Positions 1 to 64,000 of a stretch of 64,000 nucleotides of DNA are shown one piece after another (position 1 is the first letter of the stretch; each line of letters opens with the position of its first letter). The DNA comes from Microcaldota archaeon (lineage in GTDB: Archaea; Micrarchaeota; Micrarchaeia; Anstonellales; Bilamarchaeaceae). The translations under genes and the position numbers were made by a program. The stretch lies in NCBI GenBank assembly GCA_016932815.1, contig JAFGCC010000013.1, positions 1 through 64,000 of the forward strand, read 5' to 3'. The notes under the pieces are model-generated. The model was not told the DNA's origin. It made no database searches and was given only the letters and a program-made list of their open reading frames with translations.

Positions 1-955
1 TCCACCCCGCTCTTCCCAATCAGTGCTCTACCTCAGTATCCTCCTCGGGAGACGCTGTACTCAGATACATCTCAGAGGGAACCCGCTATTGCCGGGCTCG
101 ACTGGCCTATCACCCCTACACGCGAGTCACCTAAGTGGAATATACCAACACTAGTTGCGGGCCTCCACCAACGATCAAGCTGGCTTCACCCTGCTCGCGC
201 GTAGATCGCGCCGGCTTCGGGTCTGATCCGTGTGACTGATCCCCCTTTCAGAGGACGCCCCTTGTTTCCTGCGGGCTCTTGCTTTCGCTTCGACTCTCAT
301 CTCGCCACACGAATAAACTCCCTGGCTCTTGCTTCAAGAAGAATGACACGACACTGGTTAAACTGCCTCGATCCAACCCTTTCGGGAATTCACTTCGGCA
401 ATCCTAAAGCCCTTTAATGCCATGCCTTCCTGTCCCCATTTAATTTCAGGCTCTATATTCACACCCCTTCCGGGGTCCTTTTCAACATTCGCTCACGCTA
501 CTCATTCGCTATCGGTCTGGTACCTAATATTTAGGCTTGGAGGTTGATACCCCCACATTCCCGCCTCCTATCCGGCAGACGGTACTCTTCTTGGATCGCT
601 CCACTCTCCTTCGCATACGGGGCTATCACCCGCTATGGCGCTCCTTTCCAGAAGACTTCTGCTCAAAGAATGGATGCTCCCCGCCACATCTCACCTGCAT
701 TGCTGCAGATAATTCAGCTTGGCCTATTCGGAGTTCAGTCACCCTTACTAACCGAATCCCAATTGGTTTCTCTTCCGCCCGGTACTAAGATGTTTCAATT
801 CCCGGGGTAACTATGCGCTTCAGTTTCCCAAAGAGCATACACCCAGATCCTGGGGTCAAAGGTTGCGTGCACCTCACCCAGGCATATCGCAGCTTACCAC
901 GTGGGTTTGCTGATACCAGCCTAGTCATCCACTAAATGGGTTGAACATATCCAAA
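1..955 (-). rRNA. 23S rRNA, 5' portion (continues past window start)
   Basis: Reverse complement contains 23S signatures: GTGGATGACTAGGCTGGTATCAGC near the 5' end, GACCGATAGCGAATGAGTAGCGTGAGCGAATGTTGAAAAGGACC, and GAGGTAGAGCACTG. The 5' boundary is approximate. Confidence 0.93.
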
Positions 956-1163
956 CTCTATGGATATCACTTCACACTCATACGGACTTTGCAGTCCAGC
1001 CTCACCCCAAGCGGAGTGAAGGCGAAAGCTCATAGAGCTAATAATTCAGTCATCACGCCATACATTCAGAGGGCGCTCTTACTCACCGCACAAGGCGGTG
1101 GAACGTATATATGAATACATGGGTTTAAAAGGGTTTGGGGCAACCGACGGTCGGAATTTGCCC

Positions 1164-1802
1164 TTAGCGCTTCCTTGGAGCCCTCTGCACCCTTCCGCGC
1201 AGGGGCGCTCCGTCTGCGGCCCTTTGGGAAGCGCCACTTGGAGGGTGCATCCTGCGCCCCCTCTCCCCCTTAGCGTCCCGCATCTCTAGGAGAGACCTGC
1301 TTTTTATTGCTTTCCTGGCCCTGGCAGCTTCAGAGAGCACCCTCCTGCCATTGCCCCTTTTTCCCTTGAGCGATTCCAGGGGCTCAAGCCATCCTTTTTC
1401 CCTGCACAGGTTTATTGCCGCAAGCTTCGCCGATTCGGGTGCCGCAGGATGCAGGAGCAGAGCCCCCACACTATCCTTGTCCCCTGTTATCTTAAAGACG
1501 TATAGCGCGCCCTCCAATGCGGCTTCGGCCTTTTCCCTCGCCCCCTCCGAAAAGCTGCCGTTGTTATATATCCTTATTAAGGGCTCCACCCTGGCATTGA
1601 CGCCCAGGTGCACTATTATGTGCTCAAGCGTGCGAAGCGCCCGCTCCCTCTCGAATTCCCGGAGGCCTTCCCTCTTAAGGTAATCTAGTATCGGGTACGG
1701 ATTGCCGCACTCGGAGCATACTATTACAATCAGGTCTGCGGCACTCTTGGGGATTTCGAGCTTGAGCAAATCCCAGAGCACAGAGGGGTTTCCCTCCTGC
1801 AA
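1164..1802 (-). CDS. alpha-helical (HEAT-like?) hypothetical protein; possible frameshift with the ORF at 1730-1981
   Basis: 212 aa ORF starting at TTG, rich in helical repeat-like segments; an upstream ORF in another frame overlaps it. Confidence 0.5.
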   Translation of the reverse strand: MQEGNPSVLWDLLKLEIPKSAADLIVIVCSECGNPYPILDYLKREGLREFERERALRTLEHIIVHLGVNARVEPLIRIYNNGSFSEGAREKAEAALEGALYVFKITGDKDSVGALLLHPAAPESAKLAAINLCREKGWLEPLESLKGKRGNGRRVLSEAARARKAIKSRSLLEMRDAKGERGRRMHPPSGASQRAADGAPLRGRVQRAPRKR

Positions 1803-2057
1803 ACCTGTATCGCACTCAATAAGGCATTTTCTATTGGGACTTTTATCACATCGGGAGCGCTTTTGCCCATTCTTATATACATCGAAGAAAGAGCGCCAAC
1901 ATCCCCATCGTAGGCTTTCGCAGAAAGGAGCTGGTCGGAGAGTTCGTCTGCGCAGCTGCGCGGAGCCCCGGAATTCCCCATATGAAACTTATTGGGAGAA
2001 GGCAGTTAAAAAGGAATATGGGAATATGCAAAATATTTGCATTGTCTGATTTCCCGA

Positions 2058-2582
2058 TTAAGCAGGACGGATTGCCCTTTTGTGGCGGAAACTCCGCTTG
2101 ATTGGGGCGGGCTTGTGCTTCACCGGGGCATCCCTAGCGGATGCGGCATGCATGCTGGAAGCCCGCTTGCGCGGGAGGGACTTTGCAGGGGATTTAGGAG
2201 TTGAATGGCGCATAAGGTAGTTATGAACTTCGCGCCTGTAATATGAACGCTCTTCCCGCGAAAGCTCTCTCCTGGGAAGGCTGTCATCATAATATAGCAC
2301 AGACAGGGCATCCCCTAATGAATTATCTATCTTCTCATGCAGTTCCGGGCAGTGCCTCCTGGCAATTGCCTCTAGGACATCAAGTTCATCTAATGCCATA
2401 TCAGCGGTTAATGCCTCAAGGGCAAAAAGAAAACGTTTTTCCTCGTAGCTGGGCTCCGGGTTCATTTGCTTTTTTAGTGCGGCATTTTGCGCAGCCTCCC
2501 CTGCATGGTGAATATCCGCTTTCCTTTGCATCCCAAGCGCATAATCTTCCTTGTGCTTCCCAGTCCGAACCAAATTTACCAA
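2058..2582 (-). CDS. hypothetical protein with basic C-terminus
   Basis: 174 aa ORF, no recognised family. Confidence 0.5.
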   Translation of the reverse strand: MVNLVRTGKHKEDYALGMQRKADIHHAGEAAQNAALKKQMNPEPSYEEKRFLFALEALTADMALDELDVLEAIARRHCPELHEKIDNSLGDALSVLYYDDSLPRRELSREERSYYRREVHNYLMRHSTPKSPAKSLPRKRASSMHAASARDAPVKHKPAPIKRSFRHKRAIRPA

Positions 2583-2644
2583 CCAAACGATTTTAGGGTG
2601 GGCATATGAATAAAAACTTTGGTTTGGGCAAAGCGTTGGGATTT

Positions 2645-3961
2645 TCAGAAATCCGGCCTGTGCGCCTTCTTGTGCTCCTTGAAGCCTTCGGGCGTGGGCA
2701 AAACCTTCCCCTGCACGAAATACACGAGCACCCCAAGTGCTACAAGCCCCAGCCCGTATGCAACAGCATTTATCGAGAGCTGGGTTATGAAGAATACTAC
2801 CGTGAGCGCGCCAAGGACTGCGGAAACCGGGACATTTGCAACCGAGAGGGGAATCCTGAATGCCCTCTCCAGCTTCGGCTCGCGCAGCCTGAGCACTATT
2901 ACGCTGATGTTGACCAGCAGGAAGGCGGTTAGTGCCGCGAAATTTGTCACTTCCGCTATTATTACCATATCAGATAAGAGTAGGAAGGCGCTTGCTACAA
3001 CGAATGAGAATAACGCTGCAAAATGCGGAGTCTGGAACTTCTCGTTCACATTTGAGATGAATCCCGGAAGCGCATTCTCGTTTGCCATCCCATATGAAAG
3101 CCTTGAAGCCGTAATCAGGCAAATCATTACCGTATTCGCAGTCGATGCGAGCGCTATTATCGCGAAAATAAATGCATATTCGCCCAAAAGCGGAATCACG
3201 ACATCCTTGACCGGTGCGGTGGAGGCTCCGAGAATCTCCGGGCCCACAAGGAGCAGGGAAGCAACTGCGAATAGCGCATAGAGGATTGTGCATATTGCTA
3301 TTGAGAGCACTATTGCATAGGGGATTGTGCGCGTTGCATCCTTTGCCTCCTCGCTCTCGCTTGCGAGCATTTCAAAGCCGAGCATCGCAAAGAACACCAG
3401 GGCGGCTCCCGCAAATACCTGCGCAAGCTCGAAATCCATAAGGTCCGGGTTTGCGCTCCCAAAGAGGAAGCCCGCGACGATTACGATTAGCAGCCCGCCT
3501 ATCTCCATTGCGAACATCACGTTGTTGAGCCGTATCGATTCTTTTATGCCGATTATGTTCACGACTGAGAAGAACAGGATTACGCCGAATGCGGCAAGGC
3601 TTACAGGGAAGGAGATAATCGATGCCAGGTAGCTCCCAAACGCCATGGAGATTGCAGCTGCGCCCACCATGGTTTCGAAGAGGACGAGCCAGCCGGTCGT
3701 GAAACCCAGGAGTTTGCTCTTTAGCCCCTTTAGGACGTACAAGAATGAGGAGCCGGCTTTTGGGAACACCGATGCCATCTCGGCATAGCTTAGCCCGGTT
3801 AGGAGGGCCACTAATGCTGCGAGTATGAATGATAACCAAACCCCGCTTCCCGCAATCGCGGTAGCAGAGCCTATGATTGCATAAATCCCCGCGCCCACTA
3901 TTACCGATATTCCGAAAATCGTGGCTGTTGTGAGCCCGAATTCCCTCTTTAGTTCGGCCAT
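2645..3961 (-). CDS. APC-family amino acid permease
   Basis: 438 aa, about 12 hydrophobic segments; N-terminal TTATIFGISVIVGAGIYAIIGSATAIAGSGVWLSF is typical of APC transporters. Confidence 0.9.
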   Translation of the reverse strand: MAELKREFGLTTATIFGISVIVGAGIYAIIGSATAIAGSGVWLSFILAALVALLTGLSYAEMASVFPKAGSSFLYVLKGLKSKLLGFTTGWLVLFETMVGAAAISMAFGSYLASIISFPVSLAAFGVILFFSVVNIIGIKESIRLNNVMFAMEIGGLLIVIVAGFLFGSANPDLMDFELAQVFAGAALVFFAMLGFEMLASESEEAKDATRTIPYAIVLSIAICTILYALFAVASLLLVGPEILGASTAPVKDVVIPLLGEYAFIFAIIALASTANTVMICLITASRLSYGMANENALPGFISNVNEKFQTPHFAALFSFVVASAFLLLSDMVIIAEVTNFAALTAFLLVNISVIVLRLREPKLERAFRIPLSVANVPVSAVLGALTVVFFITQLSINAVAYGLGLVALGVLVYFVQGKVLPTPEGFKEHKKAHRPDF

Positions 3962-4223
3962 GGTTGCCCGTTCGCATATATTGCTTATAAAAGATTGTGT
4001 TTGGAAATCCCCGCATAGGGAGCAAGAGGGTGCTCATAAAAAAGGAGGGGCCAAGCAGGCTGCACGGGAGGGAGGAATTACCTGGTTACGGACGGCCTCG
4101 AAACCGGAGGGAACAAAATCCCGATGTTCCTGTTCGGGTTCCTGGAGCAGGAATGGGAATATGCCCGGCAGGCTGGCGCCAGCCCAACTCATTAATAAAA
4201 TATAAGGGGGCTAAACCTCCCTT

Positions 4224-5354
4224 ATGGCAAAAGTTACCCCATGGGAAGTCGAGGGAAATATAGACTACGGCAAGCTCATAGAGGAATTCGGCACAAAGAA
4301 AATAGATGCATCCTTGCACCATAAGATTGCGGAAATCGCAGGGGAAGAGCACGTGATGCTGCGCAGGGATTTCTTTTACTCGCACAGGGATTTGGGCCTC
4401 GTTTTGAAGGATTATGAAGCGGGAAAGGGCTTCTTCCTATACACCGGCAGGGGCCCTTCGGGCGACATGCACCTTGGGCACTTAATCCCCCTCATATTCA
4501 CAAAGTGGCTGCAGGAAAAATTCAAGGTTAATTTGTACATCAGCCTAAGCGACGACGAAAAGTTCCTGCACAAGCGCAACCTCAGCTGGGATGATGTTGA
4601 CAAATATTCCGCGCGCAACGCGCTGGATATTGCCGCTGTGGGCTTTGACCCGGAGAGGACTTTCATATTCCGCAACAGCGAGTACGCAAAAAACGCGTAT
4701 CCACTCCTGATGCAGGTTGCAAAGAAGATTACGTTTTCAACTGCGAAAGCGGTATTCGGCTTCACAAACGAAACGAACGTTGGGATGATGAACTACCCCT
4801 CATACCAGATTGTCCCAAGCTTCTTTGAGAAAAAGAGGTGCTTAATCCCCTGCGCAATCGACCAGGACCCCTACTGGAGAATCCAGCGCGACATCGCAGG
4901 GCCCCTCGGTTTCGAGAAGGCGGCTGCGGTGCACTCCAAATTCTTCCCGCCTCTCCAGGGAATCGAGGGGAAGATGAGTGCAAGCAACACCGAGAGCGCA
5001 ATCTGGCTTGACGATTCGGAGAAGGTTGTGCGCAAGAAAATCATGAAATACGCATTTTCAGGCGGGCGCGAAACGGTTGAAGAGCACCGGGAAAAGGGAG
5101 GGGACGTTTCCGTTGATGTTAGCTTCCAATGGCTAAAGATGCTCTTTGAGCAGGACGATAAGCACTTAAAGGACATTGAATCCGAATATAGTTCCGGGCG
5201 GATGCTCAGCGGGGAGCTAAAGCAGCTCCTAGTAGACAAGGTAAATGCATTCCTGGAAGGGCACCGCGCGCGCCGCGATAAGATAAACATAGACGAGTTC
5301 ATGTACAGCGGCAAACTATCAAAGAAGATGTGGGAAACCACGCACAAAGCCTAA
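4224..5354 (+). CDS. trpS: tryptophanyl-tRNA synthetase (archaeal/eukaryal type)
   Basis: Class I motifs GDMHLGHLIP and KMSAS; overall TrpRS-like organisation. Confidence 0.93.
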   Translation: MAKVTPWEVEGNIDYGKLIEEFGTKKIDASLHHKIAEIAGEEHVMLRRDFFYSHRDLGLVLKDYEAGKGFFLYTGRGPSGDMHLGHLIPLIFTKWLQEKFKVNLYISLSDDEKFLHKRNLSWDDVDKYSARNALDIAAVGFDPERTFIFRNSEYAKNAYPLLMQVAKKITFSTAKAVFGFTNETNVGMMNYPSYQIVPSFFEKKRCLIPCAIDQDPYWRIQRDIAGPLGFEKAAAVHSKFFPPLQGIEGKMSASNTESAIWLDDSEKVVRKKIMKYAFSGGRETVEEHREKGGDVSVDVSFQWLKMLFEQDDKHLKDIESEYSSGRMLSGELKQLLVDKVNAFLEGHRARRDKINIDEFMYSGKLSKKMWETTHKA

Positions 5355-5367
5355 AAAGGTGGAAAAA

Positions 5368-6798
5368 ATGGGACGGCAAAAAGACAACAAAAAAGGAAGG
5401 TACTCCGGAGAGAGAAGGAGTGGCGGCAGGAATTATTCTGATTCGGAAGGCGGAAGGCGTTCTGAGCGCGGGGGATATTCGCGCGAAGGCGGCAGGAGCT
5501 ATGGGGGAAGAAGCTCCGGAAGGAGTTATTCGCGTGAAGGCGAAGGGGGCGGAAGGAGGTATTCCGGTGATAGCGGGGAGAGAAGGGGATACTCCGGGAG
5601 AAGCGGCGGCAGGGACAGCTACCGCGGAGAGCGCGGAGGAGGCGAAGGTTCAAGCCGCGGCGGATACTCCGGGGAAGGCGGAAGATACTCCCGCGAAGGG
5701 GGAAGAAGTGATTACCGCGGAGACCGCCGCGAAGGAGGCAGGAGCTATGGGGGAAGGAGCCCAAACAGGAGATATTCCGATGATAGCGGGCGCGAAGATA
5801 GGGGAGGATATTCTTCAAGGGAAGGGGGCAGGAAACGCTACGATAAGAGGGAAGGCGGAAGCCGGGGCAGGCGCCCAGAAGGGGGGGGCGGATTTGAGAA
5901 GCGCGGATTCGGAAACAAGCGCAGCTTCGGCAGGGAGCGCGAAGAAGGCTCTTTTGGGAGCGGCTTCGGAGCCGGCTTCGACCGCGACAAATTCATGAAA
6001 AAAGCAAGGGAGCAGACCACGGAAGTCCTTCGCAGCAGGGACATGTACCTTGCCTATTTGTCCAACGCGATTGAGGAGGAAGAGCGCGTTGCAAACCAGC
6101 TCGTTGAGAGGCTAGAAGAGCTCTACGGATTGTATTTCCCGGAACTCAAAGTAGAAGACAGGCGCAACTACGCCCTCATAATTTCGAAGATAACAAGGGA
6201 CAAGGTGGACATAAACGCAATCAAGGCGTACGTTGGCGAAGGCAAGGCCATCCAGATTTCCGAAGCCGGAAAGAAAAGCATCGGCGGGGATTTCGAGGAA
6301 AAGGACGTTGAGAACATGCAGAAGATGGCGCTTGAAATCGAGAGCATCTATGCCCTGATGAACCGCCACGAGAAGTACCTTGATGACGTTTCGCAGCAGG
6401 TGTGCCCGAACCTCCGCTACCTAATAGGCGCCAAGGTTGCCTGCAAGCTCATTTCCGCCGCGGGAGGGCTCAAGAAGCTCGCGGTCATGCCCGCAAGCAC
6501 GGTCCAGGTAATCGGTGCGGAGAAGGCACTATTCAAGCACCTAAGAAACAGGAACATAGCGCCCCCCAAGCACGGGATAATCTTCCAGCACAACTCCATT
6601 TCCACTTCCCCAAAGTCGGTAAGGGGAAAGATTGCGCGCGCACTTGCAACCAAGATTGCGCTTGCAGTGAAGGCGGACGTATATACGAAAAGGTTCATAG
6701 GGCCCCTGATAAAGGATAAATTCGAAAAGAGGCTAAAGGACATACTCGCAAAGGCGCCAAGGAGGCCCAGGGAAACCGAGGATGAGGGTGCCTATTAG
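5368..6798 (+). CDS. nop5: Nop5/Nop56-58 family C/D RNP protein with N-terminal RGG/RSY-rich low-complexity region
   Basis: C-terminal coiled coil plus NOP domain (LYGLYFPEL, CPNLRYLIGAKVACKLISAAGGLKKLAVMPASTVQVIGAEKALFKHL, PPKHGIIFQH); N-terminal ~205 aa almost all R/G/S/Y/E. Confidence 0.92.
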   Translation: MGRQKDNKKGRYSGERRSGGRNYSDSEGGRRSERGGYSREGGRSYGGRSSGRSYSREGEGGGRRYSGDSGERRGYSGRSGGRDSYRGERGGGEGSSRGGYSGEGGRYSREGGRSDYRGDRREGGRSYGGRSPNRRYSDDSGREDRGGYSSREGGRKRYDKREGGSRGRRPEGGGGFEKRGFGNKRSFGREREEGSFGSGFGAGFDRDKFMKKAREQTTEVLRSRDMYLAYLSNAIEEEERVANQLVERLEELYGLYFPELKVEDRRNYALIISKITRDKVDINAIKAYVGEGKAIQISEAGKKSIGGDFEEKDVENMQKMALEIESIYALMNRHEKYLDDVSQQVCPNLRYLIGAKVACKLISAAGGLKKLAVMPASTVQVIGAEKALFKHLRNRNIAPPKHGIIFQHNSISTSPKSVRGKIARALATKIALAVKADVYTKRFIGPLIKDKFEKRLKDILAKAPRRPRETEDEGAY

Positions 6799-7416
6799 AT
6801 GAGGATACTCCTGATTGCGGATTTGCATTCGGAAGAAGAGGTCCTAGACCGGCTCCGCGCCGTGCACGGCAGGTACGACTCAATCGTGGTGGCAGGAGAT
6901 ATCGAAGGGCACGATTATTCGCGGCGGCTCCTCTCGATTTCGGATTCCATAAAGTGGATACCCGGGAACATGGACGATAAGGGCTCTTGCGAACGCAACC
7001 CCGGAACCTGCCTGCACAAGAAGGAATTGGAGCTAGATGGCGGGCTAAAGCTGGTCGGTTTCGGGTTCAGTTCCCCCACCCCCTTTGGGACGCCCGGGGA
7101 ACTTGGCGAAGACGAGATTTATTCCGGGCTGTGCCCGCTGGAGATAGACGGGAACACCATACTAATTACCCACGTGCCCCCCTATGGCGTATTAGACGAG
7201 GTCGCCGAGGGAATCCACGCGGGAAGCAGGTCGCTGCGCAGGATAATGGAGGAAAAGAAGCCCCGCATAATAGCGTGCGGGCACGTCCACGAGGCAGAGG
7301 GCAAGGAGAAGTGCGGGGAAACCACGGTCGTGCAGATTCCGGCTGCAAGCACCCTGCGCGGAATCCTCCTTACTATCGAGAACGGGCAGGCTAGTATAGA
7401 GATGGAGAGTCTATGA
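6799..7416 (+). CDS. calcineurin-like metallophosphoesterase
   Basis: ADLHSEEEVLDRL, VVAGDIEGHD, GNMD, THVPPYG and CGHVHE motifs. Confidence 0.85.
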   Translation: MRILLIADLHSEEEVLDRLRAVHGRYDSIVVAGDIEGHDYSRRLLSISDSIKWIPGNMDDKGSCERNPGTCLHKKELELDGGLKLVGFGFSSPTPFGTPGELGEDEIYSGLCPLEIDGNTILITHVPPYGVLDEVAEGIHAGSRSLRRIMEEKKPRIIACGHVHEAEGKEKCGETTVVQIPAASTLRGILLTIENGQASIEMESL

Positions 7417-7805
7417 AGGCGCTTTCTATTGCAAGGTGCAGGAGCGAGAAGAAACTCCTCGCGCTAATCAACGAGATTTTCCCTTCCGCAACTCCCGGCT
7501 TTGGGGAAAACGACGTTTATTTCCTTGCAACCTTGGATGGGGAGGATGCGGGCTTTTTGCACCTGATACTGCATTCTAAGGGAGTCCTGCTGCAGGGAAT
7601 CGGGGTGCGCGAGAAGTTCCGCAAAAAGGGCATTGGGGGAGGCCTCATGGATACGGCACTGGAATTCGCGCAAAAGGAGAATGCAGACATCCTGCTCAAG
7701 GTAAAACCCTCCAATACGGACGCGCTTAACCTGTATGCGAAAAAAGGCTTCAGCATCCGCAAGGTCACAGATGCATACGTACTGCACAGGAAAAGGTGCA
7801 ATTAA
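7413..7805 (+). CDS. GNAT N-acetyltransferase
   Basis: IGVREKFRKKGIGGGLMDTALEFAQKENADILLKVKPSNTDALNLYAKKGF acetyl-CoA binding motif. Confidence 0.85.
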   Translation: MKALSIARCRSEKKLLALINEIFPSATPGFGENDVYFLATLDGEDAGFLHLILHSKGVLLQGIGVREKFRKKGIGGGLMDTALEFAQKENADILLKVKPSNTDALNLYAKKGFSIRKVTDAYVLHRKRCN

Positions 7806-7852
7806 CCCGGATGGAGGAAAATATATAAACCCCCATATTGCCAATATAAACC

Positions 7853-8374
7853 ATGGATAATCGGCGCTTGTTTGCGATGCTCATATTAGTGTTCCTGGCC
7901 GAGGCGGCTTTTGCGAAAATGGCGGCAGACTCGTACAACGGCGTATTTGGCGGATGCGATGGGCTTGGGGCGGAGCCGCCCTTTGGCTTCATCTGGCTGC
8001 CAGAGAGCGTATCCAGCCTCTTCCTAGGGGACAGGGTGCTCCTGCATTTCATGAGTTCGCTGGGTTCCGGGGAACTCGTGATAAGCGGCGTTGTCAGCAA
8101 AGGGGAGATAGGGGACCTCTCATGCGGGGCAGCTTATGATTACGATTTCGAAGTTTGGATGAGCGATGCAAACGCGCTGGAGCTTGCAACAAGCCAAAAA
8201 CCCGTGACCACGTTCCTAAACCTCTGGAAGAAGGGGGAGATACGCCTCATTCCCAACGGGGAGGAAAACGGGCGGAAACTGCTCGATGCGCTGGAGGATG
8301 AATCCGTGAATTCGGACAGCGAAGCCGTTCCCAGGTGGATAAGGGAACTCTTTGCGGATGGCGCTCAGCAGTGA
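7853..8374 (+). CDS. hypothetical protein with N-terminal signal peptide
   Basis: 173 aa; MDNRRLFAMLILVFLAEAAFAKM hydrophobic leader. Confidence 0.6.
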   Translation: MDNRRLFAMLILVFLAEAAFAKMAADSYNGVFGGCDGLGAEPPFGFIWLPESVSSLFLGDRVLLHFMSSLGSGELVISGVVSKGEIGDLSCGAAYDYDFEVWMSDANALELATSQKPVTTFLNLWKKGEIRLIPNGEENGRKLLDALEDESVNSDSEAVPRWIRELFADGAQQ

Positions 8375-8425
8375 GCGTTTCGCAAACATATAAAAGGAGA
8401 ATGCGGCTTCACAAATACCCAATCC

Positions 8426-8498
8426 GGGGGATTGAGCCAACCTGGCAAGCTGCAAGCTTTGGGAGCTTGTAATCTGAGTTCAAATCTCAGATCCCCCA
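8426..8498 (+). tRNA. tRNA-Pro (TGG)
   Basis: GGGGGAT...ATCCCCC acceptor stem; anticodon stem-loop CAAGC-TTTGGGA-GCTTG; T-arm CTGAG TTCAAAT CTCAG. Confidence 0.93.
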
Positions 8499-8515
8499 TT
8501 TCTCCCCTTTTTTTA

Positions 8516-8573
8516 AAAAATCTGAGAAATGTTGCGACATTTCTTCCCGTGAGCAAAGCTCACGGAGAAAGGT
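8516..8573 (-). repeat. dispersed modular stem-loop repeat, copy A (type II)
   Basis: 58 nt exact inverted match to 59410-59467; contains stem-loops CCGTGAGCTTTGCTCACGG and GAAATGTCGCAACATTTC. Confidence 0.85.
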
Positions 8574-8577
8574 GCGG

Positions 8578-8729
8578 TCATTGTGTGTAACTCGGTAAGC
8601 GGGCCACACAATCGGAATACTCTCCTTCTTACCAACTCATGCTGTGTGGCCCGGAAACTGTGTGTGGCTCAGATAAGTCGGGCCACCGGGCCCGGGAGCC
8701 ACACGCAGTTTGGGAGTTACGCACAATGA
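8578..8729. ncRNA. candidate structured RNA / cruciform with three-way junction
   Basis: 16-bp closing stem (8578-8593 / 8714-8729), 11-bp stem (8600-8610 / 8643-8653), 15-bp stem (8656-8670 / 8696-8710) with internal 6-bp stem (8679-8684 / 8689-8694). Confidence 0.55.
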
Positions 8730-8750
8730 GGTTCACCCAAAGAAAAACAT

Positions 8751-9539
8751 TTATGAGTATTGTCTCTTCCCTTTCCCGTCTTTAGGCGGTCTGTTTCCGC
8801 CTTTTTTGCGCTTGCGCCTCTTCAATTGGTCGATGTAGATTTGCATCCTCGCAATCTGCCCCGAGAGCCTCTGGACCTCCCTGTCCCTGCTCGCCTCAAT
8901 TGAGCGGGATGATGTTGCGCGCGCAAGCTTCTCCTCCAGGGTGGCATTCTTTGCCCGCTCCATCTCAAGCGCCTTGCGCAGGTTGGCGTTTTCCCCAAGC
9001 AGCAAAAGAAGCCTGGGCTCCTTCTGGGAAAGAGCGCTCCCGCCTGGGGCACCCTCCCCCTTCTTTGAGCCTCCCCCTAGACGCGTATCCTTTGGCTTCC
9101 CCCTTGCCTCCAGCATGAACTGCGCCTCGCTTACCTTGTGCCCCTGCAAGAACAGGTGCTTCAATTCATCCTTGTCCACAGGGGAATCCGCATTGGAAAT
9201 TCGGCGCAGGGTATTCTCATAATTCCGGTAGGCTTTTACCGATGCGGCGTAGGCGTCGCGGATGTGCGGGTCGGAAATATCCCTGCCGATTTTCTTTTTT
9301 TCCTCCACGCTCAGGCTGCGCGAAGGCGAGAAAACACGGACGTGGAAGCGCGAGGCAATCTTCAAAACGGACGAGGGGGCCGGGGAAACGTCGGTGGCGA
9401 TTATCGATGGCTTGCCGAATGAGGAGATTATGCGCACCAAATCCTCGTGCGATAATTCCTTTGCGCAACCCGTTTTCACGGCATTCCCGTTTAAGTCCAG
9501 AATTGAGTATGCGGTGTAAACTCCCGGGTCTATGCCCAC
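8751..9539 (-). CDS. DUF460-like RNase H-fold protein
   Basis: MGIDPGVYTAYSILDLNGN, IIATDVSPAPSSVLKIASRF, DPHIRDAYAASVKAYR, followed by a C-terminal coiled coil. Confidence 0.7.
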   Translation of the reverse strand: MGIDPGVYTAYSILDLNGNAVKTGCAKELSHEDLVRIISSFGKPSIIATDVSPAPSSVLKIASRFHVRVFSPSRSLSVEEKKKIGRDISDPHIRDAYAASVKAYRNYENTLRRISNADSPVDKDELKHLFLQGHKVSEAQFMLEARGKPKDTRLGGGSKKGEGAPGGSALSQKEPRLLLLLGENANLRKALEMERAKNATLEEKLARATSSRSIEASRDREVQRLSGQIARMQIYIDQLKRRKRKKGGNRPPKDGKGKRQYS

Positions 9540-9551
9540 AATCAGGTGCAG

Positions 9552-10781
9552 TCACTCACCCTGCGCGTAAACGTATTCCTGCTTCGCAAAAACCTTGGTG
9601 TGCGGCTTCAGGTTGCGCGTAACATTCACGTTCGAGCCAACCCAGCAGCCGTTTCCTATCGTCTTTCCGGGCATCGTGCACGCTAGCACCCCGAATTTCA
9701 CGTCGTCCCCTATTATTGCGCCAAGCTTCTTCCTCCCCGAATTTACCCAGCCCTTCTCGGTTAGGACGTTCACGTTCTCGGAATCAAAGCGGTAGTTCGC
9801 AATCTGGGTGCCAGAGCCGAAATTCACGCCCGAACCGACCACGCTGTCCCCTATGTAGGAGAGGTGCTTTGCGTTAACGTTGTCAAAGAGTATGCTGCTT
9901 TTTATGGTGGTTGATTCTCCCACGTTGCAGTTTTCCCCTATGGAAACGTTTCCCTTTATGCAGGCGTGGGGGCCTATGACCGAGTTCCTGCCCACATACA
10001 GGTTCCCGTCTATGTGCGAATCTATTATCTTCGCCCCCTCTTCCATTATGAGCTTGCCCTTGATTGAGGAGTTCTCTATCGTTCCTATCTTCGCTCCGGC
10101 TTCAGAAAGGAGCCGCTCATTTAGCTCAAATAGGTTCCATGGGTACCCGGCATCCATCCAGAAGCCATCCACCTCTATTGCGTCCGCTCCAAGAAAAGCG
10201 TCCACTATTTCGTATTCGCCCCGCGGGGAAGTGCCCAGGGATTTTAGCTCCCTGAATATCTGCGGGCCAAATGCGTAAACGGAGATGTTAGCGAGGTCCG
10301 AAGGCGGGTTCTCGGGCTTCTCAAAGAATTCCTGTATCTTGCCGCCTTCCACTTTCGCAACCCCGAACCTTGAGGGGTTTGCCACCCTCTTTAGCGCAAT
10401 CGTCTTTCCCCCATTGACATGGGAATCCATCACTTTCTTGTAGATTGAGGAATCGCACACGTTGTCGGCTGCGACCATGAGGAAGTCTTCCTTTGCCGCA
10501 TATTCTTGTGCGCAAAGGAGTGCTGCGCCCGTGCCGTCTTTTTCCCCCTGCTCTATGAAGGTTAGTTTCATTCCGCAGTCGTTCTCGCTAAGGTAGTCGG
10601 TTACCATCTCCTTTTTGTATTTGACCACTATGGCGGCCTCGGAGATTCCCGCCTCCCTGAGCCTGCACAAAACGTGCGAAATGAGGGGCGCTCCGGCAAC
10701 GCACAGCATGGCCTTTGGCCGGGTATATGTGAGGGGGCGCATCCTTTTGCCTTCCCCTGCTGCAAGAACGACTGCTTTCAA
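9552..10781 (-). CDS. bifunctional sugar-1-phosphate nucleotidylyltransferase/acetyltransferase (GlmU-like)
   Basis: MKAVVLAAGEGKRMRPLTYTRPKAMLCVAG plus left-handed beta-helix hexapeptide repeats. Confidence 0.9.
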   Translation of the reverse strand: MKAVVLAAGEGKRMRPLTYTRPKAMLCVAGAPLISHVLCRLREAGISEAAIVVKYKKEMVTDYLSENDCGMKLTFIEQGEKDGTGAALLCAQEYAAKEDFLMVAADNVCDSSIYKKVMDSHVNGGKTIALKRVANPSRFGVAKVEGGKIQEFFEKPENPPSDLANISVYAFGPQIFRELKSLGTSPRGEYEIVDAFLGADAIEVDGFWMDAGYPWNLFELNERLLSEAGAKIGTIENSSIKGKLIMEEGAKIIDSHIDGNLYVGRNSVIGPHACIKGNVSIGENCNVGESTTIKSSILFDNVNAKHLSYIGDSVVGSGVNFGSGTQIANYRFDSENVNVLTEKGWVNSGRKKLGAIIGDDVKFGVLACTMPGKTIGNGCWVGSNVNVTRNLKPHTKVFAKQEYVYAQGE

Positions 10782-11292
10782 CTCACCACCTATGCACAGG
10801 ATAGGGGGGAATTAACTATTTAAATTAAATGGGGAATGCGCAACTTTGCCCATCTCCTAGGATAACAAGCCGGTGTGGGGGGCGGGGCATGGCGGAGGCT
10901 ATTTCCGGATGCCTTCTGTGAGGGGCTGCTGCTTACGGAAATTTTCCATGTCAAATGAGGGGTGGAACGGGTCAAGTGTGGAATTTGCCAGTGGCTCAAG
11001 GGGCAGTTCCCTGGGAAGCGCGCACATATCTATCCGGAATACGCGCAACTGCACTCCCGCGAAGCTTTCAACACATTTTACTGCAAAGCGGCTCTCGAGT
11101 TTTCCATCCGGCCGCCCCCTCTTTCTTGCGGCGTTCGCCCTCCCCACCAGCCGTTCCGCCTTTTGCATGTCCATGCGGGGCCTTGGCTGCGCCTTGTGCT
11201 CCATGCAGCTAATTGGAATTGGGAAACGAATAAAAAGGGCCTGTCACAAAACGTGCCGGGCGAATTGATGCAACGGTTTTTTCCGGAACGCA

Positions 11293-12597
11293 TTAAACGG
11301 CGGATTCAATTAGCTTCCTTGCCTGCGCGTGCACCCTATCAAGCGTTTCCTTTTCCTTTGCCTCCATTGTGAGGCGGATTATGGGCTCGGTTCCGGATGG
11401 GCGTATTAGCACCCAGTAGTCTTCTGAGTCCACGCGGATTCCATCTATATTGCTCACTTTTCCTTCAATAGAGATGTTTTCCAAGATGCGCTCCATCGCC
11501 TTCTTCCTGTCATTTGTGGGATACTTCTCGCGCACCATTGGGTAAGGGGAGAATGAGGATGCAAGTTCGGATATTTTCCCTTTTTGCGCGAAAATCTCCA
11601 GGAATTTTGCGGCTCCGAGCACCCCATCGGGTACGTGCACGCCATCTGCGTAAACGAATTCCCCTGCCGGCTCTCCCCCGAATATCGCATTCTCCCTCTC
11701 AAGTGCATCCCCAACGTACGTACTGCCTACGGGGGTAATCACCAGTTCCCCACCCCCCTGCGCCACCGCATCCTTTATGATGAGGGAGGATTCAACCGTG
11801 CTTATGACCTTCCCCTTCTTCCCCCCAAGCTCATGCAGAATCATCATTGAGAGCTGCACATCCATGTTCACGAAGTTCCCCTTTTCATCTATTAGGGCAA
11901 TCCTGTCCCCGTCCCCATCGTGCGCAAGGCCCATGTCCGCTCCCTCTTTGATTACCTTCTTGCGCAAAGCCGAAAGATTCGCCTCCGATGGCTCGGATGG
12001 GCGCGCAAATCCCCTCTCCTGCATGTTCATGGGGATTACCTCGCAGCCTAGTTCACGCAGCACCCTGGGGGTTATGCCGCATGCTGCCCCGTTGCAGTCG
12101 AGGGCCACTTTCGGCTTCCTTTTGGAGATTGCATCCATATCCACCTGGGAAAGAACGAACTTTATGTATTCTTCTTCAAGCATCCCATCAGCCAAAATGC
12201 TGCCGGTTTTGTCCCAGGAGGATAATCTGGGCCCCGCATTGTATTTTGATATGCAGGCGTTCTCGCCCTCTTTGTTTATCTCTTTCCCTTCTGCAATGAG
12301 TTTGAGCCCGTTGTATTGGGGGGGATTGTGGGAAGCGGTAATCATGAGCCCGTTGCACTTATGCTTTAGTGTTGCATAAGCAAGAGCGGGGGTGGGGACT
12401 AGCCCCAGGGAAATCGCATTTGCGCCTGCGCACGTTGCGCCTGCCATTGCCGCTTTCTCCAGTATCGGGCTAGTCTCCCGCGTATCCCTGCCTATTGCGA
12501 GGGCGGAGCCTGCAAACGCATTTGCAATCCGCATGGACAGTTCTGGGGTTATTTCTCCCCCGTACAAACCTCGGATTCCGGAAGTCCCAAACATCAA
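11293..12597 (-). CDS. glmM: phosphoglucosamine mutase / phosphohexomutase family
   Basis: FGTSGIRGLYG, ITASHNPPQYNGLK, DGDGDRIALID, RPSGTEPIIRLTMEA. Confidence 0.9.
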   Translation of the reverse strand: MMFGTSGIRGLYGGEITPELSMRIANAFAGSALAIGRDTRETSPILEKAAMAGATCAGANAISLGLVPTPALAYATLKHKCNGLMITASHNPPQYNGLKLIAEGKEINKEGENACISKYNAGPRLSSWDKTGSILADGMLEEEYIKFVLSQVDMDAISKRKPKVALDCNGAACGITPRVLRELGCEVIPMNMQERGFARPSEPSEANLSALRKKVIKEGADMGLAHDGDGDRIALIDEKGNFVNMDVQLSMMILHELGGKKGKVISTVESSLIIKDAVAQGGGELVITPVGSTYVGDALERENAIFGGEPAGEFVYADGVHVPDGVLGAAKFLEIFAQKGKISELASSFSPYPMVREKYPTNDRKKAMERILENISIEGKVSNIDGIRVDSEDYWVLIRPSGTEPIIRLTMEAKEKETLDRVHAQARKLIESAV

Positions 12598-12649
12598 AGG
12601 GAAAATGGGCGGGAAGGAAATATAATGGTTGCTGTATCCATCGGCTTCC

Positions 12650-15649
12650 TCACTCTTCTGCCTTGCGCGAGCCTGGGAGGAAATTCTTCATCGCCAGGTA
12701 CAGGATTGCCCCTCCGATTGCCAGCGCAAAGAGCCAGCCTGCCGCAGAGAGGCTAAGCCGGGTTTCCCCTTCCTCCCCCGCATCCGCCCGCCCGGATTCT
12801 GCGCTAAAGAGGAGGTTGTAAATCTGGTCTGGGATTGAAGAAGCGGGAAGAACCCCCTGGCCTTCCCTCTCGCCAGCGCCATCCCCGCCTTCACCGCCTT
12901 CGGAGCCTGGAACTTCCTGGGCCCCTTCGGGCTTGTTGCTTCCGCCTAGTGTCCCACCCTCTGGGGCCTGCGGCGGGGACTGCCCTTCTTCTACGCTCAC
13001 GCAAATATAAGAGCTGCATTCCTCATCCTCCTGGCAGTCGGAATCGTAAACGCACTCGGGAGGCACGCATTCGCAGGAAACGCAGGTTTCGCCAGCCCCG
13101 GTGCACCCGGAATCCGAAAGGCACGCGTCTCCCGGAAGCACGCACCCTCCATCAAGGCATTCCTCGCATTCTCCGCAGCCGGAAGCGCTAGTGCACCCAG
13201 GCTCATAGTAAACTTCAACGCATTCGTAATCCTTGCAAACATGCCCATCCCCGCAGTCCGAATCCCGGGTGCACTCTGGAGCGATGCATTCGCAGGAAAC
13301 GCAGGTGTAGCCTGCTTCGCAGTCCGAATCGGAGAGGCACGCGCCGCCTGGGAGGGCGCACTCATGGGAGCGGCAGGCTTCGCAGTCCCCGCAATCCGAA
13401 GAAGTGAAGCACTCGTAATCTCCCGCGTCGCTCCCCCCATCTTCATCTGGGGAGGGGCTAAGCGCCTGCACCAGGGGCAAATAATCGGTCATCCCAAACG
13501 CGAAGAAATTAGTTTCCCCGATTCCATCATCGTCTTCATCCGTTCCCGTGTAGTTGGAATACCAGTTCCCCCCGGAGCAGTTGCCGCCTACTATGGAGTG
13601 GTTGCCTTCCCCGCAGGAGAGGGAGGTGTTGAGGTAATTGTCCGAACTATCACAATATATGGGGATGCCGGAATCAGTTGCATTGAGTATGTTGTCGTAA
13701 ACCAGGGTCCCCGTGCTATAAGGCAGGGAGAGCTGGTAGAGGAGGTTGTTGTAGAACTTGTTGTGGGCCATCGTAGCGCCCGTGGTATAATAAAGCTTGA
13801 AGCCGCTCCCGTTGTAAGCAGGGTACCCAATCCACGTACTGTCCCATGGGTCGATACTGGAAGGCTGGCTGAAGCCGTAGCCGTTGTTGTATGCCGTATT
13901 GTTCTCCACTATATTGTAATCGGCCCAGTACATCTCGAATCCGTCTCCCTTGTTGTTGTATGCGGTGTTGTTTGCGAATACCGAATTCCAGGCGCAGATG
14001 TAGACGCCCTGGAAATCGTTGTTGTAGGCGGTATTGCCGAAATATAGGTTATCGTTGTACCAGACGTTGATGGAGAAGCCCATGAGGGAACTGTGCCCGG
14101 TATTGTTCTCAAAATTGTCGTACTCCGAGGAAGCTGCCACGAATGAATAGCACTCGTTGTCGTAGGCGAGGTTCCCTGAAACGTTGGTGTGGTTGGAGTA
14201 CTCTCCCACGAAGAATCCGTACCTGGTCCCGTGCGCGGTTGAGGAGCTTACGGTTGCGTAATTGGTGTGCTCAAGATAAAGCCCGTTGTTTGGAATCGTG
14301 GATGAGGGAACCAGGGTGACGTTGGTTATGTTGGAGTAGTGGGCTGCGCAAAGGAAAATCTCCGATGCGGTAATGCCGCTTAGCTCAACCGGCTCATTGT
14401 AGAAATATATCGGGTACCCCTCCGAACCGGTAAGGTTCTCGATTACGTGGTTGCAATGGTTGGGGTCGGTGTCCCAGGCGATTGAGTGCCCGACATCGAA
14501 ATCCATGAGCTTGTTGCCAGCGGCAGTGCTGTTTGCGATTGTGACGTTCTCGGACTGGTGCAGGAGGAACCCGTACGCATTTCCGGAAGACTCGGAGTCC
14601 GTGATTGTCACGTTTTCAGAATAATAGACGATTATGCCATTGCTGTATTCGCTCCCGCTGTCCACGGTTACGTTGGTGAGGGTCGAATCGTCAGCATTGC
14701 AAAGGAAGACCATGGACGCTTCCAGGTTGCTCCAGGAAACAGATTCGTTTGAATAATATATGGGGAGCCCGCCGCTCCCGATGTTGTCTACGAAGAGGTT
14801 GTTGCAGGAGCCCACCTTGTCCCCATACATCCAAATGTCCCGCCCCCACTGCCAGTAGGAAAGCGAGCCGCACCCGTGGCGGGAAATCGTGGAAATCGTG
14901 TTGTTGAAAAAGACGTTCCCAGTCGGCGAGCCCGAGTCCACATTAAGCACCGTGAGCCCATCTGGGACGTTGTATATCGTGTTGTTTAGGATGCTGTTGT
15001 TCTGGCTTGGGACATTCACCCCGCTGTGGAAGTCTATTGCGGACTCAACGCAGTCGTGGAGGATGTTGTACGATATTGAATTGCGATGCGAGCCGCCGAT
15101 TTCTATGCACTGCTGGGCAGTTTCGTAGATGGTGTTGTTTTCAATGTAGCTGTCGGTGGAGTAATCAAAGGTTATCCCCTCATGGGAGTTGTTGTACACG
15201 GTATTGTTTGAGAAGGTGCTGTTTGCAAAATAGTAGAGGTGCACCCCGTCATAGGTCGTGTTGAAGATTGTGAAGTTGGAAATTAGGCAGTTGCTTGTGG
15301 TCCTAAAGCGGACTCCGTCGCGGAATCCGTTAATGCCGCAATTGAGCGCGGTCACGTTTCCCCTGGAGCTAGCATACACCCCATATCCAGTAGTGCCCCC
15401 GTATATCCAGTTGCCCTGGCAGTCAAAAACCTTGTTGCTAAAGCTTGTGGGGTTGTTTATGCAGCTCCCGCTCGCAGATGATAGCGAGGAGTTGAGGTAA
15501 ACCGTGCTATAGCTCCCGTTGTTTAGTGCGGAAATGCAGTCTGCGCACGTGGTGTTGCAGTAGAGCGCGCCATTGTATTCATGGTACGCGAAAGACACTC
15601 CGAGAGCTAAGAATAATACTGAGGCCAGGAAAACTGCGGATTTTTTCAT
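12650..15649 (-). CDS. NosD-like right-handed beta-helix surface protein with Cys-rich repeats and C-terminal TM
   Basis: Signal peptide MKKSAVFLASVLFLALGVSFA; many YNN/ENNTAYNN beta-helix repeats; repeated CxxxxDCxxCxxCxxxxCxxPGxxC modules; C-terminal hydrophobic helix and positive tail. Confidence 0.85.
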   Translation of the reverse strand: MKKSAVFLASVLFLALGVSFAYHEYNGALYCNTTCADCISALNNGSYSTVYLNSSLSSASGSCINNPTSFSNKVFDCQGNWIYGGTTGYGVYASSRGNVTALNCGINGFRDGVRFRTTSNCLISNFTIFNTTYDGVHLYYFANSTFSNNTVYNNSHEGITFDYSTDSYIENNTIYETAQQCIEIGGSHRNSISYNILHDCVESAIDFHSGVNVPSQNNSILNNTIYNVPDGLTVLNVDSGSPTGNVFFNNTISTISRHGCGSLSYWQWGRDIWMYGDKVGSCNNLFVDNIGSGGLPIYYSNESVSWSNLEASMVFLCNADDSTLTNVTVDSGSEYSNGIIVYYSENVTITDSESSGNAYGFLLHQSENVTIANSTAAGNKLMDFDVGHSIAWDTDPNHCNHVIENLTGSEGYPIYFYNEPVELSGITASEIFLCAAHYSNITNVTLVPSSTIPNNGLYLEHTNYATVSSSTAHGTRYGFFVGEYSNHTNVSGNLAYDNECYSFVAASSEYDNFENNTGHSSLMGFSINVWYNDNLYFGNTAYNNDFQGVYICAWNSVFANNTAYNNKGDGFEMYWADYNIVENNTAYNNGYGFSQPSSIDPWDSTWIGYPAYNGSGFKLYYTTGATMAHNKFYNNLLYQLSLPYSTGTLVYDNILNATDSGIPIYCDSSDNYLNTSLSCGEGNHSIVGGNCSGGNWYSNYTGTDEDDDGIGETNFFAFGMTDYLPLVQALSPSPDEDGGSDAGDYECFTSSDCGDCEACRSHECALPGGACLSDSDCEAGYTCVSCECIAPECTRDSDCGDGHVCKDYECVEVYYEPGCTSASGCGECEECLDGGCVLPGDACLSDSGCTGAGETCVSCECVPPECVYDSDCQEDEECSSYICVSVEEGQSPPQAPEGGTLGGSNKPEGAQEVPGSEGGEGGDGAGEREGQGVLPASSIPDQIYNLLFSAESGRADAGEEGETRLSLSAAGWLFALAIGGAILYLAMKNFLPGSRKAEE

Positions 15650-15824
15650 GTTCTTGGAAACTGCGATATAAAATAAAAATCTATTGCTTGGAGCCCCCTG
15701 CCTCCAAGGGATTCTGCGCTTGCCATGCGGGGAATTGGGCAATAAGGCGCGCAGGGGCGTGCGCCTATGGGAGTTCTGCGACTTTTATAAGTGTATGCCA
15801 ATAGAGTATATGACGGTGTGAACG

Positions 15825-18182
15825 ATGAAGGAACTAATAATCCACGCAGAACGCGTTTCATACGAAGTTACAAAGGAAACAAGGCTCGCAGAGAAAATCT
15901 CCGAGGAAGAAAAAAAGGGGGAGATGGAGAACGCGCTCTGGGTTAGAGTTTCCATGGAGAAGGGGGATGAGAACAGCATCGATTCCCTCGTGCAAAAAGC
16001 GGTTGCGGACATTGAGGGGGTTTCGGAGCAGGTGAAAACCCGGAACGTGCTGCTCTATCCGTATGCGCACCTTTTGATGGGCTCAAAGCCCGCCCCGGCG
16101 GATGCGGCAATAAAGATATTGGATAAAATGGCGCAGGAGTTGCGCGAGAAGGGCTTCAACGTAGTCAAGGCTCCCTTTGGGTGGTACAAGAAATTCTCGG
16201 TTTCCTGCAAGGGGCATCCCCTTAGCGAGCTCTCGCGCGTATTCAGCGGGAATGACGCGGGAACGGCTGCCGGAGTTGGGGAATTGGGGATTGAAGAATC
16301 AAAAGAAGCTGCCCTGGAAACCGCAGCCCACGTGATTTATGAGAGCGAGAGGCAGCTCCTAAACAAGGAATTCATAAGCGTATCCAAAAAAGAAGATGGG
16401 CTAGGGACAGTGCTATGGCGCGGGATGAAAGATATCAGCGATGAAGACATCAAAAAAGCCATAGATAATGCGAACGAGTTGGCGGCAAGGGGAGAGCCTG
16501 TGCGCGTGGAATTCATGAGCAGGGATGAGGCATTCAAAAAATGCGGGGACTTTTTCAAAAACGCAGTGCCCCAGAATGCGGAGAGCATCCGCGTCGTTTC
16601 CATAGGCAATCTTCCCCCAGAACCATGCAAGAACAAGCACATCCCTGACATCAACCTAATCAAGGAGATAAAGCTGGAGAAGGTAAAACGGGACGGTGAA
16701 GACGTCAAGGTTTGGTTTTCGGTGGACTTATCCTCCCAAATCAAAACCGATGAGAAAGTTTCCGAGAGCCTGAAACAGGAGAGCCAATTGAGGAGTGTTT
16801 TCTACGTGCTTACCCCGGAAGGGGAACTCGTGGAATCGGACAAGTTCGACTATTCGGGGCACGCCAACCTGCAAAAGTTCGTAACATACGAAACCAAGAA
16901 GACGCGCGCATACGAAAAGGAGCCTCCCCACATAAGGATAATGAAGGAGCAGGAGCTAGTAGACTACGAGCCGGGAACGGATGCGGGAAACTTCCGCTGG
17001 TACCCAAAAGGCAGGCTCATAAAGAAGCTCCTTGAGAGGTCGGTAACCGATTTCTGCATAGACTATGGGGCAATGGAAGTGGAAACGCCCCTCATGTATG
17101 ATTACGAGCACCCTTCCCTCAAAAAATACCTCAACCGCTTCCCCGCAAGGCAGTACGTTGTAAAGAGCGAGAACAAGGAATTCTTCCTCCGCTTTGCAGC
17201 CTGCTTCGGGCAGTTTTTGATGAGCCACGACATGGTCGTAAGCTACAAGCAGCTTCCTTTGCGCATGTTCGAACTAACCCGCTACTCTTTTAGGAGGGAG
17301 CAGACCGGGGAGCTTGCAGGCCTAAAGAGGCTGCGCGGATTCACCATGCCGGATATGCACGGGGTGCTGGCTGATATGAACCAGGCGAAAGCCGAATTCG
17401 AGTCCCAGCTTGAAGCGGGAATGGAATGGCTGGGTTTCGTGAAGCTCCTTGATGGGTGCGAAGTGGGCTTTAGGGTACTCCGCGAATTCTACGAGGAGAA
17501 CAGGGAATGGTACACTTCGCTCGTAAAGAAAATCGGCAAGCCCATCCTGGTGGAACTCTACGACGAGAGATACGCGTATTTCGTTACCAAGTTTGAGTTC
17601 AACTTCGTGGATGCGATGGACAAGGCAAGTGCCTTAACCACCGTGCAGATAGACGTTGAAAACTCCGAAACCTACGACCTCAACTTCGTGGATGAAAAAG
17701 GCGAGAAAAAAAGGCCGCTCCTAACCCATGCTTCCATCTCGGGAAGCGTGGAGAGGGTTGTTTATGCGCTCCTGGAAAAAGAGGCGATGCGCATGGAAAA
17801 AGGGGAGAAGGCCCAGCTTCCGCTCTGGCTCTGCCCCACGCAGGTGCGCATAATACCGATTTCGGAGAAGCACATTGAGTTTGCAGGGGAGGTGCTCAGC
17901 CAGATTGGAGAAGGGGTGAGGGCGGACCTGGATGATACCCCCGAATCCCTTGGAAAGAAGATACGCAACGCACAGAAGGAATGGGTGCCCTACATTGCAG
18001 TAATCGGGGACAACGAAATAGAATCCGGCAAGGTTTCTGTTACAATCCGCGAAACCGGCGAGAAAGTGGAGATGGGGGCGATGGAGCTTGCAAGCATGGT
18101 GCAGGAAAAAACCCAGGGGATGCCATTTGAGAAGCTCTCGCTGCCAATCCTGCTCTCAAAAAGGCCGATATTCAGGGGTTAG
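15825..18182 (+). CDS. thrS: threonyl-tRNA synthetase, archaeal type, with inserted SAD/AlaX-like domain
   Basis: N-terminal archaeal ThrRS editing domain (YPYAHL, KAPFGWYKKFSVSCKGHPLSELSR); class II core (PKGRLIKKLLE, RMFELTRYSFRREQTGELAGLKRLRGFTMPDMH, LPLWLCPTQVRIIPI). Confidence 0.93.
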   Translation: MKELIIHAERVSYEVTKETRLAEKISEEEKKGEMENALWVRVSMEKGDENSIDSLVQKAVADIEGVSEQVKTRNVLLYPYAHLLMGSKPAPADAAIKILDKMAQELREKGFNVVKAPFGWYKKFSVSCKGHPLSELSRVFSGNDAGTAAGVGELGIEESKEAALETAAHVIYESERQLLNKEFISVSKKEDGLGTVLWRGMKDISDEDIKKAIDNANELAARGEPVRVEFMSRDEAFKKCGDFFKNAVPQNAESIRVVSIGNLPPEPCKNKHIPDINLIKEIKLEKVKRDGEDVKVWFSVDLSSQIKTDEKVSESLKQESQLRSVFYVLTPEGELVESDKFDYSGHANLQKFVTYETKKTRAYEKEPPHIRIMKEQELVDYEPGTDAGNFRWYPKGRLIKKLLERSVTDFCIDYGAMEVETPLMYDYEHPSLKKYLNRFPARQYVVKSENKEFFLRFAACFGQFLMSHDMVVSYKQLPLRMFELTRYSFRREQTGELAGLKRLRGFTMPDMHGVLADMNQAKAEFESQLEAGMEWLGFVKLLDGCEVGFRVLREFYEENREWYTSLVKKIGKPILVELYDERYAYFVTKFEFNFVDAMDKASALTTVQIDVENSETYDLNFVDEKGEKKRPLLTHASISGSVERVVYALLEKEAMRMEKGEKAQLPLWLCPTQVRIIPISEKHIEFAGEVLSQIGEGVRADLDDTPESLGKKIRNAQKEWVPYIAVIGDNEIESGKVSVTIRETGEKVEMGAMELASMVQEKTQGMPFEKLSLPILLSKRPIFRG

Positions 18183-18268
18183 ATGGCCAGTAAGATAGAG
18201 AAAGGGGAACGGCTAGCCTAAGGGAAATCCGGAAAAACGGCCGGGAAAAGGGAAGTTCCATACAAGGT

Positions 18269-18928
18269 TCAGATGAACTTCTCAAAAGGCTTCGCAAGCT
18301 CCTGCAGGAACCTGGTCGGCTCTTTTGCCCTTACGAATGCGGATGCAAGCAGCACCCCGGATGCGCCAAGGGCTAGTGCCCTCTCCACGTCCTTTTCGTT
18401 GCTAACTCCCGCTCCGCACAGAAGCGGAATCGTGGTCGCAACGCTGTGGACCGCATCCAATGAATCCGAAATAATCTTGGGCTTTGCCTTGGAGACGCTT
18501 TTTCCAGAGCCTATTAGCTCGGGAGGCTCTATTGCGATAAAAGAGGGGCGGAACCTTGCGAACTTCTTGCATTCTTCCGGGGTTTCCGCGCAAACTAGCG
18601 TTTCCAAATTGAGCTTCTTCATCCTCTTGACCGTATCCCCCACCATGTCCGGGCGCCTGCATTCAGAATGGTTTATGAGCGAGCCCTTGAGCCTCAGGTT
18701 CACAAGCGCCTCCGGAAGGATTGCCCCCGTGTGCGAGCCGAAGGCCACATGGTCAACGCTCTGTGCATAAACTTCCTTGTTCGCGTAGCGCCCCCGATGC
18801 AGGTGCGTGTTGGGCGGGCAGATTACAATCCTGACGCCCGTCGCCTGCATTGCATTCCTTGCAGCGTCGACTAAGAGGTCCAGCCTCTTGTAGGTCTCTT
18901 CGTATGTCTTGAAGTTTAGTACAATCAT
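18269..18928 (-). CDS. tpiA: triosephosphate isomerase (archaeal)
   Basis: MIVLNFKTYEE, GSHTGAILPE, NHSECRR, AIEPPELIGSGKSVSKAKP, CGAGVSNEKDVERALALGASGVLLASAFV; the supplied ORF is over-extended upstream. Confidence 0.93.
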   Translation of the reverse strand: MIVLNFKTYEETYKRLDLLVDAARNAMQATGVRIVICPPNTHLHRGRYANKEVYAQSVDHVAFGSHTGAILPEALVNLRLKGSLINHSECRRPDMVGDTVKRMKKLNLETLVCAETPEECKKFARFRPSFIAIEPPELIGSGKSVSKAKPKIISDSLDAVHSVATTIPLLCGAGVSNEKDVERALALGASGVLLASAFVRAKEPTRFLQELAKPFEKFI

Positions 18929-18975
18929 GGAGGGGGTATCCACGCTAAGCTTATAAAAGGCTGTGGCGGCAAGAA

Positions 18976-19512
18976 GTGTGCATGGACGTGCAAAGGGCGG
19001 AAAAAACCCTGCTAGAAGAAGAGGGCAAGCTAGATGAATACCTGCGTGAGGAGCGCGGAGTAGTGCGCCTTTGCGCGCGCTCCATAAAGGAGGTGCACCG
19101 CGGGGACCTTGGGGAGGCGCTAAAGCTCGCAGAAGAGGCAAAAGGGCGCATGGACACTCTTCCCAGAATCGAGGGGCGGGGAAAGCACGTTGAGCAGGAA
19201 TATGCCGAAGCGCTTGCCCTAATTGCGGTGGCAAAGGGTGAGGAAATCCCGGACTATGGGGAGATGGGCGTTTCCGCACAGGGCTACCTCCTTGGCCTCT
19301 CAGACGCGATAGGGGAGATAAAAAGGCTCGTGATAGAGGAACTGCGCAAAGGAGAAAAAGATTTGGCGCAGGGGCATTTTGCCCGCATGGAGGAAATTTA
19401 CGCTGAGATAGGCCACCTGCATTTTTCCTCTGCAGCACTTCCCGAATTCCGCAGGAAGCAGGACGTTGCCAGGATGCAGGTTGAGGATGCGCGGGGCAAG
19501 CTCGTAAGGTAG
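18976..19512 (+). CDS. translin-like protein
   Basis: 178 aa all-helical; QGYLLGLSDAIGEIKRLVIEELRKGE and FRRKQDVARMQVEDARGKL resemble translin family. Confidence 0.65.
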   Translation: MCMDVQRAEKTLLEEEGKLDEYLREERGVVRLCARSIKEVHRGDLGEALKLAEEAKGRMDTLPRIEGRGKHVEQEYAEALALIAVAKGEEIPDYGEMGVSAQGYLLGLSDAIGEIKRLVIEELRKGEKDLAQGHFARMEEIYAEIGHLHFSSAALPEFRRKQDVARMQVEDARGKLVR

Positions 19513-19584
19513 CGCGCCCCCAAAGGCGGAATAACCTATATAATATCTTGGATTTAGATAAGTATCCATAATTGGATTATTGAG

Positions 19585-20580
19585 GTGCGATTCATGATTA
19601 AGAAGGCGTTTGCGCTTTTTGCGGTGCTGCTGCTCCTAGCAGGGTGCCCTGGAAACGACGATGGGTTGCTTGACGAAGGCACTGGCGGGGGAAGCACGGG
19701 CGGAACCGGGAGCCAGGAGCACATATCAATTGAAAATGGCACCAGCTCCCAGATTTCGGCAGGCGAATACGAGGAAGGCGAGTTTATTCCCGCAAGCGAA
19801 TACGCAGAAAACGTGAACTCAAGCCTGTTTATTTACTTTATTTCCGTGGGCTACGGAGACACCCAGGGAGACGCCATACTAGTCAAGAAAGGCGACTTCG
19901 ACATGGTAATTGACGGCGGGCCCGTGGCCAAAAAATACGACGTAGTGAACTTCCTCCTCGCAAAAGGCGTAGATGACATTGAAGTCCTGGTTTCCACCCA
20001 CGAAGACGCGGAGCACTACGGGGGGCTCTCCTACATAGGCGAGCAGTTCCGGGTTGCGGAGGTTTGGAGGCCGGCAGAAGGCTCCGAATCATACTCAAGC
20101 ATGCTTGAGGAAATAGGCGCAGAAGACGGCGTGAAATACGTCGGGCTGGGGGACTCCTACGAATTCAACGGCATGAGTGTTAGCGTGCTAAACCCCATAA
20201 AAGGAGAAGGGCGCTTCTTCGATTCGGACAACGACGGGGTGGTCCTCCGGATTGAAGACCGCGGATTCTGCATCCTCCTGGATGCGGACATAGACAGCAG
20301 CGCGCAAACCAAGGTGCTAACCGGAACCGGAACCTGCGACGTTGTGCAGATGCCCTGGCACGGGATGAGCGAAGGGCTCTACAACCTGGATTTCTTCTTT
20401 GACGTCCTAGAGCCGCAAGCCGCGATAATAAGCGGGAGCGCATCCGACTGGACCAAGACCCGCCAGACGCTCTTCAACAAGGCGGCGCTCCGGGGAATAG
20501 GGATATACCCCAACTACAACGGCACCGGCGCAAAGGTGACTTTTGACGGATACGATTTCGCAATCACGATAGAGGAATGA
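19585..20580 (+). CDS. ComEC-like metallo-beta-lactamase-fold lipoprotein
   Basis: Lipobox LLAGCPGN; GDTQGDAILVKKGDFDMVIDGG, STHEDAEHYGGL, ILLDADIDSSAQ, MPWHGMSEGLYN. Confidence 0.8.
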   Translation: MRFMIKKAFALFAVLLLLAGCPGNDDGLLDEGTGGGSTGGTGSQEHISIENGTSSQISAGEYEEGEFIPASEYAENVNSSLFIYFISVGYGDTQGDAILVKKGDFDMVIDGGPVAKKYDVVNFLLAKGVDDIEVLVSTHEDAEHYGGLSYIGEQFRVAEVWRPAEGSESYSSMLEEIGAEDGVKYVGLGDSYEFNGMSVSVLNPIKGEGRFFDSDNDGVVLRIEDRGFCILLDADIDSSAQTKVLTGTGTCDVVQMPWHGMSEGLYNLDFFFDVLEPQAAIISGSASDWTKTRQTLFNKAALRGIGIYPNYNGTGAKVTFDGYDFAITIEE

Positions 20581-20641
20581 TGGTTGCAATGGATTGCGCA
20601 GGAAGGCACTTGGAAACCGTGCAGGAGGGCAGGGAAGGCCC

Positions 20642-21793
20642 ATGAAAATAGTGCAGGCCGTCCACTCATTTCCCCCCAGGATTGGGGGCGTGGAGAGGCA
20701 CGCATACGAGCTTTGCAAGAACCTCGCTTCCATGGGAAACAGCGTAACCGTGCACACTTCCGGAGGCGGAAAGGGGAGCGGGGCGGCGAACCCCTCACAA
20801 AAACCCGCACCCGCAAAAGAGGGTGCCGGAAGGTTCCTAATAAAACGGCACTGGGGGCTTAGGTTCCCCTTTTTTTCTTCGGTGGTGGTAGTCCCGTTCC
20901 TGGCACTGAGGCTGATTGCGGAGGATGCGGACATCTATGTTTCGCACGGCTATGGCTCTCTGATGCCCTTTTGCACGGCCGTTGCCGCCATCCTCAAGCG
21001 GAAGCCGTTCGTATTCACCGTGCACGGCTACCCAAGGCTAAGCGGAATGGGGAGGATTGCCCTATGGATTTACCGCAATACCATAGCAAGGGTGGTCCTG
21101 GGAGCCGCATCCAAAATAATCGTGGTCTCGCGCGAATCCAAGAAGTACCTAGTTGGCGAAACTAACATGGGAAAAGTCATCTACATCCCAAACGGGGTGG
21201 ACACCAAGGCGTTTTCCTGCCCCTCATTTAGGGAAGGAGAATACATCTCCTATGTGGGGCGGCTGGACAAGGACAAGCAGGTCGGGATGCTAATAAACGC
21301 AGTATCCCGCATGAAGCAGAAGGCAAGGGTGCTGATTGCCGGAAACGACGAGGGGCAGAGGCCCGGGCTAATCGAGCACGCAAAGAACCGGAGGGTGGAT
21401 GCCGAATTCACGGAAGTGGAGCCCGAAGAGGCCCCAAGCATCTACTGCTACTCAAAAGCCATCGTTCTCCCTAGCAGGTACGAGGGATTTTCCCTTGTGT
21501 GGCTTGAGGCTATGTCTTGCGGGCGCCCGATTTTCTCCACGCCCGTCGGGCAGGCGCCCGAACTATTCAGGGAAGCCTACGGGGAGCACGCGGAGAAGTT
21601 CCTATTCCCGGATGAGAGGGGGCTCACAGAGCGCCTTGACTATTTCGTGGAAAACGAAAAGGAGTTCGTGCCAATAGTGAAGAAGGCGCGGGAACTAGTT
21701 GAGAAGGAATATTCCTGGGTTAGGATGAGCGAGAAAACCCTTGCCGTTTACGAGTCTGCCCTGGGGATTGGGAAAGAGGATAAAAAGGAATAA
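20642..21793 (+). CDS. glycosyltransferase family 4 (GT-B)
   Basis: MKIVQAVHSFPPRIGGVERHAYELCKNL and PSRYEGFSLVWLEAMSCGRPIFSTPVG. Confidence 0.9.
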   Translation: MKIVQAVHSFPPRIGGVERHAYELCKNLASMGNSVTVHTSGGGKGSGAANPSQKPAPAKEGAGRFLIKRHWGLRFPFFSSVVVVPFLALRLIAEDADIYVSHGYGSLMPFCTAVAAILKRKPFVFTVHGYPRLSGMGRIALWIYRNTIARVVLGAASKIIVVSRESKKYLVGETNMGKVIYIPNGVDTKAFSCPSFREGEYISYVGRLDKDKQVGMLINAVSRMKQKARVLIAGNDEGQRPGLIEHAKNRRVDAEFTEVEPEEAPSIYCYSKAIVLPSRYEGFSLVWLEAMSCGRPIFSTPVGQAPELFREAYGEHAEKFLFPDERGLTERLDYFVENEKEFVPIVKKARELVEKEYSWVRMSEKTLAVYESALGIGKEDKKE

Positions 21794-21850
21794 TCCGGGG
21801 AACCCCCGGAAATAAAGAATAAAGGGAAAAGAGATTCCCGCTTTTTCTGC

Positions 21851-23509
21851 TTACTGCTCTGCAATGTCTTCAACAAGCGCAGCGTATGCGGGCCTTGATA
21901 TTAGGAGCCCAAGGAGCGAACCCATTATCGTGGAAACCGCGAAACCGATGATTTCAACCATTCCCGAAAACAGGAGGGGAAGCATCGCAAATATTGCAAC
22001 GGTCACGTTGGTGGTAATTATCGCAAACGCGTTATCAAGCCGATCCTGCGGGGTCCCCTGGGACTTCTTTAAGAGTTCATCCGTAATTACAATCTGCGCA
22101 TCCACTCCCACGCCGATTGCCGCGATTATTCCCGCCATCGCCGCAAGGTCTATTGTGAAAGAGCCTAAGATTGCAAGCAGGATTATTAGCTCCGAAATGC
22201 TGATTGCGACTATCGGGAGCAGTATGTTCCTCCTCCTATACCTAAATGAAACCAGCAGCGAAATCGCCAATAGGGCGAGGAATATCCCCACGATGCTAAG
22301 GCGCAGGAACTCTTCACCCAGGGGGGCGGGTATCGTGGTCTTGCTCCCAAGCGAAATCTGGATTGGGAGGGCGCCCCCTTTGAGGATGGACTCTATGCTC
22401 TTTGCCTTGCTGTATGCATCAAGCTGCCTTGACTGCCCGGTTCCTTCGGCGCTCCCGCTTATTATGTAGCCGTAGTTGGGAGTGCCTACTGTCACAGACG
22501 GGCTTAGGACCGGAGAGGAGAGAAGCCCTACCCCGCTCCATTTTTCCACTATGAATTCCCCGCTTCCCAATTGCGAGATGTGGGGGGAAACGTCCTCGTC
22601 ATCTATTACCTGGAGAGTAAAGCCCTTTGCCTCAAGCTCTGAGCCTATCAGGGCTTCCATGTCCGCTGAGAGAAGCGCCTTGGTCTCGTTTGTTGCAGGG
22701 TGCAGGGAACTCATGTTCAATTCATCGTAGATATAGACCGAGATGTTCCCGTCTTCGGAAGTTAGCGCCCTCCTGAATGCGGAGCGGGCCACTTCGCGGT
22801 CTTTTACCTCCAAATTAGCGCTTGCCTCATCCCAATTTAGGACGACTATCGCGTCTTTTGGGCGGTCTAGGAACATGTATAGGGGATAATTGGCCTTCCC
22901 GTTTACCGTTTGCGCAAAATGCTCCGCGCCTTCCCGGGTAACCGAGAACTGGACTCCCCAGTCCGCGCCGCTAAGGTAAGCCGATGAAACGCTTTGTATC
23001 GTGCCGGGAAGTATCGCGTCTCCGGAGAGGGCGGTCTTTCCGTCTACTACTCCCGCGAACACCCCCTGGTGGGAGAGGAGGTCCTCAACCGAGGCTACCA
23101 GCTCCGGGTCTCCGCTTGGGACTTCCACGTTGATTTCGCTTTCCCCTACCGCGCGCACCTTGACTTCGGTAAGGCCGAACGTGGACGCCCTTTTCTTGAT
23201 AATATCAACCATTTCGCTCATGGTTGACTGGCTTGCAGGCGACTCCAGGATTACCGGAATCCTGGTTCCCCCGCTAAAATCTATTCCGAATTTCATCCCG
23301 TTGAACCCTATGCATAATAATGCAAGCAGGACGATTGCCCCTAGCGACATGAGCTTTAGTTCCCTCTCTTTCCAATAGGTGGAGAGCGCCCCGAAGATTA
23401 CCAGCGAGAATATTAGTATCAGGCCGGAGAAGGCAGAGTATAAAAGTACCCCCAATGCGAAGAGGGCAAAGAGTATTCCGATAACGTGTTTGTGCGAAAT
23501 CATTTTCAT
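21851..23509 (-). CDS. secD: protein-export membrane protein SecD
   Basis: FGIDFSGGTRIPV, RASTFGLTEVKVRAVGE, GVGVDAQIVITDELL. Confidence 0.9.
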   Translation of the reverse strand: MKMISHKHVIGILFALFALGVLLYSAFSGLILIFSLVIFGALSTYWKERELKLMSLGAIVLLALLCIGFNGMKFGIDFSGGTRIPVILESPASQSTMSEMVDIIKKRASTFGLTEVKVRAVGESEINVEVPSGDPELVASVEDLLSHQGVFAGVVDGKTALSGDAILPGTIQSVSSAYLSGADWGVQFSVTREGAEHFAQTVNGKANYPLYMFLDRPKDAIVVLNWDEASANLEVKDREVARSAFRRALTSEDGNISVYIYDELNMSSLHPATNETKALLSADMEALIGSELEAKGFTLQVIDDEDVSPHISQLGSGEFIVEKWSGVGLLSSPVLSPSVTVGTPNYGYIISGSAEGTGQSRQLDAYSKAKSIESILKGGALPIQISLGSKTTIPAPLGEEFLRLSIVGIFLALLAISLLVSFRYRRRNILLPIVAISISELIILLAILGSFTIDLAAMAGIIAAIGVGVDAQIVITDELLKKSQGTPQDRLDNAFAIITTNVTVAIFAMLPLLFSGMVEIIGFAVSTIMGSLLGLLISRPAYAALVEDIAEQ

Positions 23510-24588
23510 CCCCTCTTTTCCTTGTAGTAGAGCACCATCACCGCGTTTATGCCCCAGGTCGCAAACAGGTCTCCAATTAGCCCTGCAAGCGCCACCGCGG
23601 AAATCTCATAATAGGTTGAGATGTGCGTTAGCATTGCGAGAACGAAAAGCGCGAAGAATGCTACCATGGCCGTAATGCTCATAGTCATCCCGGTCTTCAT
23701 CGCATCGAATGCGTTTTCCCTCGGGTCCCCCCTCCGTTTCAGAATCCTCATAGTAAGGAGGATGTCCGTATCCAGGGAGAACCCCACTAGCATCAAGAGC
23801 GCCGCAAATGAGGGCAAGGAAAGCGGTATCCCAAATAGGCTCATCGCCCCAAGCGCTATTACTATGTCGCTGAATGCCCCAACTAGCACCGCCGCGCTGG
23901 GGACTGGCGCCCTAAAGAAGAAAAATACCAGCAACACGCTGACTATCGCGGAATACAAAACGACCGTGCCCGCCTGGTCTATGAAGTGGAGGCTTAGTGC
24001 GGGGCTCACCGTTTCGGTTGAGTAGCTCGTATATTGCGCGTGCTCGCTTATTGCATCCATTATCTTCTTGGTGTGCAGGCTGTAGACTTCCAAATATGCT
24101 TCGGAGAACCTCTTTTTTAGCTGGTTTAGGTTCGTATATGTTTCCGCTTTTTCGTTGATGGAAGCTATTTCGAAGAGCCTGTTTGCATTGGAGTCAAGTT
24201 CGGCGCGCTTTGACTCGTATTCCGCCATGGAGGAGGCGTCCTCATTTGAGTTGGCCTCCAGAATTGCGACTTCCTCTAAGAGGGAATTGAAGCCTTCCTT
24301 TAAGCTGTCGGCCTCAAACATGTCGTCTGTCTGCGAGATTTCGACCTCGGCCATCTTTCCCATCGAGCCCTCGTATGCGCGCACCTGCGCGTCAAATCCC
24401 TGCTCCGCCAGGGATTCTTCCAGGGCGGACGCATCCAGGTCTTCTGTGAGCTGGAGCGTGACAAGCGTTCCTCCCCTAAAATCAACCCCGAAATGGACAT
24501 TCGGGAGGAGAAAGAGCGAAACCAGAATCATCGCCAGGGGGAATATCGCAAGAAGGCGGTAGTCTCCCTTGTATATATTCGGAATCAT
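23506..24588 (-). CDS. secF: protein-export membrane protein SecF
   Basis: FGVDFRGGTLVTLQL, GFSLDTDILLTMRILKRRGDPRENAFDAMKTGMTMS; overlaps secD. Confidence 0.88.
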   Translation of the reverse strand: MIPNIYKGDYRLLAIFPLAMILVSLFLLPNVHFGVDFRGGTLVTLQLTEDLDASALEESLAEQGFDAQVRAYEGSMGKMAEVEISQTDDMFEADSLKEGFNSLLEEVAILEANSNEDASSMAEYESKRAELDSNANRLFEIASINEKAETYTNLNQLKKRFSEAYLEVYSLHTKKIMDAISEHAQYTSYSTETVSPALSLHFIDQAGTVVLYSAIVSVLLVFFFFRAPVPSAAVLVGAFSDIVIALGAMSLFGIPLSLPSFAALLMLVGFSLDTDILLTMRILKRRGDPRENAFDAMKTGMTMSITAMVAFFALFVLAMLTHISTYYEISAVALAGLIGDLFATWGINAVMVLYYKEKRG

Positions 24589-24670
24589 TTCAAAACCCGT
24601 AGAAAATGTATGGGAGGGTATTATTATGGAATATTTAAAAATAGAACCCAATTATGAATTAAACCCTCAC

Positions 24671-24741
24671 GCGACCGTAGTCTAGCGGTAGGATCTTGGC
24701 CTTCCAAGCCAATGACCCGGGTTCGAACCCCGGCGGTCGCA
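24671..24741 (+). tRNA. tRNA-Gly (TCC)
   Basis: GCGACCG...CGGTCGC acceptor; anticodon arm TTGGC-CTTCCAA-GCCAA. Confidence 0.95.
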
Positions 24742-24745
24742 TCGT

Positions 24746-24812
24746 CCCTTTCTTTTTGCAAATCTGTGCAACCTCCGGTTGCATCTCTTGAAGCGAGCTT
24801 CAAGAAAGAAAG
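24746..24812 (-). repeat. dispersed modular stem-loop repeat, copy B (type I)
   Basis: 67 nt exact inverted match to 30513-30579; internal stem-loops CTTGAAGCGAGCTTCAAG and GCAACCTCCGGTTGC. Confidence 0.88.
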
Positions 24813-24823
24813 GTTCGGTTCTC

Positions 24824-25000
24824 CAAAAGATGCTGGAAAATTTTGGTATAGATACCTGCTGGTACGAATATGAGCGGAAAAACCCCAATCATAAGAGGAA
24901 CTATCATCTAATAATCTGCAACAAAAAAAGTAGATACAATTTTTTAAATAGAATAGGTCTTAATCACACGGAGAAGCTAAGAAAATTAGTTGCTCAATTT
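24824..25000 (+). pseudogene. possible remnant of a LAGLIDADG-type homing endonuclease C-terminal segment
   Basis: KMLENFGIDTCWYEYERKNPNHKRNYHLIICNKKSRYNFLNRIGLNHTEKLRKLV resembles the C-terminal half-repeat; AT-rich, no catalytic motif. Confidence 0.45.
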
Positions 25001-25083
25001 GCCGACGTCGCATAACCCGGTAGTGCGTCGGATTCGAAACCCGATTCCGCAAGGAATTGCAGGTTCAAATCCTGCCGTCGGCG
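25001..25083 (+). tRNA. tRNA-Ser (CGA)
   Basis: GCCGACG...CGTCGGC acceptor; loop TTCGAAA; long variable arm TTCC-GCAA-GGAA. Confidence 0.88.
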
Positions 25084-25088
25084 AAAAT

Positions 25089-25161
25089 GCCTCCGTAGCT
25101 CAACGGTAGTAGCGATCGCTTCGTAAGCGATAGGTTGAGGGTTCAAATCCCTCCGGGGGCT
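25089..25161 (+). tRNA. tRNA-Thr (CGT)
   Basis: GCCTCCG...CGGGGGC acceptor; anticodon arm ATCGC-TTCGTAA-GCGAT. Confidence 0.92.
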
Positions 25162-25721
25162 CACAATTCCGCAACCAGCTCCGAGAGTTCTGGAAAACTG
25201 GTGTAGCCCGCTTTTTCGTTGAAGTGCCCAGCATCCTTTACTAGGATTAATTCTGCCCCCAGTCTCCGGGCAAGTTCTTTTTCCAGTTCTAGGGGGACGT
25301 ACGGGTCGTTTTCCGAAGCATACATGTAGAAGGCTCCGCAGTTTTCGCGTATTTTTTCCCAGTTGAACCCCTTTTCCATAAAGCTAGCATTTATGGAATC
25401 AAATTCCGGGATTCCCAGCTTCCCGATGAATCCCGCAACGAAAACGCACGCTTTCACCCTCACTTCCAGGATTTCAAGGAGGGAGAGCACAAACGCAGGG
25501 CCCATGCTATGGGCAACGAAAACCGTATCAGAATCAATTTCACCAAGATAGGGGCGCATAACCTCCATCCAGGAATCAAGGGAATGTCTTTTGGGCGTGG
25601 GGAATGCGGGGACTAAAACACTGTGCCCAAGCTTCTCGAGTTCCAGCTTCAGCCATGGAAACCAGTTTTCCTGCGGATGCCCGCAAGCCCCATGGATGAT
25701 GAAGATGTTCACTGCCCTCAC
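25161..25721 (-). CDS. RBBP9/YdeN-like alpha/beta hydrolase
   Basis: FIIHGACGHPQENWFPWLKLELEKLG, VAHSMGPAFVLSLLE, KDAGHFNEKAGYTSFPEL. Confidence 0.85.
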   Translation of the reverse strand: MRAVNIFIIHGACGHPQENWFPWLKLELEKLGHSVLVPAFPTPKRHSLDSWMEVMRPYLGEIDSDTVFVAHSMGPAFVLSLLEILEVRVKACVFVAGFIGKLGIPEFDSINASFMEKGFNWEKIRENCGAFYMYASENDPYVPLELEKELARRLGAELILVKDAGHFNEKAGYTSFPELSELVAEL

Positions 25722-26248
25722 TTTTCCATGTTCTCAAAAAAGCGGCGTATGGTATCCCGGTTGTTTCCCGCGTATTTTACATAGAGCATGAGCCTTGAAA
25801 ATACCTTCTTGGGCAGGAAATTCATGAGGTCTTCTGCCTTCACTTTGGGATTTCCCTCTAGGACTTCCATGATTTCGTTTATCTTCTTGCTGTTTGAGCG
25901 CTTTACCCTGTTGGTGTATTTCCTGCGGGTTTTCACCTTCTCAATTTCATCCCAGAGGCAGGTGGCTTTTCCCAGCATGAACAATTCGTAGAGCTGGAAG
26001 CGCTCTTCCTGGGGAAGCGCATCGAAGTCTTCTTTTTCCCCATTGAACTTCCTGCGCAGGTGCGGGATATAAGTATAGACCGTCTGCTCGCGGTGCTTGG
26101 CCTCAAGCTCGTAATAGTGGTCTTCGTGGAAAGGGGGCACGGTTTCCCTGGCATTCGGGAAAGATGAAAGATTCTGTGCCGATTCTTCCTTGGTTTTTTG
26201 AGCGAGCATCCACACACCAATTTGGGGTAAGCATAAAGATACAAACAA
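25718..26248 (-). CDS. hypothetical protein
   Basis: 176 aa ORF overlapping the hydrolase gene start. Confidence 0.6.
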   Translation of the reverse strand: MFVSLCLPQIGVWMLAQKTKEESAQNLSSFPNARETVPPFHEDHYYELEAKHREQTVYTYIPHLRRKFNGEKEDFDALPQEERFQLYELFMLGKATCLWDEIEKVKTRRKYTNRVKRSNSKKINEIMEVLEGNPKVKAEDLMNFLPKKVFSRLMLYVKYAGNNRDTIRRFFENMEK

Positions 26249-26263
26249 AACCTTTTTAATGGA

Positions 26264-27334
26264 CTATTTCGGCACGAGGGTGCGGATAGGATGCAGGAGC
26301 AATCCCGGCCAAATCATGCGCATGGGGCTGTCCATGTTTCCCTCTTTTTCTAGGAATTCCTCCACCCTGAAAGCGGAAGCAATTGAGCCTATTGCGCGCA
26401 GCGAGGAGTCGCTAAGCCTCCCAAGCGCCCTGTGCATCTGGTAGTGCGCATCCAGGTCGTGCCCATATAGCGCCTTCCACGCATTCTCGTAATCTTTTGG
26501 GGAAGTGGCGTATTTTCCCGCGAGCTTTGCGCATTTGGTCCCGAATACCACCCCGCCCCCGGTAGTGGATTTCACCTGCCCTGCGGCATCGCCCACCAGG
26601 AGAATGTTCCTGCGGGAAGCTGATAGGGCGGTTTTCCTCCTCCTCTCAAGGGGTATTACCGAATACCTCCTCTCTTTTGGGATGGAGGTTCCAATCAGCC
26701 TGGAGAGGCAATCAAGCGCCGCATCCGGATTGCTTGGGAGGACGCAGCCAACTCCTGCTTCCGCATATTCTTCGTTGTGCGGGATTACCCACCCAAAAAA
26801 GCCCGGGAACTTGTCGTTTGAGAGGAAAACCCGCACGTAATCCTTGAATTGGCCATCGTGCCGGATTGTCGCCTGGGCGGTGCCGGCAAACCTCCTTATT
26901 TTCGGGAATCCAAAATGCGAAGCGACCATGGAGCCTGGCCCGTCCGCGCCTATTATGCTGCCTTCGCCAAATGGGGGAAGAGCCCTTTTTCCGCAAAAGA
27001 GCTTCGCGCCTTCATCTTGTGCCTTCTGTGCCAGTGATGCATCAAAGCCTTCGCGGTCTATAACGTATGCTATGTCCCTTCCCGAATCCACTTTGAGCTT
27101 GTATCCTGCGCAGTCGAAGATTGCGCCGCGGATTTTATTTAACGCGTGCTTCTTGTAATTGGTAAATCCGCTCAATGATTCTAGGCCCTCCTTGGAAATC
27201 AGGCCTGAGCATCTAACATTCTCCCCGGGAGTTTCCTTCTGCTCGTAAATATGCACGCTGTGCCCGCACTCTAGGGCGGAGATTGCCGCAACAGAGCCGC
27301 ACGGGCCTGCGCCTATCACCCTCAGGGGGACCAT
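26264..27334 (-). CDS. geranylgeranyl reductase-family FAD-dependent oxidoreductase
   Basis: VIGAGPCGSVAAISALECGHSVHIYEQK, GADGPGSMVA, NILLVGDAAGQVKSTTGGGVVFGTKCAKLAG. Confidence 0.88.
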   Translation of the reverse strand: MVPLRVIGAGPCGSVAAISALECGHSVHIYEQKETPGENVRCSGLISKEGLESLSGFTNYKKHALNKIRGAIFDCAGYKLKVDSGRDIAYVIDREGFDASLAQKAQDEGAKLFCGKRALPPFGEGSIIGADGPGSMVASHFGFPKIRRFAGTAQATIRHDGQFKDYVRVFLSNDKFPGFFGWVIPHNEEYAEAGVGCVLPSNPDAALDCLSRLIGTSIPKERRYSVIPLERRRKTALSASRRNILLVGDAAGQVKSTTGGGVVFGTKCAKLAGKYATSPKDYENAWKALYGHDLDAHYQMHRALGRLSDSSLRAIGSIASAFRVEEFLEKEGNMDSPMRMIWPGLLLHPIRTLVPK

Positions 27335-27367
27335 GGATTAGGATTGCAGCAAAAAGATAAAAGAGGA

Positions 27368-28036
27368 TTACCCTACCGCAGAAGGCGCCTGCTCTGGGGT
27401 TTCCTGCACTGGGGCGGCTGACCCGGAGGCCTGTGGGCGCTGCAGGAAGCTTATTTTGCCTGAGATAGCGGCTGTGTCCTGCAGTACTTTATTAAGAGCA
27501 CTGCCCTCTAAGTAATCAGATACCTGTTCAAGGAATTCCTTTAGCTTAATGAGGCCTGCTGCTTCCTTGGTAAGATTCTCCGCGCTGCCCGGGCGGAAGA
27601 TTGCCGCCTTTACTGCGCACCTTGCCGAGAAAGCGAGGATTGCCGCTTCAGCGCGGGAGATTATCCTTATTTTCTGCATGAGCGCTGGCGCATCCGCGGA
27701 ACTATCGGAACCCTTGGAGATATCCATGAGCCTCTTAAAATCGTTCATCCAGAGAACCAGGTCCATCCTCTGCGCTTTTGGAAGATCCGAGAAATAAACC
27801 GAAAGCCTCCTCTCAAGCACCCTGTTGGCTTCCTTGCCTGCCTCCCAGGAGCGCCTTAGCTCAAGCAAGTCCCTGCTTTGTATCTGGGCAGTACCCCTTG
27901 CAGGCTCGGCCTTGGGGCGCCTGGACTGGAACAATCTTGCAACCCTTGAGAACACGCCCTCCCGCCTGGTGGTGGGGGGCTCCGGCACTATTGCCTTCCT
28001 GCTCTGGAACGTGATTTGCTTCTGCGGTGAGTTCAT
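27368..28036 (-). CDS. hypothetical protein
   Basis: 222 aa helical ORF immediately downstream of the 28078-29700 ORF. Confidence 0.6.
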   Translation of the reverse strand: MNSPQKQITFQSRKAIVPEPPTTRREGVFSRVARLFQSRRPKAEPARGTAQIQSRDLLELRRSWEAGKEANRVLERRLSVYFSDLPKAQRMDLVLWMNDFKRLMDISKGSDSSADAPALMQKIRIISRAEAAILAFSARCAVKAAIFRPGSAENLTKEAAGLIKLKEFLEQVSDYLEGSALNKVLQDTAAISGKISFLQRPQASGSAAPVQETPEQAPSAVG

Positions 28037-28077
28037 TTTGATTCCTCCTTGTGTTAGTTTATGGTTGTTTCTTATAT

Positions 28078-29700
28078 TTAAATGTTTTGGCCCGTGTTGC
28101 CCTGCTGCGCTTCGGTTATTGTCCTTATGTAGCCGGGAATCTGCCCTATATTGGTTAGGATACCGCCTCCCAATCCCTGGTCATAGGTATCCAGCACAAT
28201 GTACATTTCCTCCATCAGGGAGACATTCATCTTCTCTATGGTGCCTTCTGGCAGCTGCCCGCTTACTGCCTTCTCAAGCGTGCCGGAGAGCGAAGCCGAA
28301 ACGCCATCTATGGCAAGAACCACCTTGTCATTCGACAGTATTCTGGATGCCTGCTCGTATGCATCCGTCCCATTCTTAGCGGATTCGAGAAGCCCCACGA
28401 AAACGGGCACCCATTTATTGGGATTCATGCTCATAGACACCTTGCCCATGAACTCTATTATCTTCTCCTCGGTGGCCTGGGGGGCCGCGTTTCCATCCAT
28501 CCACGCTTCTAGGGCATCGGACATATAACTTCCTATGCGCGATTTCGGCGCGTCGCTAATCCTGCGCCCGCAGTCCATGACCGAAGGGTATACGCTGGGC
28601 TTCTCCTGGGGCTTTCCGAACTTGCCTGCTACCTTGGCTGGGATGTACGCTAGCGCACTGGCAATCGCGCCCGCTACGCCATAAACCGCCGCCTGTATCC
28701 TGCCAGGCGCCTTCTGTGCAGCCTGCGCCGTAGCGGCCTGCTCCCTGGTTTCCAGCTGTGCCGGGGCCTGGGCGTTCCTGCGGTTTTTTACAAAGTTCTT
28801 TATCCTTCCCGCAAGCGGAATTCCGTCTGGAAGGAAGTAGGATATCAGCCTGATGGAAGCGAACCCTATTATCGCAAGCGAGCTTCCCGTGCCAAAGCAA
28901 TTGATTGCCCCTTCGGTTGTGCCCGGGGCAGAGGAATCCATGAAGCGGCTAACATCCGAAACGATGTTGGGAAGCCCCAGGAACAATGCCGAAGTCGAAA
29001 ACCTGTTCGCAATCTTTTTGAGCGAGCCCCTGTTGAATGCCGCAGAGAGCACGCAGGCTCCCGCGCACACATACGAGGCTACGGTCCCGAAACCGGCAAG
29101 CAGATCCATGCTTGCAAAGCTGCCGATTTTTTCTGCTGCAAAATTGTAAACGTCCCTGAGGTTGGACATGAACGCGCTTCCCACATTGCCAAGCGAGAGG
29201 TCCGGGGACTGCTGGTACGCTGAAGCCCCGCCGTTTACCGCTGCGCCCCCTGCTGCAATACGCAGGATTCCCCTCCAGTACCTCAAAGGCGCAGTTATGA
29301 GCCAGGTTACCGGGGAAACAGTTGACCTTACGGGGCTGCCAGTAATTGCGGAATGGAACTTTTCAAGCGCCTTCTGGAACCGGGACTTTTCCTCAAGTTC
29401 CGAGAAATCCGCGGAATCGGTGAGGGAAGGGTGGATTTCCGCAGGCTGGGCACATGAACCATCCATACGGCTTGCCATGCTAACATATTCCGAAGGCAAC
29501 GGGGAATTGCATCCCATGGGGCCTTCGGAGCTGTTCCTGCTCTGCAGCACACTCGTGAGCGTAGCTACCTGCTGTTCAAGTTCTGCGATTCTCCTCGCAT
29601 CATTAATATTAGTTGGGGGGGCGGAAACCCGCTTCTGCCCTCCGCCTGCACCGTCTCCTCCTCTGCCGTTATTATTTCCATTTTTAGACATAAACATCAA
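28078..29700 (-). CDS. hypothetical multi-helix, possibly membrane protein with low-complexity N-terminus
   Basis: 540 aa; GNNNGRGGDGAGGGQ leader, coiled coil, several hydrophobic segments. Confidence 0.65.
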   Translation of the reverse strand: MMFMSKNGNNNGRGGDGAGGGQKRVSAPPTNINDARRIAELEQQVATLTSVLQSRNSSEGPMGCNSPLPSEYVSMASRMDGSCAQPAEIHPSLTDSADFSELEEKSRFQKALEKFHSAITGSPVRSTVSPVTWLITAPLRYWRGILRIAAGGAAVNGGASAYQQSPDLSLGNVGSAFMSNLRDVYNFAAEKIGSFASMDLLAGFGTVASYVCAGACVLSAAFNRGSLKKIANRFSTSALFLGLPNIVSDVSRFMDSSAPGTTEGAINCFGTGSSLAIIGFASIRLISYFLPDGIPLAGRIKNFVKNRRNAQAPAQLETREQAATAQAAQKAPGRIQAAVYGVAGAIASALAYIPAKVAGKFGKPQEKPSVYPSVMDCGRRISDAPKSRIGSYMSDALEAWMDGNAAPQATEEKIIEFMGKVSMSMNPNKWVPVFVGLLESAKNGTDAYEQASRILSNDKVVLAIDGVSASLSGTLEKAVSGQLPEGTIEKMNVSLMEEMYIVLDTYDQGLGGGILTNIGQIPGYIRTITEAQQGNTGQNI

Positions 29701-29848
29701 CTACTCCTAGTGGTTATTATTGGGATAAGATGTGTTTAAAAAGGTATGCTTGTGTGTTATTCTCCCCAAGAGCACCCCATGAACGGATGTATGAGGTGGA
29801 TACACGATTTTAAAACGTTTTGCGCACAATAAGGGATACGCTTTTAGC

Positions 29849-29920
29849 GCGGCCGTAGTCTAGTGGCTATGATTCGAGATTGCCAATTTCGAGGCCCGGG
29901 TTCAATTCCCGGCGGCCGCA
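29849..29920 (+). tRNA. tRNA-Gly (GCC)
   Basis: GCGGCCG...CGGCCGC acceptor; anticodon loop TTGCCAA; T-arm CCGGG TTCAATT CCCGG. Confidence 0.93.
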
Positions 29921-29994
29921 CTTTTCCCGCTTAGCCTTCAGGCTAGGCTGGAATGGCTGCTGGGAAAAGTGTGGCGTATTCGCCGAAGGCGAAT
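29919..29994. repeat. cluster of stem-loops immediately 3' of tRNA-Gly(GCC)
   Basis: CACTTTTCCC (29919-29928) pairs with GGGAAAAGTG (29962-29971) enclosing TAGCC-TTCA-GGCTA; followed by ATTCGCC-GAA-GGCGAAT. Confidence 0.6.
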
Positions 29995-30089
29995 CTGAGC
30001 CGCATCCCCCCTTTCTTTATGGTAGCAATATTCCCGGAAACCGTTAGGGTTTTATAGGCAATCTGAGAAGCGCACAATCGGTTGTTCGC

Positions 30090-30413
30090 ATGGAAGAAAA
30101 CTCCGAGACGGATTTTGATGGCGAGGAGGAGCTCTTAAGCTTCGTGGAAATGCGCGTTAGGCAGGTAAACAGCGAGCTTGACGACCTTGAGCGCGTGCAG
30201 GCATCCGAGCAGCCAGAGGAGTTTGAGAGGCGCAGGCAGAAAATAGAAAAGGGCGTTTTGAGGCTCAGGGACATAATCCAGGCAAACTACGTGAAATTCG
30301 CAGGGGGAGAAGAAAAGATTGAAAATTGGGAGGAAATCGACATGTATTCTTCTACCGTAACCCTCCTAGAGCGCCTAACCGAAATCACGGACACCAATAC
30401 GGTGGGAGTTTAG
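30090..30413 (+). CDS. small acidic hypothetical protein
   Basis: 107 aa, charged helical. Confidence 0.6.
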   Translation: MEENSETDFDGEEELLSFVEMRVRQVNSELDDLERVQASEQPEEFERRRQKIEKGVLRLRDIIQANYVKFAGGEEKIENWEEIDMYSSTVTLLERLTEITDTNTVGV

Positions 30414-30482
30414 TTTATAAAGAAGAGCCATTCTATTTATTCCTCCCTTAATAGCACGAAAAAGATATGGGTGCTTACACCC

Positions 30483-30579
30483 CATAATGCTTTTTCTTTG
30501 GGGGAACCGGCCCTTTCTTTCTTGAAGCTCGCTTCAAGAGATGCAACCGGAGGTTGCACAGATTTGCAAAAAGAAAGGG
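30483..30579 (+). repeat. dispersed modular stem-loop repeat, copy C (type I)
   Basis: CATAATGCTTTTTCTTTGGG left flank shared with copy D; 67 nt core identical to copy B (inverted); ends 8 nt before tRNA-Leu. Confidence 0.88.
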
Positions 30580-30586
30580 CAGATAT

Positions 30587-30670
30587 GCAGGGGTTGCCGA
30601 GTGGCCAAAGGCGCCAGGTTCAGGGCCTGGTCGGTTAGTCCGTTCGAGGGTTCGAATCCCTTCCCCTGCA
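30587..30670 (+). tRNA. tRNA-Leu (CAG)
   Basis: GCAGGGG...CCCCTGC acceptor; anticodon arm CCAGG-TTCAGGG-CCTGG; long variable arm. Confidence 0.94.
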
Positions 30671-30705
30671 TAAAATCCTAATAAGATGTTTTGAGATGAG
30701 GCCAC

Positions 30706-31407
30706 ATGAAAATAAAGGATGCCATAATCAGGGTCGTTGACTGCGAAACCACGGGGCTAAATCCAAAAGAAGACAGGGTAATAGAAGTCGCCAGGGTGGA
30801 CATGAACTACGAGTCCGGCATCGTTGATTCCAGTTCTTCGCTAATAGACCCGGAAAGGGACATCCCGATAGGCTCCATGGTGGTGCACCACATAACCAAC
30901 AAGATGGTGGAGGGCGCTCCTAAGCTGGAGGAGGTGTGGCCAGGTTTCAGAGAAGGGAACTTCCATGCGATGGCGGCCCACAATGCGGAATTTGATTTTG
31001 CCTTCCTCAAAACGGATGCGCCTTATCTCTGCACCATGAGGCTGGCCCAGCACCTATGGCCGGGGCTAGAATCCTACAAGAACCAGTATCTCAGGTATTA
31101 CCTCGGGATTGAGGAAGTGGGGGCGGACGTGCCGATGCACAGGGCGATGGGGGATACCACCGTTACCGCCCTCATACTTCATAGGATGCTAAAAATCGTA
31201 GTGGAGGAGAAGGGCATTGGGGACCTTGAGCGGCTAATTGAATGGGCAAATGAACCGGTATTGCTTGATAAGTGCTGGTTTGGCAAGCATTATGGGCAGA
31301 AATGGAGCGAGGTTCCCAAGGACTACCTTAGGTGGATGAAAACGAACAACGTCCGGATGGACGATGCCAACATGGCCCACACGGTGGAGCATTACCTTAA
31401 TATATGA
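30706..31407 (+). CDS. DnaQ-like 3'-5' exonuclease
   Basis: RVVDCETTGLNPKEDRVIEVA, AAHNAEFDFAFLK, HRAMGDTTVTALIL (DEDDh). Confidence 0.88.
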   Translation: MKIKDAIIRVVDCETTGLNPKEDRVIEVARVDMNYESGIVDSSSSLIDPERDIPIGSMVVHHITNKMVEGAPKLEEVWPGFREGNFHAMAAHNAEFDFAFLKTDAPYLCTMRLAQHLWPGLESYKNQYLRYYLGIEEVGADVPMHRAMGDTTVTALILHRMLKIVVEEKGIGDLERLIEWANEPVLLDKCWFGKHYGQKWSEVPKDYLRWMKTNNVRMDDANMAHTVEHYLNI

Positions 31408-31450
31408 GGCATGAAAAAGAGCATTGCCCAGCACGCACAGGGGAAGAAAA

Positions 31451-32434
31451 ATGGTTTCTATAAAAGTTGAAAAGCTCACAAAGAGCTTCGGGGATTTTAC
31501 CGCAGTAAATGACGTATCGTTTAGCATAGGCAAGGGCGAGGTCTTCGGGCTGCTGGGCCCAAACGGCGCGGGCAAGACCACCACCATCTCCATGCTCGCC
31601 ACGCTCCTCCCTGCTACTTCCGGAAAAGCGGAGATAGAGGGAAAAAGCATAACTTCAGACCAAGACGGAGTCCGCAAATCAATCGGGATAGTGTTCCAGG
31701 ACCAGAGCCTGGATGATGAACTTACCGCCTATGAAAACATGGACCTCCACGGCAGGCTATATAGGATGGAGGGAAAATTAAGGAAGGAGCGCGCACTTGA
31801 ATTGCTAAAATTAGTGGAGCTAGAAGGGAGGAAAGACGACCTGGTAAAAACCTTCTCCGGGGGAATGCGGAGGAGGCTGGAGATTGCGCGCGGGCTCCTG
31901 CACAGGCCGAAGGTCCTATTCCTGGATGAGCCTACGCTGGGGCTTGACCCGCAGACGAGGAACAAGCTCTGGGAATACATAGCGCAGCTAAATGAGGCGC
32001 AGAAGATAACCGTAATACTCACGACGCATTACATGGAGGAGGCGGACCGGCTCTGCAACCGCATTGCAATAATAGACCGGGGGAAGATAATAGCGGTGGG
32101 AACGCCATCCGAGCTAAAGGAGGGGATAGGAGGGGACGTGATAACGGTGAAATCCGAAAACCCCGAAGGGGTCTATGCGAGGCTCTCAAAGGAGAAGTGG
32201 GTAAAAAGAATCGAGAAGCACGATGGCTCTGTTACGGTAAACCTAGCGAATGCGGAAAAGCACATAGCGGGCATGGTGAAGATGCTAGACGGGCTTGAAA
32301 TTTCAACGTTATCCGTGCACAAGCCCACCCTAGAAGACGTCTTTTTGCACTTTACCGGAAGGACGATACGCGAAGAGGAAGCGGGCGCAAAAGAGGAGAT
32401 GCGCATGAGGCACCGGGTGTGGAGCAGGGGTTGA
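31451..32434 (+). CDS. ABC transporter ATP-binding protein (DrrA/CcmA-like)
   Basis: GLLGPNGAGKTTTISML, FSGGMRRRLEIARGLLHRPKVLFLDEPTLGLDPQTR. Confidence 0.93.
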   Translation: MVSIKVEKLTKSFGDFTAVNDVSFSIGKGEVFGLLGPNGAGKTTTISMLATLLPATSGKAEIEGKSITSDQDGVRKSIGIVFQDQSLDDELTAYENMDLHGRLYRMEGKLRKERALELLKLVELEGRKDDLVKTFSGGMRRRLEIARGLLHRPKVLFLDEPTLGLDPQTRNKLWEYIAQLNEAQKITVILTTHYMEEADRLCNRIAIIDRGKIIAVGTPSELKEGIGGDVITVKSENPEGVYARLSKEKWVKRIEKHDGSVTVNLANAEKHIAGMVKMLDGLEISTLSVHKPTLEDVFLHFTGRTIREEEAGAKEEMRMRHRVWSRG

Positions 32435-32435
32435 C

Positions 32436-33182
32436 ATGGACATAGTTTACACAATCTGGCTTCGAAGCATAAAGCGCTATTTGCGCTCAAAGAGCAGGAT
32501 AATAGGAAGCCTTGGGATGCCCCTTTTCTTCTTAGTAATAATGGGCTTTGGGCTAAATTCGGTCGTGGAGGTGCCAGAAGGCGGGGATTATGTGGGCTTC
32601 ATAATGCCGGGCATAATTGCCATGAGCATACTCTTTACCTCCATTTTCTCAGGCATACAAATCATCTGGGACAAGCAGTTCGGGTTCCTAAAGGAAACGC
32701 TGGTTGCGCCCGTTTCCAGGGTGGAAATAATGCTTGGGCAGACTGTGGGAGGGGCCACCACCTCATTGATACAAGGAGGGCTGATGCTGCTTCTTGCATT
32801 CGTTTTGGGGCTCAACCTAATCGGGCTAACCGGCCTGGGCATTGCGATAACTTTCATGGTGCTAATCGGGCTTGCCTTTACCGCGTTCGGGGTTGCAATC
32901 GCCTCCAAGATGGAGGACATGCACGGCTTCCAGTTGATAATGAATTTCGTGATTTTCCCCATCTTCGGGCTCTCCGGGGCGCTCTTCCCCCTAAGCGGGC
33001 TGCCGGAATGGGCAAGGCCCATAACGTATCTTGACCCATTGACCTACGGGGTTGAAGGAATAAGGTACGGGCTTAGCGGGGCTTCCCACATTGACCCCCT
33101 CCTGTGCTTCCTTGCACTAGGGGGATTCACGGTTGCCACGATATTGGTGGGAACGCACTTCTTTAGGAAAATAAAAATATGA
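32436..33182 (+). CDS. ABC-2 type permease
   Basis: Six TM segments; FPLSGLPEWARPITYLDPLTYGVEGIRY; adjacent to ATPase gene. Confidence 0.9.
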   Translation: MDIVYTIWLRSIKRYLRSKSRIIGSLGMPLFFLVIMGFGLNSVVEVPEGGDYVGFIMPGIIAMSILFTSIFSGIQIIWDKQFGFLKETLVAPVSRVEIMLGQTVGGATTSLIQGGLMLLLAFVLGLNLIGLTGLGIAITFMVLIGLAFTAFGVAIASKMEDMHGFQLIMNFVIFPIFGLSGALFPLSGLPEWARPITYLDPLTYGVEGIRYGLSGASHIDPLLCFLALGGFTVATILVGTHFFRKIKI

Positions 33183-33189
33183 GGGCGGA

Positions 33190-33528
33190 TTAACCGCTCC
33201 TCTCGCTGAAATCGAGGTCTATTCCGCCTCCCACTCCGAGGATTACGTTATAGACCATTGCACTAACGAAGCCGAAGATGAACATCGCAACCGCGGCCCC
33301 GACTAGGCTGATTACCCCCATAAAAAGGAGGATTACCGCGCCTCCCAGAGTCTGCGCAACGTCGGTTCCGGCAGCCAAACCCAAAAGAGCCATTACCCCG
33401 GTTATCAGGGTGTAGAGCACCAGCGAGATTAGCCCCAAAACGAAAGTCCATATCGCAAGCAGTTTTCCAAGCGAGACCGCCCCGATGTACTTAAGCGTTA
33501 CTTTTTGCATTTTTCCACCTGCTTGCAC
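33190..33528 (-). CDS. small membrane protein (DUF3566-like?)
   Basis: 112 aa, hydrophobic segments, VYNVILGVGGGIDLDF C-terminus. Confidence 0.6.
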   Translation of the reverse strand: MQAGGKMQKVTLKYIGAVSLGKLLAIWTFVLGLISLVLYTLITGVMALLGLAAGTDVAQTLGGAVILLFMGVISLVGAAVAMFIFGFVSAMVYNVILGVGGGIDLDFSERSG

Positions 33529-33615
33529 TAATTGGATTAAACTATAAAAAGCCTGCGCATTTGCGCATGGGGGGAGGCGGGGGATTTTTAATTTTGGGCG
33601 AAGTAGATATTTCCA

Positions 33616-35121
33616 ATGGCCCAGAAGAAGGTAAGCAAAAACCCCGAGTACGGTTCGCTTGCGCAGATACCAGCAAAGCTTGAGTTCCTAGACAGGATTG
33701 AAGCGGAATTCACGCACGTGGGCTATGCGAAAGTGGGGCACCTTACCAAGGCGGACATATCCGGAACCTATGGGCCCTTAAAAATCGGGCTGGGAACCGG
33801 GGTGCTGGGCCTTGAATACCGCAAGTACCCGCTGTTGTTCGCAGCCCCGAAAATGGAAGTGCGCGGGATTCTGGGGGACTTTGAGCTTTATTCTTCTGTG
33901 AGTGCCCCTGTGACATTCAAAATCAAGGAAACCAAGAATTACGTAGACGGATACGCCACCCTGGGCGGCGTATGGGAATCCCCCTTTGGCAGGGGCAAGG
34001 AGGCTCCGAAGGTGAGGCTGGGCATGGAAGCAGAGGGGAGCGTGCAATGGGCGGATAGCAGGGCCGTGCAATACCTCGTCCTAGCGGGATTGGGGGGCGC
34101 AGTAGAATACGGGAGGATAACCGCATATGCAACCGAGCAGCTCGTATTTACCGAAGAGAGCCCGATTAGCTCTGGTATATTCATGGTAAAGCACCACAAG
34201 GCAAGGGGCGGGCTAATATTCACCAGGGGGGACGTGGGGGCCGGAGCCGAATTCTTCCAGACGCCTTTTGAGAAGGGAGGGGAGCTCTCATTTACCCTGA
34301 AGATGGATTCTGCAAGCGCAAAGCTCTATGCGCAGTATTCGCGGGGCTGGGGCATAATAGGGGACAAGGCAAACCTGGGCCTCAACGTTGAATTCGGAGG
34401 GGGGAAGCGCAGGGTTCGCTCAAATGTGGAAGGCGGGCTCGGAGTGGGCGGGATTTATTCAAGCGATGATGCGAAAGATTACCCGGTTGGCAGCGAACAC
34501 GACGAGTTTTTCAAGGAGGCAATGGCAGGCTCAGAGAGCCTCTCGGAATTCGCAGGCAAATATCGCGGAAAAGGCAAAGGGGCAATCCTCCACGCGCTAA
34601 GCCGCCTTGGAGGATATGGTATGGACAATTACGACCACAACCTGCGGCCCGCAAGGAAACACCGGGAGGAAATCGCGGAAATAGGGACCGGGGGGTCCTT
34701 TGCCGCCATGCGCAAGACCGTACTCGAAGAAACCGAAGAAGGCGGGGGAGGGACATGCGGGAACATCGGCTCGGTCCAGCAGGAATTCCTAAGGGGGGCG
34801 GGCTGGACGGCATACGGGCTGCTTGTTCCCGGCAAGGAGAGTTCGCACTACATCACCCTTGCACAGGCTCCTGGGGATAAGGCCGCATACCTTGCAAACT
34901 ATGAGCACATCCTGGTAAATCCCGATGGGAGGGTGTTGCCGCTTCTTAGGAAGTACGCGCAGGAGAAGGGGGCAATCCCGCACGGCTTCTACATCTTCGG
35001 GGAAGGCAACCGCATTATCGGGTATTACGAATCCGATGAGAAGGCGCTAAGCCGCGCAATGGCCGGAGACGAGGACACCCTAAAGGATGCGCTGCTGCAT
35101 TCACGGCCCAGTAAAAAATAG
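33616..35121 (+). CDS. MAQK/LLHSRP family paralog 1 (beta-rich N-terminal half + transglutaminase-like C-terminal domain)
   Basis: Aligns with the ORFs at 39347, 46049 and 48480 end to end; TCGNIGSVQQEFLRGAGWTAY...HYITLA...LANY; C-terminus ALLHSRPSKK. Confidence 0.85.
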   Translation: MAQKKVSKNPEYGSLAQIPAKLEFLDRIEAEFTHVGYAKVGHLTKADISGTYGPLKIGLGTGVLGLEYRKYPLLFAAPKMEVRGILGDFELYSSVSAPVTFKIKETKNYVDGYATLGGVWESPFGRGKEAPKVRLGMEAEGSVQWADSRAVQYLVLAGLGGAVEYGRITAYATEQLVFTEESPISSGIFMVKHHKARGGLIFTRGDVGAGAEFFQTPFEKGGELSFTLKMDSASAKLYAQYSRGWGIIGDKANLGLNVEFGGGKRRVRSNVEGGLGVGGIYSSDDAKDYPVGSEHDEFFKEAMAGSESLSEFAGKYRGKGKGAILHALSRLGGYGMDNYDHNLRPARKHREEIAEIGTGGSFAAMRKTVLEETEEGGGGTCGNIGSVQQEFLRGAGWTAYGLLVPGKESSHYITLAQAPGDKAAYLANYEHILVNPDGRVLPLLRKYAQEKGAIPHGFYIFGEGNRIIGYYESDEKALSRAMAGDEDTLKDALLHSRPSKK

Positions 35122-35153
35122 CAGCAGGCGGAGCATCCTAAACGGTTTGGGGG

Positions 35154-36596
35154 CTATTCCGGGACTCTCCGCACTACTCCCAGTTCGCAATCTATTTCCA
35201 ATAGGTCGCCCGTCTTGAAAACCCTGGTCGCCATCCTGGTGCCCACTATGCAGGGAATCCCGAACTCCCTGGAAATTACGGCTGCATGCGAGAGGATTCC
35301 CCCCTCGTTTGTCACGATTGCGCCTGCCCGCTTGATTGCTACTACGAAGTCCGGGGTGGTCATGGAAGTGACCAGGATCTCCCCTTCCCTTATTGCTTTT
35401 GCATCCTGCGCGCTCATGGTCACCCTTGCCCTGCCTTTTGCATGGCCCTTGTTTGCTATTAGGCCGCGCAGTTCCACTATGTCTTCTTTGTGGGTGGAAC
35501 TTCCAAGGAGCTCCTCCTCCATATCCAGGCTCCATTCCCCAATCCCATGGAGTGACTCCCCGGTTTGGGAATCAAAATGGAAGAGGAAGCGCTTTTTGCG
35601 CTCTTCTATGAGCGCGTGGTCCGGCGGGGAGATAAATAAGGAGGGTATCTCTTCTGGAAGCAGGCACTTCACATCCTCTAGAGTGAGCCCCTTGCGCTTG
35701 CCTATTTCCCCCATTATCAAATCCAGATAATGGAGCATCCTCATTATGTATTCTTTCCTAAAATCCTGGTACCACGCGAATATGTCGAGCAGTTCCACCA
35801 GGGCCCTGCCCTGCCCATCGAGCCCAAGCCGCCCAAGCAGTACGCGCTTTCCCTCTTTTATTGATGCGGAATCTTCCTCCATCTTCCCAATCTGGGCTTT
35901 TGGGTCCGGAAAGTCGGAGAGCACGTTTTCCAATTGCGATTTGAAGAAATCCGCTCCCAGCGTTTCGGTGGAAAAGTAATTGTTGTGGAGCCAGTGGTAT
36001 TTTTCCGCATGCTCGCTTAGCATAGCGGAAACGTCCATGCCTTCGGATTTCGCTCCTGCAATCTTTAGCAGCTCGATGGATTCGCGCCTGCTAAATGATT
36101 CCCGCGTGGTGGTAGTGAGAAGGGAGAATGCCTCCTCCCGCTCTTTTTCTGGAAGCCTGGGGAGGAGTTCGCGCGCCATGCGCTCACCGGCATACCCAAC
36201 CGGCTCAACTAGCCCCCCTATCACGAACCAGTCCGTATAGGCATTGTGCAGTTCCGAATAGTATGACAATAATTCATCATTGGTTGCATCTTCTAATGAG
36301 AGGGAATTGAACCTGGAGAACAACTTATCCAGGCGCGAAGCCTGCGAGGCGATTTCGTTGCCCAATTCCCCCATTTTCCCCTCCTGCAGCAGACTCCCGA
36401 TTAGGTATTGCCCGTAATCTAGGAGTTCGCCCCAGAGGTTGTACCAGGAAACGATTTCGCCGTTGAATATGAGCGTGGAAGTGGGCCATGGCCTGCCGTA
36501 TTTTTCATCCATCGGGAGAATCCACGCCTCCATGCACATCATAATCGGGAGTATGGTGGCCTGCCTCTCCCAGTGGAACCATTTTTCGTCTTTCAT
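35154..36596 (-). CDS. PEP-utilising-enzyme swiveling (phosphohistidine) domain protein
   Basis: C-terminal GRARVTMSAQDAKAIREGEILVTSMTTPDFVVAIKRAGAIVTNEGGILSHAAVISREFGIPCIVGTRMATRVFKTGDLLEID; no recognisable ATP-grasp domain. Confidence 0.8.
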   Translation of the reverse strand: MKDEKWFHWERQATILPIMMCMEAWILPMDEKYGRPWPTSTLIFNGEIVSWYNLWGELLDYGQYLIGSLLQEGKMGELGNEIASQASRLDKLFSRFNSLSLEDATNDELLSYYSELHNAYTDWFVIGGLVEPVGYAGERMARELLPRLPEKEREEAFSLLTTTTRESFSRRESIELLKIAGAKSEGMDVSAMLSEHAEKYHWLHNNYFSTETLGADFFKSQLENVLSDFPDPKAQIGKMEEDSASIKEGKRVLLGRLGLDGQGRALVELLDIFAWYQDFRKEYIMRMLHYLDLIMGEIGKRKGLTLEDVKCLLPEEIPSLFISPPDHALIEERKKRFLFHFDSQTGESLHGIGEWSLDMEEELLGSSTHKEDIVELRGLIANKGHAKGRARVTMSAQDAKAIREGEILVTSMTTPDFVVAIKRAGAIVTNEGGILSHAAVISREFGIPCIVGTRMATRVFKTGDLLEIDCELGVVRRVPE

Positions 36597-37171
36597 AGGT
36601 ATTCCTCCAATTCATCGAGCCTCGCATTAAAATAGGGGATTGGGGGGAGGGAGAGCTCTTTTCGTATGCGGACAATCCGGTTGTAGTAGTGCGCAAGTTC
36701 CGCTTCCGGTTTGTAATCGTACACTTTCTCCCCGTACATGAAGCAGTCTAGGCAGTCCGCATCCTTTATGATCTCTGCTAGGGGAGTGTTTGAGTATTCC
36801 CATTTTTTGCTGTGCGAGGCGATTGCTTCGCAGATGCTAGAAATTTCAGAATCCGAAAAATCCCCGGAACCAGAAAGCATTTTGCGGGCCTCCTGGGCAC
36901 CGAGTTCCGCGTGGGAATCATATGTTCCTTCCAACACTACGTGGATGTCGTGGAGGGCTGCGGCTATTTCTGCAAGCTCGGTATCCACTCCCCTCTTTTG
37001 GGCGAAGAGGCGGGCGAACGCTATTACGCCTGAACTGTGCTTTAGCTCCCATTCCCTTGAGCTCTCCCCCTTTTCCGCAAGGGGGGAAGAGCCTAGTATG
37101 AGGCGCACTATTTTCGCCTGTATTTTTTCCGAGCGCGTAAGTGCGCTTCCCCTAAAATGGTGGTATCCCAT
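36593..37171 (-). CDS. HD-domain phosphohydrolase
   Basis: EWELKHSSGVIAFARLFA, EIAAALHDIHVVLEG, EAIASHSKKWEY, IIKDADCLDCF. Confidence 0.8.
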   Translation of the reverse strand: MGYHHFRGSALTRSEKIQAKIVRLILGSSPLAEKGESSREWELKHSSGVIAFARLFAQKRGVDTELAEIAAALHDIHVVLEGTYDSHAELGAQEARKMLSGSGDFSDSEISSICEAIASHSKKWEYSNTPLAEIIKDADCLDCFMYGEKVYDYKPEAELAHYYNRIVRIRKELSLPPIPYFNARLDELEEYL

Positions 37172-37206
37172 ATGATGCTTGCGGGGCGCAAAAGATATAT
37201 TAATTT

Positions 37207-37228
37207 ACTACTCCCAAATAGGAGTAGT
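37207..37228. promoter_or_regulatory. perfect inverted repeat, candidate operator in divergent intergenic region
   Basis: ACTACTCC-CAAATA-GGAGTAGT directly upstream of the TrmB-like start codon (37235). Confidence 0.6.
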
Positions 37229-37234
37229 GCGTAT

Positions 37235-38008
37235 ATGGGAAGGGAACTTTTGGAGCGGCTTGGCCTAACTAAGAAGGAAATCGCGGTATACCTCGCCCTA
37301 TTGGAAACCGGGCAGTCGCGGAGCGGGAGGATTGTGAAAAAGAGCGGGGTGCCCTCTTCCAAAATATACGGGGTGCTAGGCTCCCTCTCCGAAAAGGGGC
37401 TAGTTGGGGTAGTGCACAAGGGGGGAATAAAGGAATTCGGGGCGAACCACCCCTCCGTATTGAGGCACCTCCTGGAACTAAAAGAGAGGGAATTGGGGGA
37501 GATGGAGGAGGAGCTTGAGGGCGCCCTTCCCTCTCTGGAGCGGGAATACCGCTCCGAAAACGAGGAATACCACGTGGAAATATTAGAAGGGCTGCGGGGG
37601 ATAAAGAGCGTATATGACTTATCGCTTGGGCTATGCGGAAAGGGAGATGAGATGTGCACCATGGGATACCCGCTTCTTGCAAGCACCCTGCTCAATGCGT
37701 ATTTCAAGGAGTACCACAGGAAGCTGCGGGAGCTTGGGGTTAAGGCCCGGGTAATCTACGATTATGACACCTGGTTTGGAAAAGAGAGGGAAGATAGGCC
37801 CAATGCGAGGCAGAGGTACCTTCCCAAGGGGGTAAAAACCCCGGCATTCGTGCACGTATTCAAGGGCCACGTCGGGATAATGGTGGTAACGCAAAAGCAG
37901 AAACTGTGCATACTAATTAGGAACAGGGAGGTCTCAGAGAGCTACCTGCAATACTTCAATCTGCTCTGGAAAATTTCCAAAACTGGAACTCAAAAGAGGA
38001 TAAAGTGA
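37235..38008 (+). CDS. TrmB-like transcriptional regulator
   Basis: N-terminal wHTH LLERLGLTKKEIAVYLALLETGQSRSGRIVKKSGVPSSKIYGVLGSLSEKGLVG and C-terminal TrmB-like effector region. Confidence 0.82.
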   Translation: MGRELLERLGLTKKEIAVYLALLETGQSRSGRIVKKSGVPSSKIYGVLGSLSEKGLVGVVHKGGIKEFGANHPSVLRHLLELKERELGEMEEELEGALPSLEREYRSENEEYHVEILEGLRGIKSVYDLSLGLCGKGDEMCTMGYPLLASTLLNAYFKEYHRKLRELGVKARVIYDYDTWFGKEREDRPNARQRYLPKGVKTPAFVHVFKGHVGIMVVTQKQKLCILIRNREVSESYLQYFNLLWKISKTGTQKRIK

Positions 38009-38030
38009 AGATGAGTGCCAAGCGCATCCC
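38007..38030 (-). repeat. degenerate copy of the 5S rRNA 3' end + flank (copy 1)
   Basis: GAAGATGAGTGCCAAGCGCA shared with 39265 and related to 41062. Confidence 0.7.
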
Positions 38031-38061
38031 ATTTTCAGATAGGTTTATAAAGTTGAACAAT

Positions 38062-38075
38062 CAACTATATAGTTG
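38062..38075. promoter_or_regulatory. palindrome, candidate operator
   Basis: CAACTATATAGTTG perfect palindrome 12 bp upstream of the ATG of the HTH-MNT gene. Confidence 0.55.
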
Positions 38076-38087
38076 AGGAAACAACAG

Positions 38088-38672
38088 ATGTTAAAAGAAA
38101 CCGAACTGAGGATGCTTGCCGCATTCTTCCCCGAAGGCAAGGAAAGGACGACCAGGGAAATTGAAATGAGGTCGGGTTATTCCCATGAGCGTGTGTATTC
38201 CACGCTAAATGAATTAGAAAAAAGAGGCGTTCTCACAAAAAGGAGGGTGGGAAAAACGCTCGCCTATTCTGTTCCCGGCTTTAGTGACCAGCTGTATATG
38301 GCGTTCGCGCATTACTCGCTAAAGAGGAAAGAGAACTGGGCAGAAAAGCATCCAACCGCCCATAGGGCAATTGAAGAATTGGGGAGGGGGGCAAAACCGG
38401 ACTTGATGGTCGTTTTTGGAAGCTATGCGCGGGGGGAAGCAAAAGGGGCGAGCGACATTGACGTCCTGTGTGTAGGGGGAATTGGGGCCGAAAAAATTGC
38501 CCTCTCGTTGCGGCACAGATACAACTTAAGAATCAATCCCGTAGTGGTAAAAAAAAGTGATTTTGGAAACATTGCAACGGAAAACCCGGGATTCTGGGAA
38601 GATTTGGTAAATTTTGGAGTCGTAATCAACGGGTGGGAGATATTCTATAGGGTAGCTTATGCGGGGGAGTAG
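38088..38672 (+). CDS. wHTH domain fused to minimal nucleotidyltransferase (MNT/MntA-like)
   Basis: wHTH ERTTREIEMRSGYSHERVYSTLNELEKRGVLTKR; NTase motif VVFGSYARGEAKGASDIDVLCVG. Confidence 0.82.
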   Translation: MLKETELRMLAAFFPEGKERTTREIEMRSGYSHERVYSTLNELEKRGVLTKRRVGKTLAYSVPGFSDQLYMAFAHYSLKRKENWAEKHPTAHRAIEELGRGAKPDLMVVFGSYARGEAKGASDIDVLCVGGIGAEKIALSLRHRYNLRINPVVVKKSDFGNIATENPGFWEDLVNFGVVINGWEIFYRVAYAGE

Positions 38673-38744
38673 CCGCCAGGCAACGGAAACCTGCCCTCCC
38701 AGCCTTTTTATACGGAGCATTTCCAATAATCCCGAGGCGGTGGG

Positions 38745-39266
38745 ATGGAAAAAAAGATTGGGTGGTATATCGAGAAGGGATTGTTGGTTAGGACACCGTT
38801 CATACGAAAGTTAAGCCCAAAATTTCTTGAGAAAGCACGCAACAACCTGATTACGATGAATATCCTTTTTGAGATGCAGGATAAAAGGGAAATACGGGAA
38901 GCGCTGGATATCCCCAGAGAGTACGATTCTGCCGAGTGGGTGGTTGCGTGCGGGTATTATGCAATGTACATGGCTGCACTGGCTGCCCTTGCCCAAGTAG
39001 GGTACAGGAGCAGGAACCACAGCGGAACCATACTTGCCCTGGAGGCCTTCTTTGTGAAGAAAGAATTGCTTGAGCCTAAATATCTGGAAATGATTGGGGA
39101 AGCGCAGTTTGGGATGGAACACGTAGAACAGATAAGGTGGGCGCGGGAGAGGAGGGAAATTGCCCAATACAGCGTTACGAAACATACAACAAAGAGATTG
39201 GCATCTGAAAGCCGGGATGACGCATACGAATTTGTAGAGAGGATGGAAAAGTTATTGGAAAGATGA
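38745..39266 (+). CDS. HEPN-domain protein (partner of MNT)
   Basis: 173 aa helical; RREIAQYS in place of the canonical RNxxxH; follows an MNT gene. Confidence 0.65.
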   Translation: MEKKIGWYIEKGLLVRTPFIRKLSPKFLEKARNNLITMNILFEMQDKREIREALDIPREYDSAEWVVACGYYAMYMAALAALAQVGYRSRNHSGTILALEAFFVKKELLEPKYLEMIGEAQFGMEHVEQIRWARERREIAQYSVTKHTTKRLASESRDDAYEFVERMEKLLER

Positions 39267-39301
39267 AGATGAGTGCCAAGCGCAGCCCGTTTTTCCGCTC
39301 A
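39261..39301 (-). repeat. duplicated 5S rRNA 3' end + downstream flank (copy 2)
   Basis: AGATGAAGATGAGTGCCAAGCGCAGCCCGTTTTTCCGCTCA, 41 nt matching 41058-41098 except at the GC/CA dinucleotide. Confidence 0.88.
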
Positions 39302-39346
39302 AGGAAAAAGAGTAACATAATTTAAGTTTCTTGGGTAAATGGCACT

Positions 39347-41059
39347 ATGGCCCAAAAGGAACTCCGTAAAAAGGCGGCAAAGGCAGATGACCTAGGGAGG
39401 GTCCCCAAGAAAGCGGGCTTCCTTGGGCAGATTGAAATGGAGCTCGTCCAGGCTGGCTATGAGAATGTGGGGAATGTGGTGGGGGGTTCCCTGAATATCA
39501 ACCGCGGACCGCTGAAAGTTGGGCTGGGTGCAGGCGGAGAGAAGCTGGAATATTTTGAGGATTCCCAATTTTACCTGGCTCCCAAACTGGAGGTTAGGGG
39601 GATTTTGGGGGATTTTGAGCTATATGCTGTGGGAAATGCGGCAATGACCCTAAAGGGGACGCATAAGAAAACCATGCTGGGTACCTATGCAGCTGTCGGG
39701 GCCGTATGGGAAGCCGTCCCTAAAACCAATGGAAACGGCTTCCATCTGAGGATTGGCTCCGAATTTGAGTACACGGGGCAATGGATCAGATCGGAAGGTC
39801 TTTCACCTGTCGACGGGGTGGATATCGCCAGGTTTGGGGGAGCAGTTGGCTATGATGCCATAACGGCTTATGCGATTGAGGACGTTGTATACGCGCCTAA
39901 AAAGGCATATGGGGGGATGACTTTAATAGAAAGTGCAGGTGCCCACCACCACAAGATGCGCGCGGGGATTGTCGTCAACAAATCAGGGATCAGCGTGGGG
40001 GGAGAATTCTTCCAGACGCCATTTGGGAAGGGAGGCGAACTTAGCTTTGAGAGCAGGCGCATATCACCGAAATTGAGCGCATGGTATTCCCAGGAAGGTG
40101 AAATGTGGGGAGGGGAAACCAAACTGGGGCTATTGCTGACTATGCCACTGCGGTTTGGGGATAAAAGGTACGGGCGGGAGCACCCGGTATGGCGCACCGG
40201 GAATCCGATGGCGAAAGATGCCAAAAAAGGATGGGCAACAATCACTAGCAACAGCGGGGAGGAAGCGGAGGTCTTTTTCAGGGAGGCGCTATCGGCTTCG
40301 GAGGATATCGCGGAGCTTGGATACAAATACCGGGGAAAGACGGGTACGGAGGTCCTATTTGCAGCGGCGCTGCTTGGGGAATATGGACTAGAGAATTATG
40401 AGAAGGTCGGCGATAAATCCCTTAAGAAACTGGGGGTGGAAGGCTCATACGATGCAGCCAGGGAATTCCTAAAAAGGAATGACATGAAAGAGAAAATAAA
40501 GGCATTTTTGGATACGAGTTCTCCGTATGTGCCATTGAAGGAGAATACAGCTGCGCTGGCCGCCTACTATGAACTGCCGGCCTACATAAGGCAAAACAGG
40601 AAACTGTGGAAAAAGAAGTACTGGGAAGTCATGGAATACATACGGTCGGAGTACATTCGATTGGATAACCTCCTGCCAGGGGGAGCGGGGGTTTGCCGCA
40701 ACATCAACCCGATGCAGGCCACGTTCCTGCGGGAAGCGGGTTGGGATGCGTTTTCAATTGGCTTGCTTACTGAAAAAGGGCCGCACATATTTACCCTGGG
40801 CAGAGACCCCAAAACGGGGGAAACAAGCCTGCTGAATTATGGGAATGTCCTAACGAGCAAACGCGGGCAGGTTTGGCCATTAATCAGGCAGTATGCAAAA
40901 AATAAGGGCATTGCCCTCAGTGGGGTAGAAATCTGGGGGGAGGGAAATGAATTCATCGGCTACTATGAACTGGAAGAGGGGAAGCTGAACCGGGCAAAAG
41001 CCGGGAAGGGGGAAACATTGAAGGGAGCGCTGCTGCATTCTCGGCCCAGAAAGAAATAG
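39347..41059 (+). CDS. MAQK/LLHSRP family paralog 2 (570 aa, most divergent, with extra helical insertion)
   Basis: VCRNINPMQATFLREAGWDAF...HIFTLGRDPKTGETSLLNY; C-terminus ALLHSRPRKK. Confidence 0.85.
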   Translation: MAQKELRKKAAKADDLGRVPKKAGFLGQIEMELVQAGYENVGNVVGGSLNINRGPLKVGLGAGGEKLEYFEDSQFYLAPKLEVRGILGDFELYAVGNAAMTLKGTHKKTMLGTYAAVGAVWEAVPKTNGNGFHLRIGSEFEYTGQWIRSEGLSPVDGVDIARFGGAVGYDAITAYAIEDVVYAPKKAYGGMTLIESAGAHHHKMRAGIVVNKSGISVGGEFFQTPFGKGGELSFESRRISPKLSAWYSQEGEMWGGETKLGLLLTMPLRFGDKRYGREHPVWRTGNPMAKDAKKGWATITSNSGEEAEVFFREALSASEDIAELGYKYRGKTGTEVLFAAALLGEYGLENYEKVGDKSLKKLGVEGSYDAAREFLKRNDMKEKIKAFLDTSSPYVPLKENTAALAAYYELPAYIRQNRKLWKKKYWEVMEYIRSEYIRLDNLLPGGAGVCRNINPMQATFLREAGWDAFSIGLLTEKGPHIFTLGRDPKTGETSLLNYGNVLTSKRGQVWPLIRQYAKNKGIALSGVEIWGEGNEFIGYYELEEGKLNRAKAGKGETLKGALLHSRPRKK

Positions 41060-41071
41060 ATGAAGATGAGT

Positions 41072-41185
41072 GCCAACAGCAGCCCGTTTTTCCGCTCATA
41101 GAGCAGTACAGACAAGGCCGTGGAGCCGCTTAACTTCCGAGTTCGAAATGGGTTCGGGTGTTTCCAACCCCCTATGGCCGTTGGC
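41072..41185 (-). rRNA. 5S rRNA
   Basis: Reverse complement GCCAACGGCCATAGGGGGTTGGAAACACCCGAACCCATTTCGAACTCGGAAGTTAAGCGGCTCC...CTGTTGGC with GCCAAC/GTTGGC terminal stem. Confidence 0.95.
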
Positions 41186-41290
41186 GAGCTATTATAGAGT
41201 GGGGAAGGGTTTAAAAAGGTGCGTGAAGCTCCGCGCAAGGCCCCCAAATCCCCCAATAAGCTATAAAAAGAATGCACCTGAAATCCGGCT

Positions 41291-42037
41291 ATGGGCGCAG
41301 GCACACAGGATATGGGAATAATTGCAATGCAAATCTGGGAGAGGTTCCTAGAACTCCTATCGGCACCGGCAAACGAGCCGCAGATGCTCTGGTTCGCAAT
41401 CCCGCTGGTTTTCGCCACTATAATGATGACGCTCTACTTCGGGCGCTACCGCAAAGAAGAGCTGGGATGGAGCACGGCATTCGAGAACACGATGATTTTC
41501 CTCTTCGTTTCATTCGACCTAGTGCGCAAGATGTACAACTCGACTGTGCCCGGCTCCTGGGACAACATACTGGGAAGTTCCCTTTACCTCCCCATTACCG
41601 CGGGGCTCGCACTTGTTAGCATAGTCTCCATGTTATTCGTGTATTACCACCTGCTGCCCAAGAGGCTAGCCTACATCGCTTTCTCCAAGCTCCCAATAAA
41701 CATAGGGATTTACGTGGTGATGACTATTGTTTACGTTGGGGTTGCGGCAGACTGGATTACAGTCGGCGCGGGAATCCTGCTTTTTGCGGTTGTCTGGCTA
41801 TTCATCAAAGTGATACAGTTCCTCCAGAGAATGTCCGGCAAACGCCTCGAAGAGGAGGAAGATTCATGGGAGAACGCGGGCAAGAGGGAGTACGTGCGCG
41901 AGGAGGAAGACACCAAGCAGGCTTCAAAAGTCCTAAAGGCGGTCGAATCCGAAACTCCGGACGAGCCTGAGGCAAACGTGCTAAATGGCCACATTGAAAA
42001 AGAGAAAGGGGCCAAGAAGAAAGGGAAGAAGAAGTAA
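41291..42037 (+). CDS. multi-TM membrane protein with charged cytosolic C-terminus
   Basis: 248 aa, about 5 hydrophobic segments, K/E-rich tail. Confidence 0.7.
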   Translation: MGAGTQDMGIIAMQIWERFLELLSAPANEPQMLWFAIPLVFATIMMTLYFGRYRKEELGWSTAFENTMIFLFVSFDLVRKMYNSTVPGSWDNILGSSLYLPITAGLALVSIVSMLFVYYHLLPKRLAYIAFSKLPINIGIYVVMTIVYVGVAADWITVGAGILLFAVVWLFIKVIQFLQRMSGKRLEEEEDSWENAGKREYVREEEDTKQASKVLKAVESETPDEPEANVLNGHIEKEKGAKKKGKKK

Positions 42038-42078
42038 TCTATTTATTGGGAAGGGGGGAATAGGGTGCAGGTGCTAAA

Positions 42079-43665
42079 GTGAACTACGTCTGCGACACGA
42101 GCGTCATAGTCGATGGGAGGATACTTGAGCTTATTTTGGAAAAAAAGCTTGAGGGGAAATTTTACATACACAAGGCGACCATTGCGGAACTAGAATACCA
42201 GTCTAACATGAACAAGGAAATCGGGTATGCGGGATTCTCGGTCATAGGGAAGCTGCGGGAGATGGAGAAAGAGGGGGCAATAGAAATCCTAATTGAGGGC
42301 GAGAGGCCCCGGGGCGAGCAGGTAAAATACGCAAAGTTGGAGGGCTCGCTGGATTTTGCCATACGGGAGCTTGCAAGGGGAATAGGCGGGACGCTCGTAA
42401 CAGGGGACAAGGTCCAGCACCAGGCCGCTCTTGCAGAGGGAATAGAAACGATTTACCTTAGGGCAAAAGAGGAAGCGCACAAGCTGGGATTCGAAAAATA
42501 CTTCGACAAGAACGACGTTATGAGCGTGCACTTCAAAGAAGACTGCCCCGTAGTGAGGAAAAGGGGGAAGCCCGGGGAAGTGCTGGTTGAGGAAGTGGGC
42601 AAGCCCATAGGGCTTAGCTACATACGGGCACTTGGGGAGGAAATCGTGGAGGCGACAACGCGCAACCGCAGCTACTACTTTGAGATAGACAAGGTGGGAG
42701 CCTCCGTAATACAGATGGGGATTTACCGCATAGTCATTGCGAAAACCCCATTTTCAGACGGGTTTGAGATAACGATTGTGCGCCCGATAAAGAAGCTCAA
42801 TTTCTCGGATTACGAGCTCTCCCCAAGGCTAAAAGACCGCATAGACAACAGCGCGGAGGGGATACTAATCTGCGGGCCTCCCGGCTCCGGCAAATCCACT
42901 TTCGCAGCTGCGCTCGCAGAATACTACCACGGGAAAAACAAGGTCGTAAAAACGATGGAGAGCCCGCGCGATATGCGCGTGAATGCCGCTATAACCCAAT
43001 ATACCGCACTTGACGGGGATTTTGACAACACCAAGGAAATCCTGTTGCTCGTGCGCCCCGACTACACCTTCTACGACGAGGTTCGGAAAATGAAGGACTT
43101 CCAGATTTTTGCCGACATGAGATTGTCTGGAATCGGGCTTGTGGGGGTTGTGCACGGGCACAGGGCGATTGACGCAATCCAGAGGCTAATAGGAAAGGTG
43201 GAACTGGGGGTAATCCCGCAGATAGTGGATACCGTAATCCTAATTGAGAAAGGGGGAATCGGGCAGGTGTATGAACTTGCGCAGGTCGTGAAAGTCCCAA
43301 GCGGGATGCGCGAGCAGGACCTTGCGCGCCCGGTAATAGAAGTTAGGGAATTTGAGAGCGGGGACCTTGAATACGAGATGTACAAGTTCGGGGAAGAAAC
43401 CGTAGTCTTGTCCATGGAAAAAGTGGGCTCCGGGGCATTTGGGGGGCGCAGCAGCAAAAGGGGATACGGGAGAGGGGGAGGCGCATCCAGGCTGGACAGC
43501 TCGCTCTCCAAGCTCCTAAGTTACGCATACAAGATTGAGAAGCAGGGGAAAGGGTATGTCCTCCATGCCCACCCCAACGACATGCACTACATCCTGGGCA
43601 AGGGAATCAAGAAATTCCGCAAAATAGAGAAGAGGTACGGGCCGATACAGGTTGAGGAGATTTAG
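42079..43665 (+). CDS. PIN domain + PilT/VirB11-type ATPase (COG1855-like)
   Basis: N-terminal PIN YVCDTSVIVDGRILELI; Walker A GPPGSGKSTFAAALAE; C-terminal KH-like region. Confidence 0.9.
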   Translation: MNYVCDTSVIVDGRILELILEKKLEGKFYIHKATIAELEYQSNMNKEIGYAGFSVIGKLREMEKEGAIEILIEGERPRGEQVKYAKLEGSLDFAIRELARGIGGTLVTGDKVQHQAALAEGIETIYLRAKEEAHKLGFEKYFDKNDVMSVHFKEDCPVVRKRGKPGEVLVEEVGKPIGLSYIRALGEEIVEATTRNRSYYFEIDKVGASVIQMGIYRIVIAKTPFSDGFEITIVRPIKKLNFSDYELSPRLKDRIDNSAEGILICGPPGSGKSTFAAALAEYYHGKNKVVKTMESPRDMRVNAAITQYTALDGDFDNTKEILLLVRPDYTFYDEVRKMKDFQIFADMRLSGIGLVGVVHGHRAIDAIQRLIGKVELGVIPQIVDTVILIEKGGIGQVYELAQVVKVPSGMREQDLARPVIEVREFESGDLEYEMYKFGEETVVLSMEKVGSGAFGGRSSKRGYGRGGGASRLDSSLSKLLSYAYKIEKQGKGYVLHAHPNDMHYILGKGIKKFRKIEKRYGPIQVEEI

Positions 43666-43703
43666 CCTGGGTGATTTGGGAGGCCTCATAAGGGGTAGAA
43701 AAA

Positions 43704-44290
43704 TGGGAGAAACAATCAGCCTTGAAAACGAATACGAGCGGGCGTTTGCAAGGGCAAAGGAGGTGCTCGAATCCGGAGGCGTAATCGTTTACCCGACCGA
43801 CACGGTCTATGGGATTGGGGGAGACGGGAGGCGGGGCGAAGTCGCAGAGAGGATACGCAAAATCAAGCAACGAGAGGACTGCCCGTTTTCGGTATTGCTG
43901 GGAAACATCCACATGGTCAGAGAATACGCGGATGCGCAGGGGGAAGACATGAAATACGTCCTTGAGGCATTCCCGGGTGCGACCACCCTCATTATGAAGG
44001 CGAAAAAAGACATTCCGGTAGTGCGGGAGGGCAAGATAGGCGTGAGGGTGCCAGAGCACTTATTCATGAGGAAATTGAGCATTGAACTGGACATGCCCAT
44101 AATCACAACCAGCGCGAACCTTCACGGGAAGGAAGCCCCGCGCAGCTTTGGCGAAGTGGAAAAAGAGATACTAGACTCCGTGGATTTGGCGCTAGATGGC
44201 GGGAGCACCTTATGTGGGATGCCCTCAACCATAATAGACGTTACGGAAAAGAAGGTAAAAAGAGTGGGGGCGGGAGAGGTTATCTTTTAG
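43704..44290 (+). CDS. YrdC/Sua5-family threonylcarbamoyl-AMP synthase
   Basis: GGVIVYPTDTVYGIGGDG, CPFSVLLGNI, FPGATTLIMKAK, ITTSANLHG, PSTIIDVTE. Confidence 0.9.
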
Positions 44291-44307
44291 GGAGGAGCAT
44301 CCCGCAC

Positions 44308-45147
44308 CTAGGAAGTTTTCTTTCCCGGCGCGTTGGGATTTTTCCCCTTTCCCCTCATAAACGCGGAGAAATCCATTCCCTCTATTGCGCGCAACACCTC
44401 TATGGGCGTTACGAACACTATGGTGTTGGACTGGTCCGCGCTCACATCCGCAAGGGTTTGCAGTGTCCGTAGATGCATGCCTCCTGAGGACCTGGATAGG
44501 TTCTCCGCGGCTTTTTTGAGGTTCTCGGATGCCTCCAGCTCCCCTCCTGAGAGGATGATTGTCGCGCGCTTCTCCCTCTCGGCTTCGGCCTGCCTCGCCA
44601 TTGCCCTTTTCATGTCAAGGGGAAGCTCGACATCCTGAATCTTGATTGCGGTAATATCCACGCCCCACTTGTCTGTCTCCCTGTCTACTAGCTCCTTGAT
44701 GTCTTTTGAGATGGATTCCCTCTCAACTAGCAAAGTGTCTAGGGAAATCCCCCCAATTACGTCACGGAGGGCGGTCTGCGCGTACTGCGCAACAGCATAA
44801 GTGTAGTTCTGGATTTCCAGGATTGCGTCCTTTGTTTTCTGCACCCTGAAATAGACAACCGCATTTACGGCTACCGGGACGTTGTCGCGCGTCATCACTT
44901 CCTGCTTGGGGATGTCCACGGTGGTAATCCGCTTGTCCACGGTAATTAGGGTGTGCATTATCGGAACTATTATGTTTAAGCCGGGCTTTATGTCCTTGGT
45001 GTATTTGCCGAAAGTGAGCAGGACGCCCTCCTTGTACTGGGGGACAATCTTTACTGCGGAAACCAGCACGAAAAACCCTAGGACCGCGGCGAACGGGAGC
45101 ACCCCGCATGCGAGTTCAAGCATAAAACGGGGTTCTCGGATAAGCAA
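44308..45147 (-). CDS. SPFH/stomatin-like membrane protein
   Basis: VPQYKEGVLLTFGKYTKDIKPGLNIIVPIMH, VDIPKQEVMTRDNVPVAVNAVVYFRV, QTALRDVIGGISLDTLLVERE. Confidence 0.92.
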   Translation of the reverse strand: MLIREPRFMLELACGVLPFAAVLGFFVLVSAVKIVPQYKEGVLLTFGKYTKDIKPGLNIIVPIMHTLITVDKRITTVDIPKQEVMTRDNVPVAVNAVVYFRVQKTKDAILEIQNYTYAVAQYAQTALRDVIGGISLDTLLVERESISKDIKELVDRETDKWGVDITAIKIQDVELPLDMKRAMARQAEAEREKRATIILSGGELEASENLKKAAENLSRSSGGMHLRTLQTLADVSADQSNTIVFVTPIEVLRAIEGMDFSAFMRGKGKNPNAPGKKTS

Positions 45148-45207
45148 TATAAATGCATGGGGAAATCCGGGAATAGGTTTTTATTTTGCTGTTAAGCAAA
45201 TATTAAT

Positions 45208-45603
45208 ATGGCATCGGCATCCGGGCAGATTTCAAAGGAGGAGCTTGTTTCAAGGCTGGGAAGCCTAATGCCTTCAAGGGTGGCAAAGAACGTCGCGGAA
45301 AACATGTTCAAGGCACCCCAGGCAAAGGCGAAGCGCGTTATGCTCTACGACATGAAACCTGCGGAGAGGAACCTCGTCTCCTTCCCCCTTGAGCAGTTGA
45401 GGGAGGCCGGAGTTGAAGTCCCCAAGATGGGAAAGGATGCCATTTTTGTCAGCACCGGGCCTGACAACGGCCAGCTGATAAACAAGGACAAGGAAACCGT
45501 TGCCTTCAGGTTCAGGGGCAACGACATCATATGTTCAATAAACGGCTCTGCGCCCATAAAGCTGGGAATGCAGGGCGGAAAACGGACCGCGGAATACATG
45601 TAA
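45208..45603 (+). CDS. hypothetical protein
   Basis: 131 aa; adjacent to the next ORF, likely operonic. Confidence 0.7.
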   Translation: MASASGQISKEELVSRLGSLMPSRVAKNVAENMFKAPQAKAKRVMLYDMKPAERNLVSFPLEQLREAGVEVPKMGKDAIFVSTGPDNGQLINKDKETVAFRFRGNDIICSINGSAPIKLGMQGGKRTAEYM

Positions 45604-45604
45604 G

Positions 45605-45982
45605 GTGGGAACGATGGTGGGATTTGGAGAAAACATGCAGATTGAAGGGAGGATGGTGCAGCTGAATCCGCTGTCGCTTGTTCCGGAGAAAGTCATTAGC
45701 GCAAGGCAGGAATGCCTCGTTGCCTTCAAAGAGGCGCGCAGGGCGTTTGCCGACCACATAGGCCCGGAGTTTGAAAAGGCGCTTAGCAAAGTTGAAGGCT
45801 CGGATTTTGAGATAAGCACCGACAGCGGCGGGCACACGATCATTACCCGCCTATCCAGCGGGGAAATCCTTTCATTGAACGTGGATGAGACGGGAATTGT
45901 GCTCAGCCTTGCCAAAAAGGACGGCAAGGAAGACACCGTAATCTACCGCGAAGGAGAAATTAGCAGGAGAAGGAGGGTCTGA
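45605..45982 (+). CDS. hypothetical protein
   Basis: 125 aa; 1 nt after the preceding stop. Confidence 0.7.
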   Translation: MGTMVGFGENMQIEGRMVQLNPLSLVPEKVISARQECLVAFKEARRAFADHIGPEFEKALSKVEGSDFEISTDSGGHTIITRLSSGEILSLNVDETGIVLSLAKKDGKEDTVIYREGEISRRRRV

Positions 45983-46048
45983 TTTTGGCTTGGGCAACCC
46001 GGGATAACGGGCAACTCTTTAAGTTGATTTCCGCACAGGAATAATATC

Positions 46049-47563
46049 ATGGCCCAGAAGGAGTTGGCGGAGAAACATCCCGATACCGTAGAAGGCCCTC
46101 CGGCGCTGGAGAGCGTTCCCTCCAGATTAGGCTTCCTAGACAGCATAGACATGGAATTGACGCATGTGGGCTACAAGGGAGTGGGCCACGTGACCGGGGG
46201 CTCGGTGAGCGCCACTTACGGGCCGGTTACTGCAGGGGTAGGCGCCGGTGCGCTCAAGCTCGAATACTTTGAGGACCCGCTATTCTACGTAACGCCCAAA
46301 CTTGAAGTGAGGGGAATCCTTGGGGATTTCGAGCTGTATGCGGTTGGGGGCATGCCGATTGTGCCCAAAACCGGCAAGACCGTGCGCTCTGTTAGCACCT
46401 ACGCAACCGCCGGGCTGGTTTCCGAAGTCATGTCCCCGGAAGAGTGGAAGGGGGTAACATTCAGGTTGGGAATGGAAGTTGAAGAGAGCGATGAATGGGA
46501 AGGGAACGTTTCCAAGCAATATCTCAGCAAGATGGGATTCGGGAGTTCGGTTGGATACGGGATTTTCAATGCTTACGTGGTGGAGGAAGTGGCCTTCCTA
46601 AACCAAACAGTCTATTCGGGCCGCCCGGATATTATGCACCACAAGATAAGGGCGGGGGTAAAGCTCGATTGGGACAAGGCGGGAGCGCAGGCGGAGTTCT
46701 TCCAGGCCCCCTTTGAGAAAGGGGGCGAAATGTCATTCACTTTCAAGACAAAGCACGTGGTGCCTACGCTGCACGGCTGGTATTCCAGGGAGGAAGGCTT
46801 CTTAGGAAGGGGGAATAGGGCGGGAATCGGGCTCGACATTGCATTCGGCGCAGGGGCGATAAACGCCAGAAGCCACGTCGAAGTGGGGGGCGGCTCCGGC
46901 AGCGCAGAAGGCGCTTCCGGAATAAAGCACCGGGAACTCAAACTCAAAGACGACGAAATGGGATTCTTCAAGGAGTCGATAAGGGACTCAAAAAGCATTT
47001 CCGAATTCGCGGCAAAATACAGGGGGAAGAGCACCAGGGAAATCCTCAATGCGGCCTCCCTCCTTGGGAACGCCGGATTCCTCAACAGGGATGCAGATGC
47101 CACAGACGAGGAGGTGGGGGATATAGGGGCGGAGGGCGCGTTCCTTGCCACGCGCAAATTCTTCATGGGTGGGGGGAAGGGGGGCGCGGGGGTGTGCACG
47201 AACATCAATGGGGCAATGCTGGGCACGTTCCTGAGGGAAGCGGGATGGGAGGCTGTTGCGGTCGATTTCACGCAAGAGGCCGAAGGGCACGCCATCACTC
47301 TGGGCAGGGACCCGGCTACCGGGAAGGCGTACCTTTTCGATTACAGGGGAATCAGGGTAAGCGAAAACGGCAAGGTCTGGCCGCTGCTTAGAGAATATGC
47401 AAAAAGCTATGGGGTAATCCCCATGGACATCGTGATATACGGGCGCGGCAACAAGGTCATAGGATATTACGAAGCAGAAGAGAAAAAGCTGAATCGCGCA
47501 ATGGCGGGCGACAGGGAAACGCTCAAGGAGGCCCTGTTGCATTCACGGCCCAGCAAAAAATAA
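46049..47563 (+). CDS. MAQK/LLHSRP family paralog 3
   Basis: VCTNINGAMLGTFLREAGWEAV...HAITLGRDPATGKAYLFDY; C-terminus ALLHSRPSKK. Confidence 0.87.
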   Translation: MAQKELAEKHPDTVEGPPALESVPSRLGFLDSIDMELTHVGYKGVGHVTGGSVSATYGPVTAGVGAGALKLEYFEDPLFYVTPKLEVRGILGDFELYAVGGMPIVPKTGKTVRSVSTYATAGLVSEVMSPEEWKGVTFRLGMEVEESDEWEGNVSKQYLSKMGFGSSVGYGIFNAYVVEEVAFLNQTVYSGRPDIMHHKIRAGVKLDWDKAGAQAEFFQAPFEKGGEMSFTFKTKHVVPTLHGWYSREEGFLGRGNRAGIGLDIAFGAGAINARSHVEVGGGSGSAEGASGIKHRELKLKDDEMGFFKESIRDSKSISEFAAKYRGKSTREILNAASLLGNAGFLNRDADATDEEVGDIGAEGAFLATRKFFMGGGKGGAGVCTNINGAMLGTFLREAGWEAVAVDFTQEAEGHAITLGRDPATGKAYLFDYRGIRVSENGKVWPLLREYAKSYGVIPMDIVIYGRGNKVIGYYEAEEKKLNRAMAGDRETLKEALLHSRPSKK

Positions 47564-47615
47564 GCCAGGACAGCCCTACCCTCTAAATTAGCATGGGAAG
47601 CGGGGCGGCATTACC

Positions 47616-48071
47616 TCATCCGGCCTTGGAGAGTCCGCAGCCTGTAAGCTCTGCAAGGGTTTCGAGCGACTGCGTCCCGAGATACTTCTCCCCGCCTATT
47701 ATCCAGGTGGGATAGGCGGTTATGCCCGCGCGGGTGCATGCATCCTCGCTTGCACCGCAGTCAATGAAATTGATTTTTTCTATACTGTTTCCAAAAAGGG
47801 CTTTCTGGTTCTGGCAGTGCGAGCACCAGAAAGCCCCATAGAAGATTGCGCCTGAATCGGTTATGCACTCTGCGAATTCTTCAGATGCCTGCGGGCCATC
47901 ATATGTTGCGTGGGCGAGCCCGGACTGCGAATACAAGAAGGCGGCAAGCAGGAATGCGCCTAGCACCACGAGTACGGTAAACGCCTTCGCCGATTGCGCC
48001 TTCTTCGCTTTTTTCTTTGATTTTTCGTATTCTTTTGCATCCAGCCATTCTTCTCCCATTGCTGATTCCAC
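47616..48071 (-). CDS. membrane-anchored thioredoxin-like protein
   Basis: N-terminal TM; YGAFWCSHCQNQKALFG (CxxC), AYPTWIIGGEKYLG; resembles VKOR-associated thioredoxin domains. Confidence 0.82.
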   Translation of the reverse strand: MESAMGEEWLDAKEYEKSKKKAKKAQSAKAFTVLVVLGAFLLAAFLYSQSGLAHATYDGPQASEEFAECITDSGAIFYGAFWCSHCQNQKALFGNSIEKINFIDCGASEDACTRAGITAYPTWIIGGEKYLGTQSLETLAELTGCGLSKAG

Positions 48072-48132
48072 CCCTGGTGCATTATTTAGGGGGTGCTTCC
48101 CCTTTTAACTATTGCGAGGGAAACTTTTGGTT

Positions 48133-48405
48133 ATGGCGCTAATAGGTGAGATAGTAAAGGCTTCGGACAAGAAGAACGGGGGGGCAGATGGGGCAAACGC
48201 GTACACGCTAAAATCCATGGGGGAGCACGCAACGGAGATTAGGGAGTTATTTGAAAAAGGGGATTTGCACTGGAAAAAGGAATGCGCGGACATGATGATA
48301 CACTGCCTCTGCCTGTTCAAGCGGGCCGGGGTGGACGAGATGGAAGTCCTCAACATCATTGAGGAGAGAAAGGGGAGATTTTTAGAGCGCATTGGGGAAG
48401 GATGA
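48133..48405 (+). CDS. MazG-like protein
   Basis: HWKKECADMMIHCLCLFKRAGVDEMEVLNIIEERKGRFLER resembles a MazG-like helical repeat. Confidence 0.55.
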   Translation: MALIGEIVKASDKKNGGADGANAYTLKSMGEHATEIRELFEKGDLHWKKECADMMIHCLCLFKRAGVDEMEVLNIIEERKGRFLERIGEG

Positions 48406-48479
48406 GCGGGGCAGAGGATACGCGGGGACATGGGCAAGAATGCTACTGCTTTAATTGTATCCCCTCCAAATAACGACTC

Positions 48480-50009
48480 ATGGCCCAGAAGGAGTTGGCG
48501 GAGAAACATCCCGATACCGTAGAAGGGCCCCCTGCCTTGGGAAAGGTGCCGGCAAAGATTGGTTTCCTAGACAGCATTGATGTGGAATTGACCCACGTAG
48601 GGTACGCGAACGTGGGGCAGGTCACCAAGGGCGAAGTGAGCGCCGCGTGGGGGCCAATTGAGGTCGGGCTGGGTGCTGGGGCGGAGAGCCTTGACTATTA
48701 TCGGGACCCGTTATTTTTCGTAGCGCCCCGGCTGGAAGTGCGCGGAATCCTGGGGGATTTCGAGCTTTATTCTTGCGGGAGTATGGTCTTTGTCCCGAAA
48801 ACCGATGAAACGAGGAAGTCCACAACCGCCTACCTGACAGTCGGGGGGGTGGTGGAGCCCCTCTCGGAGGAAAAGGGGGACACGCTGACGCTCAGGGTGG
48901 GAGCGGAGTTCGAAGCCAGCGGGGAGAAAATGTACAAGGACGATACATGGGGGCAGTACTTGTACAAAGCCGGGTTCGGGAGTTCGGTGGGTTACAGGAA
49001 TTTCACCATTTATGCGGTTGAGGAGATTGTATCCTACAATGAGAAGGTATATACAGTGCGAGACCGCTTGATACATCACAAAATAAGGTCGGGAATCAGC
49101 GCCTCCACCAAGGAGGGGAAAGTGCAGGCGGAATTCTTCCAGACGCCATTTGAGAAGGGCGGGGAGCTCTCCTTCACCTTCAAAGCCGGGCGCCTGGTCC
49201 CGCAGTTGTACGGCTGGTATTCCAAGGAAGGGGACATCCTCGGGAGGGAACACAAGGCAGGCTCGGGGCTGAAAATTGCATTCGGGAGCGGGGCGCTCAA
49301 CGTCCGCTCCAGGGTGGAGAGGGGGTTCGAACTCGGGGAGGGCAAGTATGACAATACGGTCAAGAACTGGAAGAAGGACTACGCTGCCGAGAAGAGGCGC
49401 TACTTTTATAAAGCCGTGAGGGAATCGAAAAGCATTGCCGAATTCGCAAGCAAATACCTGGGGAAGAGCACCCAGGAAATCCTCTCCGCGGTATCCATGC
49501 TGGGGCTCAAGGGGGACGCAAGGACTTACGACAAAGATGCCACGAACAAGGATATCGAGGAAATCGGCGCGGAAGGTGCATTTCTTGCACTGCGCAAATA
49601 TATAATAACGAAAATTGAGGGGGGAGGCGGGCAATGCCCGAACATAAGCGGGGCGCTCCAGAGCACGTTCCTGCGGGAAGTGGGATGGGAAGCGTATTCG
49701 GGCCTCATTGCCGCTGCGGAGTCCGGCCACGTAATAACCGTTGCGAGAGACCCTAAAACCGGGGAAGCGTACCTCTTAGACTACGGGGACATTACGATGA
49801 ACGGGAGGGGAAGGATATGGCCGCTGATTAGGCAATACGCGCAAAAGGAGGGGGTGGTGCCCCTGGGCGTATACCTCTTTGGCGAGGGCAACAAGGTCAT
49901 AGGTTATTACGAAGCCGAGGAGAGGAAGCTAAACCGGGCAATGGCGGGCGACAGGGAAACGCTCAAGGAAGGGCTGTTGCATTCGCGCCCAAAGAAGAAG
50001 GATAATTGA
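48480..50009 (+). CDS. MAQK/LLHSRP family paralog 4
   Basis: QCPNISGALQSTFLREVGWEAY...HVITVARDPKTGEAYLLDY; C-terminus GLLHSRPKKK. Confidence 0.87.
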   Translation: MAQKELAEKHPDTVEGPPALGKVPAKIGFLDSIDVELTHVGYANVGQVTKGEVSAAWGPIEVGLGAGAESLDYYRDPLFFVAPRLEVRGILGDFELYSCGSMVFVPKTDETRKSTTAYLTVGGVVEPLSEEKGDTLTLRVGAEFEASGEKMYKDDTWGQYLYKAGFGSSVGYRNFTIYAVEEIVSYNEKVYTVRDRLIHHKIRSGISASTKEGKVQAEFFQTPFEKGGELSFTFKAGRLVPQLYGWYSKEGDILGREHKAGSGLKIAFGSGALNVRSRVERGFELGEGKYDNTVKNWKKDYAAEKRRYFYKAVRESKSIAEFASKYLGKSTQEILSAVSMLGLKGDARTYDKDATNKDIEEIGAEGAFLALRKYIITKIEGGGGQCPNISGALQSTFLREVGWEAYSGLIAAAESGHVITVARDPKTGEAYLLDYGDITMNGRGRIWPLIRQYAQKEGVVPLGVYLFGEGNKVIGYYEAEERKLNRAMAGDRETLKEGLLHSRPKKKDN

Positions 50010-50051
50010 TGGGGGCCGGACAAATGGGGTGCCGCGGGAAAACCGGCTATC

Positions 50052-51131
50052 CTAGCGCTTCTTCACGCTGAATTCTAGGAGCAGGTCTTCGCCCATTTTC
50101 CTCGTTTTCATGTTTCCCAGCTTTATCGCCTCGCCCATGGAGGATATTCCCGCGCCCCCGATTACGCCCTTTGCATCTTTTCCCCCTATTATCTTGGGCG
50201 CTATGAATAAGTAGAGTTTGTCCACTACCCCGGCTTCAAGCGCTGAGGCGTTCAGTTCGCTGCCCCCCTCAATTAGTATTTTTTTCATTCCCATGGCGCT
50301 AAGGGAGGAAACGAGCTTTTGCATGTCCACGCTTTCTTTTCCGCAGCAGAATACGGTGCAGTTTGCCCTGGTTTCAAGCTCAAGCATCCTGCCCCTTGGG
50401 GCTTTTTCCGTAGTGGCAATTATCGTTTTCCCATCCGTGTTCGCAAGGACCTTCGAATCCAATGGAATGCCCAGGCTCCCATCCACTATTATCCGGTATG
50501 GGTTTTTCCCGCCTCTTATGCGGGAAGTCAATTGGGGGTTGTCTGCCTTAATAGTGCCTGCGCCAACTACTACCGCATCGAAATCGCTCCGGAGCTTGTG
50601 AACGTATTCGCGGGATTCCTCTCCGCTAATCCAGTGTGAATCCCCATTTCTTGTTGCGGTCTTCCCGTCTGCACTCATCGCCATTTTTATTGCAACTAGC
50701 GGCTTCTGCATTATGTTTTTTAGGTATTCCCTGTTCAAGGCGACCCCCTCTTCTTTTGCGCAGGGCCCTTCTACTTCGATTCCGGCTTCCCTGAGTAGTT
50801 TTGCGCCCCCTACAAGCGGGTTAGGGTCTTCCATTGCGAAAACCACCTTCTTTATCCCCTTGGAGATAATCTCTTGGGCACAAGGAGGCGTACGCTTGCT
50901 TGTGTGCGAGCAGGGCTCCAGGGTTGCATACAATGTGGAACCAGAGAGGCTTTCTCCTGCGCGTTGTGCATCCTGCATTGCCTCGATTTCAGCGTGCGGC
51001 ATCCCGGGCTTCTTATGGTAGCCCCTGCCGATAACCCTTCCTTCTTTTGCGATTACTGCCCCCACCCGGGGGTTGGGGAATGGGTTGGATTTTCTTGCAA
51101 GCTCAAACGCCATTTCCATAAGAGTGTGCAT
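50052..51131 (-). CDS. ribD: bifunctional diaminohydroxyphosphoribosylaminopyrimidine deaminase/reductase
   Basis: HAEIEAMQDAQRAGESLSGSTLYATLEPCSHTSKRTPPCAQEII deaminase; C-terminal RibD reductase. Confidence 0.93.
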   Translation of the reverse strand: MHTLMEMAFELARKSNPFPNPRVGAVIAKEGRVIGRGYHKKPGMPHAEIEAMQDAQRAGESLSGSTLYATLEPCSHTSKRTPPCAQEIISKGIKKVVFAMEDPNPLVGGAKLLREAGIEVEGPCAKEEGVALNREYLKNIMQKPLVAIKMAMSADGKTATRNGDSHWISGEESREYVHKLRSDFDAVVVGAGTIKADNPQLTSRIRGGKNPYRIIVDGSLGIPLDSKVLANTDGKTIIATTEKAPRGRMLELETRANCTVFCCGKESVDMQKLVSSLSAMGMKKILIEGGSELNASALEAGVVDKLYLFIAPKIIGGKDAKGVIGGAGISSMGEAIKLGNMKTRKMGEDLLLEFSVKKR

Positions 51132-51140
51132 GGGGCTCGC

Positions 51141-51725
51141 CTACAGCATGTGGTTTAGCTTCTCCTTTTTGGTATTCAGGTATTTCCCGTTGTGCTCATT
51201 CGGGCTGCATAGGAGGGGAATCCTCCCCGCAACCTTTATTCCGTGCTCTTTTAGCCCGCCGATTTTTGCGGGGTTGTTGGTTAGGAGCATGACGCTTTTT
51301 ACCCCGAAGTATTCGAGGATTTCGGCTGCAACTTCGTAATTGCGCAGGTCTTCTCCGAATCCCAGGTGCAGGTTGGCTTCCACCGTATCCATTCCAGAAT
51401 CCTGGAGCGAATACGCCTTTATCTTGTTTAGGAGGCCTATTCCGCGCCCCTCCTGGTCCAGGTAGAGGAGCATCCCTCTCCCCTCTTTTGCTATGTACTC
51501 TAGTGCCGCCTCCAGCTGGCTCCTGCAGTCGCAGCGCAGAGAACCCAGCGTATCCCCTGTCAGGCATTTGGAGTGTATGCGCACAGGGAGGTTTTCCTCC
51601 CCTTCAAGAGCACCCATTGCAAGGCATATGTGCTCCTTGCCTTCTGAGTCCGAAAACGAGTGTATCCTAAAATTCCCAAAGCGGGAAGGGAAATCTGCTT
51701 CATCCAAATGCCTTGCCAATTGCAT
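51141..51725 (-). CDS. ribA: GTP cyclohydrolase II
   Basis: VRIHSKCLTGDTLGSLRCDCRSQLEAALEYIAKEGRGMLLYLDQEGRGIGLLNKIKAY. Confidence 0.93.
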   Translation of the reverse strand: MQLARHLDEADFPSRFGNFRIHSFSDSEGKEHICLAMGALEGEENLPVRIHSKCLTGDTLGSLRCDCRSQLEAALEYIAKEGRGMLLYLDQEGRGIGLLNKIKAYSLQDSGMDTVEANLHLGFGEDLRNYEVAAEILEYFGVKSVMLLTNNPAKIGGLKEHGIKVAGRIPLLCSPNEHNGKYLNTKKEKLNHML

Positions 51726-51732
51726 AACCCCC

Positions 51733-52611
51733 TTAGTTTCTGAGCGTATTGAGCAAATCCAGGGCGGCATCCGTTGCGCGCTCCCCGTACTCCTGCGCCC
51801 TCTTTTCCGCGTCCTCCCAGGTTGCGCCGTGGCCGATTATGCCCAGGGTCACGGGCTTGTTGAATTCCAGGGAGAGTTCCCCCAATCGCTTTGCGGTGTC
51901 CTTTGCGACTATTTCATCATGGGCGGTGTCCCCTTTTATCACCGCTCCCAAGACTACCACGGCATTCACCTTCTTGTCCAGGAGCATTTTCTTTGCAACA
52001 AGCGGGGAATCGTAAACCCCGGGGACTTCCACTACCTTTGCAACTGCCCCTGCGGCTTTTGCGCGCTCTAGGGCGGATAGTTTCATCCTTTCGGTTATGT
52101 CAGAGTTGAACCTGCATACTATTAGCGCAAGCCCCAGTTTCTCTTCGGTATTTATGGGGCCTTCATCCTCTTTTCCCTGCCTTGCGCCCGTTCCCGCGCG
52201 CTCAATTAGCTTCTGCGGGTCGGTTACTAGGAGCACCGCGTTGTGCGCGTGCTTTCTTATGCGGTTGTTGCAGATATCTATGAATTCCTGCGGGCTCCAG
52301 GCTTCGTTTTCGTGTATGAAAACCTCTATTATGTGCTTGCTGCATTTGAGCTTGGCTTCCTGCGTGCTAAGGGAGGCTTCGTGCGCGCATTGTGTGTCGA
52401 TTTTCGCTCCCCCCACCATTCCCAGCGCCATGCAGGAATCGCATCCCGAATCCAGGAGGCGCTTGCATTCGACTGGGAGGTCTTTTACCCCGGGAACCGT
52501 GCGCCGGGTTATTTCCACGTCCGGGTAATTCTTCTTTATTTCATCTATTGCGATTTCTCCCATGTTCACCCTTGAGAACATCGTGTCGACTATTCCAAGC
52601 TTCATTTTCAA
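51733..52611 (-). CDS. fusion: archaeal-type riboflavin synthase (RibC) + lumazine synthase (RibH)
   Basis: N-term GIVDTMFSRVNMGEIAIDEI, TVPGVKDLPVECKRLLDSGCDSCMALGMVGGAKIDTQCAHEAS; C-term LALIVCRFNSDITERM, VPGVYDSPLVAKKML, VVVLGAVIKGDTAHDEIV, LGIIGHGATWEDAEKRA. Confidence 0.9.
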   Translation of the reverse strand: MKMKLGIVDTMFSRVNMGEIAIDEIKKNYPDVEITRRTVPGVKDLPVECKRLLDSGCDSCMALGMVGGAKIDTQCAHEASLSTQEAKLKCSKHIIEVFIHENEAWSPQEFIDICNNRIRKHAHNAVLLVTDPQKLIERAGTGARQGKEDEGPINTEEKLGLALIVCRFNSDITERMKLSALERAKAAGAVAKVVEVPGVYDSPLVAKKMLLDKKVNAVVVLGAVIKGDTAHDEIVAKDTAKRLGELSLEFNKPVTLGIIGHGATWEDAEKRAQEYGERATDAALDLLNTLRN

Positions 52612-53297
52612 TCATCCTCCGGAATTCCGTTTTCATCTTTTTGCGCCATTATGCCCTCCCCTTCCCGCTTTAGCATGTCCTCCCCCTCCAGGAATGCAAA
52701 CCCGTTCTCTTCTGCGTACTTTCTCGCTTCTTCCTTTGGAAGCGCTTTACCTTCCCCCAGCATCTCGCAGAGGACCATTGCCCCCTTGTGCCTTGCAAGC
52801 CTCCCAAGCTCCAGGGCTAGCTCGGTGTGCCCCCTGCGGTTTTCTAGCCCGCTCCCAATTAGGAGGAACACGTGCCCCGGGGAGTAGAACTCCCGCTCGA
52901 AACTCAGGGCCCCATCCTGCACTACCTCATCAAGCCTGCTTAAAGTAAGGGCGCGGTCGTTGTCCGTAATCCCGGTAAACACGTTGCGGTGGTTTACCTG
53001 CAATGAAAATGCGGGCTTGTCACCGTAGGCGGTTTTCCTGCAGGACAAACCTTTCAGGGAGGGGTTTGCCTCCAGGAGGTCGGTTAGGAAGGGAAGATTC
53101 AGCCGGCTTGCCGATTCCCCGCTTATTGCGGCACAAATCAGTCCGCCGCCGTCTTTGCGCAGCCTCCGTACTTTCTGGGCATCTGCGAATTTTGCGCAGA
53201 AGACCATGTCCGCTTCGCCTTCGCGCTCATCCCCATCGTAAACGATTACGATTCCCCCTTTTGAGAGTTGGCGTGCAGCCTCGGCGACATTATTCAT
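52608..53297 (-). CDS. ribB: 3,4-dihydroxy-2-butanone-4-phosphate synthase
   Basis: GGIVIVYDGDEREGEADMVFCAKFA, LTLSRLDEV, FYSPGHVFLLIGSGLENRRGHTELALELGRLA. Confidence 0.92.
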   Translation of the reverse strand: MNNVAEAARQLSKGGIVIVYDGDEREGEADMVFCAKFADAQKVRRLRKDGGGLICAAISGESASRLNLPFLTDLLEANPSLKGLSCRKTAYGDKPAFSLQVNHRNVFTGITDNDRALTLSRLDEVVQDGALSFEREFYSPGHVFLLIGSGLENRRGHTELALELGRLARHKGAMVLCEMLGEGKALPKEEARKYAEENGFAFLEGEDMLKREGEGIMAQKDENGIPEDD

Positions 53298-53420
53298 TTA
53301 GGACACCCATACGTATGTTGGAATCTCAGGTATATATTCTTAGTTACAAATATTTTAGTAGGTTTCCCTGCGGAATGGGCTTTGGGGCAGTAATAAAAAC
53401 GTTTTATTGGAGGCATATGC

Positions 53421-55112
53421 ATGAGAAAAACCCTGCTTGCACTCTTGGCCCTTGGAGTGGTGCTCAATGCCTCTTTCGCATTTGCCCAGACCAGGGAAAC
53501 GTGTTATTCCTACTGCATGGGATGGAAAACCTACTGGAACAACGATTCAGTCTGGGATGGCATAAACGGGGAGTGCGGCCCGCAGGCCATAAGCGAGGCC
53601 CTAAAGGCATTCAAGGTAAGCAAGGCGGCGGTTTCTGAGGGGTTCGCAGCCGGGCGGGCCATAGAAAACCTTTATTGCAGCGAATACGTGCAAGCGGCCA
53701 TGGAATCCCATGCGGAGCTTTGCAATGCCTCATGCACGATAAACCCCTGGCTATACGGGCCGGACCTCAAGGTTTCATACGATAATGGGGAGCAGGGCCT
53801 TGACGCAGTGTGGTATGATGAAGCCACGGGCAGGGTGGGAATTACCATCCAGAATGCGGGAACGGGTTATGCAGAAGGCATCCTGGTGCAGGTTTTTGCA
53901 GGCTCCACCGAAGCTGCGGACTGCAACGTGAGCCAGTGGAAAAAGATTTCCGAATACATGATTGCGGAACTTGCCCCGAAAAAGGCGAAAAGGAATTCGG
54001 AGGGGATTCCGTATTACCACACCCGGGAAGTGGCATGGGAGCCAGAAGGGGGCAAATGCAACAAGGTGCGGGTGGTTGCAGACCCCAACAACGAAATACC
54101 CGAATTGGGGGAGCCGGGAATCGTTGGGGGAGACAACGAATACGTATTGATTGTTGACGAGATACTAGGCAGCCCGCGCTATGGGATAGAAGGGGAGCAC
54201 TATTCCTTAATGGGGAATAGTACCGACGACGTACACGTGGAGTTCGGCATTGCAAACTACAAAACCGAAAGCGCACAGCTGGAAGTGCAGGTAAAAAAAT
54301 GCACCGGTGGGGCGGTGCTCTTCTCAGAAACGCTGGAGCTTGGGGCGGGGGAGGCTTCGGTTGTGGAAACCGAACTCCCCAACATGTTCTGGCTTGACGA
54401 ATACACCCTGCAAAAAACGCGCTGCGTTGTGCTCGTTGCGGGGGACGGGGAGAGCTTTGCGCGCATTAGGATGTACCCTTCGATATATTCTGGAACCATA
54501 GAGGGGGCGGTATTCGACAGATTGGGGAACCCGGTTGAAGGCGCGATTGTAAGCCTTGGAAACGGCAGGGAAACGATTTCCGGTTCCGGCGGCATATACC
54601 TGTTTAGGGGAATAATGGAAACGGGCACTTACCACTTGTCCGCGCAAGCCCCAGGAGGCGGGGAAACGGGCGGTGCGGAAGTTGAACTTCGCCTGGGGGA
54701 GGGCGAATCGTACTGGGACGGCCTTGTGCATTACGGAGTTGACATCGTGCTCGTGGAGGAGACCGGGAGCGTGCGGATTGGGTGCCCGGTTGGCGAATAC
54801 GCATACGAACTCTCTTTTGGGAACTTTACCTATTCTGGGGCAAGCCAAGGGCAGGGCATTATCATAGAAAACATGGCCCCGGGAGAATACGGTGCGGTTT
54901 TCTCGAAAGAGGGGTATTCTGCGGAATCCTCCCTGGCCATAGTTGCCGGGGGGGCGGTTTCATCCCTCGATTGCGGGCTTGAGCCCCTGGGGGAAACGGG
55001 GAGGCATGAAGCCTTTGAGGGGGGAGCCGGAACCGCTGCCGCACCGAAGACGGGCATCCTGGAGGGAATAATCGATGCCATAATTTCCTTCTTTAGGGGG
55101 ATATTCGGGTAA
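53421..55112 (+). CDS. secreted/surface protein with CARDB-like and carboxypeptidase-regulatory-like domains
   Basis: Signal peptide MRKTLLALLALGVVLNASFAFA; VGITIQNAGTGYAEGILVQVF; GTIEGAVFDRLGNPVEGAIVSLGNG; hydrophobic C-terminus IIDAIISFFRGIFG. Confidence 0.8.
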   Translation: MRKTLLALLALGVVLNASFAFAQTRETCYSYCMGWKTYWNNDSVWDGINGECGPQAISEALKAFKVSKAAVSEGFAAGRAIENLYCSEYVQAAMESHAELCNASCTINPWLYGPDLKVSYDNGEQGLDAVWYDEATGRVGITIQNAGTGYAEGILVQVFAGSTEAADCNVSQWKKISEYMIAELAPKKAKRNSEGIPYYHTREVAWEPEGGKCNKVRVVADPNNEIPELGEPGIVGGDNEYVLIVDEILGSPRYGIEGEHYSLMGNSTDDVHVEFGIANYKTESAQLEVQVKKCTGGAVLFSETLELGAGEASVVETELPNMFWLDEYTLQKTRCVVLVAGDGESFARIRMYPSIYSGTIEGAVFDRLGNPVEGAIVSLGNGRETISGSGGIYLFRGIMETGTYHLSAQAPGGGETGGAEVELRLGEGESYWDGLVHYGVDIVLVEETGSVRIGCPVGEYAYELSFGNFTYSGASQGQGIIIENMAPGEYGAVFSKEGYSAESSLAIVAGGAVSSLDCGLEPLGETGRHEAFEGGAGTAAAPKTGILEGIIDAIISFFRGIFG

Positions 55113-55234
55113 GCTGCCCATGCCATGGGCTATATGCGGACGCCTTTGCCATAAAAAGCACATTTTTATAGCTTGTCTGATAGGTTTTGGCTGGGCTCAT
55201 GGCAAATGGCCCCTTTTGATGCAGGCGGGATTGA

Positions 55235-56212
55235 ATGATTGACCTGATTGTCGCCATCCTAACTATGTTCGTATCGCTTGTGCTGCTTGGGCGCGCATCC
55301 GGCATAACCGTGGAGAGCGCGATGAAGCTCTCGCGCTATTTTAGGATAAGCCAGCTTGCAATAGGGTTCCTGCTCCTCGCTTTTGCAACGAGCCTTCCGG
55401 AACTCTCGGTATCAGTTCTCTCTTCCGGGAGGGGCGAGGGGGCCATAGCCGCGGGAAACATATTCGGCTCGAACATAGCGAACATACTGCTAATAATCGG
55501 GTTATCCGCGTTCCTGCACGGGGTTAGGATAACCTGGAAGGGGCTGCGCGAGATAGGGGTCCTGCTCCTTCTAACTACGCTGATTTCGGCATACATAATA
55601 TTTAGCGGCTCGGTGCAGAACCAGGTGCTAGGATTCGCAGAGGGGGCGATACTCCTGCTAATTTTCGGGGCCTATTGCTATGATGAAATCCGCAAGGGGA
55701 GGAAATACGAGCACGCAAACCACGCAAAGCCCGTAAAAAAAGAAGCGGCGCTCAATGCATTCCTTCTGTTTTGCGGGAGCATAGTGGTGGTGCTTGCAAG
55801 CTCCGGGTTCGTGGTGGATTCTGCCGTGCAGATTGCCAAGATTGCAGGGGTCGCAGAAAGCTTCATAGGGGCAACCATCATAGCAATCGGGACTTCACTG
55901 CCGGAACTGAGCATAGGGCTCCAGGCAGTCAAAAAACGCAGGTACGCAATCTTCCTGGGAAACGCAATCGGGAGCAACATGATAAACCTGACTTTGATAC
56001 TGGGCATAGGCGCGCTCATAAACCCCATATACGTCCAGCTTCCCATATTCGTTGCTGCCCTGCTTTTCGCGATTGCCGCAAATACCATACTGCTGTATGT
56101 GGCTTCTGTGCACAGGGGGCTTGGGAAGGCGGGGGGAGCGCTTTTCCTTCTCGTTTATGCGGTATACATAGTTACCATATTCTTCCTGCAGCTGCGGGAG
56201 CTTGGGGGGTAG
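55235..56212 (+). CDS. calcium/sodium antiporter (CaCA family)
   Basis: FLLLAFATSLPELSVSVLSS...GNIFGSNIANILLIIG and IIAIGTSLPELSIGLQAVKK...GNAIGSNMINLTLILG duplicated alpha repeats. Confidence 0.94.
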   Translation: MIDLIVAILTMFVSLVLLGRASGITVESAMKLSRYFRISQLAIGFLLLAFATSLPELSVSVLSSGRGEGAIAAGNIFGSNIANILLIIGLSAFLHGVRITWKGLREIGVLLLLTTLISAYIIFSGSVQNQVLGFAEGAILLLIFGAYCYDEIRKGRKYEHANHAKPVKKEAALNAFLLFCGSIVVVLASSGFVVDSAVQIAKIAGVAESFIGATIIAIGTSLPELSIGLQAVKKRRYAIFLGNAIGSNMINLTLILGIGALINPIYVQLPIFVAALLFAIAANTILLYVASVHRGLGKAGGALFLLVYAVYIVTIFFLQLRELGG

Positions 56213-56242
56213 AGGTATTATGGGCCCCTAGCTGACGCAGAA

Positions 56243-57817
56243 TTAGGGGTTAGCCCCCCTGCCGGGGCTTGCAACGCTGAAGATGCCGAGTTCGCAGGTT
56301 TTCTTTTCCCCCAGGCTTTCCAATACGTAATCCAGCAATATTTTCTTTATCCTGGCAAATTCTTGGGGACCGACTTCGGTGTTTCCCACCGCATACCTTT
56401 TGCCTTTGGTGTTGAAGCAGAAAATGCCGTTTTCCACGTTCTCGCAGTTGTGGCAGAAATAGCAGTTGGTGCTATTATACGAGCTGTCCGTTTCAAAGCA
56501 GTTGGCAACGTTTGCGCAATCGCAGCAGTTGAGGCAGAACTTGGAGTTCTGCATCTTCAAATGCGAGCCGAAGACGAATTCGCATTCGAAAACCATGCAG
56601 CCTAGGGCCGAGTTTTTGGATTCCACGGATTCCGCAATTTTGTAAACGTTCCTGCTCTTGTATGAGAGGGGGCAGGAGTATGCGGATTCGTTGCCCCCGG
56701 AATCGTATTCGAAAGTGTAGTAGGCGATTTCCGATGCCTTCTTCATTATTTCCCCAAGCGCCTCGTTTCCCTCTATGGAAATCTTCTTTTTGCCCATCTC
56801 CAGCGCTTCTTTCTGGGTTACGCAGCGGGAAACCGGGATTTTGGAATAAACGACCTTTCCCGTTGTGGCGAGGGTGGGGGTGCCGAGGGCTCCCTTTACG
56901 CTTACTATCCCAAAGGGGTATTTTTTCATCCATCCTTCGTAATCCTTCATCGGGCCGAGCTCGCTTCCCAAGACGATTTTGCTGAGGGTTCCGAATGCGG
57001 CTTCCACCCCCTCCCCCGGCTCCTGCTCTGCCCCGGATTCTTTTGGCTGGTCTTTTAGGCCCCCATAGATTAGCGGGAGTTCGCCTATTCCCACGAACTT
57101 CTTATCCTTTCTTAGCTTCTGGGCGATTTCTAAGAGGAGCTTTTCCCTTAGGGGGAGGTATTTTTCCCTGGGGAGCTCCAAATTCCCTATTGCGTGCCTC
57201 TTTCCCCTCAAATTGAAGGAGAACATCGCCTCGTGGGTGTCCATGCAATTAAAGCACATTACGCAGTCGCTGGACCAGCCGATTAGGACGGCCTCGAAGC
57301 ACCTTGAGGAGCAAAAGCCCATATAAGAGCGCATCACGAACTTGGACTTTGAATAGGAGCTGGTTCCAAAGCAATGGTCGTTCTCCCTTGTGTGGGAGAG
57401 GAAGGCCCCATCCTTGCACCCTGAAACGTTGTGGGAATTTGAGAGGTTGATGCAGTCTATTGCGTTGTCCACTCTTTCCACTTTTGCGGTGCTCCCGAAC
57501 ACCCTGTTCCCGCAATAGACTATGTTTTCGCCCACCGCTTCAAGCAGGGAATCTATGTCCTTTATCTTGTTGACGTCCACCTTCGTAAATTGCAGTTGCG
57601 GCATTTCTTGGTGGGAAACGATTTTAGCGCCTTCTGGGTACATGGCCCCAATCATCACTTCCCTTCCGGATACGCAGGACTTCCTAATTGCGTATGGGAA
57701 CATGTATTCTTTGAGGTAGTCTTCAAACGCGCTTAGCTCGCCGATTTCTTCCTTGAAGAGAATCCTGCAGGTTTCCTTGAATGCGCTGTTGGTTTTTTCA
57801 TCCACAGTACTCATCAT
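56243..57817 (-). CDS. Cys-rich hypothetical protein with two KRxAxGN-type repeats
   Basis: CVMCFNCMDTHEAMFSFNLRGKRHAIGNLELPREKY and CHNCENVENGIFCFNTKGKRYAVGNTEVGPQEF. Confidence 0.7.
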   Translation of the reverse strand: MMSTVDEKTNSAFKETCRILFKEEIGELSAFEDYLKEYMFPYAIRKSCVSGREVMIGAMYPEGAKIVSHQEMPQLQFTKVDVNKIKDIDSLLEAVGENIVYCGNRVFGSTAKVERVDNAIDCINLSNSHNVSGCKDGAFLSHTRENDHCFGTSSYSKSKFVMRSYMGFCSSRCFEAVLIGWSSDCVMCFNCMDTHEAMFSFNLRGKRHAIGNLELPREKYLPLREKLLLEIAQKLRKDKKFVGIGELPLIYGGLKDQPKESGAEQEPGEGVEAAFGTLSKIVLGSELGPMKDYEGWMKKYPFGIVSVKGALGTPTLATTGKVVYSKIPVSRCVTQKEALEMGKKKISIEGNEALGEIMKKASEIAYYTFEYDSGGNESAYSCPLSYKSRNVYKIAESVESKNSALGCMVFECEFVFGSHLKMQNSKFCLNCCDCANVANCFETDSSYNSTNCYFCHNCENVENGIFCFNTKGKRYAVGNTEVGPQEFARIKKILLDYVLESLGEKKTCELGIFSVASPGRGANP

Positions 57818-57905
57818 ATTGTCACTTGGAAACTGATGGGGCGGATTTTCTATATTAAGCTTCTTGAAGGAAAATTAGCCAAAAGGACAAAAGATTAAAT
57901 AGATA

Positions 57906-58919
57906 TTGGGCTTATGGCTAATTATGGCTGTAAAGTTGGACGTCAAAGACCGCAGGCTCCTATATGAATTGGACATAGACAGCAGGCAGCCGGCCTCGGA
58001 GCTTGCGCGGAGGGTGGGGATTTCCAAGCAGGGATGCACGTTCAAGATAAACGCCCTAAAGAGGAAGGGGGTGATACGCTCGTTCCCGATGGTCGTGAAT
58101 ACCCCCCTGATCGGGTACCTCTCCTTCCGCCTGTATTTCAAGCTCAGCGACGCAACTCCCAAGGAAGAAGAGGAATTCCGGGACTACCTTGTGGGGCAGC
58201 CGAACATCCCCTGGGTAGTTGGGGCAGAAGGGGTTTGGGACTACATTGCGGTCGTTTTCCCTGCGGATTTCGAGGATTTCGAGAGATTCAGCGTGGAATT
58301 GAACAACAAATACGGAGAGTACATCGAGAAAAAAGACCTCGCGCTGGTAACGCGCGCATACCACTTCCATTCTGGATACCTGCTTGGGGAGAAAAAGGAC
58401 CTTTCCCCCCTTGTTTATGCGGGGCAGCCAAAGGAGGTGGTTGAGCTAGAGGGGGTGGAGCGGGAGATTCTTGCGCTGCTATCAGTTGATTCGAGGGTTT
58501 CTTTGGTTGAAATGTCCAAAAAGCTGGGGCTGCATCCTAAGAAGATTTCTTACCGGATAGAAAAGCTGCGCAAACTGAACGTGATTGAAGGCTTCATTAC
58601 TGCGCTGGATTTGGATGTGATTGGGTTTGAGAGGTACAAGGTTTTTGTGCGGACCAAAAACCTTTCTGAGAAGAAGGAGAGGAAGTTCATCCAATACGCG
58701 AGGATGCACCCGCACATAATCTATTATAGCAAATCCATTGGGGCAAATGACGTGGAAATTGAAATAGTCGTGGAAAACGGCATCCTTTTGCGCGAGATTA
58801 TAGCGGATATCCGGGAGAAGTTTGCGGATGTTATCAAGGGGTATGAGACGCTTAGAATTTACCGGGAATTCAAGATTAACTATTATCCCTGGGGAAAACC
58901 AAGCCAAGAATCCCAATAG
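57906..58919 (+). CDS. Lrp/AsnC-like regulator with two HTH modules
   Basis: DRRLLYELDIDSRQPASELARRVGISKQGCTFKINALKRKGVI and EREILALLSVDSRVSLVEMSKKLGLHPKKISYRIEKLRKLNVI. Confidence 0.82.
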   Translation: MGLWLIMAVKLDVKDRRLLYELDIDSRQPASELARRVGISKQGCTFKINALKRKGVIRSFPMVVNTPLIGYLSFRLYFKLSDATPKEEEEFRDYLVGQPNIPWVVGAEGVWDYIAVVFPADFEDFERFSVELNNKYGEYIEKKDLALVTRAYHFHSGYLLGEKKDLSPLVYAGQPKEVVELEGVEREILALLSVDSRVSLVEMSKKLGLHPKKISYRIEKLRKLNVIEGFITALDLDVIGFERYKVFVRTKNLSEKKERKFIQYARMHPHIIYYSKSIGANDVEIEIVVENGILLREIIADIREKFADVIKGYETLRIYREFKINYYPWGKPSQESQ

Positions 58920-58925
58920 CTCCCG

Positions 58926-59390
58926 CTATTTTTCATATAAAGGTATGTGGGGCAATTCATCAATCCGAACGTAGTTGAACATTTTATAGTTGGCTCTTCT
59001 GGCAGTAGAGGAAAGTTGCCGTTTCTTAAGATGAGCTTTGGGAACAAATGGGTAAAAGTCAATTCTCTGGTGGAGCGTACCTTTTTCATGCCACTTGAAA
59101 TTAGTAATCAGCGGTGGCACCATGAAACCGGATTTCAAGACCTTTTCAATTATATCCCATCCCGCTCCAAAAATCTCTTTTTTAGGCTTGGAATTGTTGG
59201 TTTTTATCTGGGCCCTAAAAGAACAAGCAGTACATTGGATATCGTATAACGGGTAGTTTTTAGGTAACCGCATAAGAGCCTTATTGCAATTGGGACACGT
59301 TACCAAAGCAACTACTTCATCTTCACCGGTCTCTCCTGCCGCCTTACTTTTGGACATATGGATAGTTAAGAAGTAATATTTCATAATGCT
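58926..59390 (-). CDS. DpnI-like PD-(D/E)xK nuclease domain protein (zinc-binding)
   Basis: Product from MKYYFLTIHMSK: VTCPNCNKALMRLPKNYPLYDIQCTACSFRAQIKTNN...IFGAGWDIIEKVLKSGFMVPPLITNFKW...RRANYKMFNYVRIDELPHIPL; the supplied ORF over-extends upstream; start approximate. Confidence 0.55.
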   Translation of the reverse strand, partial: SIMKYYFLTIHMSKSKAAGETGEDEVVALVTCPNCNKALMRLPKNYPLYDIQCTACSFRAQIKTNNSKPKKEIFGAGWDIIEKVLKSGFMVPPLITNFKWHEKGTLHQRIDFYPFVPKAHLKKRQLSSTARRANYKMFNYVRIDELPHIPLYEK

Positions 59391-59503
59391 TTTTCTTTGG
59401 GAGAACCGAACCTTTCTCCGTGAGCTTTGCTCACGGGAAGAAATGTCGCAACATTTCTCAGATTTTTCGCAAAAAGAAAGGGACGAGCTCCAGTTTCTCA
59501 TCA
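59382..59503 (+). repeat. dispersed modular stem-loop repeat, copy D (type II)
   Basis: 58 nt core identical to copy A (inverted); both flanks shared with copy E. Confidence 0.88.
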
Positions 59504-60418
59504 GTGGAATGATGGGTGCTTTTTCGCGTACTCTTCCAACGCTTCCTTTGTTATCATCCAGTTCCTCCCAAACTTCACAGCCCCTATTTTGCCCTCGCGC
59601 GCAAGCAGGCTGAGGTACTCCTGGCTGTATTTGCTGTGCTTCGCAGCTTCTGTAAGAGGCATATACTCCTGAGGTTTCGTACCAAGACAATCCAGGTAGA
59701 TGTCCAGTGACCGCTCGACAGCCTTGGCAATGAAATTTGTAAGATTGGAGACATCATCTTCTGCCCTCGCCTTCACGATAGTTCGTATGTACTTTTTCCT
59801 TTCTGCCCTCAGTACAATCACTGGCGGATAGCCCTTCCTCATAAGGTACAGATTAACCAGTAGCCTTGCCATCCTGCCGTTCCCATCAATAAATGGGTGA
59901 ATGTCTACAAATTTCATGTGTATCCTGGCTGCCTGCTCTATCGGTTCTGCATTTTCATTCAGCATCCGATATACTTCCTTCATCAAATCCGGCACTTTCG
60001 CTGGATTGGGCGGAGAATAATCGGTGCCAGAGATCCTTAGCCTGCAGTTTCTGTAAAAGCCTGCGTTCTGAGGATCGATCCTGTCCAGGATAAGGGCATG
60101 GAGATTAAGCACATCCATTTCTCCGATTTCCTTTTTGTGGACGAGGGACTCTACAAAATCAATTGCCTGTTTGTGGTTTGTAATCTCCAAGTGCTCCTTC
60201 ATTGTCTTGCCGCCTATTGTGATGCCCTCTTCAAGCACCAGGCGCGTTTCCCCAAGAGTAAGCGTGTTCCCCTCTATTGCATTAGAATTGTAAGTGAGTT
60301 CTACGTCAAATGCTTCCTTGAGCTTGGCCAGTGCACCCTTATTAAATGGCCTTAAGCCATCGAGCATTTTTTTCCTTTTGAGGATCCTTTCGTAGGTCTC
60401 TTTGTGTATGGGCATTAG
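59501..60418 (-). CDS. Fic-family protein with C-terminal HTH
   Basis: HPFIDGNGRMARLLVNLYLMRKG core; SNAIEGN inhibitory-type motif; C-terminal MPLTEAAKHSKYSQEYLSLLAREGKIGAVKFGRNWMITKEALEEY; start approximate. Confidence 0.88.
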   Translation of the reverse strand, partial: LMPIHKETYERILKRKKMLDGLRPFNKGALAKLKEAFDVELTYNSNAIEGNTLTLGETRLVLEEGITIGGKTMKEHLEITNHKQAIDFVESLVHKKEIGEMDVLNLHALILDRIDPQNAGFYRNCRLRISGTDYSPPNPAKVPDLMKEVYRMLNENAEPIEQAARIHMKFVDIHPFIDGNGRMARLLVNLYLMRKGYPPVIVLRAERKKYIRTIVKARAEDDVSNLTNFIAKAVERSLDIYLDCLGTKPQEYMPLTEAAKHSKYSQEYLSLLAREGKIGAVKFGRNWMITKEALEEYAKKHPSFH

Positions 60419-60580
60419 TATATTATATATCGGATAAATTATAAATCTTTCTATCCGATATGGAATACTGAGCAAATGATAGGAGATTGATGTATCGGTT
60501 AATTAAAAAAAGAATTTATCCGATACCATCAGAGCTCCAGTTTCCCATTCCTTGGGTGGTGAGTACCAAAATAATATCTC

Positions 60581-60654
60581 ATAATGTTTTTCTTTGGGAG
60601 AACCGAACCTTTCTTTTTTCAAAAAGAAAGGGACGAGCTCCAGTTTCTCATCAT
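60581..60654 (+). repeat. dispersed repeat, copy E ('empty': outer stem only)
   Basis: ATAATGTTTTTCTTTGGGAGAACCGAACCTTTCTTTTTTCAAAAAGAAAGGGACGAGCTCCAGTTTCTCATCA; no internal stem-loops. Confidence 0.85.
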
Positions 60655-60726
60655 CGCCGATAGGGGGCTCAGGAAACGGTTCTCTTCATAAGCGGAAATC
60701 CTTTCCGCCTCAGAGTGTTTATGCAC

Positions 60727-61191
60727 CTAGATAACTTTTATGTGTTTGTCCGCAAACAGGTGGGAGGCGTATCCCGCAAACCCTGCCAGTGCAAACGGGA
60801 ATCCTGAGAAAAGATACAGGACTAGCCCGAATACGGCTGCGGAAAATAACGTGTGGGTAATCCCGCGGTGCTTGGGGCGCAGGAAAGTCAGGACAATCAT
60901 GTAGAGCCCGGTAATGGCAAGCCCAAGGATGAGGATTTCATTGAAATGCGGAAATATGCAGAACAGGTCGTTTGAGCAGGTGGAGGCAATTGAGAATGCG
61001 AATGCAGAGATTGGGACCACGATGTCTGCCGTTTTTCGTATCTTGGATGAATCGTGGTCGATATCCGGCACCAATGAGGAGAGGGAGGCAACGCCCACTA
61101 TGAAGAAGGCATCCACCATTGCCGCGTTTAGGGCTACTGCTGCGGCAATCCCGAATAGCGCGCCTATGAACATGTGTTCTGGCCAGTTCAT
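60727..61191 (-). CDS. YdjM-like membrane-bound metal-dependent hydrolase
   Basis: NWPEHMFIGALFG, LVPDIDHDSSKIRK, RPKHRGITHTLFSA. Confidence 0.85.
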   Translation of the reverse strand: MNWPEHMFIGALFGIAAAVALNAAMVDAFFIVGVASLSSLVPDIDHDSSKIRKTADIVVPISAFAFSIASTCSNDLFCIFPHFNEILILGLAITGLYMIVLTFLRPKHRGITHTLFSAAVFGLVLYLFSGFPFALAGFAGYASHLFADKHIKVI

Positions 61192-61254
61192 GTGAGAATA
61201 AAACAGAAGTAAAATTTAAAGATGGAAGCGGGGGGCGCTATTCCGCAGGGGGAT

Positions 61255-62070
61255 TCAAACGTTATTGTCATCCTCAGCCGAAATCTCCACCCAAACTAAA
61301 TAATGGTCGCTAACCCCGGGAACGATTCCCGCAGTATAAATCCCATATTGCACGAATTCGGAAGCCGCATTGGAGTTCATTATTATGCGGTCGTAGGCGC
61401 AGTCGGTTGCGGAAACGGTCGTGTCCGCATCATCCCAGATAACCCACGTCCAGCTCAAAAAGTGCGTATGGTTTGCAGCGGGATAATACGAGCAGTCAGC
61501 ATTCAGGTCCCCCATTATTATTACGTTTCCCGCATTAACAACAACCGATTCCAGGGCCGCCATTTCGGCTGGGACTTCCGAGGGCTTGGTGTGTATGTTA
61601 TAGACCGAAAAGAGGTGTCCATCCACCCCAAAGGTTGCCTTTATGGGAGGGCGCTCCCACCTATCCAAGGAATCCGGGTTGAAGTCTTCTAGGGAAAGGA
61701 GCGAGATATCGCTCCGATAAGCAATCCCCACCTGCTCCTTGCTTGAACTCCTCCCTGCACGGCTTGAAATGCTGCAGTTGTAGCCTGAGAGCCTCGAGCA
61801 CAAAGAAGGGAACGCGCTCCCGTCAGAATCCCGGATTTCCTGTATGAAGATTATGTCGTATTTTTCCATAGTAGAAGCGTAGAAGTCCATTAGAGTGTCG
61901 TTTGCTTCCTTGGAATCCCCAAGGATTTGCACATTCCAGTTTGCAACAGTAAGAGTGCGCGCGGGGGGAGGGCAGTCGGATTCATCCAAAACGATTGTTC
62001 CATCATCGCAAGTGCATCCTGCAAAGAGCAGGAGGGAAAAAAGCAGGGAGAATTTTAGCAGCGAGTCCAT
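61255..62070 (-). CDS. endonuclease/exonuclease/phosphatase-fold lipoprotein
   Basis: Lipobox LLLFAGCTCDD; VANWNVQILG, DIIFIQEIRDSDG, IMGDLNADCSYY, DHYLVWVEI. Confidence 0.87.
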   Translation of the reverse strand: MDSLLKFSLLFSLLLFAGCTCDDGTIVLDESDCPPPARTLTVANWNVQILGDSKEANDTLMDFYASTMEKYDIIFIQEIRDSDGSAFPSLCSRLSGYNCSISSRAGRSSSKEQVGIAYRSDISLLSLEDFNPDSLDRWERPPIKATFGVDGHLFSVYNIHTKPSEVPAEMAALESVVVNAGNVIIMGDLNADCSYYPAANHTHFLSWTWVIWDDADTTVSATDCAYDRIIMNSNAASEFVQYGIYTAGIVPGVSDHYLVWVEISAEDDNNV

Positions 62071-62131
62071 GGAAGGGAAAAAGAAGCGAGAAAATAAAAG
62101 GCTATTCTTCGGCACGGGAACGGGGGTGGGG

Positions 62132-64000
62132 CTAAACGTCCGGGTGCTCGGCATCCCGCAGGAAGAAGTGGTAGACTGCAAGGACGCTAATTATACTTAC
62201 CACAAGGAAGCCAAGGAGGACTTCCCACGCTTCGATTCCCAGGGGAACGGTCCCAAAGAACGCGGAGATGGGAGTATAGAGAACCAAGAGCTGGAGGGCG
62301 AGGGAGGCGATTATCGCAACGAGCAGCCAGCGGTTGGAGAAGAAGGAAAGCTTGTCTTTCATGCGGATTACAATCAGCCTGCTCGCTTCAGAGAGCACGA
62401 ATCCGGTAAAGACCATCGTGCGCGCGTATTCCGCCCCAAGGGGCAGGCAATAGAAAAACAGCCCGATTATCAGGAGGGTGTCCACAATCCCGATGCTGAG
62501 AACCGCCTTTAGCACCCACTTGTTGATTATCCCTTCGGAACGCGGCCGCGGCTTCTGCTTCATCACGTGGGCACGGGGCGGGTCTGCACCCAGAACCAGG
62601 GCGGGCGCGCCGTCTGTTAAGAGGTTAATCCAGAGAAGCTGGGTTGCCCTTATGGGAACTAAGCCCATTAAGGAGGTGAGGAAAACTACGAACACCTCGG
62701 AGAAGTTGCTCATCAATAGATACGTTACGAAATTGCGGATGTTGCTGAATATCGTGCGGCCTTCTTTTACCGCTTCGGCAATGGATGCGAAATTGTCATC
62801 GAGAAGAACCATGTCGGATGCCTGCTTTGCGATGTCGGTGCCCCTAATCCCCATAGAAATTCCTACGTGAGAATTGCGGAGTGCGGGGGCATCGTTTACC
62901 CCGTCCCCGGTCATCGCCACGTTGTGCCCGTTTGCCTGCAGCGCCTGGAGGATACGCTGCTTGTCCAGGGGCGAAACACGGGCGAAAACGCCTGCTTTCT
63001 CCACCTGTATGCGAAGCTCGCTGTCAGACATCTTCTCAAGGTCTTTTCCCTCTATTGCGGCTCCCCCTATGCCCACTTCCTTTGCTATTGCCCCGGCGGT
63101 TGCGATGTTGTCGCCTGTAATCATGATTACGCGTATTCCCGCCCTCTTGCAGGCCCCTATTGCATCGGGAACTTCGGAGCGGGGCGGGTCCACCATTCCC
63201 TGGAGGCCTATGAATGTGTGGCCGGATTCGGCTTCCCCTTCGGAAACCTCTGCCTTGGGCAATTCCTTGTAGGAGAATGCGAGAACCCTAAGGGCGCTCT
63301 CGCCCATTGAGAGGTTTTTTTCTAGTATCTTCCGTATCTTGGCGTTTGTGAGCTTGGAAACCTTCCCGTTTTCTAGGATGTGCGTGCAGTGCTCAAGCAC
63401 CACTTCCGGCGCACCCTTCATGCAAGCAACGCATTCCCCATTCCTTGTGTGTATCGTGGTCATCCTCTTGCGGTCGGAGGAGAAGGCGAACTCTTCTACT
63501 TTGGAATACTTGTCTGCGGAAACCCCCGCCTTTTTTGCGGCAATAAAGAGGGCTGCTTCGGTTGGGTCGCCCAGGTATGTCCTCTTCCCGTTCTCCTTTC
63601 CCACAACCACGTTGTTGCAGAGGAGGCCGCACCAGAGGAGCTTCCTGTACTGCTCAATGGGGGCAGGTTGCCCGCCAAGGAGGAATTCGCCCTTTGTGGA
63701 GTGGCCCCTGCCAGTAACTTCTATCTCCTCAGAGCCCGCATAGAGCATGCGGACTGTGAGGGCGTTTTCCGTGAGGGTTCCGGTCTTGTCGGTGCATATT
63801 ACGTCCACGCTGCTTAGGCCCTCAATTACAGAAAGCCTGCGCACAAGAGAATTCTTTTTCACCATGCGCATGGTACCCAAGGCAAGGGCTAGGGTAACTA
63901 CTGCGGGGAGCCCTTCTGGTATTGCGGCTACTGCGAGCGCTATTGCAGTTAGGAAAACGGTGACAGGGTCCATTGAGCTTAGGAAGAACTGGACTAGCGC
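62132..64000 (-). CDS. P-type cation-transporting ATPase (Ca2+-ATPase-like), truncated by window end
   Basis: IPEGLPAVVTLALALGTMRM, ICTDKTGTLTENALT, MITGDNIATAGAIAKEVGI, VAMTGDGVNDAPALRNSHVGISMG; frame open at 64000. Confidence 0.95.
   Translation of the reverse strand, partial: ALVQFFLSSMDPVTVFLTAIALAVAAIPEGLPAVVTLALALGTMRMVKKNSLVRRLSVIEGLSSVDVICTDKTGTLTENALTVRMLYAGSEEIEVTGRGHSTKGEFLLGGQPAPIEQYRKLLWCGLLCNNVVVGKENGKRTYLGDPTEAALFIAAKKAGVSADKYSKVEEFAFSSDRKRMTTIHTRNGECVACMKGAPEVVLEHCTHILENGKVSKLTNAKIRKILEKNLSMGESALRVLAFSYKELPKAEVSEGEAESGHTFIGLQGMVDPPRSEVPDAIGACKRAGIRVIMITGDNIATAGAIAKEVGIGGAAIEGKDLEKMSDSELRIQVEKAGVFARVSPLDKQRILQALQANGHNVAMTGDGVNDAPALRNSHVGISMGIRGTDIAKQASDMVLLDDNFASIAEAVKEGRTIFSNIRNFVTYLLMSNFSEVFVVFLTSLMGLVPIRATQLLWINLLTDGAPALVLGADPPRAHVMKQKPRPRSEGIINKWVLKAVLSIGIVDTLLIIGLFFYCLPLGAEYARTMVFTGFVLSEASRLIVIRMKDKLSFFSNRWLLVAIIASLALQLLVLYTPISAFFGTVPLGIEAWEVLLGFLVVSIISVLAVYHFFLRDAEHPDV

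Follow-up and report, generated by a model that had tools for sequence, protein, structure and literature searches.

What is a second editing-type domain doing in an archaeal threonyl-tRNA synthetase (ThrRS) that already carries one? Bacterial and archaeal ThrRSs are a textbook case of two unrelated domains having evolved for one job. Bacterial and eukaryotic ThrRSs use the N2 domain and archaeal ThrRSs a DTD-like domain (review, PMC11295145), and the archaeal domain travels, being fused to some SepRSs (PMC8762117; PMC5424206). We analyzed 64,000 nucleotides of DNA from a tiny, uncultured micrarchaeon (here referred to as the window; contig 24 of genome G000, an incomplete draft of 1.25 Mb in 25 contigs), in which an earlier note had read one ThrRS gene as encoding the archaeal editing domain followed by an inserted AlaX/SAD-like domain.

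Architecture of the ThrRS and identity of the insert

The ThrRS gene (positions 15825..18182, + strand) is a single open frame of 785 aa with two editing domains, and there is not one N across the window. The protein matches NCBIfam PRK03991 (threonine--tRNA ligase; E 4e-245), a model that the insert interrupts and whose match restarts at residue 301, and its core and anticodon domain score 814.9 bits against the archaeal equivalog NF003068 (cut-off, 484). Its predicted activity is aminoacylation of tRNA-Thr. Pfam places tRNA-Thr_ED, a piece of tRNA_SAD, tRNA-synt_2b, and HGTP_anticodon on the protein. The archaeal DTD-like domain spans residues 1 to 138 (15825..16238, +; PF08915, E 1.1e-42), nearly the 1 to 140 first proposed. 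It is followed by a linker delimited by comparison with orthologues that lack the insert (residues 139 to 153; 16239..16283, +) and by the inserted AlaX-type domain, at about residues 154 to 301 (~150 aa; 16284..16727, +), of which the earlier note had marked essentially the whole (16296-16727, residues 158 to 301). The archaeal ThrRS linker, class II catalytic core, and anticodon-binding domain make up the remainder (16728..18179, +), as assigned by Pfam, NCBIfam, and the core tree.

Several lines of evidence identify the insert. The Pfam tRNA_SAD model reaches only its C-terminal piece (residues 255 to 292), scoring 20.6 bits in the whole-protein scan, under the 24-bit cut-off, and 25.3 bits, over it, in a six-frame scan of the genome. 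Longer profiles match the excised insert more clearly, including NCBIfam AlaXM (E 8.9e-13, a partial match under the whole-family cut-off of 300 bits) and the archaeal AlaRS profile (E 1.6e-11). A profile built from this insert and the two others described below retrieved Pyrococcus horikoshii AlaX-S (1v7o/1v4p; E 4e-10) in a PDB search. The full-length ThrRS prediction was unusable (pLDDT 45), but an AlphaFold (AF2) model of the insert, with three sequences only as input, reached a pLDDT of 70 and a pTM of 0.70. With this model, Foldseek gave E values of 2.5e-9 to 7e-9 for AlaRS editing domains and AlaX-S, and the TM score was 0.79 normalized to AlaX-S. Profiles, PDB search, and predicted fold thus confirm an AlaX/AlaRS-type editing domain upstream of the catalytic region, as the earlier note had supposed; SAD-family profiles do match, and the predicted fold is that of AlaX.

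The note had also raised the relationship of the insert to AlaX and to bacterial ThrRS N2. A tree of 59 different SAD sequences groups the three inserts into a single clade (99/98) that lies on the AlaX/AlaRS side (split, 94/81), with bacterial ThrRS N2 domains in a separate clade (99/99) apart from them. The tree does not support an origin from bacterial N2; within the AlaX/AlaRS side, the nearest relative may be AlaX-S, AlaX-M, or AlaRS. Derivation from the AlaX of the same genus was rejected, the match being weak (18 bits).

Compared with known systems, the enzyme shares with archaeal-type ThrRSs (PRK03991; P. abyssi and M. jannaschii) the DTD-like domain with its H/Y/K/E residues, the core, and the anticodon domain, and differs by the ~150-aa addition between editing domain and core. 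The insert resembles P. horikoshii AlaX-S (1v7o/1wnu) in size, fold, an RxEA region, and a C-x3-H motif without the GG of other AlaX proteins (CNKEH in 1v7o); in contrast to AlaX-S, it is fused within a ThrRS, has Glu for the first His of HxxxH, and is about 23% identical. The archaeal AlaRS editing domain (TIGR03683) is matched by profile and fold, but the insert has no C-Ala domain, forms a separate clade in the SAD tree, and sits on a different synthetase. Bacterial/eukaryotic N2 belongs to the same superfamily and has broadly the same position, N-terminal to the ThrRS core, yet differs in its placement in the tree, and the insert is accompanied by no TGS domain. The fusion of SepRS to tRNA-Thr-ED (PMC8762117) is a known example of an editing domain transferred to a different synthetase, with one such domain added there and two different ones present here.

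Distribution of the insert

Across 301 Micrarchaeota genomes, the insert profile gave three matches (270 to 306 bits), with every other score at about 50 bits or lower. A full-length profile run on 395 genomes, including 94 from other archaea, found continuous full-length matches in the same three and in 0/94 of the others, and the insert profile gave no match above 62 bits in three other archaeal phyla (19, 6, and 156 genomes). Another archaeal phylum yielded ORFs of 770 to 800 aa that match SAD; these were set aside, as the two that were inspected read as AlaRS.

The carriers (the window genome, G034, and G006) represent three genera of one family. The window genome is a draft and the other two are metagenome assemblies, so an AlaX gene fused into thrS by misassembly or misbinning has to be considered. 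However, the same architecture occurs in the same slot and in frame in all three genera, two of the carriers are independent public MAG contigs, the order of genes around thrS is conserved in the genus, and GC content is even. We regard an artefact as scarcely credible, and the independent carriers rule it out in practice. Because the neighborhood is conserved, presence or absence of the insert can be scored at one orthologous locus, and the insert is missing from 5/5 same-genus orthologues. The junctions show that it replaces just the variable linker that follows a KGHPLSELSR motif. Adjoining thrS is an ORF of 1,030 aa (12650-15742, -) for a large, secreted-looking protein with Asn-rich, beta-helix-like and Cys-rich repeats, which has at best a weak match at the same position in the same-genus loci compared.

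In a maximum likelihood tree of the ThrRS core, each carrier lies beside noncarriers: the window genome within its own genus (98/85), G034 paired with G032 (98/91), and G006 paired with G009 (100/100). On the midpoint-rooted tree, a single gain without transfer costs 17 losses, the alternative being three independent gains. Identities among the inserts (51/36/38%) and among the ThrRS cores (66/52/52%) nevertheless diverge in parallel. Tree cost and parallel divergence point different ways, and either ancient presence with many losses or transfer may account for the distribution.

Active-site residues and second domains in the phylum

The catalytic positions claimed in the earlier note were all located in the insert. 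The counterpart of the AlaX HxxxH motif is ETAAH (16317..16331, +), with E165 and H169 encoded from positions 16317 and 16329 and invariant in 3/3 carriers (ETAAH/ETTAH/ETISH). By alignment, the counterpart of CxxxH is CKNKH (16626..16640, +), with C268 and H272 encoded from 16626 and 16638 (CKNKH/CKNKH/CRHPH in the three inserts). The pattern Glu-x3-His ... Cys-x3-His, which keeps the second His and the C-xxx-H pair as first noted, therefore retains 3/4 AlaX site positions. Every carrier has Glu in place of the first His, a residue absent at that position from the AlaX/AlaRS domains aligned. These residues constitute a conserved, putative metal/catalytic site.

Glu in place of the first zinc-binding His could mean altered or lost catalysis, and the phylum offers examples of loss. 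In nine ThrRSs that join the archaeal editing domain to a bacterial-type ThrRS with a SAD (L036-L040 and L147-L150), 0/4 SAD catalytic residues are kept in 9/9 cases, whereas 11/11 bacterial-type ThrRSs that lack the archaeal domain retain the full set of four. A second domain can thus persist without chemistry, and the insert might likewise be a dead AlaX fold retained as a tRNA-binding or structural module. We consider this unlikely, though the most serious of the alternatives weighed here: unlike those nine, the inserts hold H169, C268, H272, the Glu, and an LPPEPC motif invariant although their overall identity is only 33 to 52%, and the loss of AlaX from the window genome (below) fits a working replacement. 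Moreover, most free-standing AlaX proteins sampled in the phylum have Asp for Cys (ADGGTH), so that a changed ligand is by itself no sign of death. The pattern suggests a reshaped rather than a lost site, and among the SAD-fold second domains seen in this analysis, only the AlaX-type insert looks able to catalyze. As a separate observation, the archaeal domain and a live SAD look mutually exclusive in bacterial-type ThrRS fusions.

These fusions qualify the earlier note's remark that no enzyme with both domains was known. The remark stands for the literature, in which a search that reached few subscription papers found no published ThrRS with both folds; it does not stand for the phylum, since fusions of the archaeal domain to a bacterial ThrRS, with a SAD that is apparently dead, occur in other Micrarchaeota. 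In two large families, the archaeal domain is joined straight to a bacterial-type core, giving proteins of 560 to 605 aa (L048, L152-L156, and L159). The phylum therefore displays bacterial ThrRS with a live SAD, the archaeal domain with a dead SAD, the archaeal domain without a SAD, and the archaeal domain with an AlaX insert. Compact AlaRSs of about 600 aa also occur (L091:124-1929, +, and L090), with a terminal SAD bearing CxGPH and no space for a C-Ala domain.

The linker has received another fold as well. In G018, a fourth member of the family whose ThrRS core groups with those of noncarriers G014 and G008, the ThrRS (L034:1239-3650, -) has a YbaK-type domain in the same linker (PF04073, E 4.8e-14; YbaK_EbsC, E 6e-9). 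In four ThrRSs of one family, this linker thus houses an editing-type domain, which has the AlaX fold in three and the YbaK fold in one. YbaK relatives have a conserved Lys (AAKC), where the G018 domain apparently has His (AAHC).

Free-standing AlaX and a proposed function

Free-standing AlaX of 211 to 212 aa (HSAAH...CGGTH) is present at a conserved locus in 5/5 same-genus relatives, with flanking genes that read as encoding RNase HII and an EndA-like protein. The window genome keeps both flanks and their neighbors, in order and on one contig, around a gap of 593 bp with zero Ns. Neither AlaX nor a recognizable remnant was found in this gap, and none was found elsewhere in the assembly, in which AlaX protein searches match AlaRS only. 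The former AlaX position (L230, G000:C16:7088-7680) holds a short open frame (MGKYTLARQLSGKKVITNDGEEFGRLVDV...), presumably for a PRC-barrel protein.

No AlaX was found in G034, a genome about 90% complete and searched without a synteny check, and its near relatives G032 and G033 have the gene. The third carrier, G006, retains AlaX beside the insert. Absence from 2/3 carriers versus 2/14 of the others compared is not significant alone (Fisher P = 0.12), and the association of insert and AlaX loss is suggestive; it is strongest in the window genome, where the locus itself could be resolved. Domains of the AlaX kind normally serve in alanine-tRNA quality control, and the added domain has the look of such an enzyme moved to a new place.

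The first editing domain of the window ThrRS, judged by its residues, is intact: H82, Y121, K122, and E135 align (to 1y2q) with H83, Y120, K121, and E134 of the P. abyssi domain, whose roles have been described (PMC4491819). Pairwise identities had hinted at a relaxed archaeal domain in the carriers, but terminal branch ratios, calculated on a fixed tree, show no elevated rate (ranks 13, 16, and 38 of 63). The window also encodes a tRNA-Thr(CGU) (25089..25162, +) whose discriminator is U73, thought to be the base that the archaeal domain recognizes (PMC11295145). Nothing obvious would thus cause the archaeal domain to fail, and loss of U73 is rejected as a motive for the second domain, with the remaining isoacceptors only partly recovered. 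The picture is one of redundancy or division of labor and not of replacement of the archaeal domain.

We propose that an archaeal ThrRS gained an AlaX-type domain in the loop between its DTD-like editing domain and its catalytic core. The insert would be an active deacylase of AlaX-S character, with Glu165 standing in for the first zinc-binding His, that hydrolyzes Ser-tRNA with little tRNA specificity. AlaX-S hydrolyzes Ser-tRNA(Ala) and lacks tRNA specificity (PMC11295145), so that a domain of this type, once tethered to ThrRS, would remove Ser-tRNA(Thr) in cis and might continue to act on Ser-tRNA(Ala) in trans. One protein would then offer two sites of different chemistry, either of which could clear Ser-charged tRNA-Thr, and the insert may also cover part of the Ser-tRNA(Ala) clearing once done by free-standing AlaX.

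The domain might instead be an AlaX parked on ThrRS whose main target, reached in trans, is Ser-tRNA(Ala) and which plays no particular part in threonine fidelity, as its affinity to AlaX/AlaRS over ThrRS N2 and the missing AlaX of the window genome and G034 would allow. We hold this to be quite improbable: fusion next to the ThrRS core would keep the insert by Ser-tRNA(Thr), the lack of tRNA specificity of AlaX-S speaks against a restriction to tRNA-Ala, and G006 has both insert and free AlaX. On the sequence evidence, we favor with some confidence the reading that a second Ser-tRNA deacylase in cis, probably active, took over from AlaX. More tentatively, and at slightly less than an even chance, the enzyme would have two active, nonhomologous sites, with an AlaX in cis replacing the free gene, and the linker would be a repeated landing site, having received AlaX in three lineages and YbaK in a fourth.

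According to one idea (Novoa et al. 2015, cited in PMC11295145), AlaX-S is an ancestral deacylase that is promiscuous toward tRNAs, and the fusion is linked to this idea in that the window genome has reciprocally lost AlaX. An enzyme with both folds lets one ask whether the two sites are redundant, share out substrates, or replace each other.
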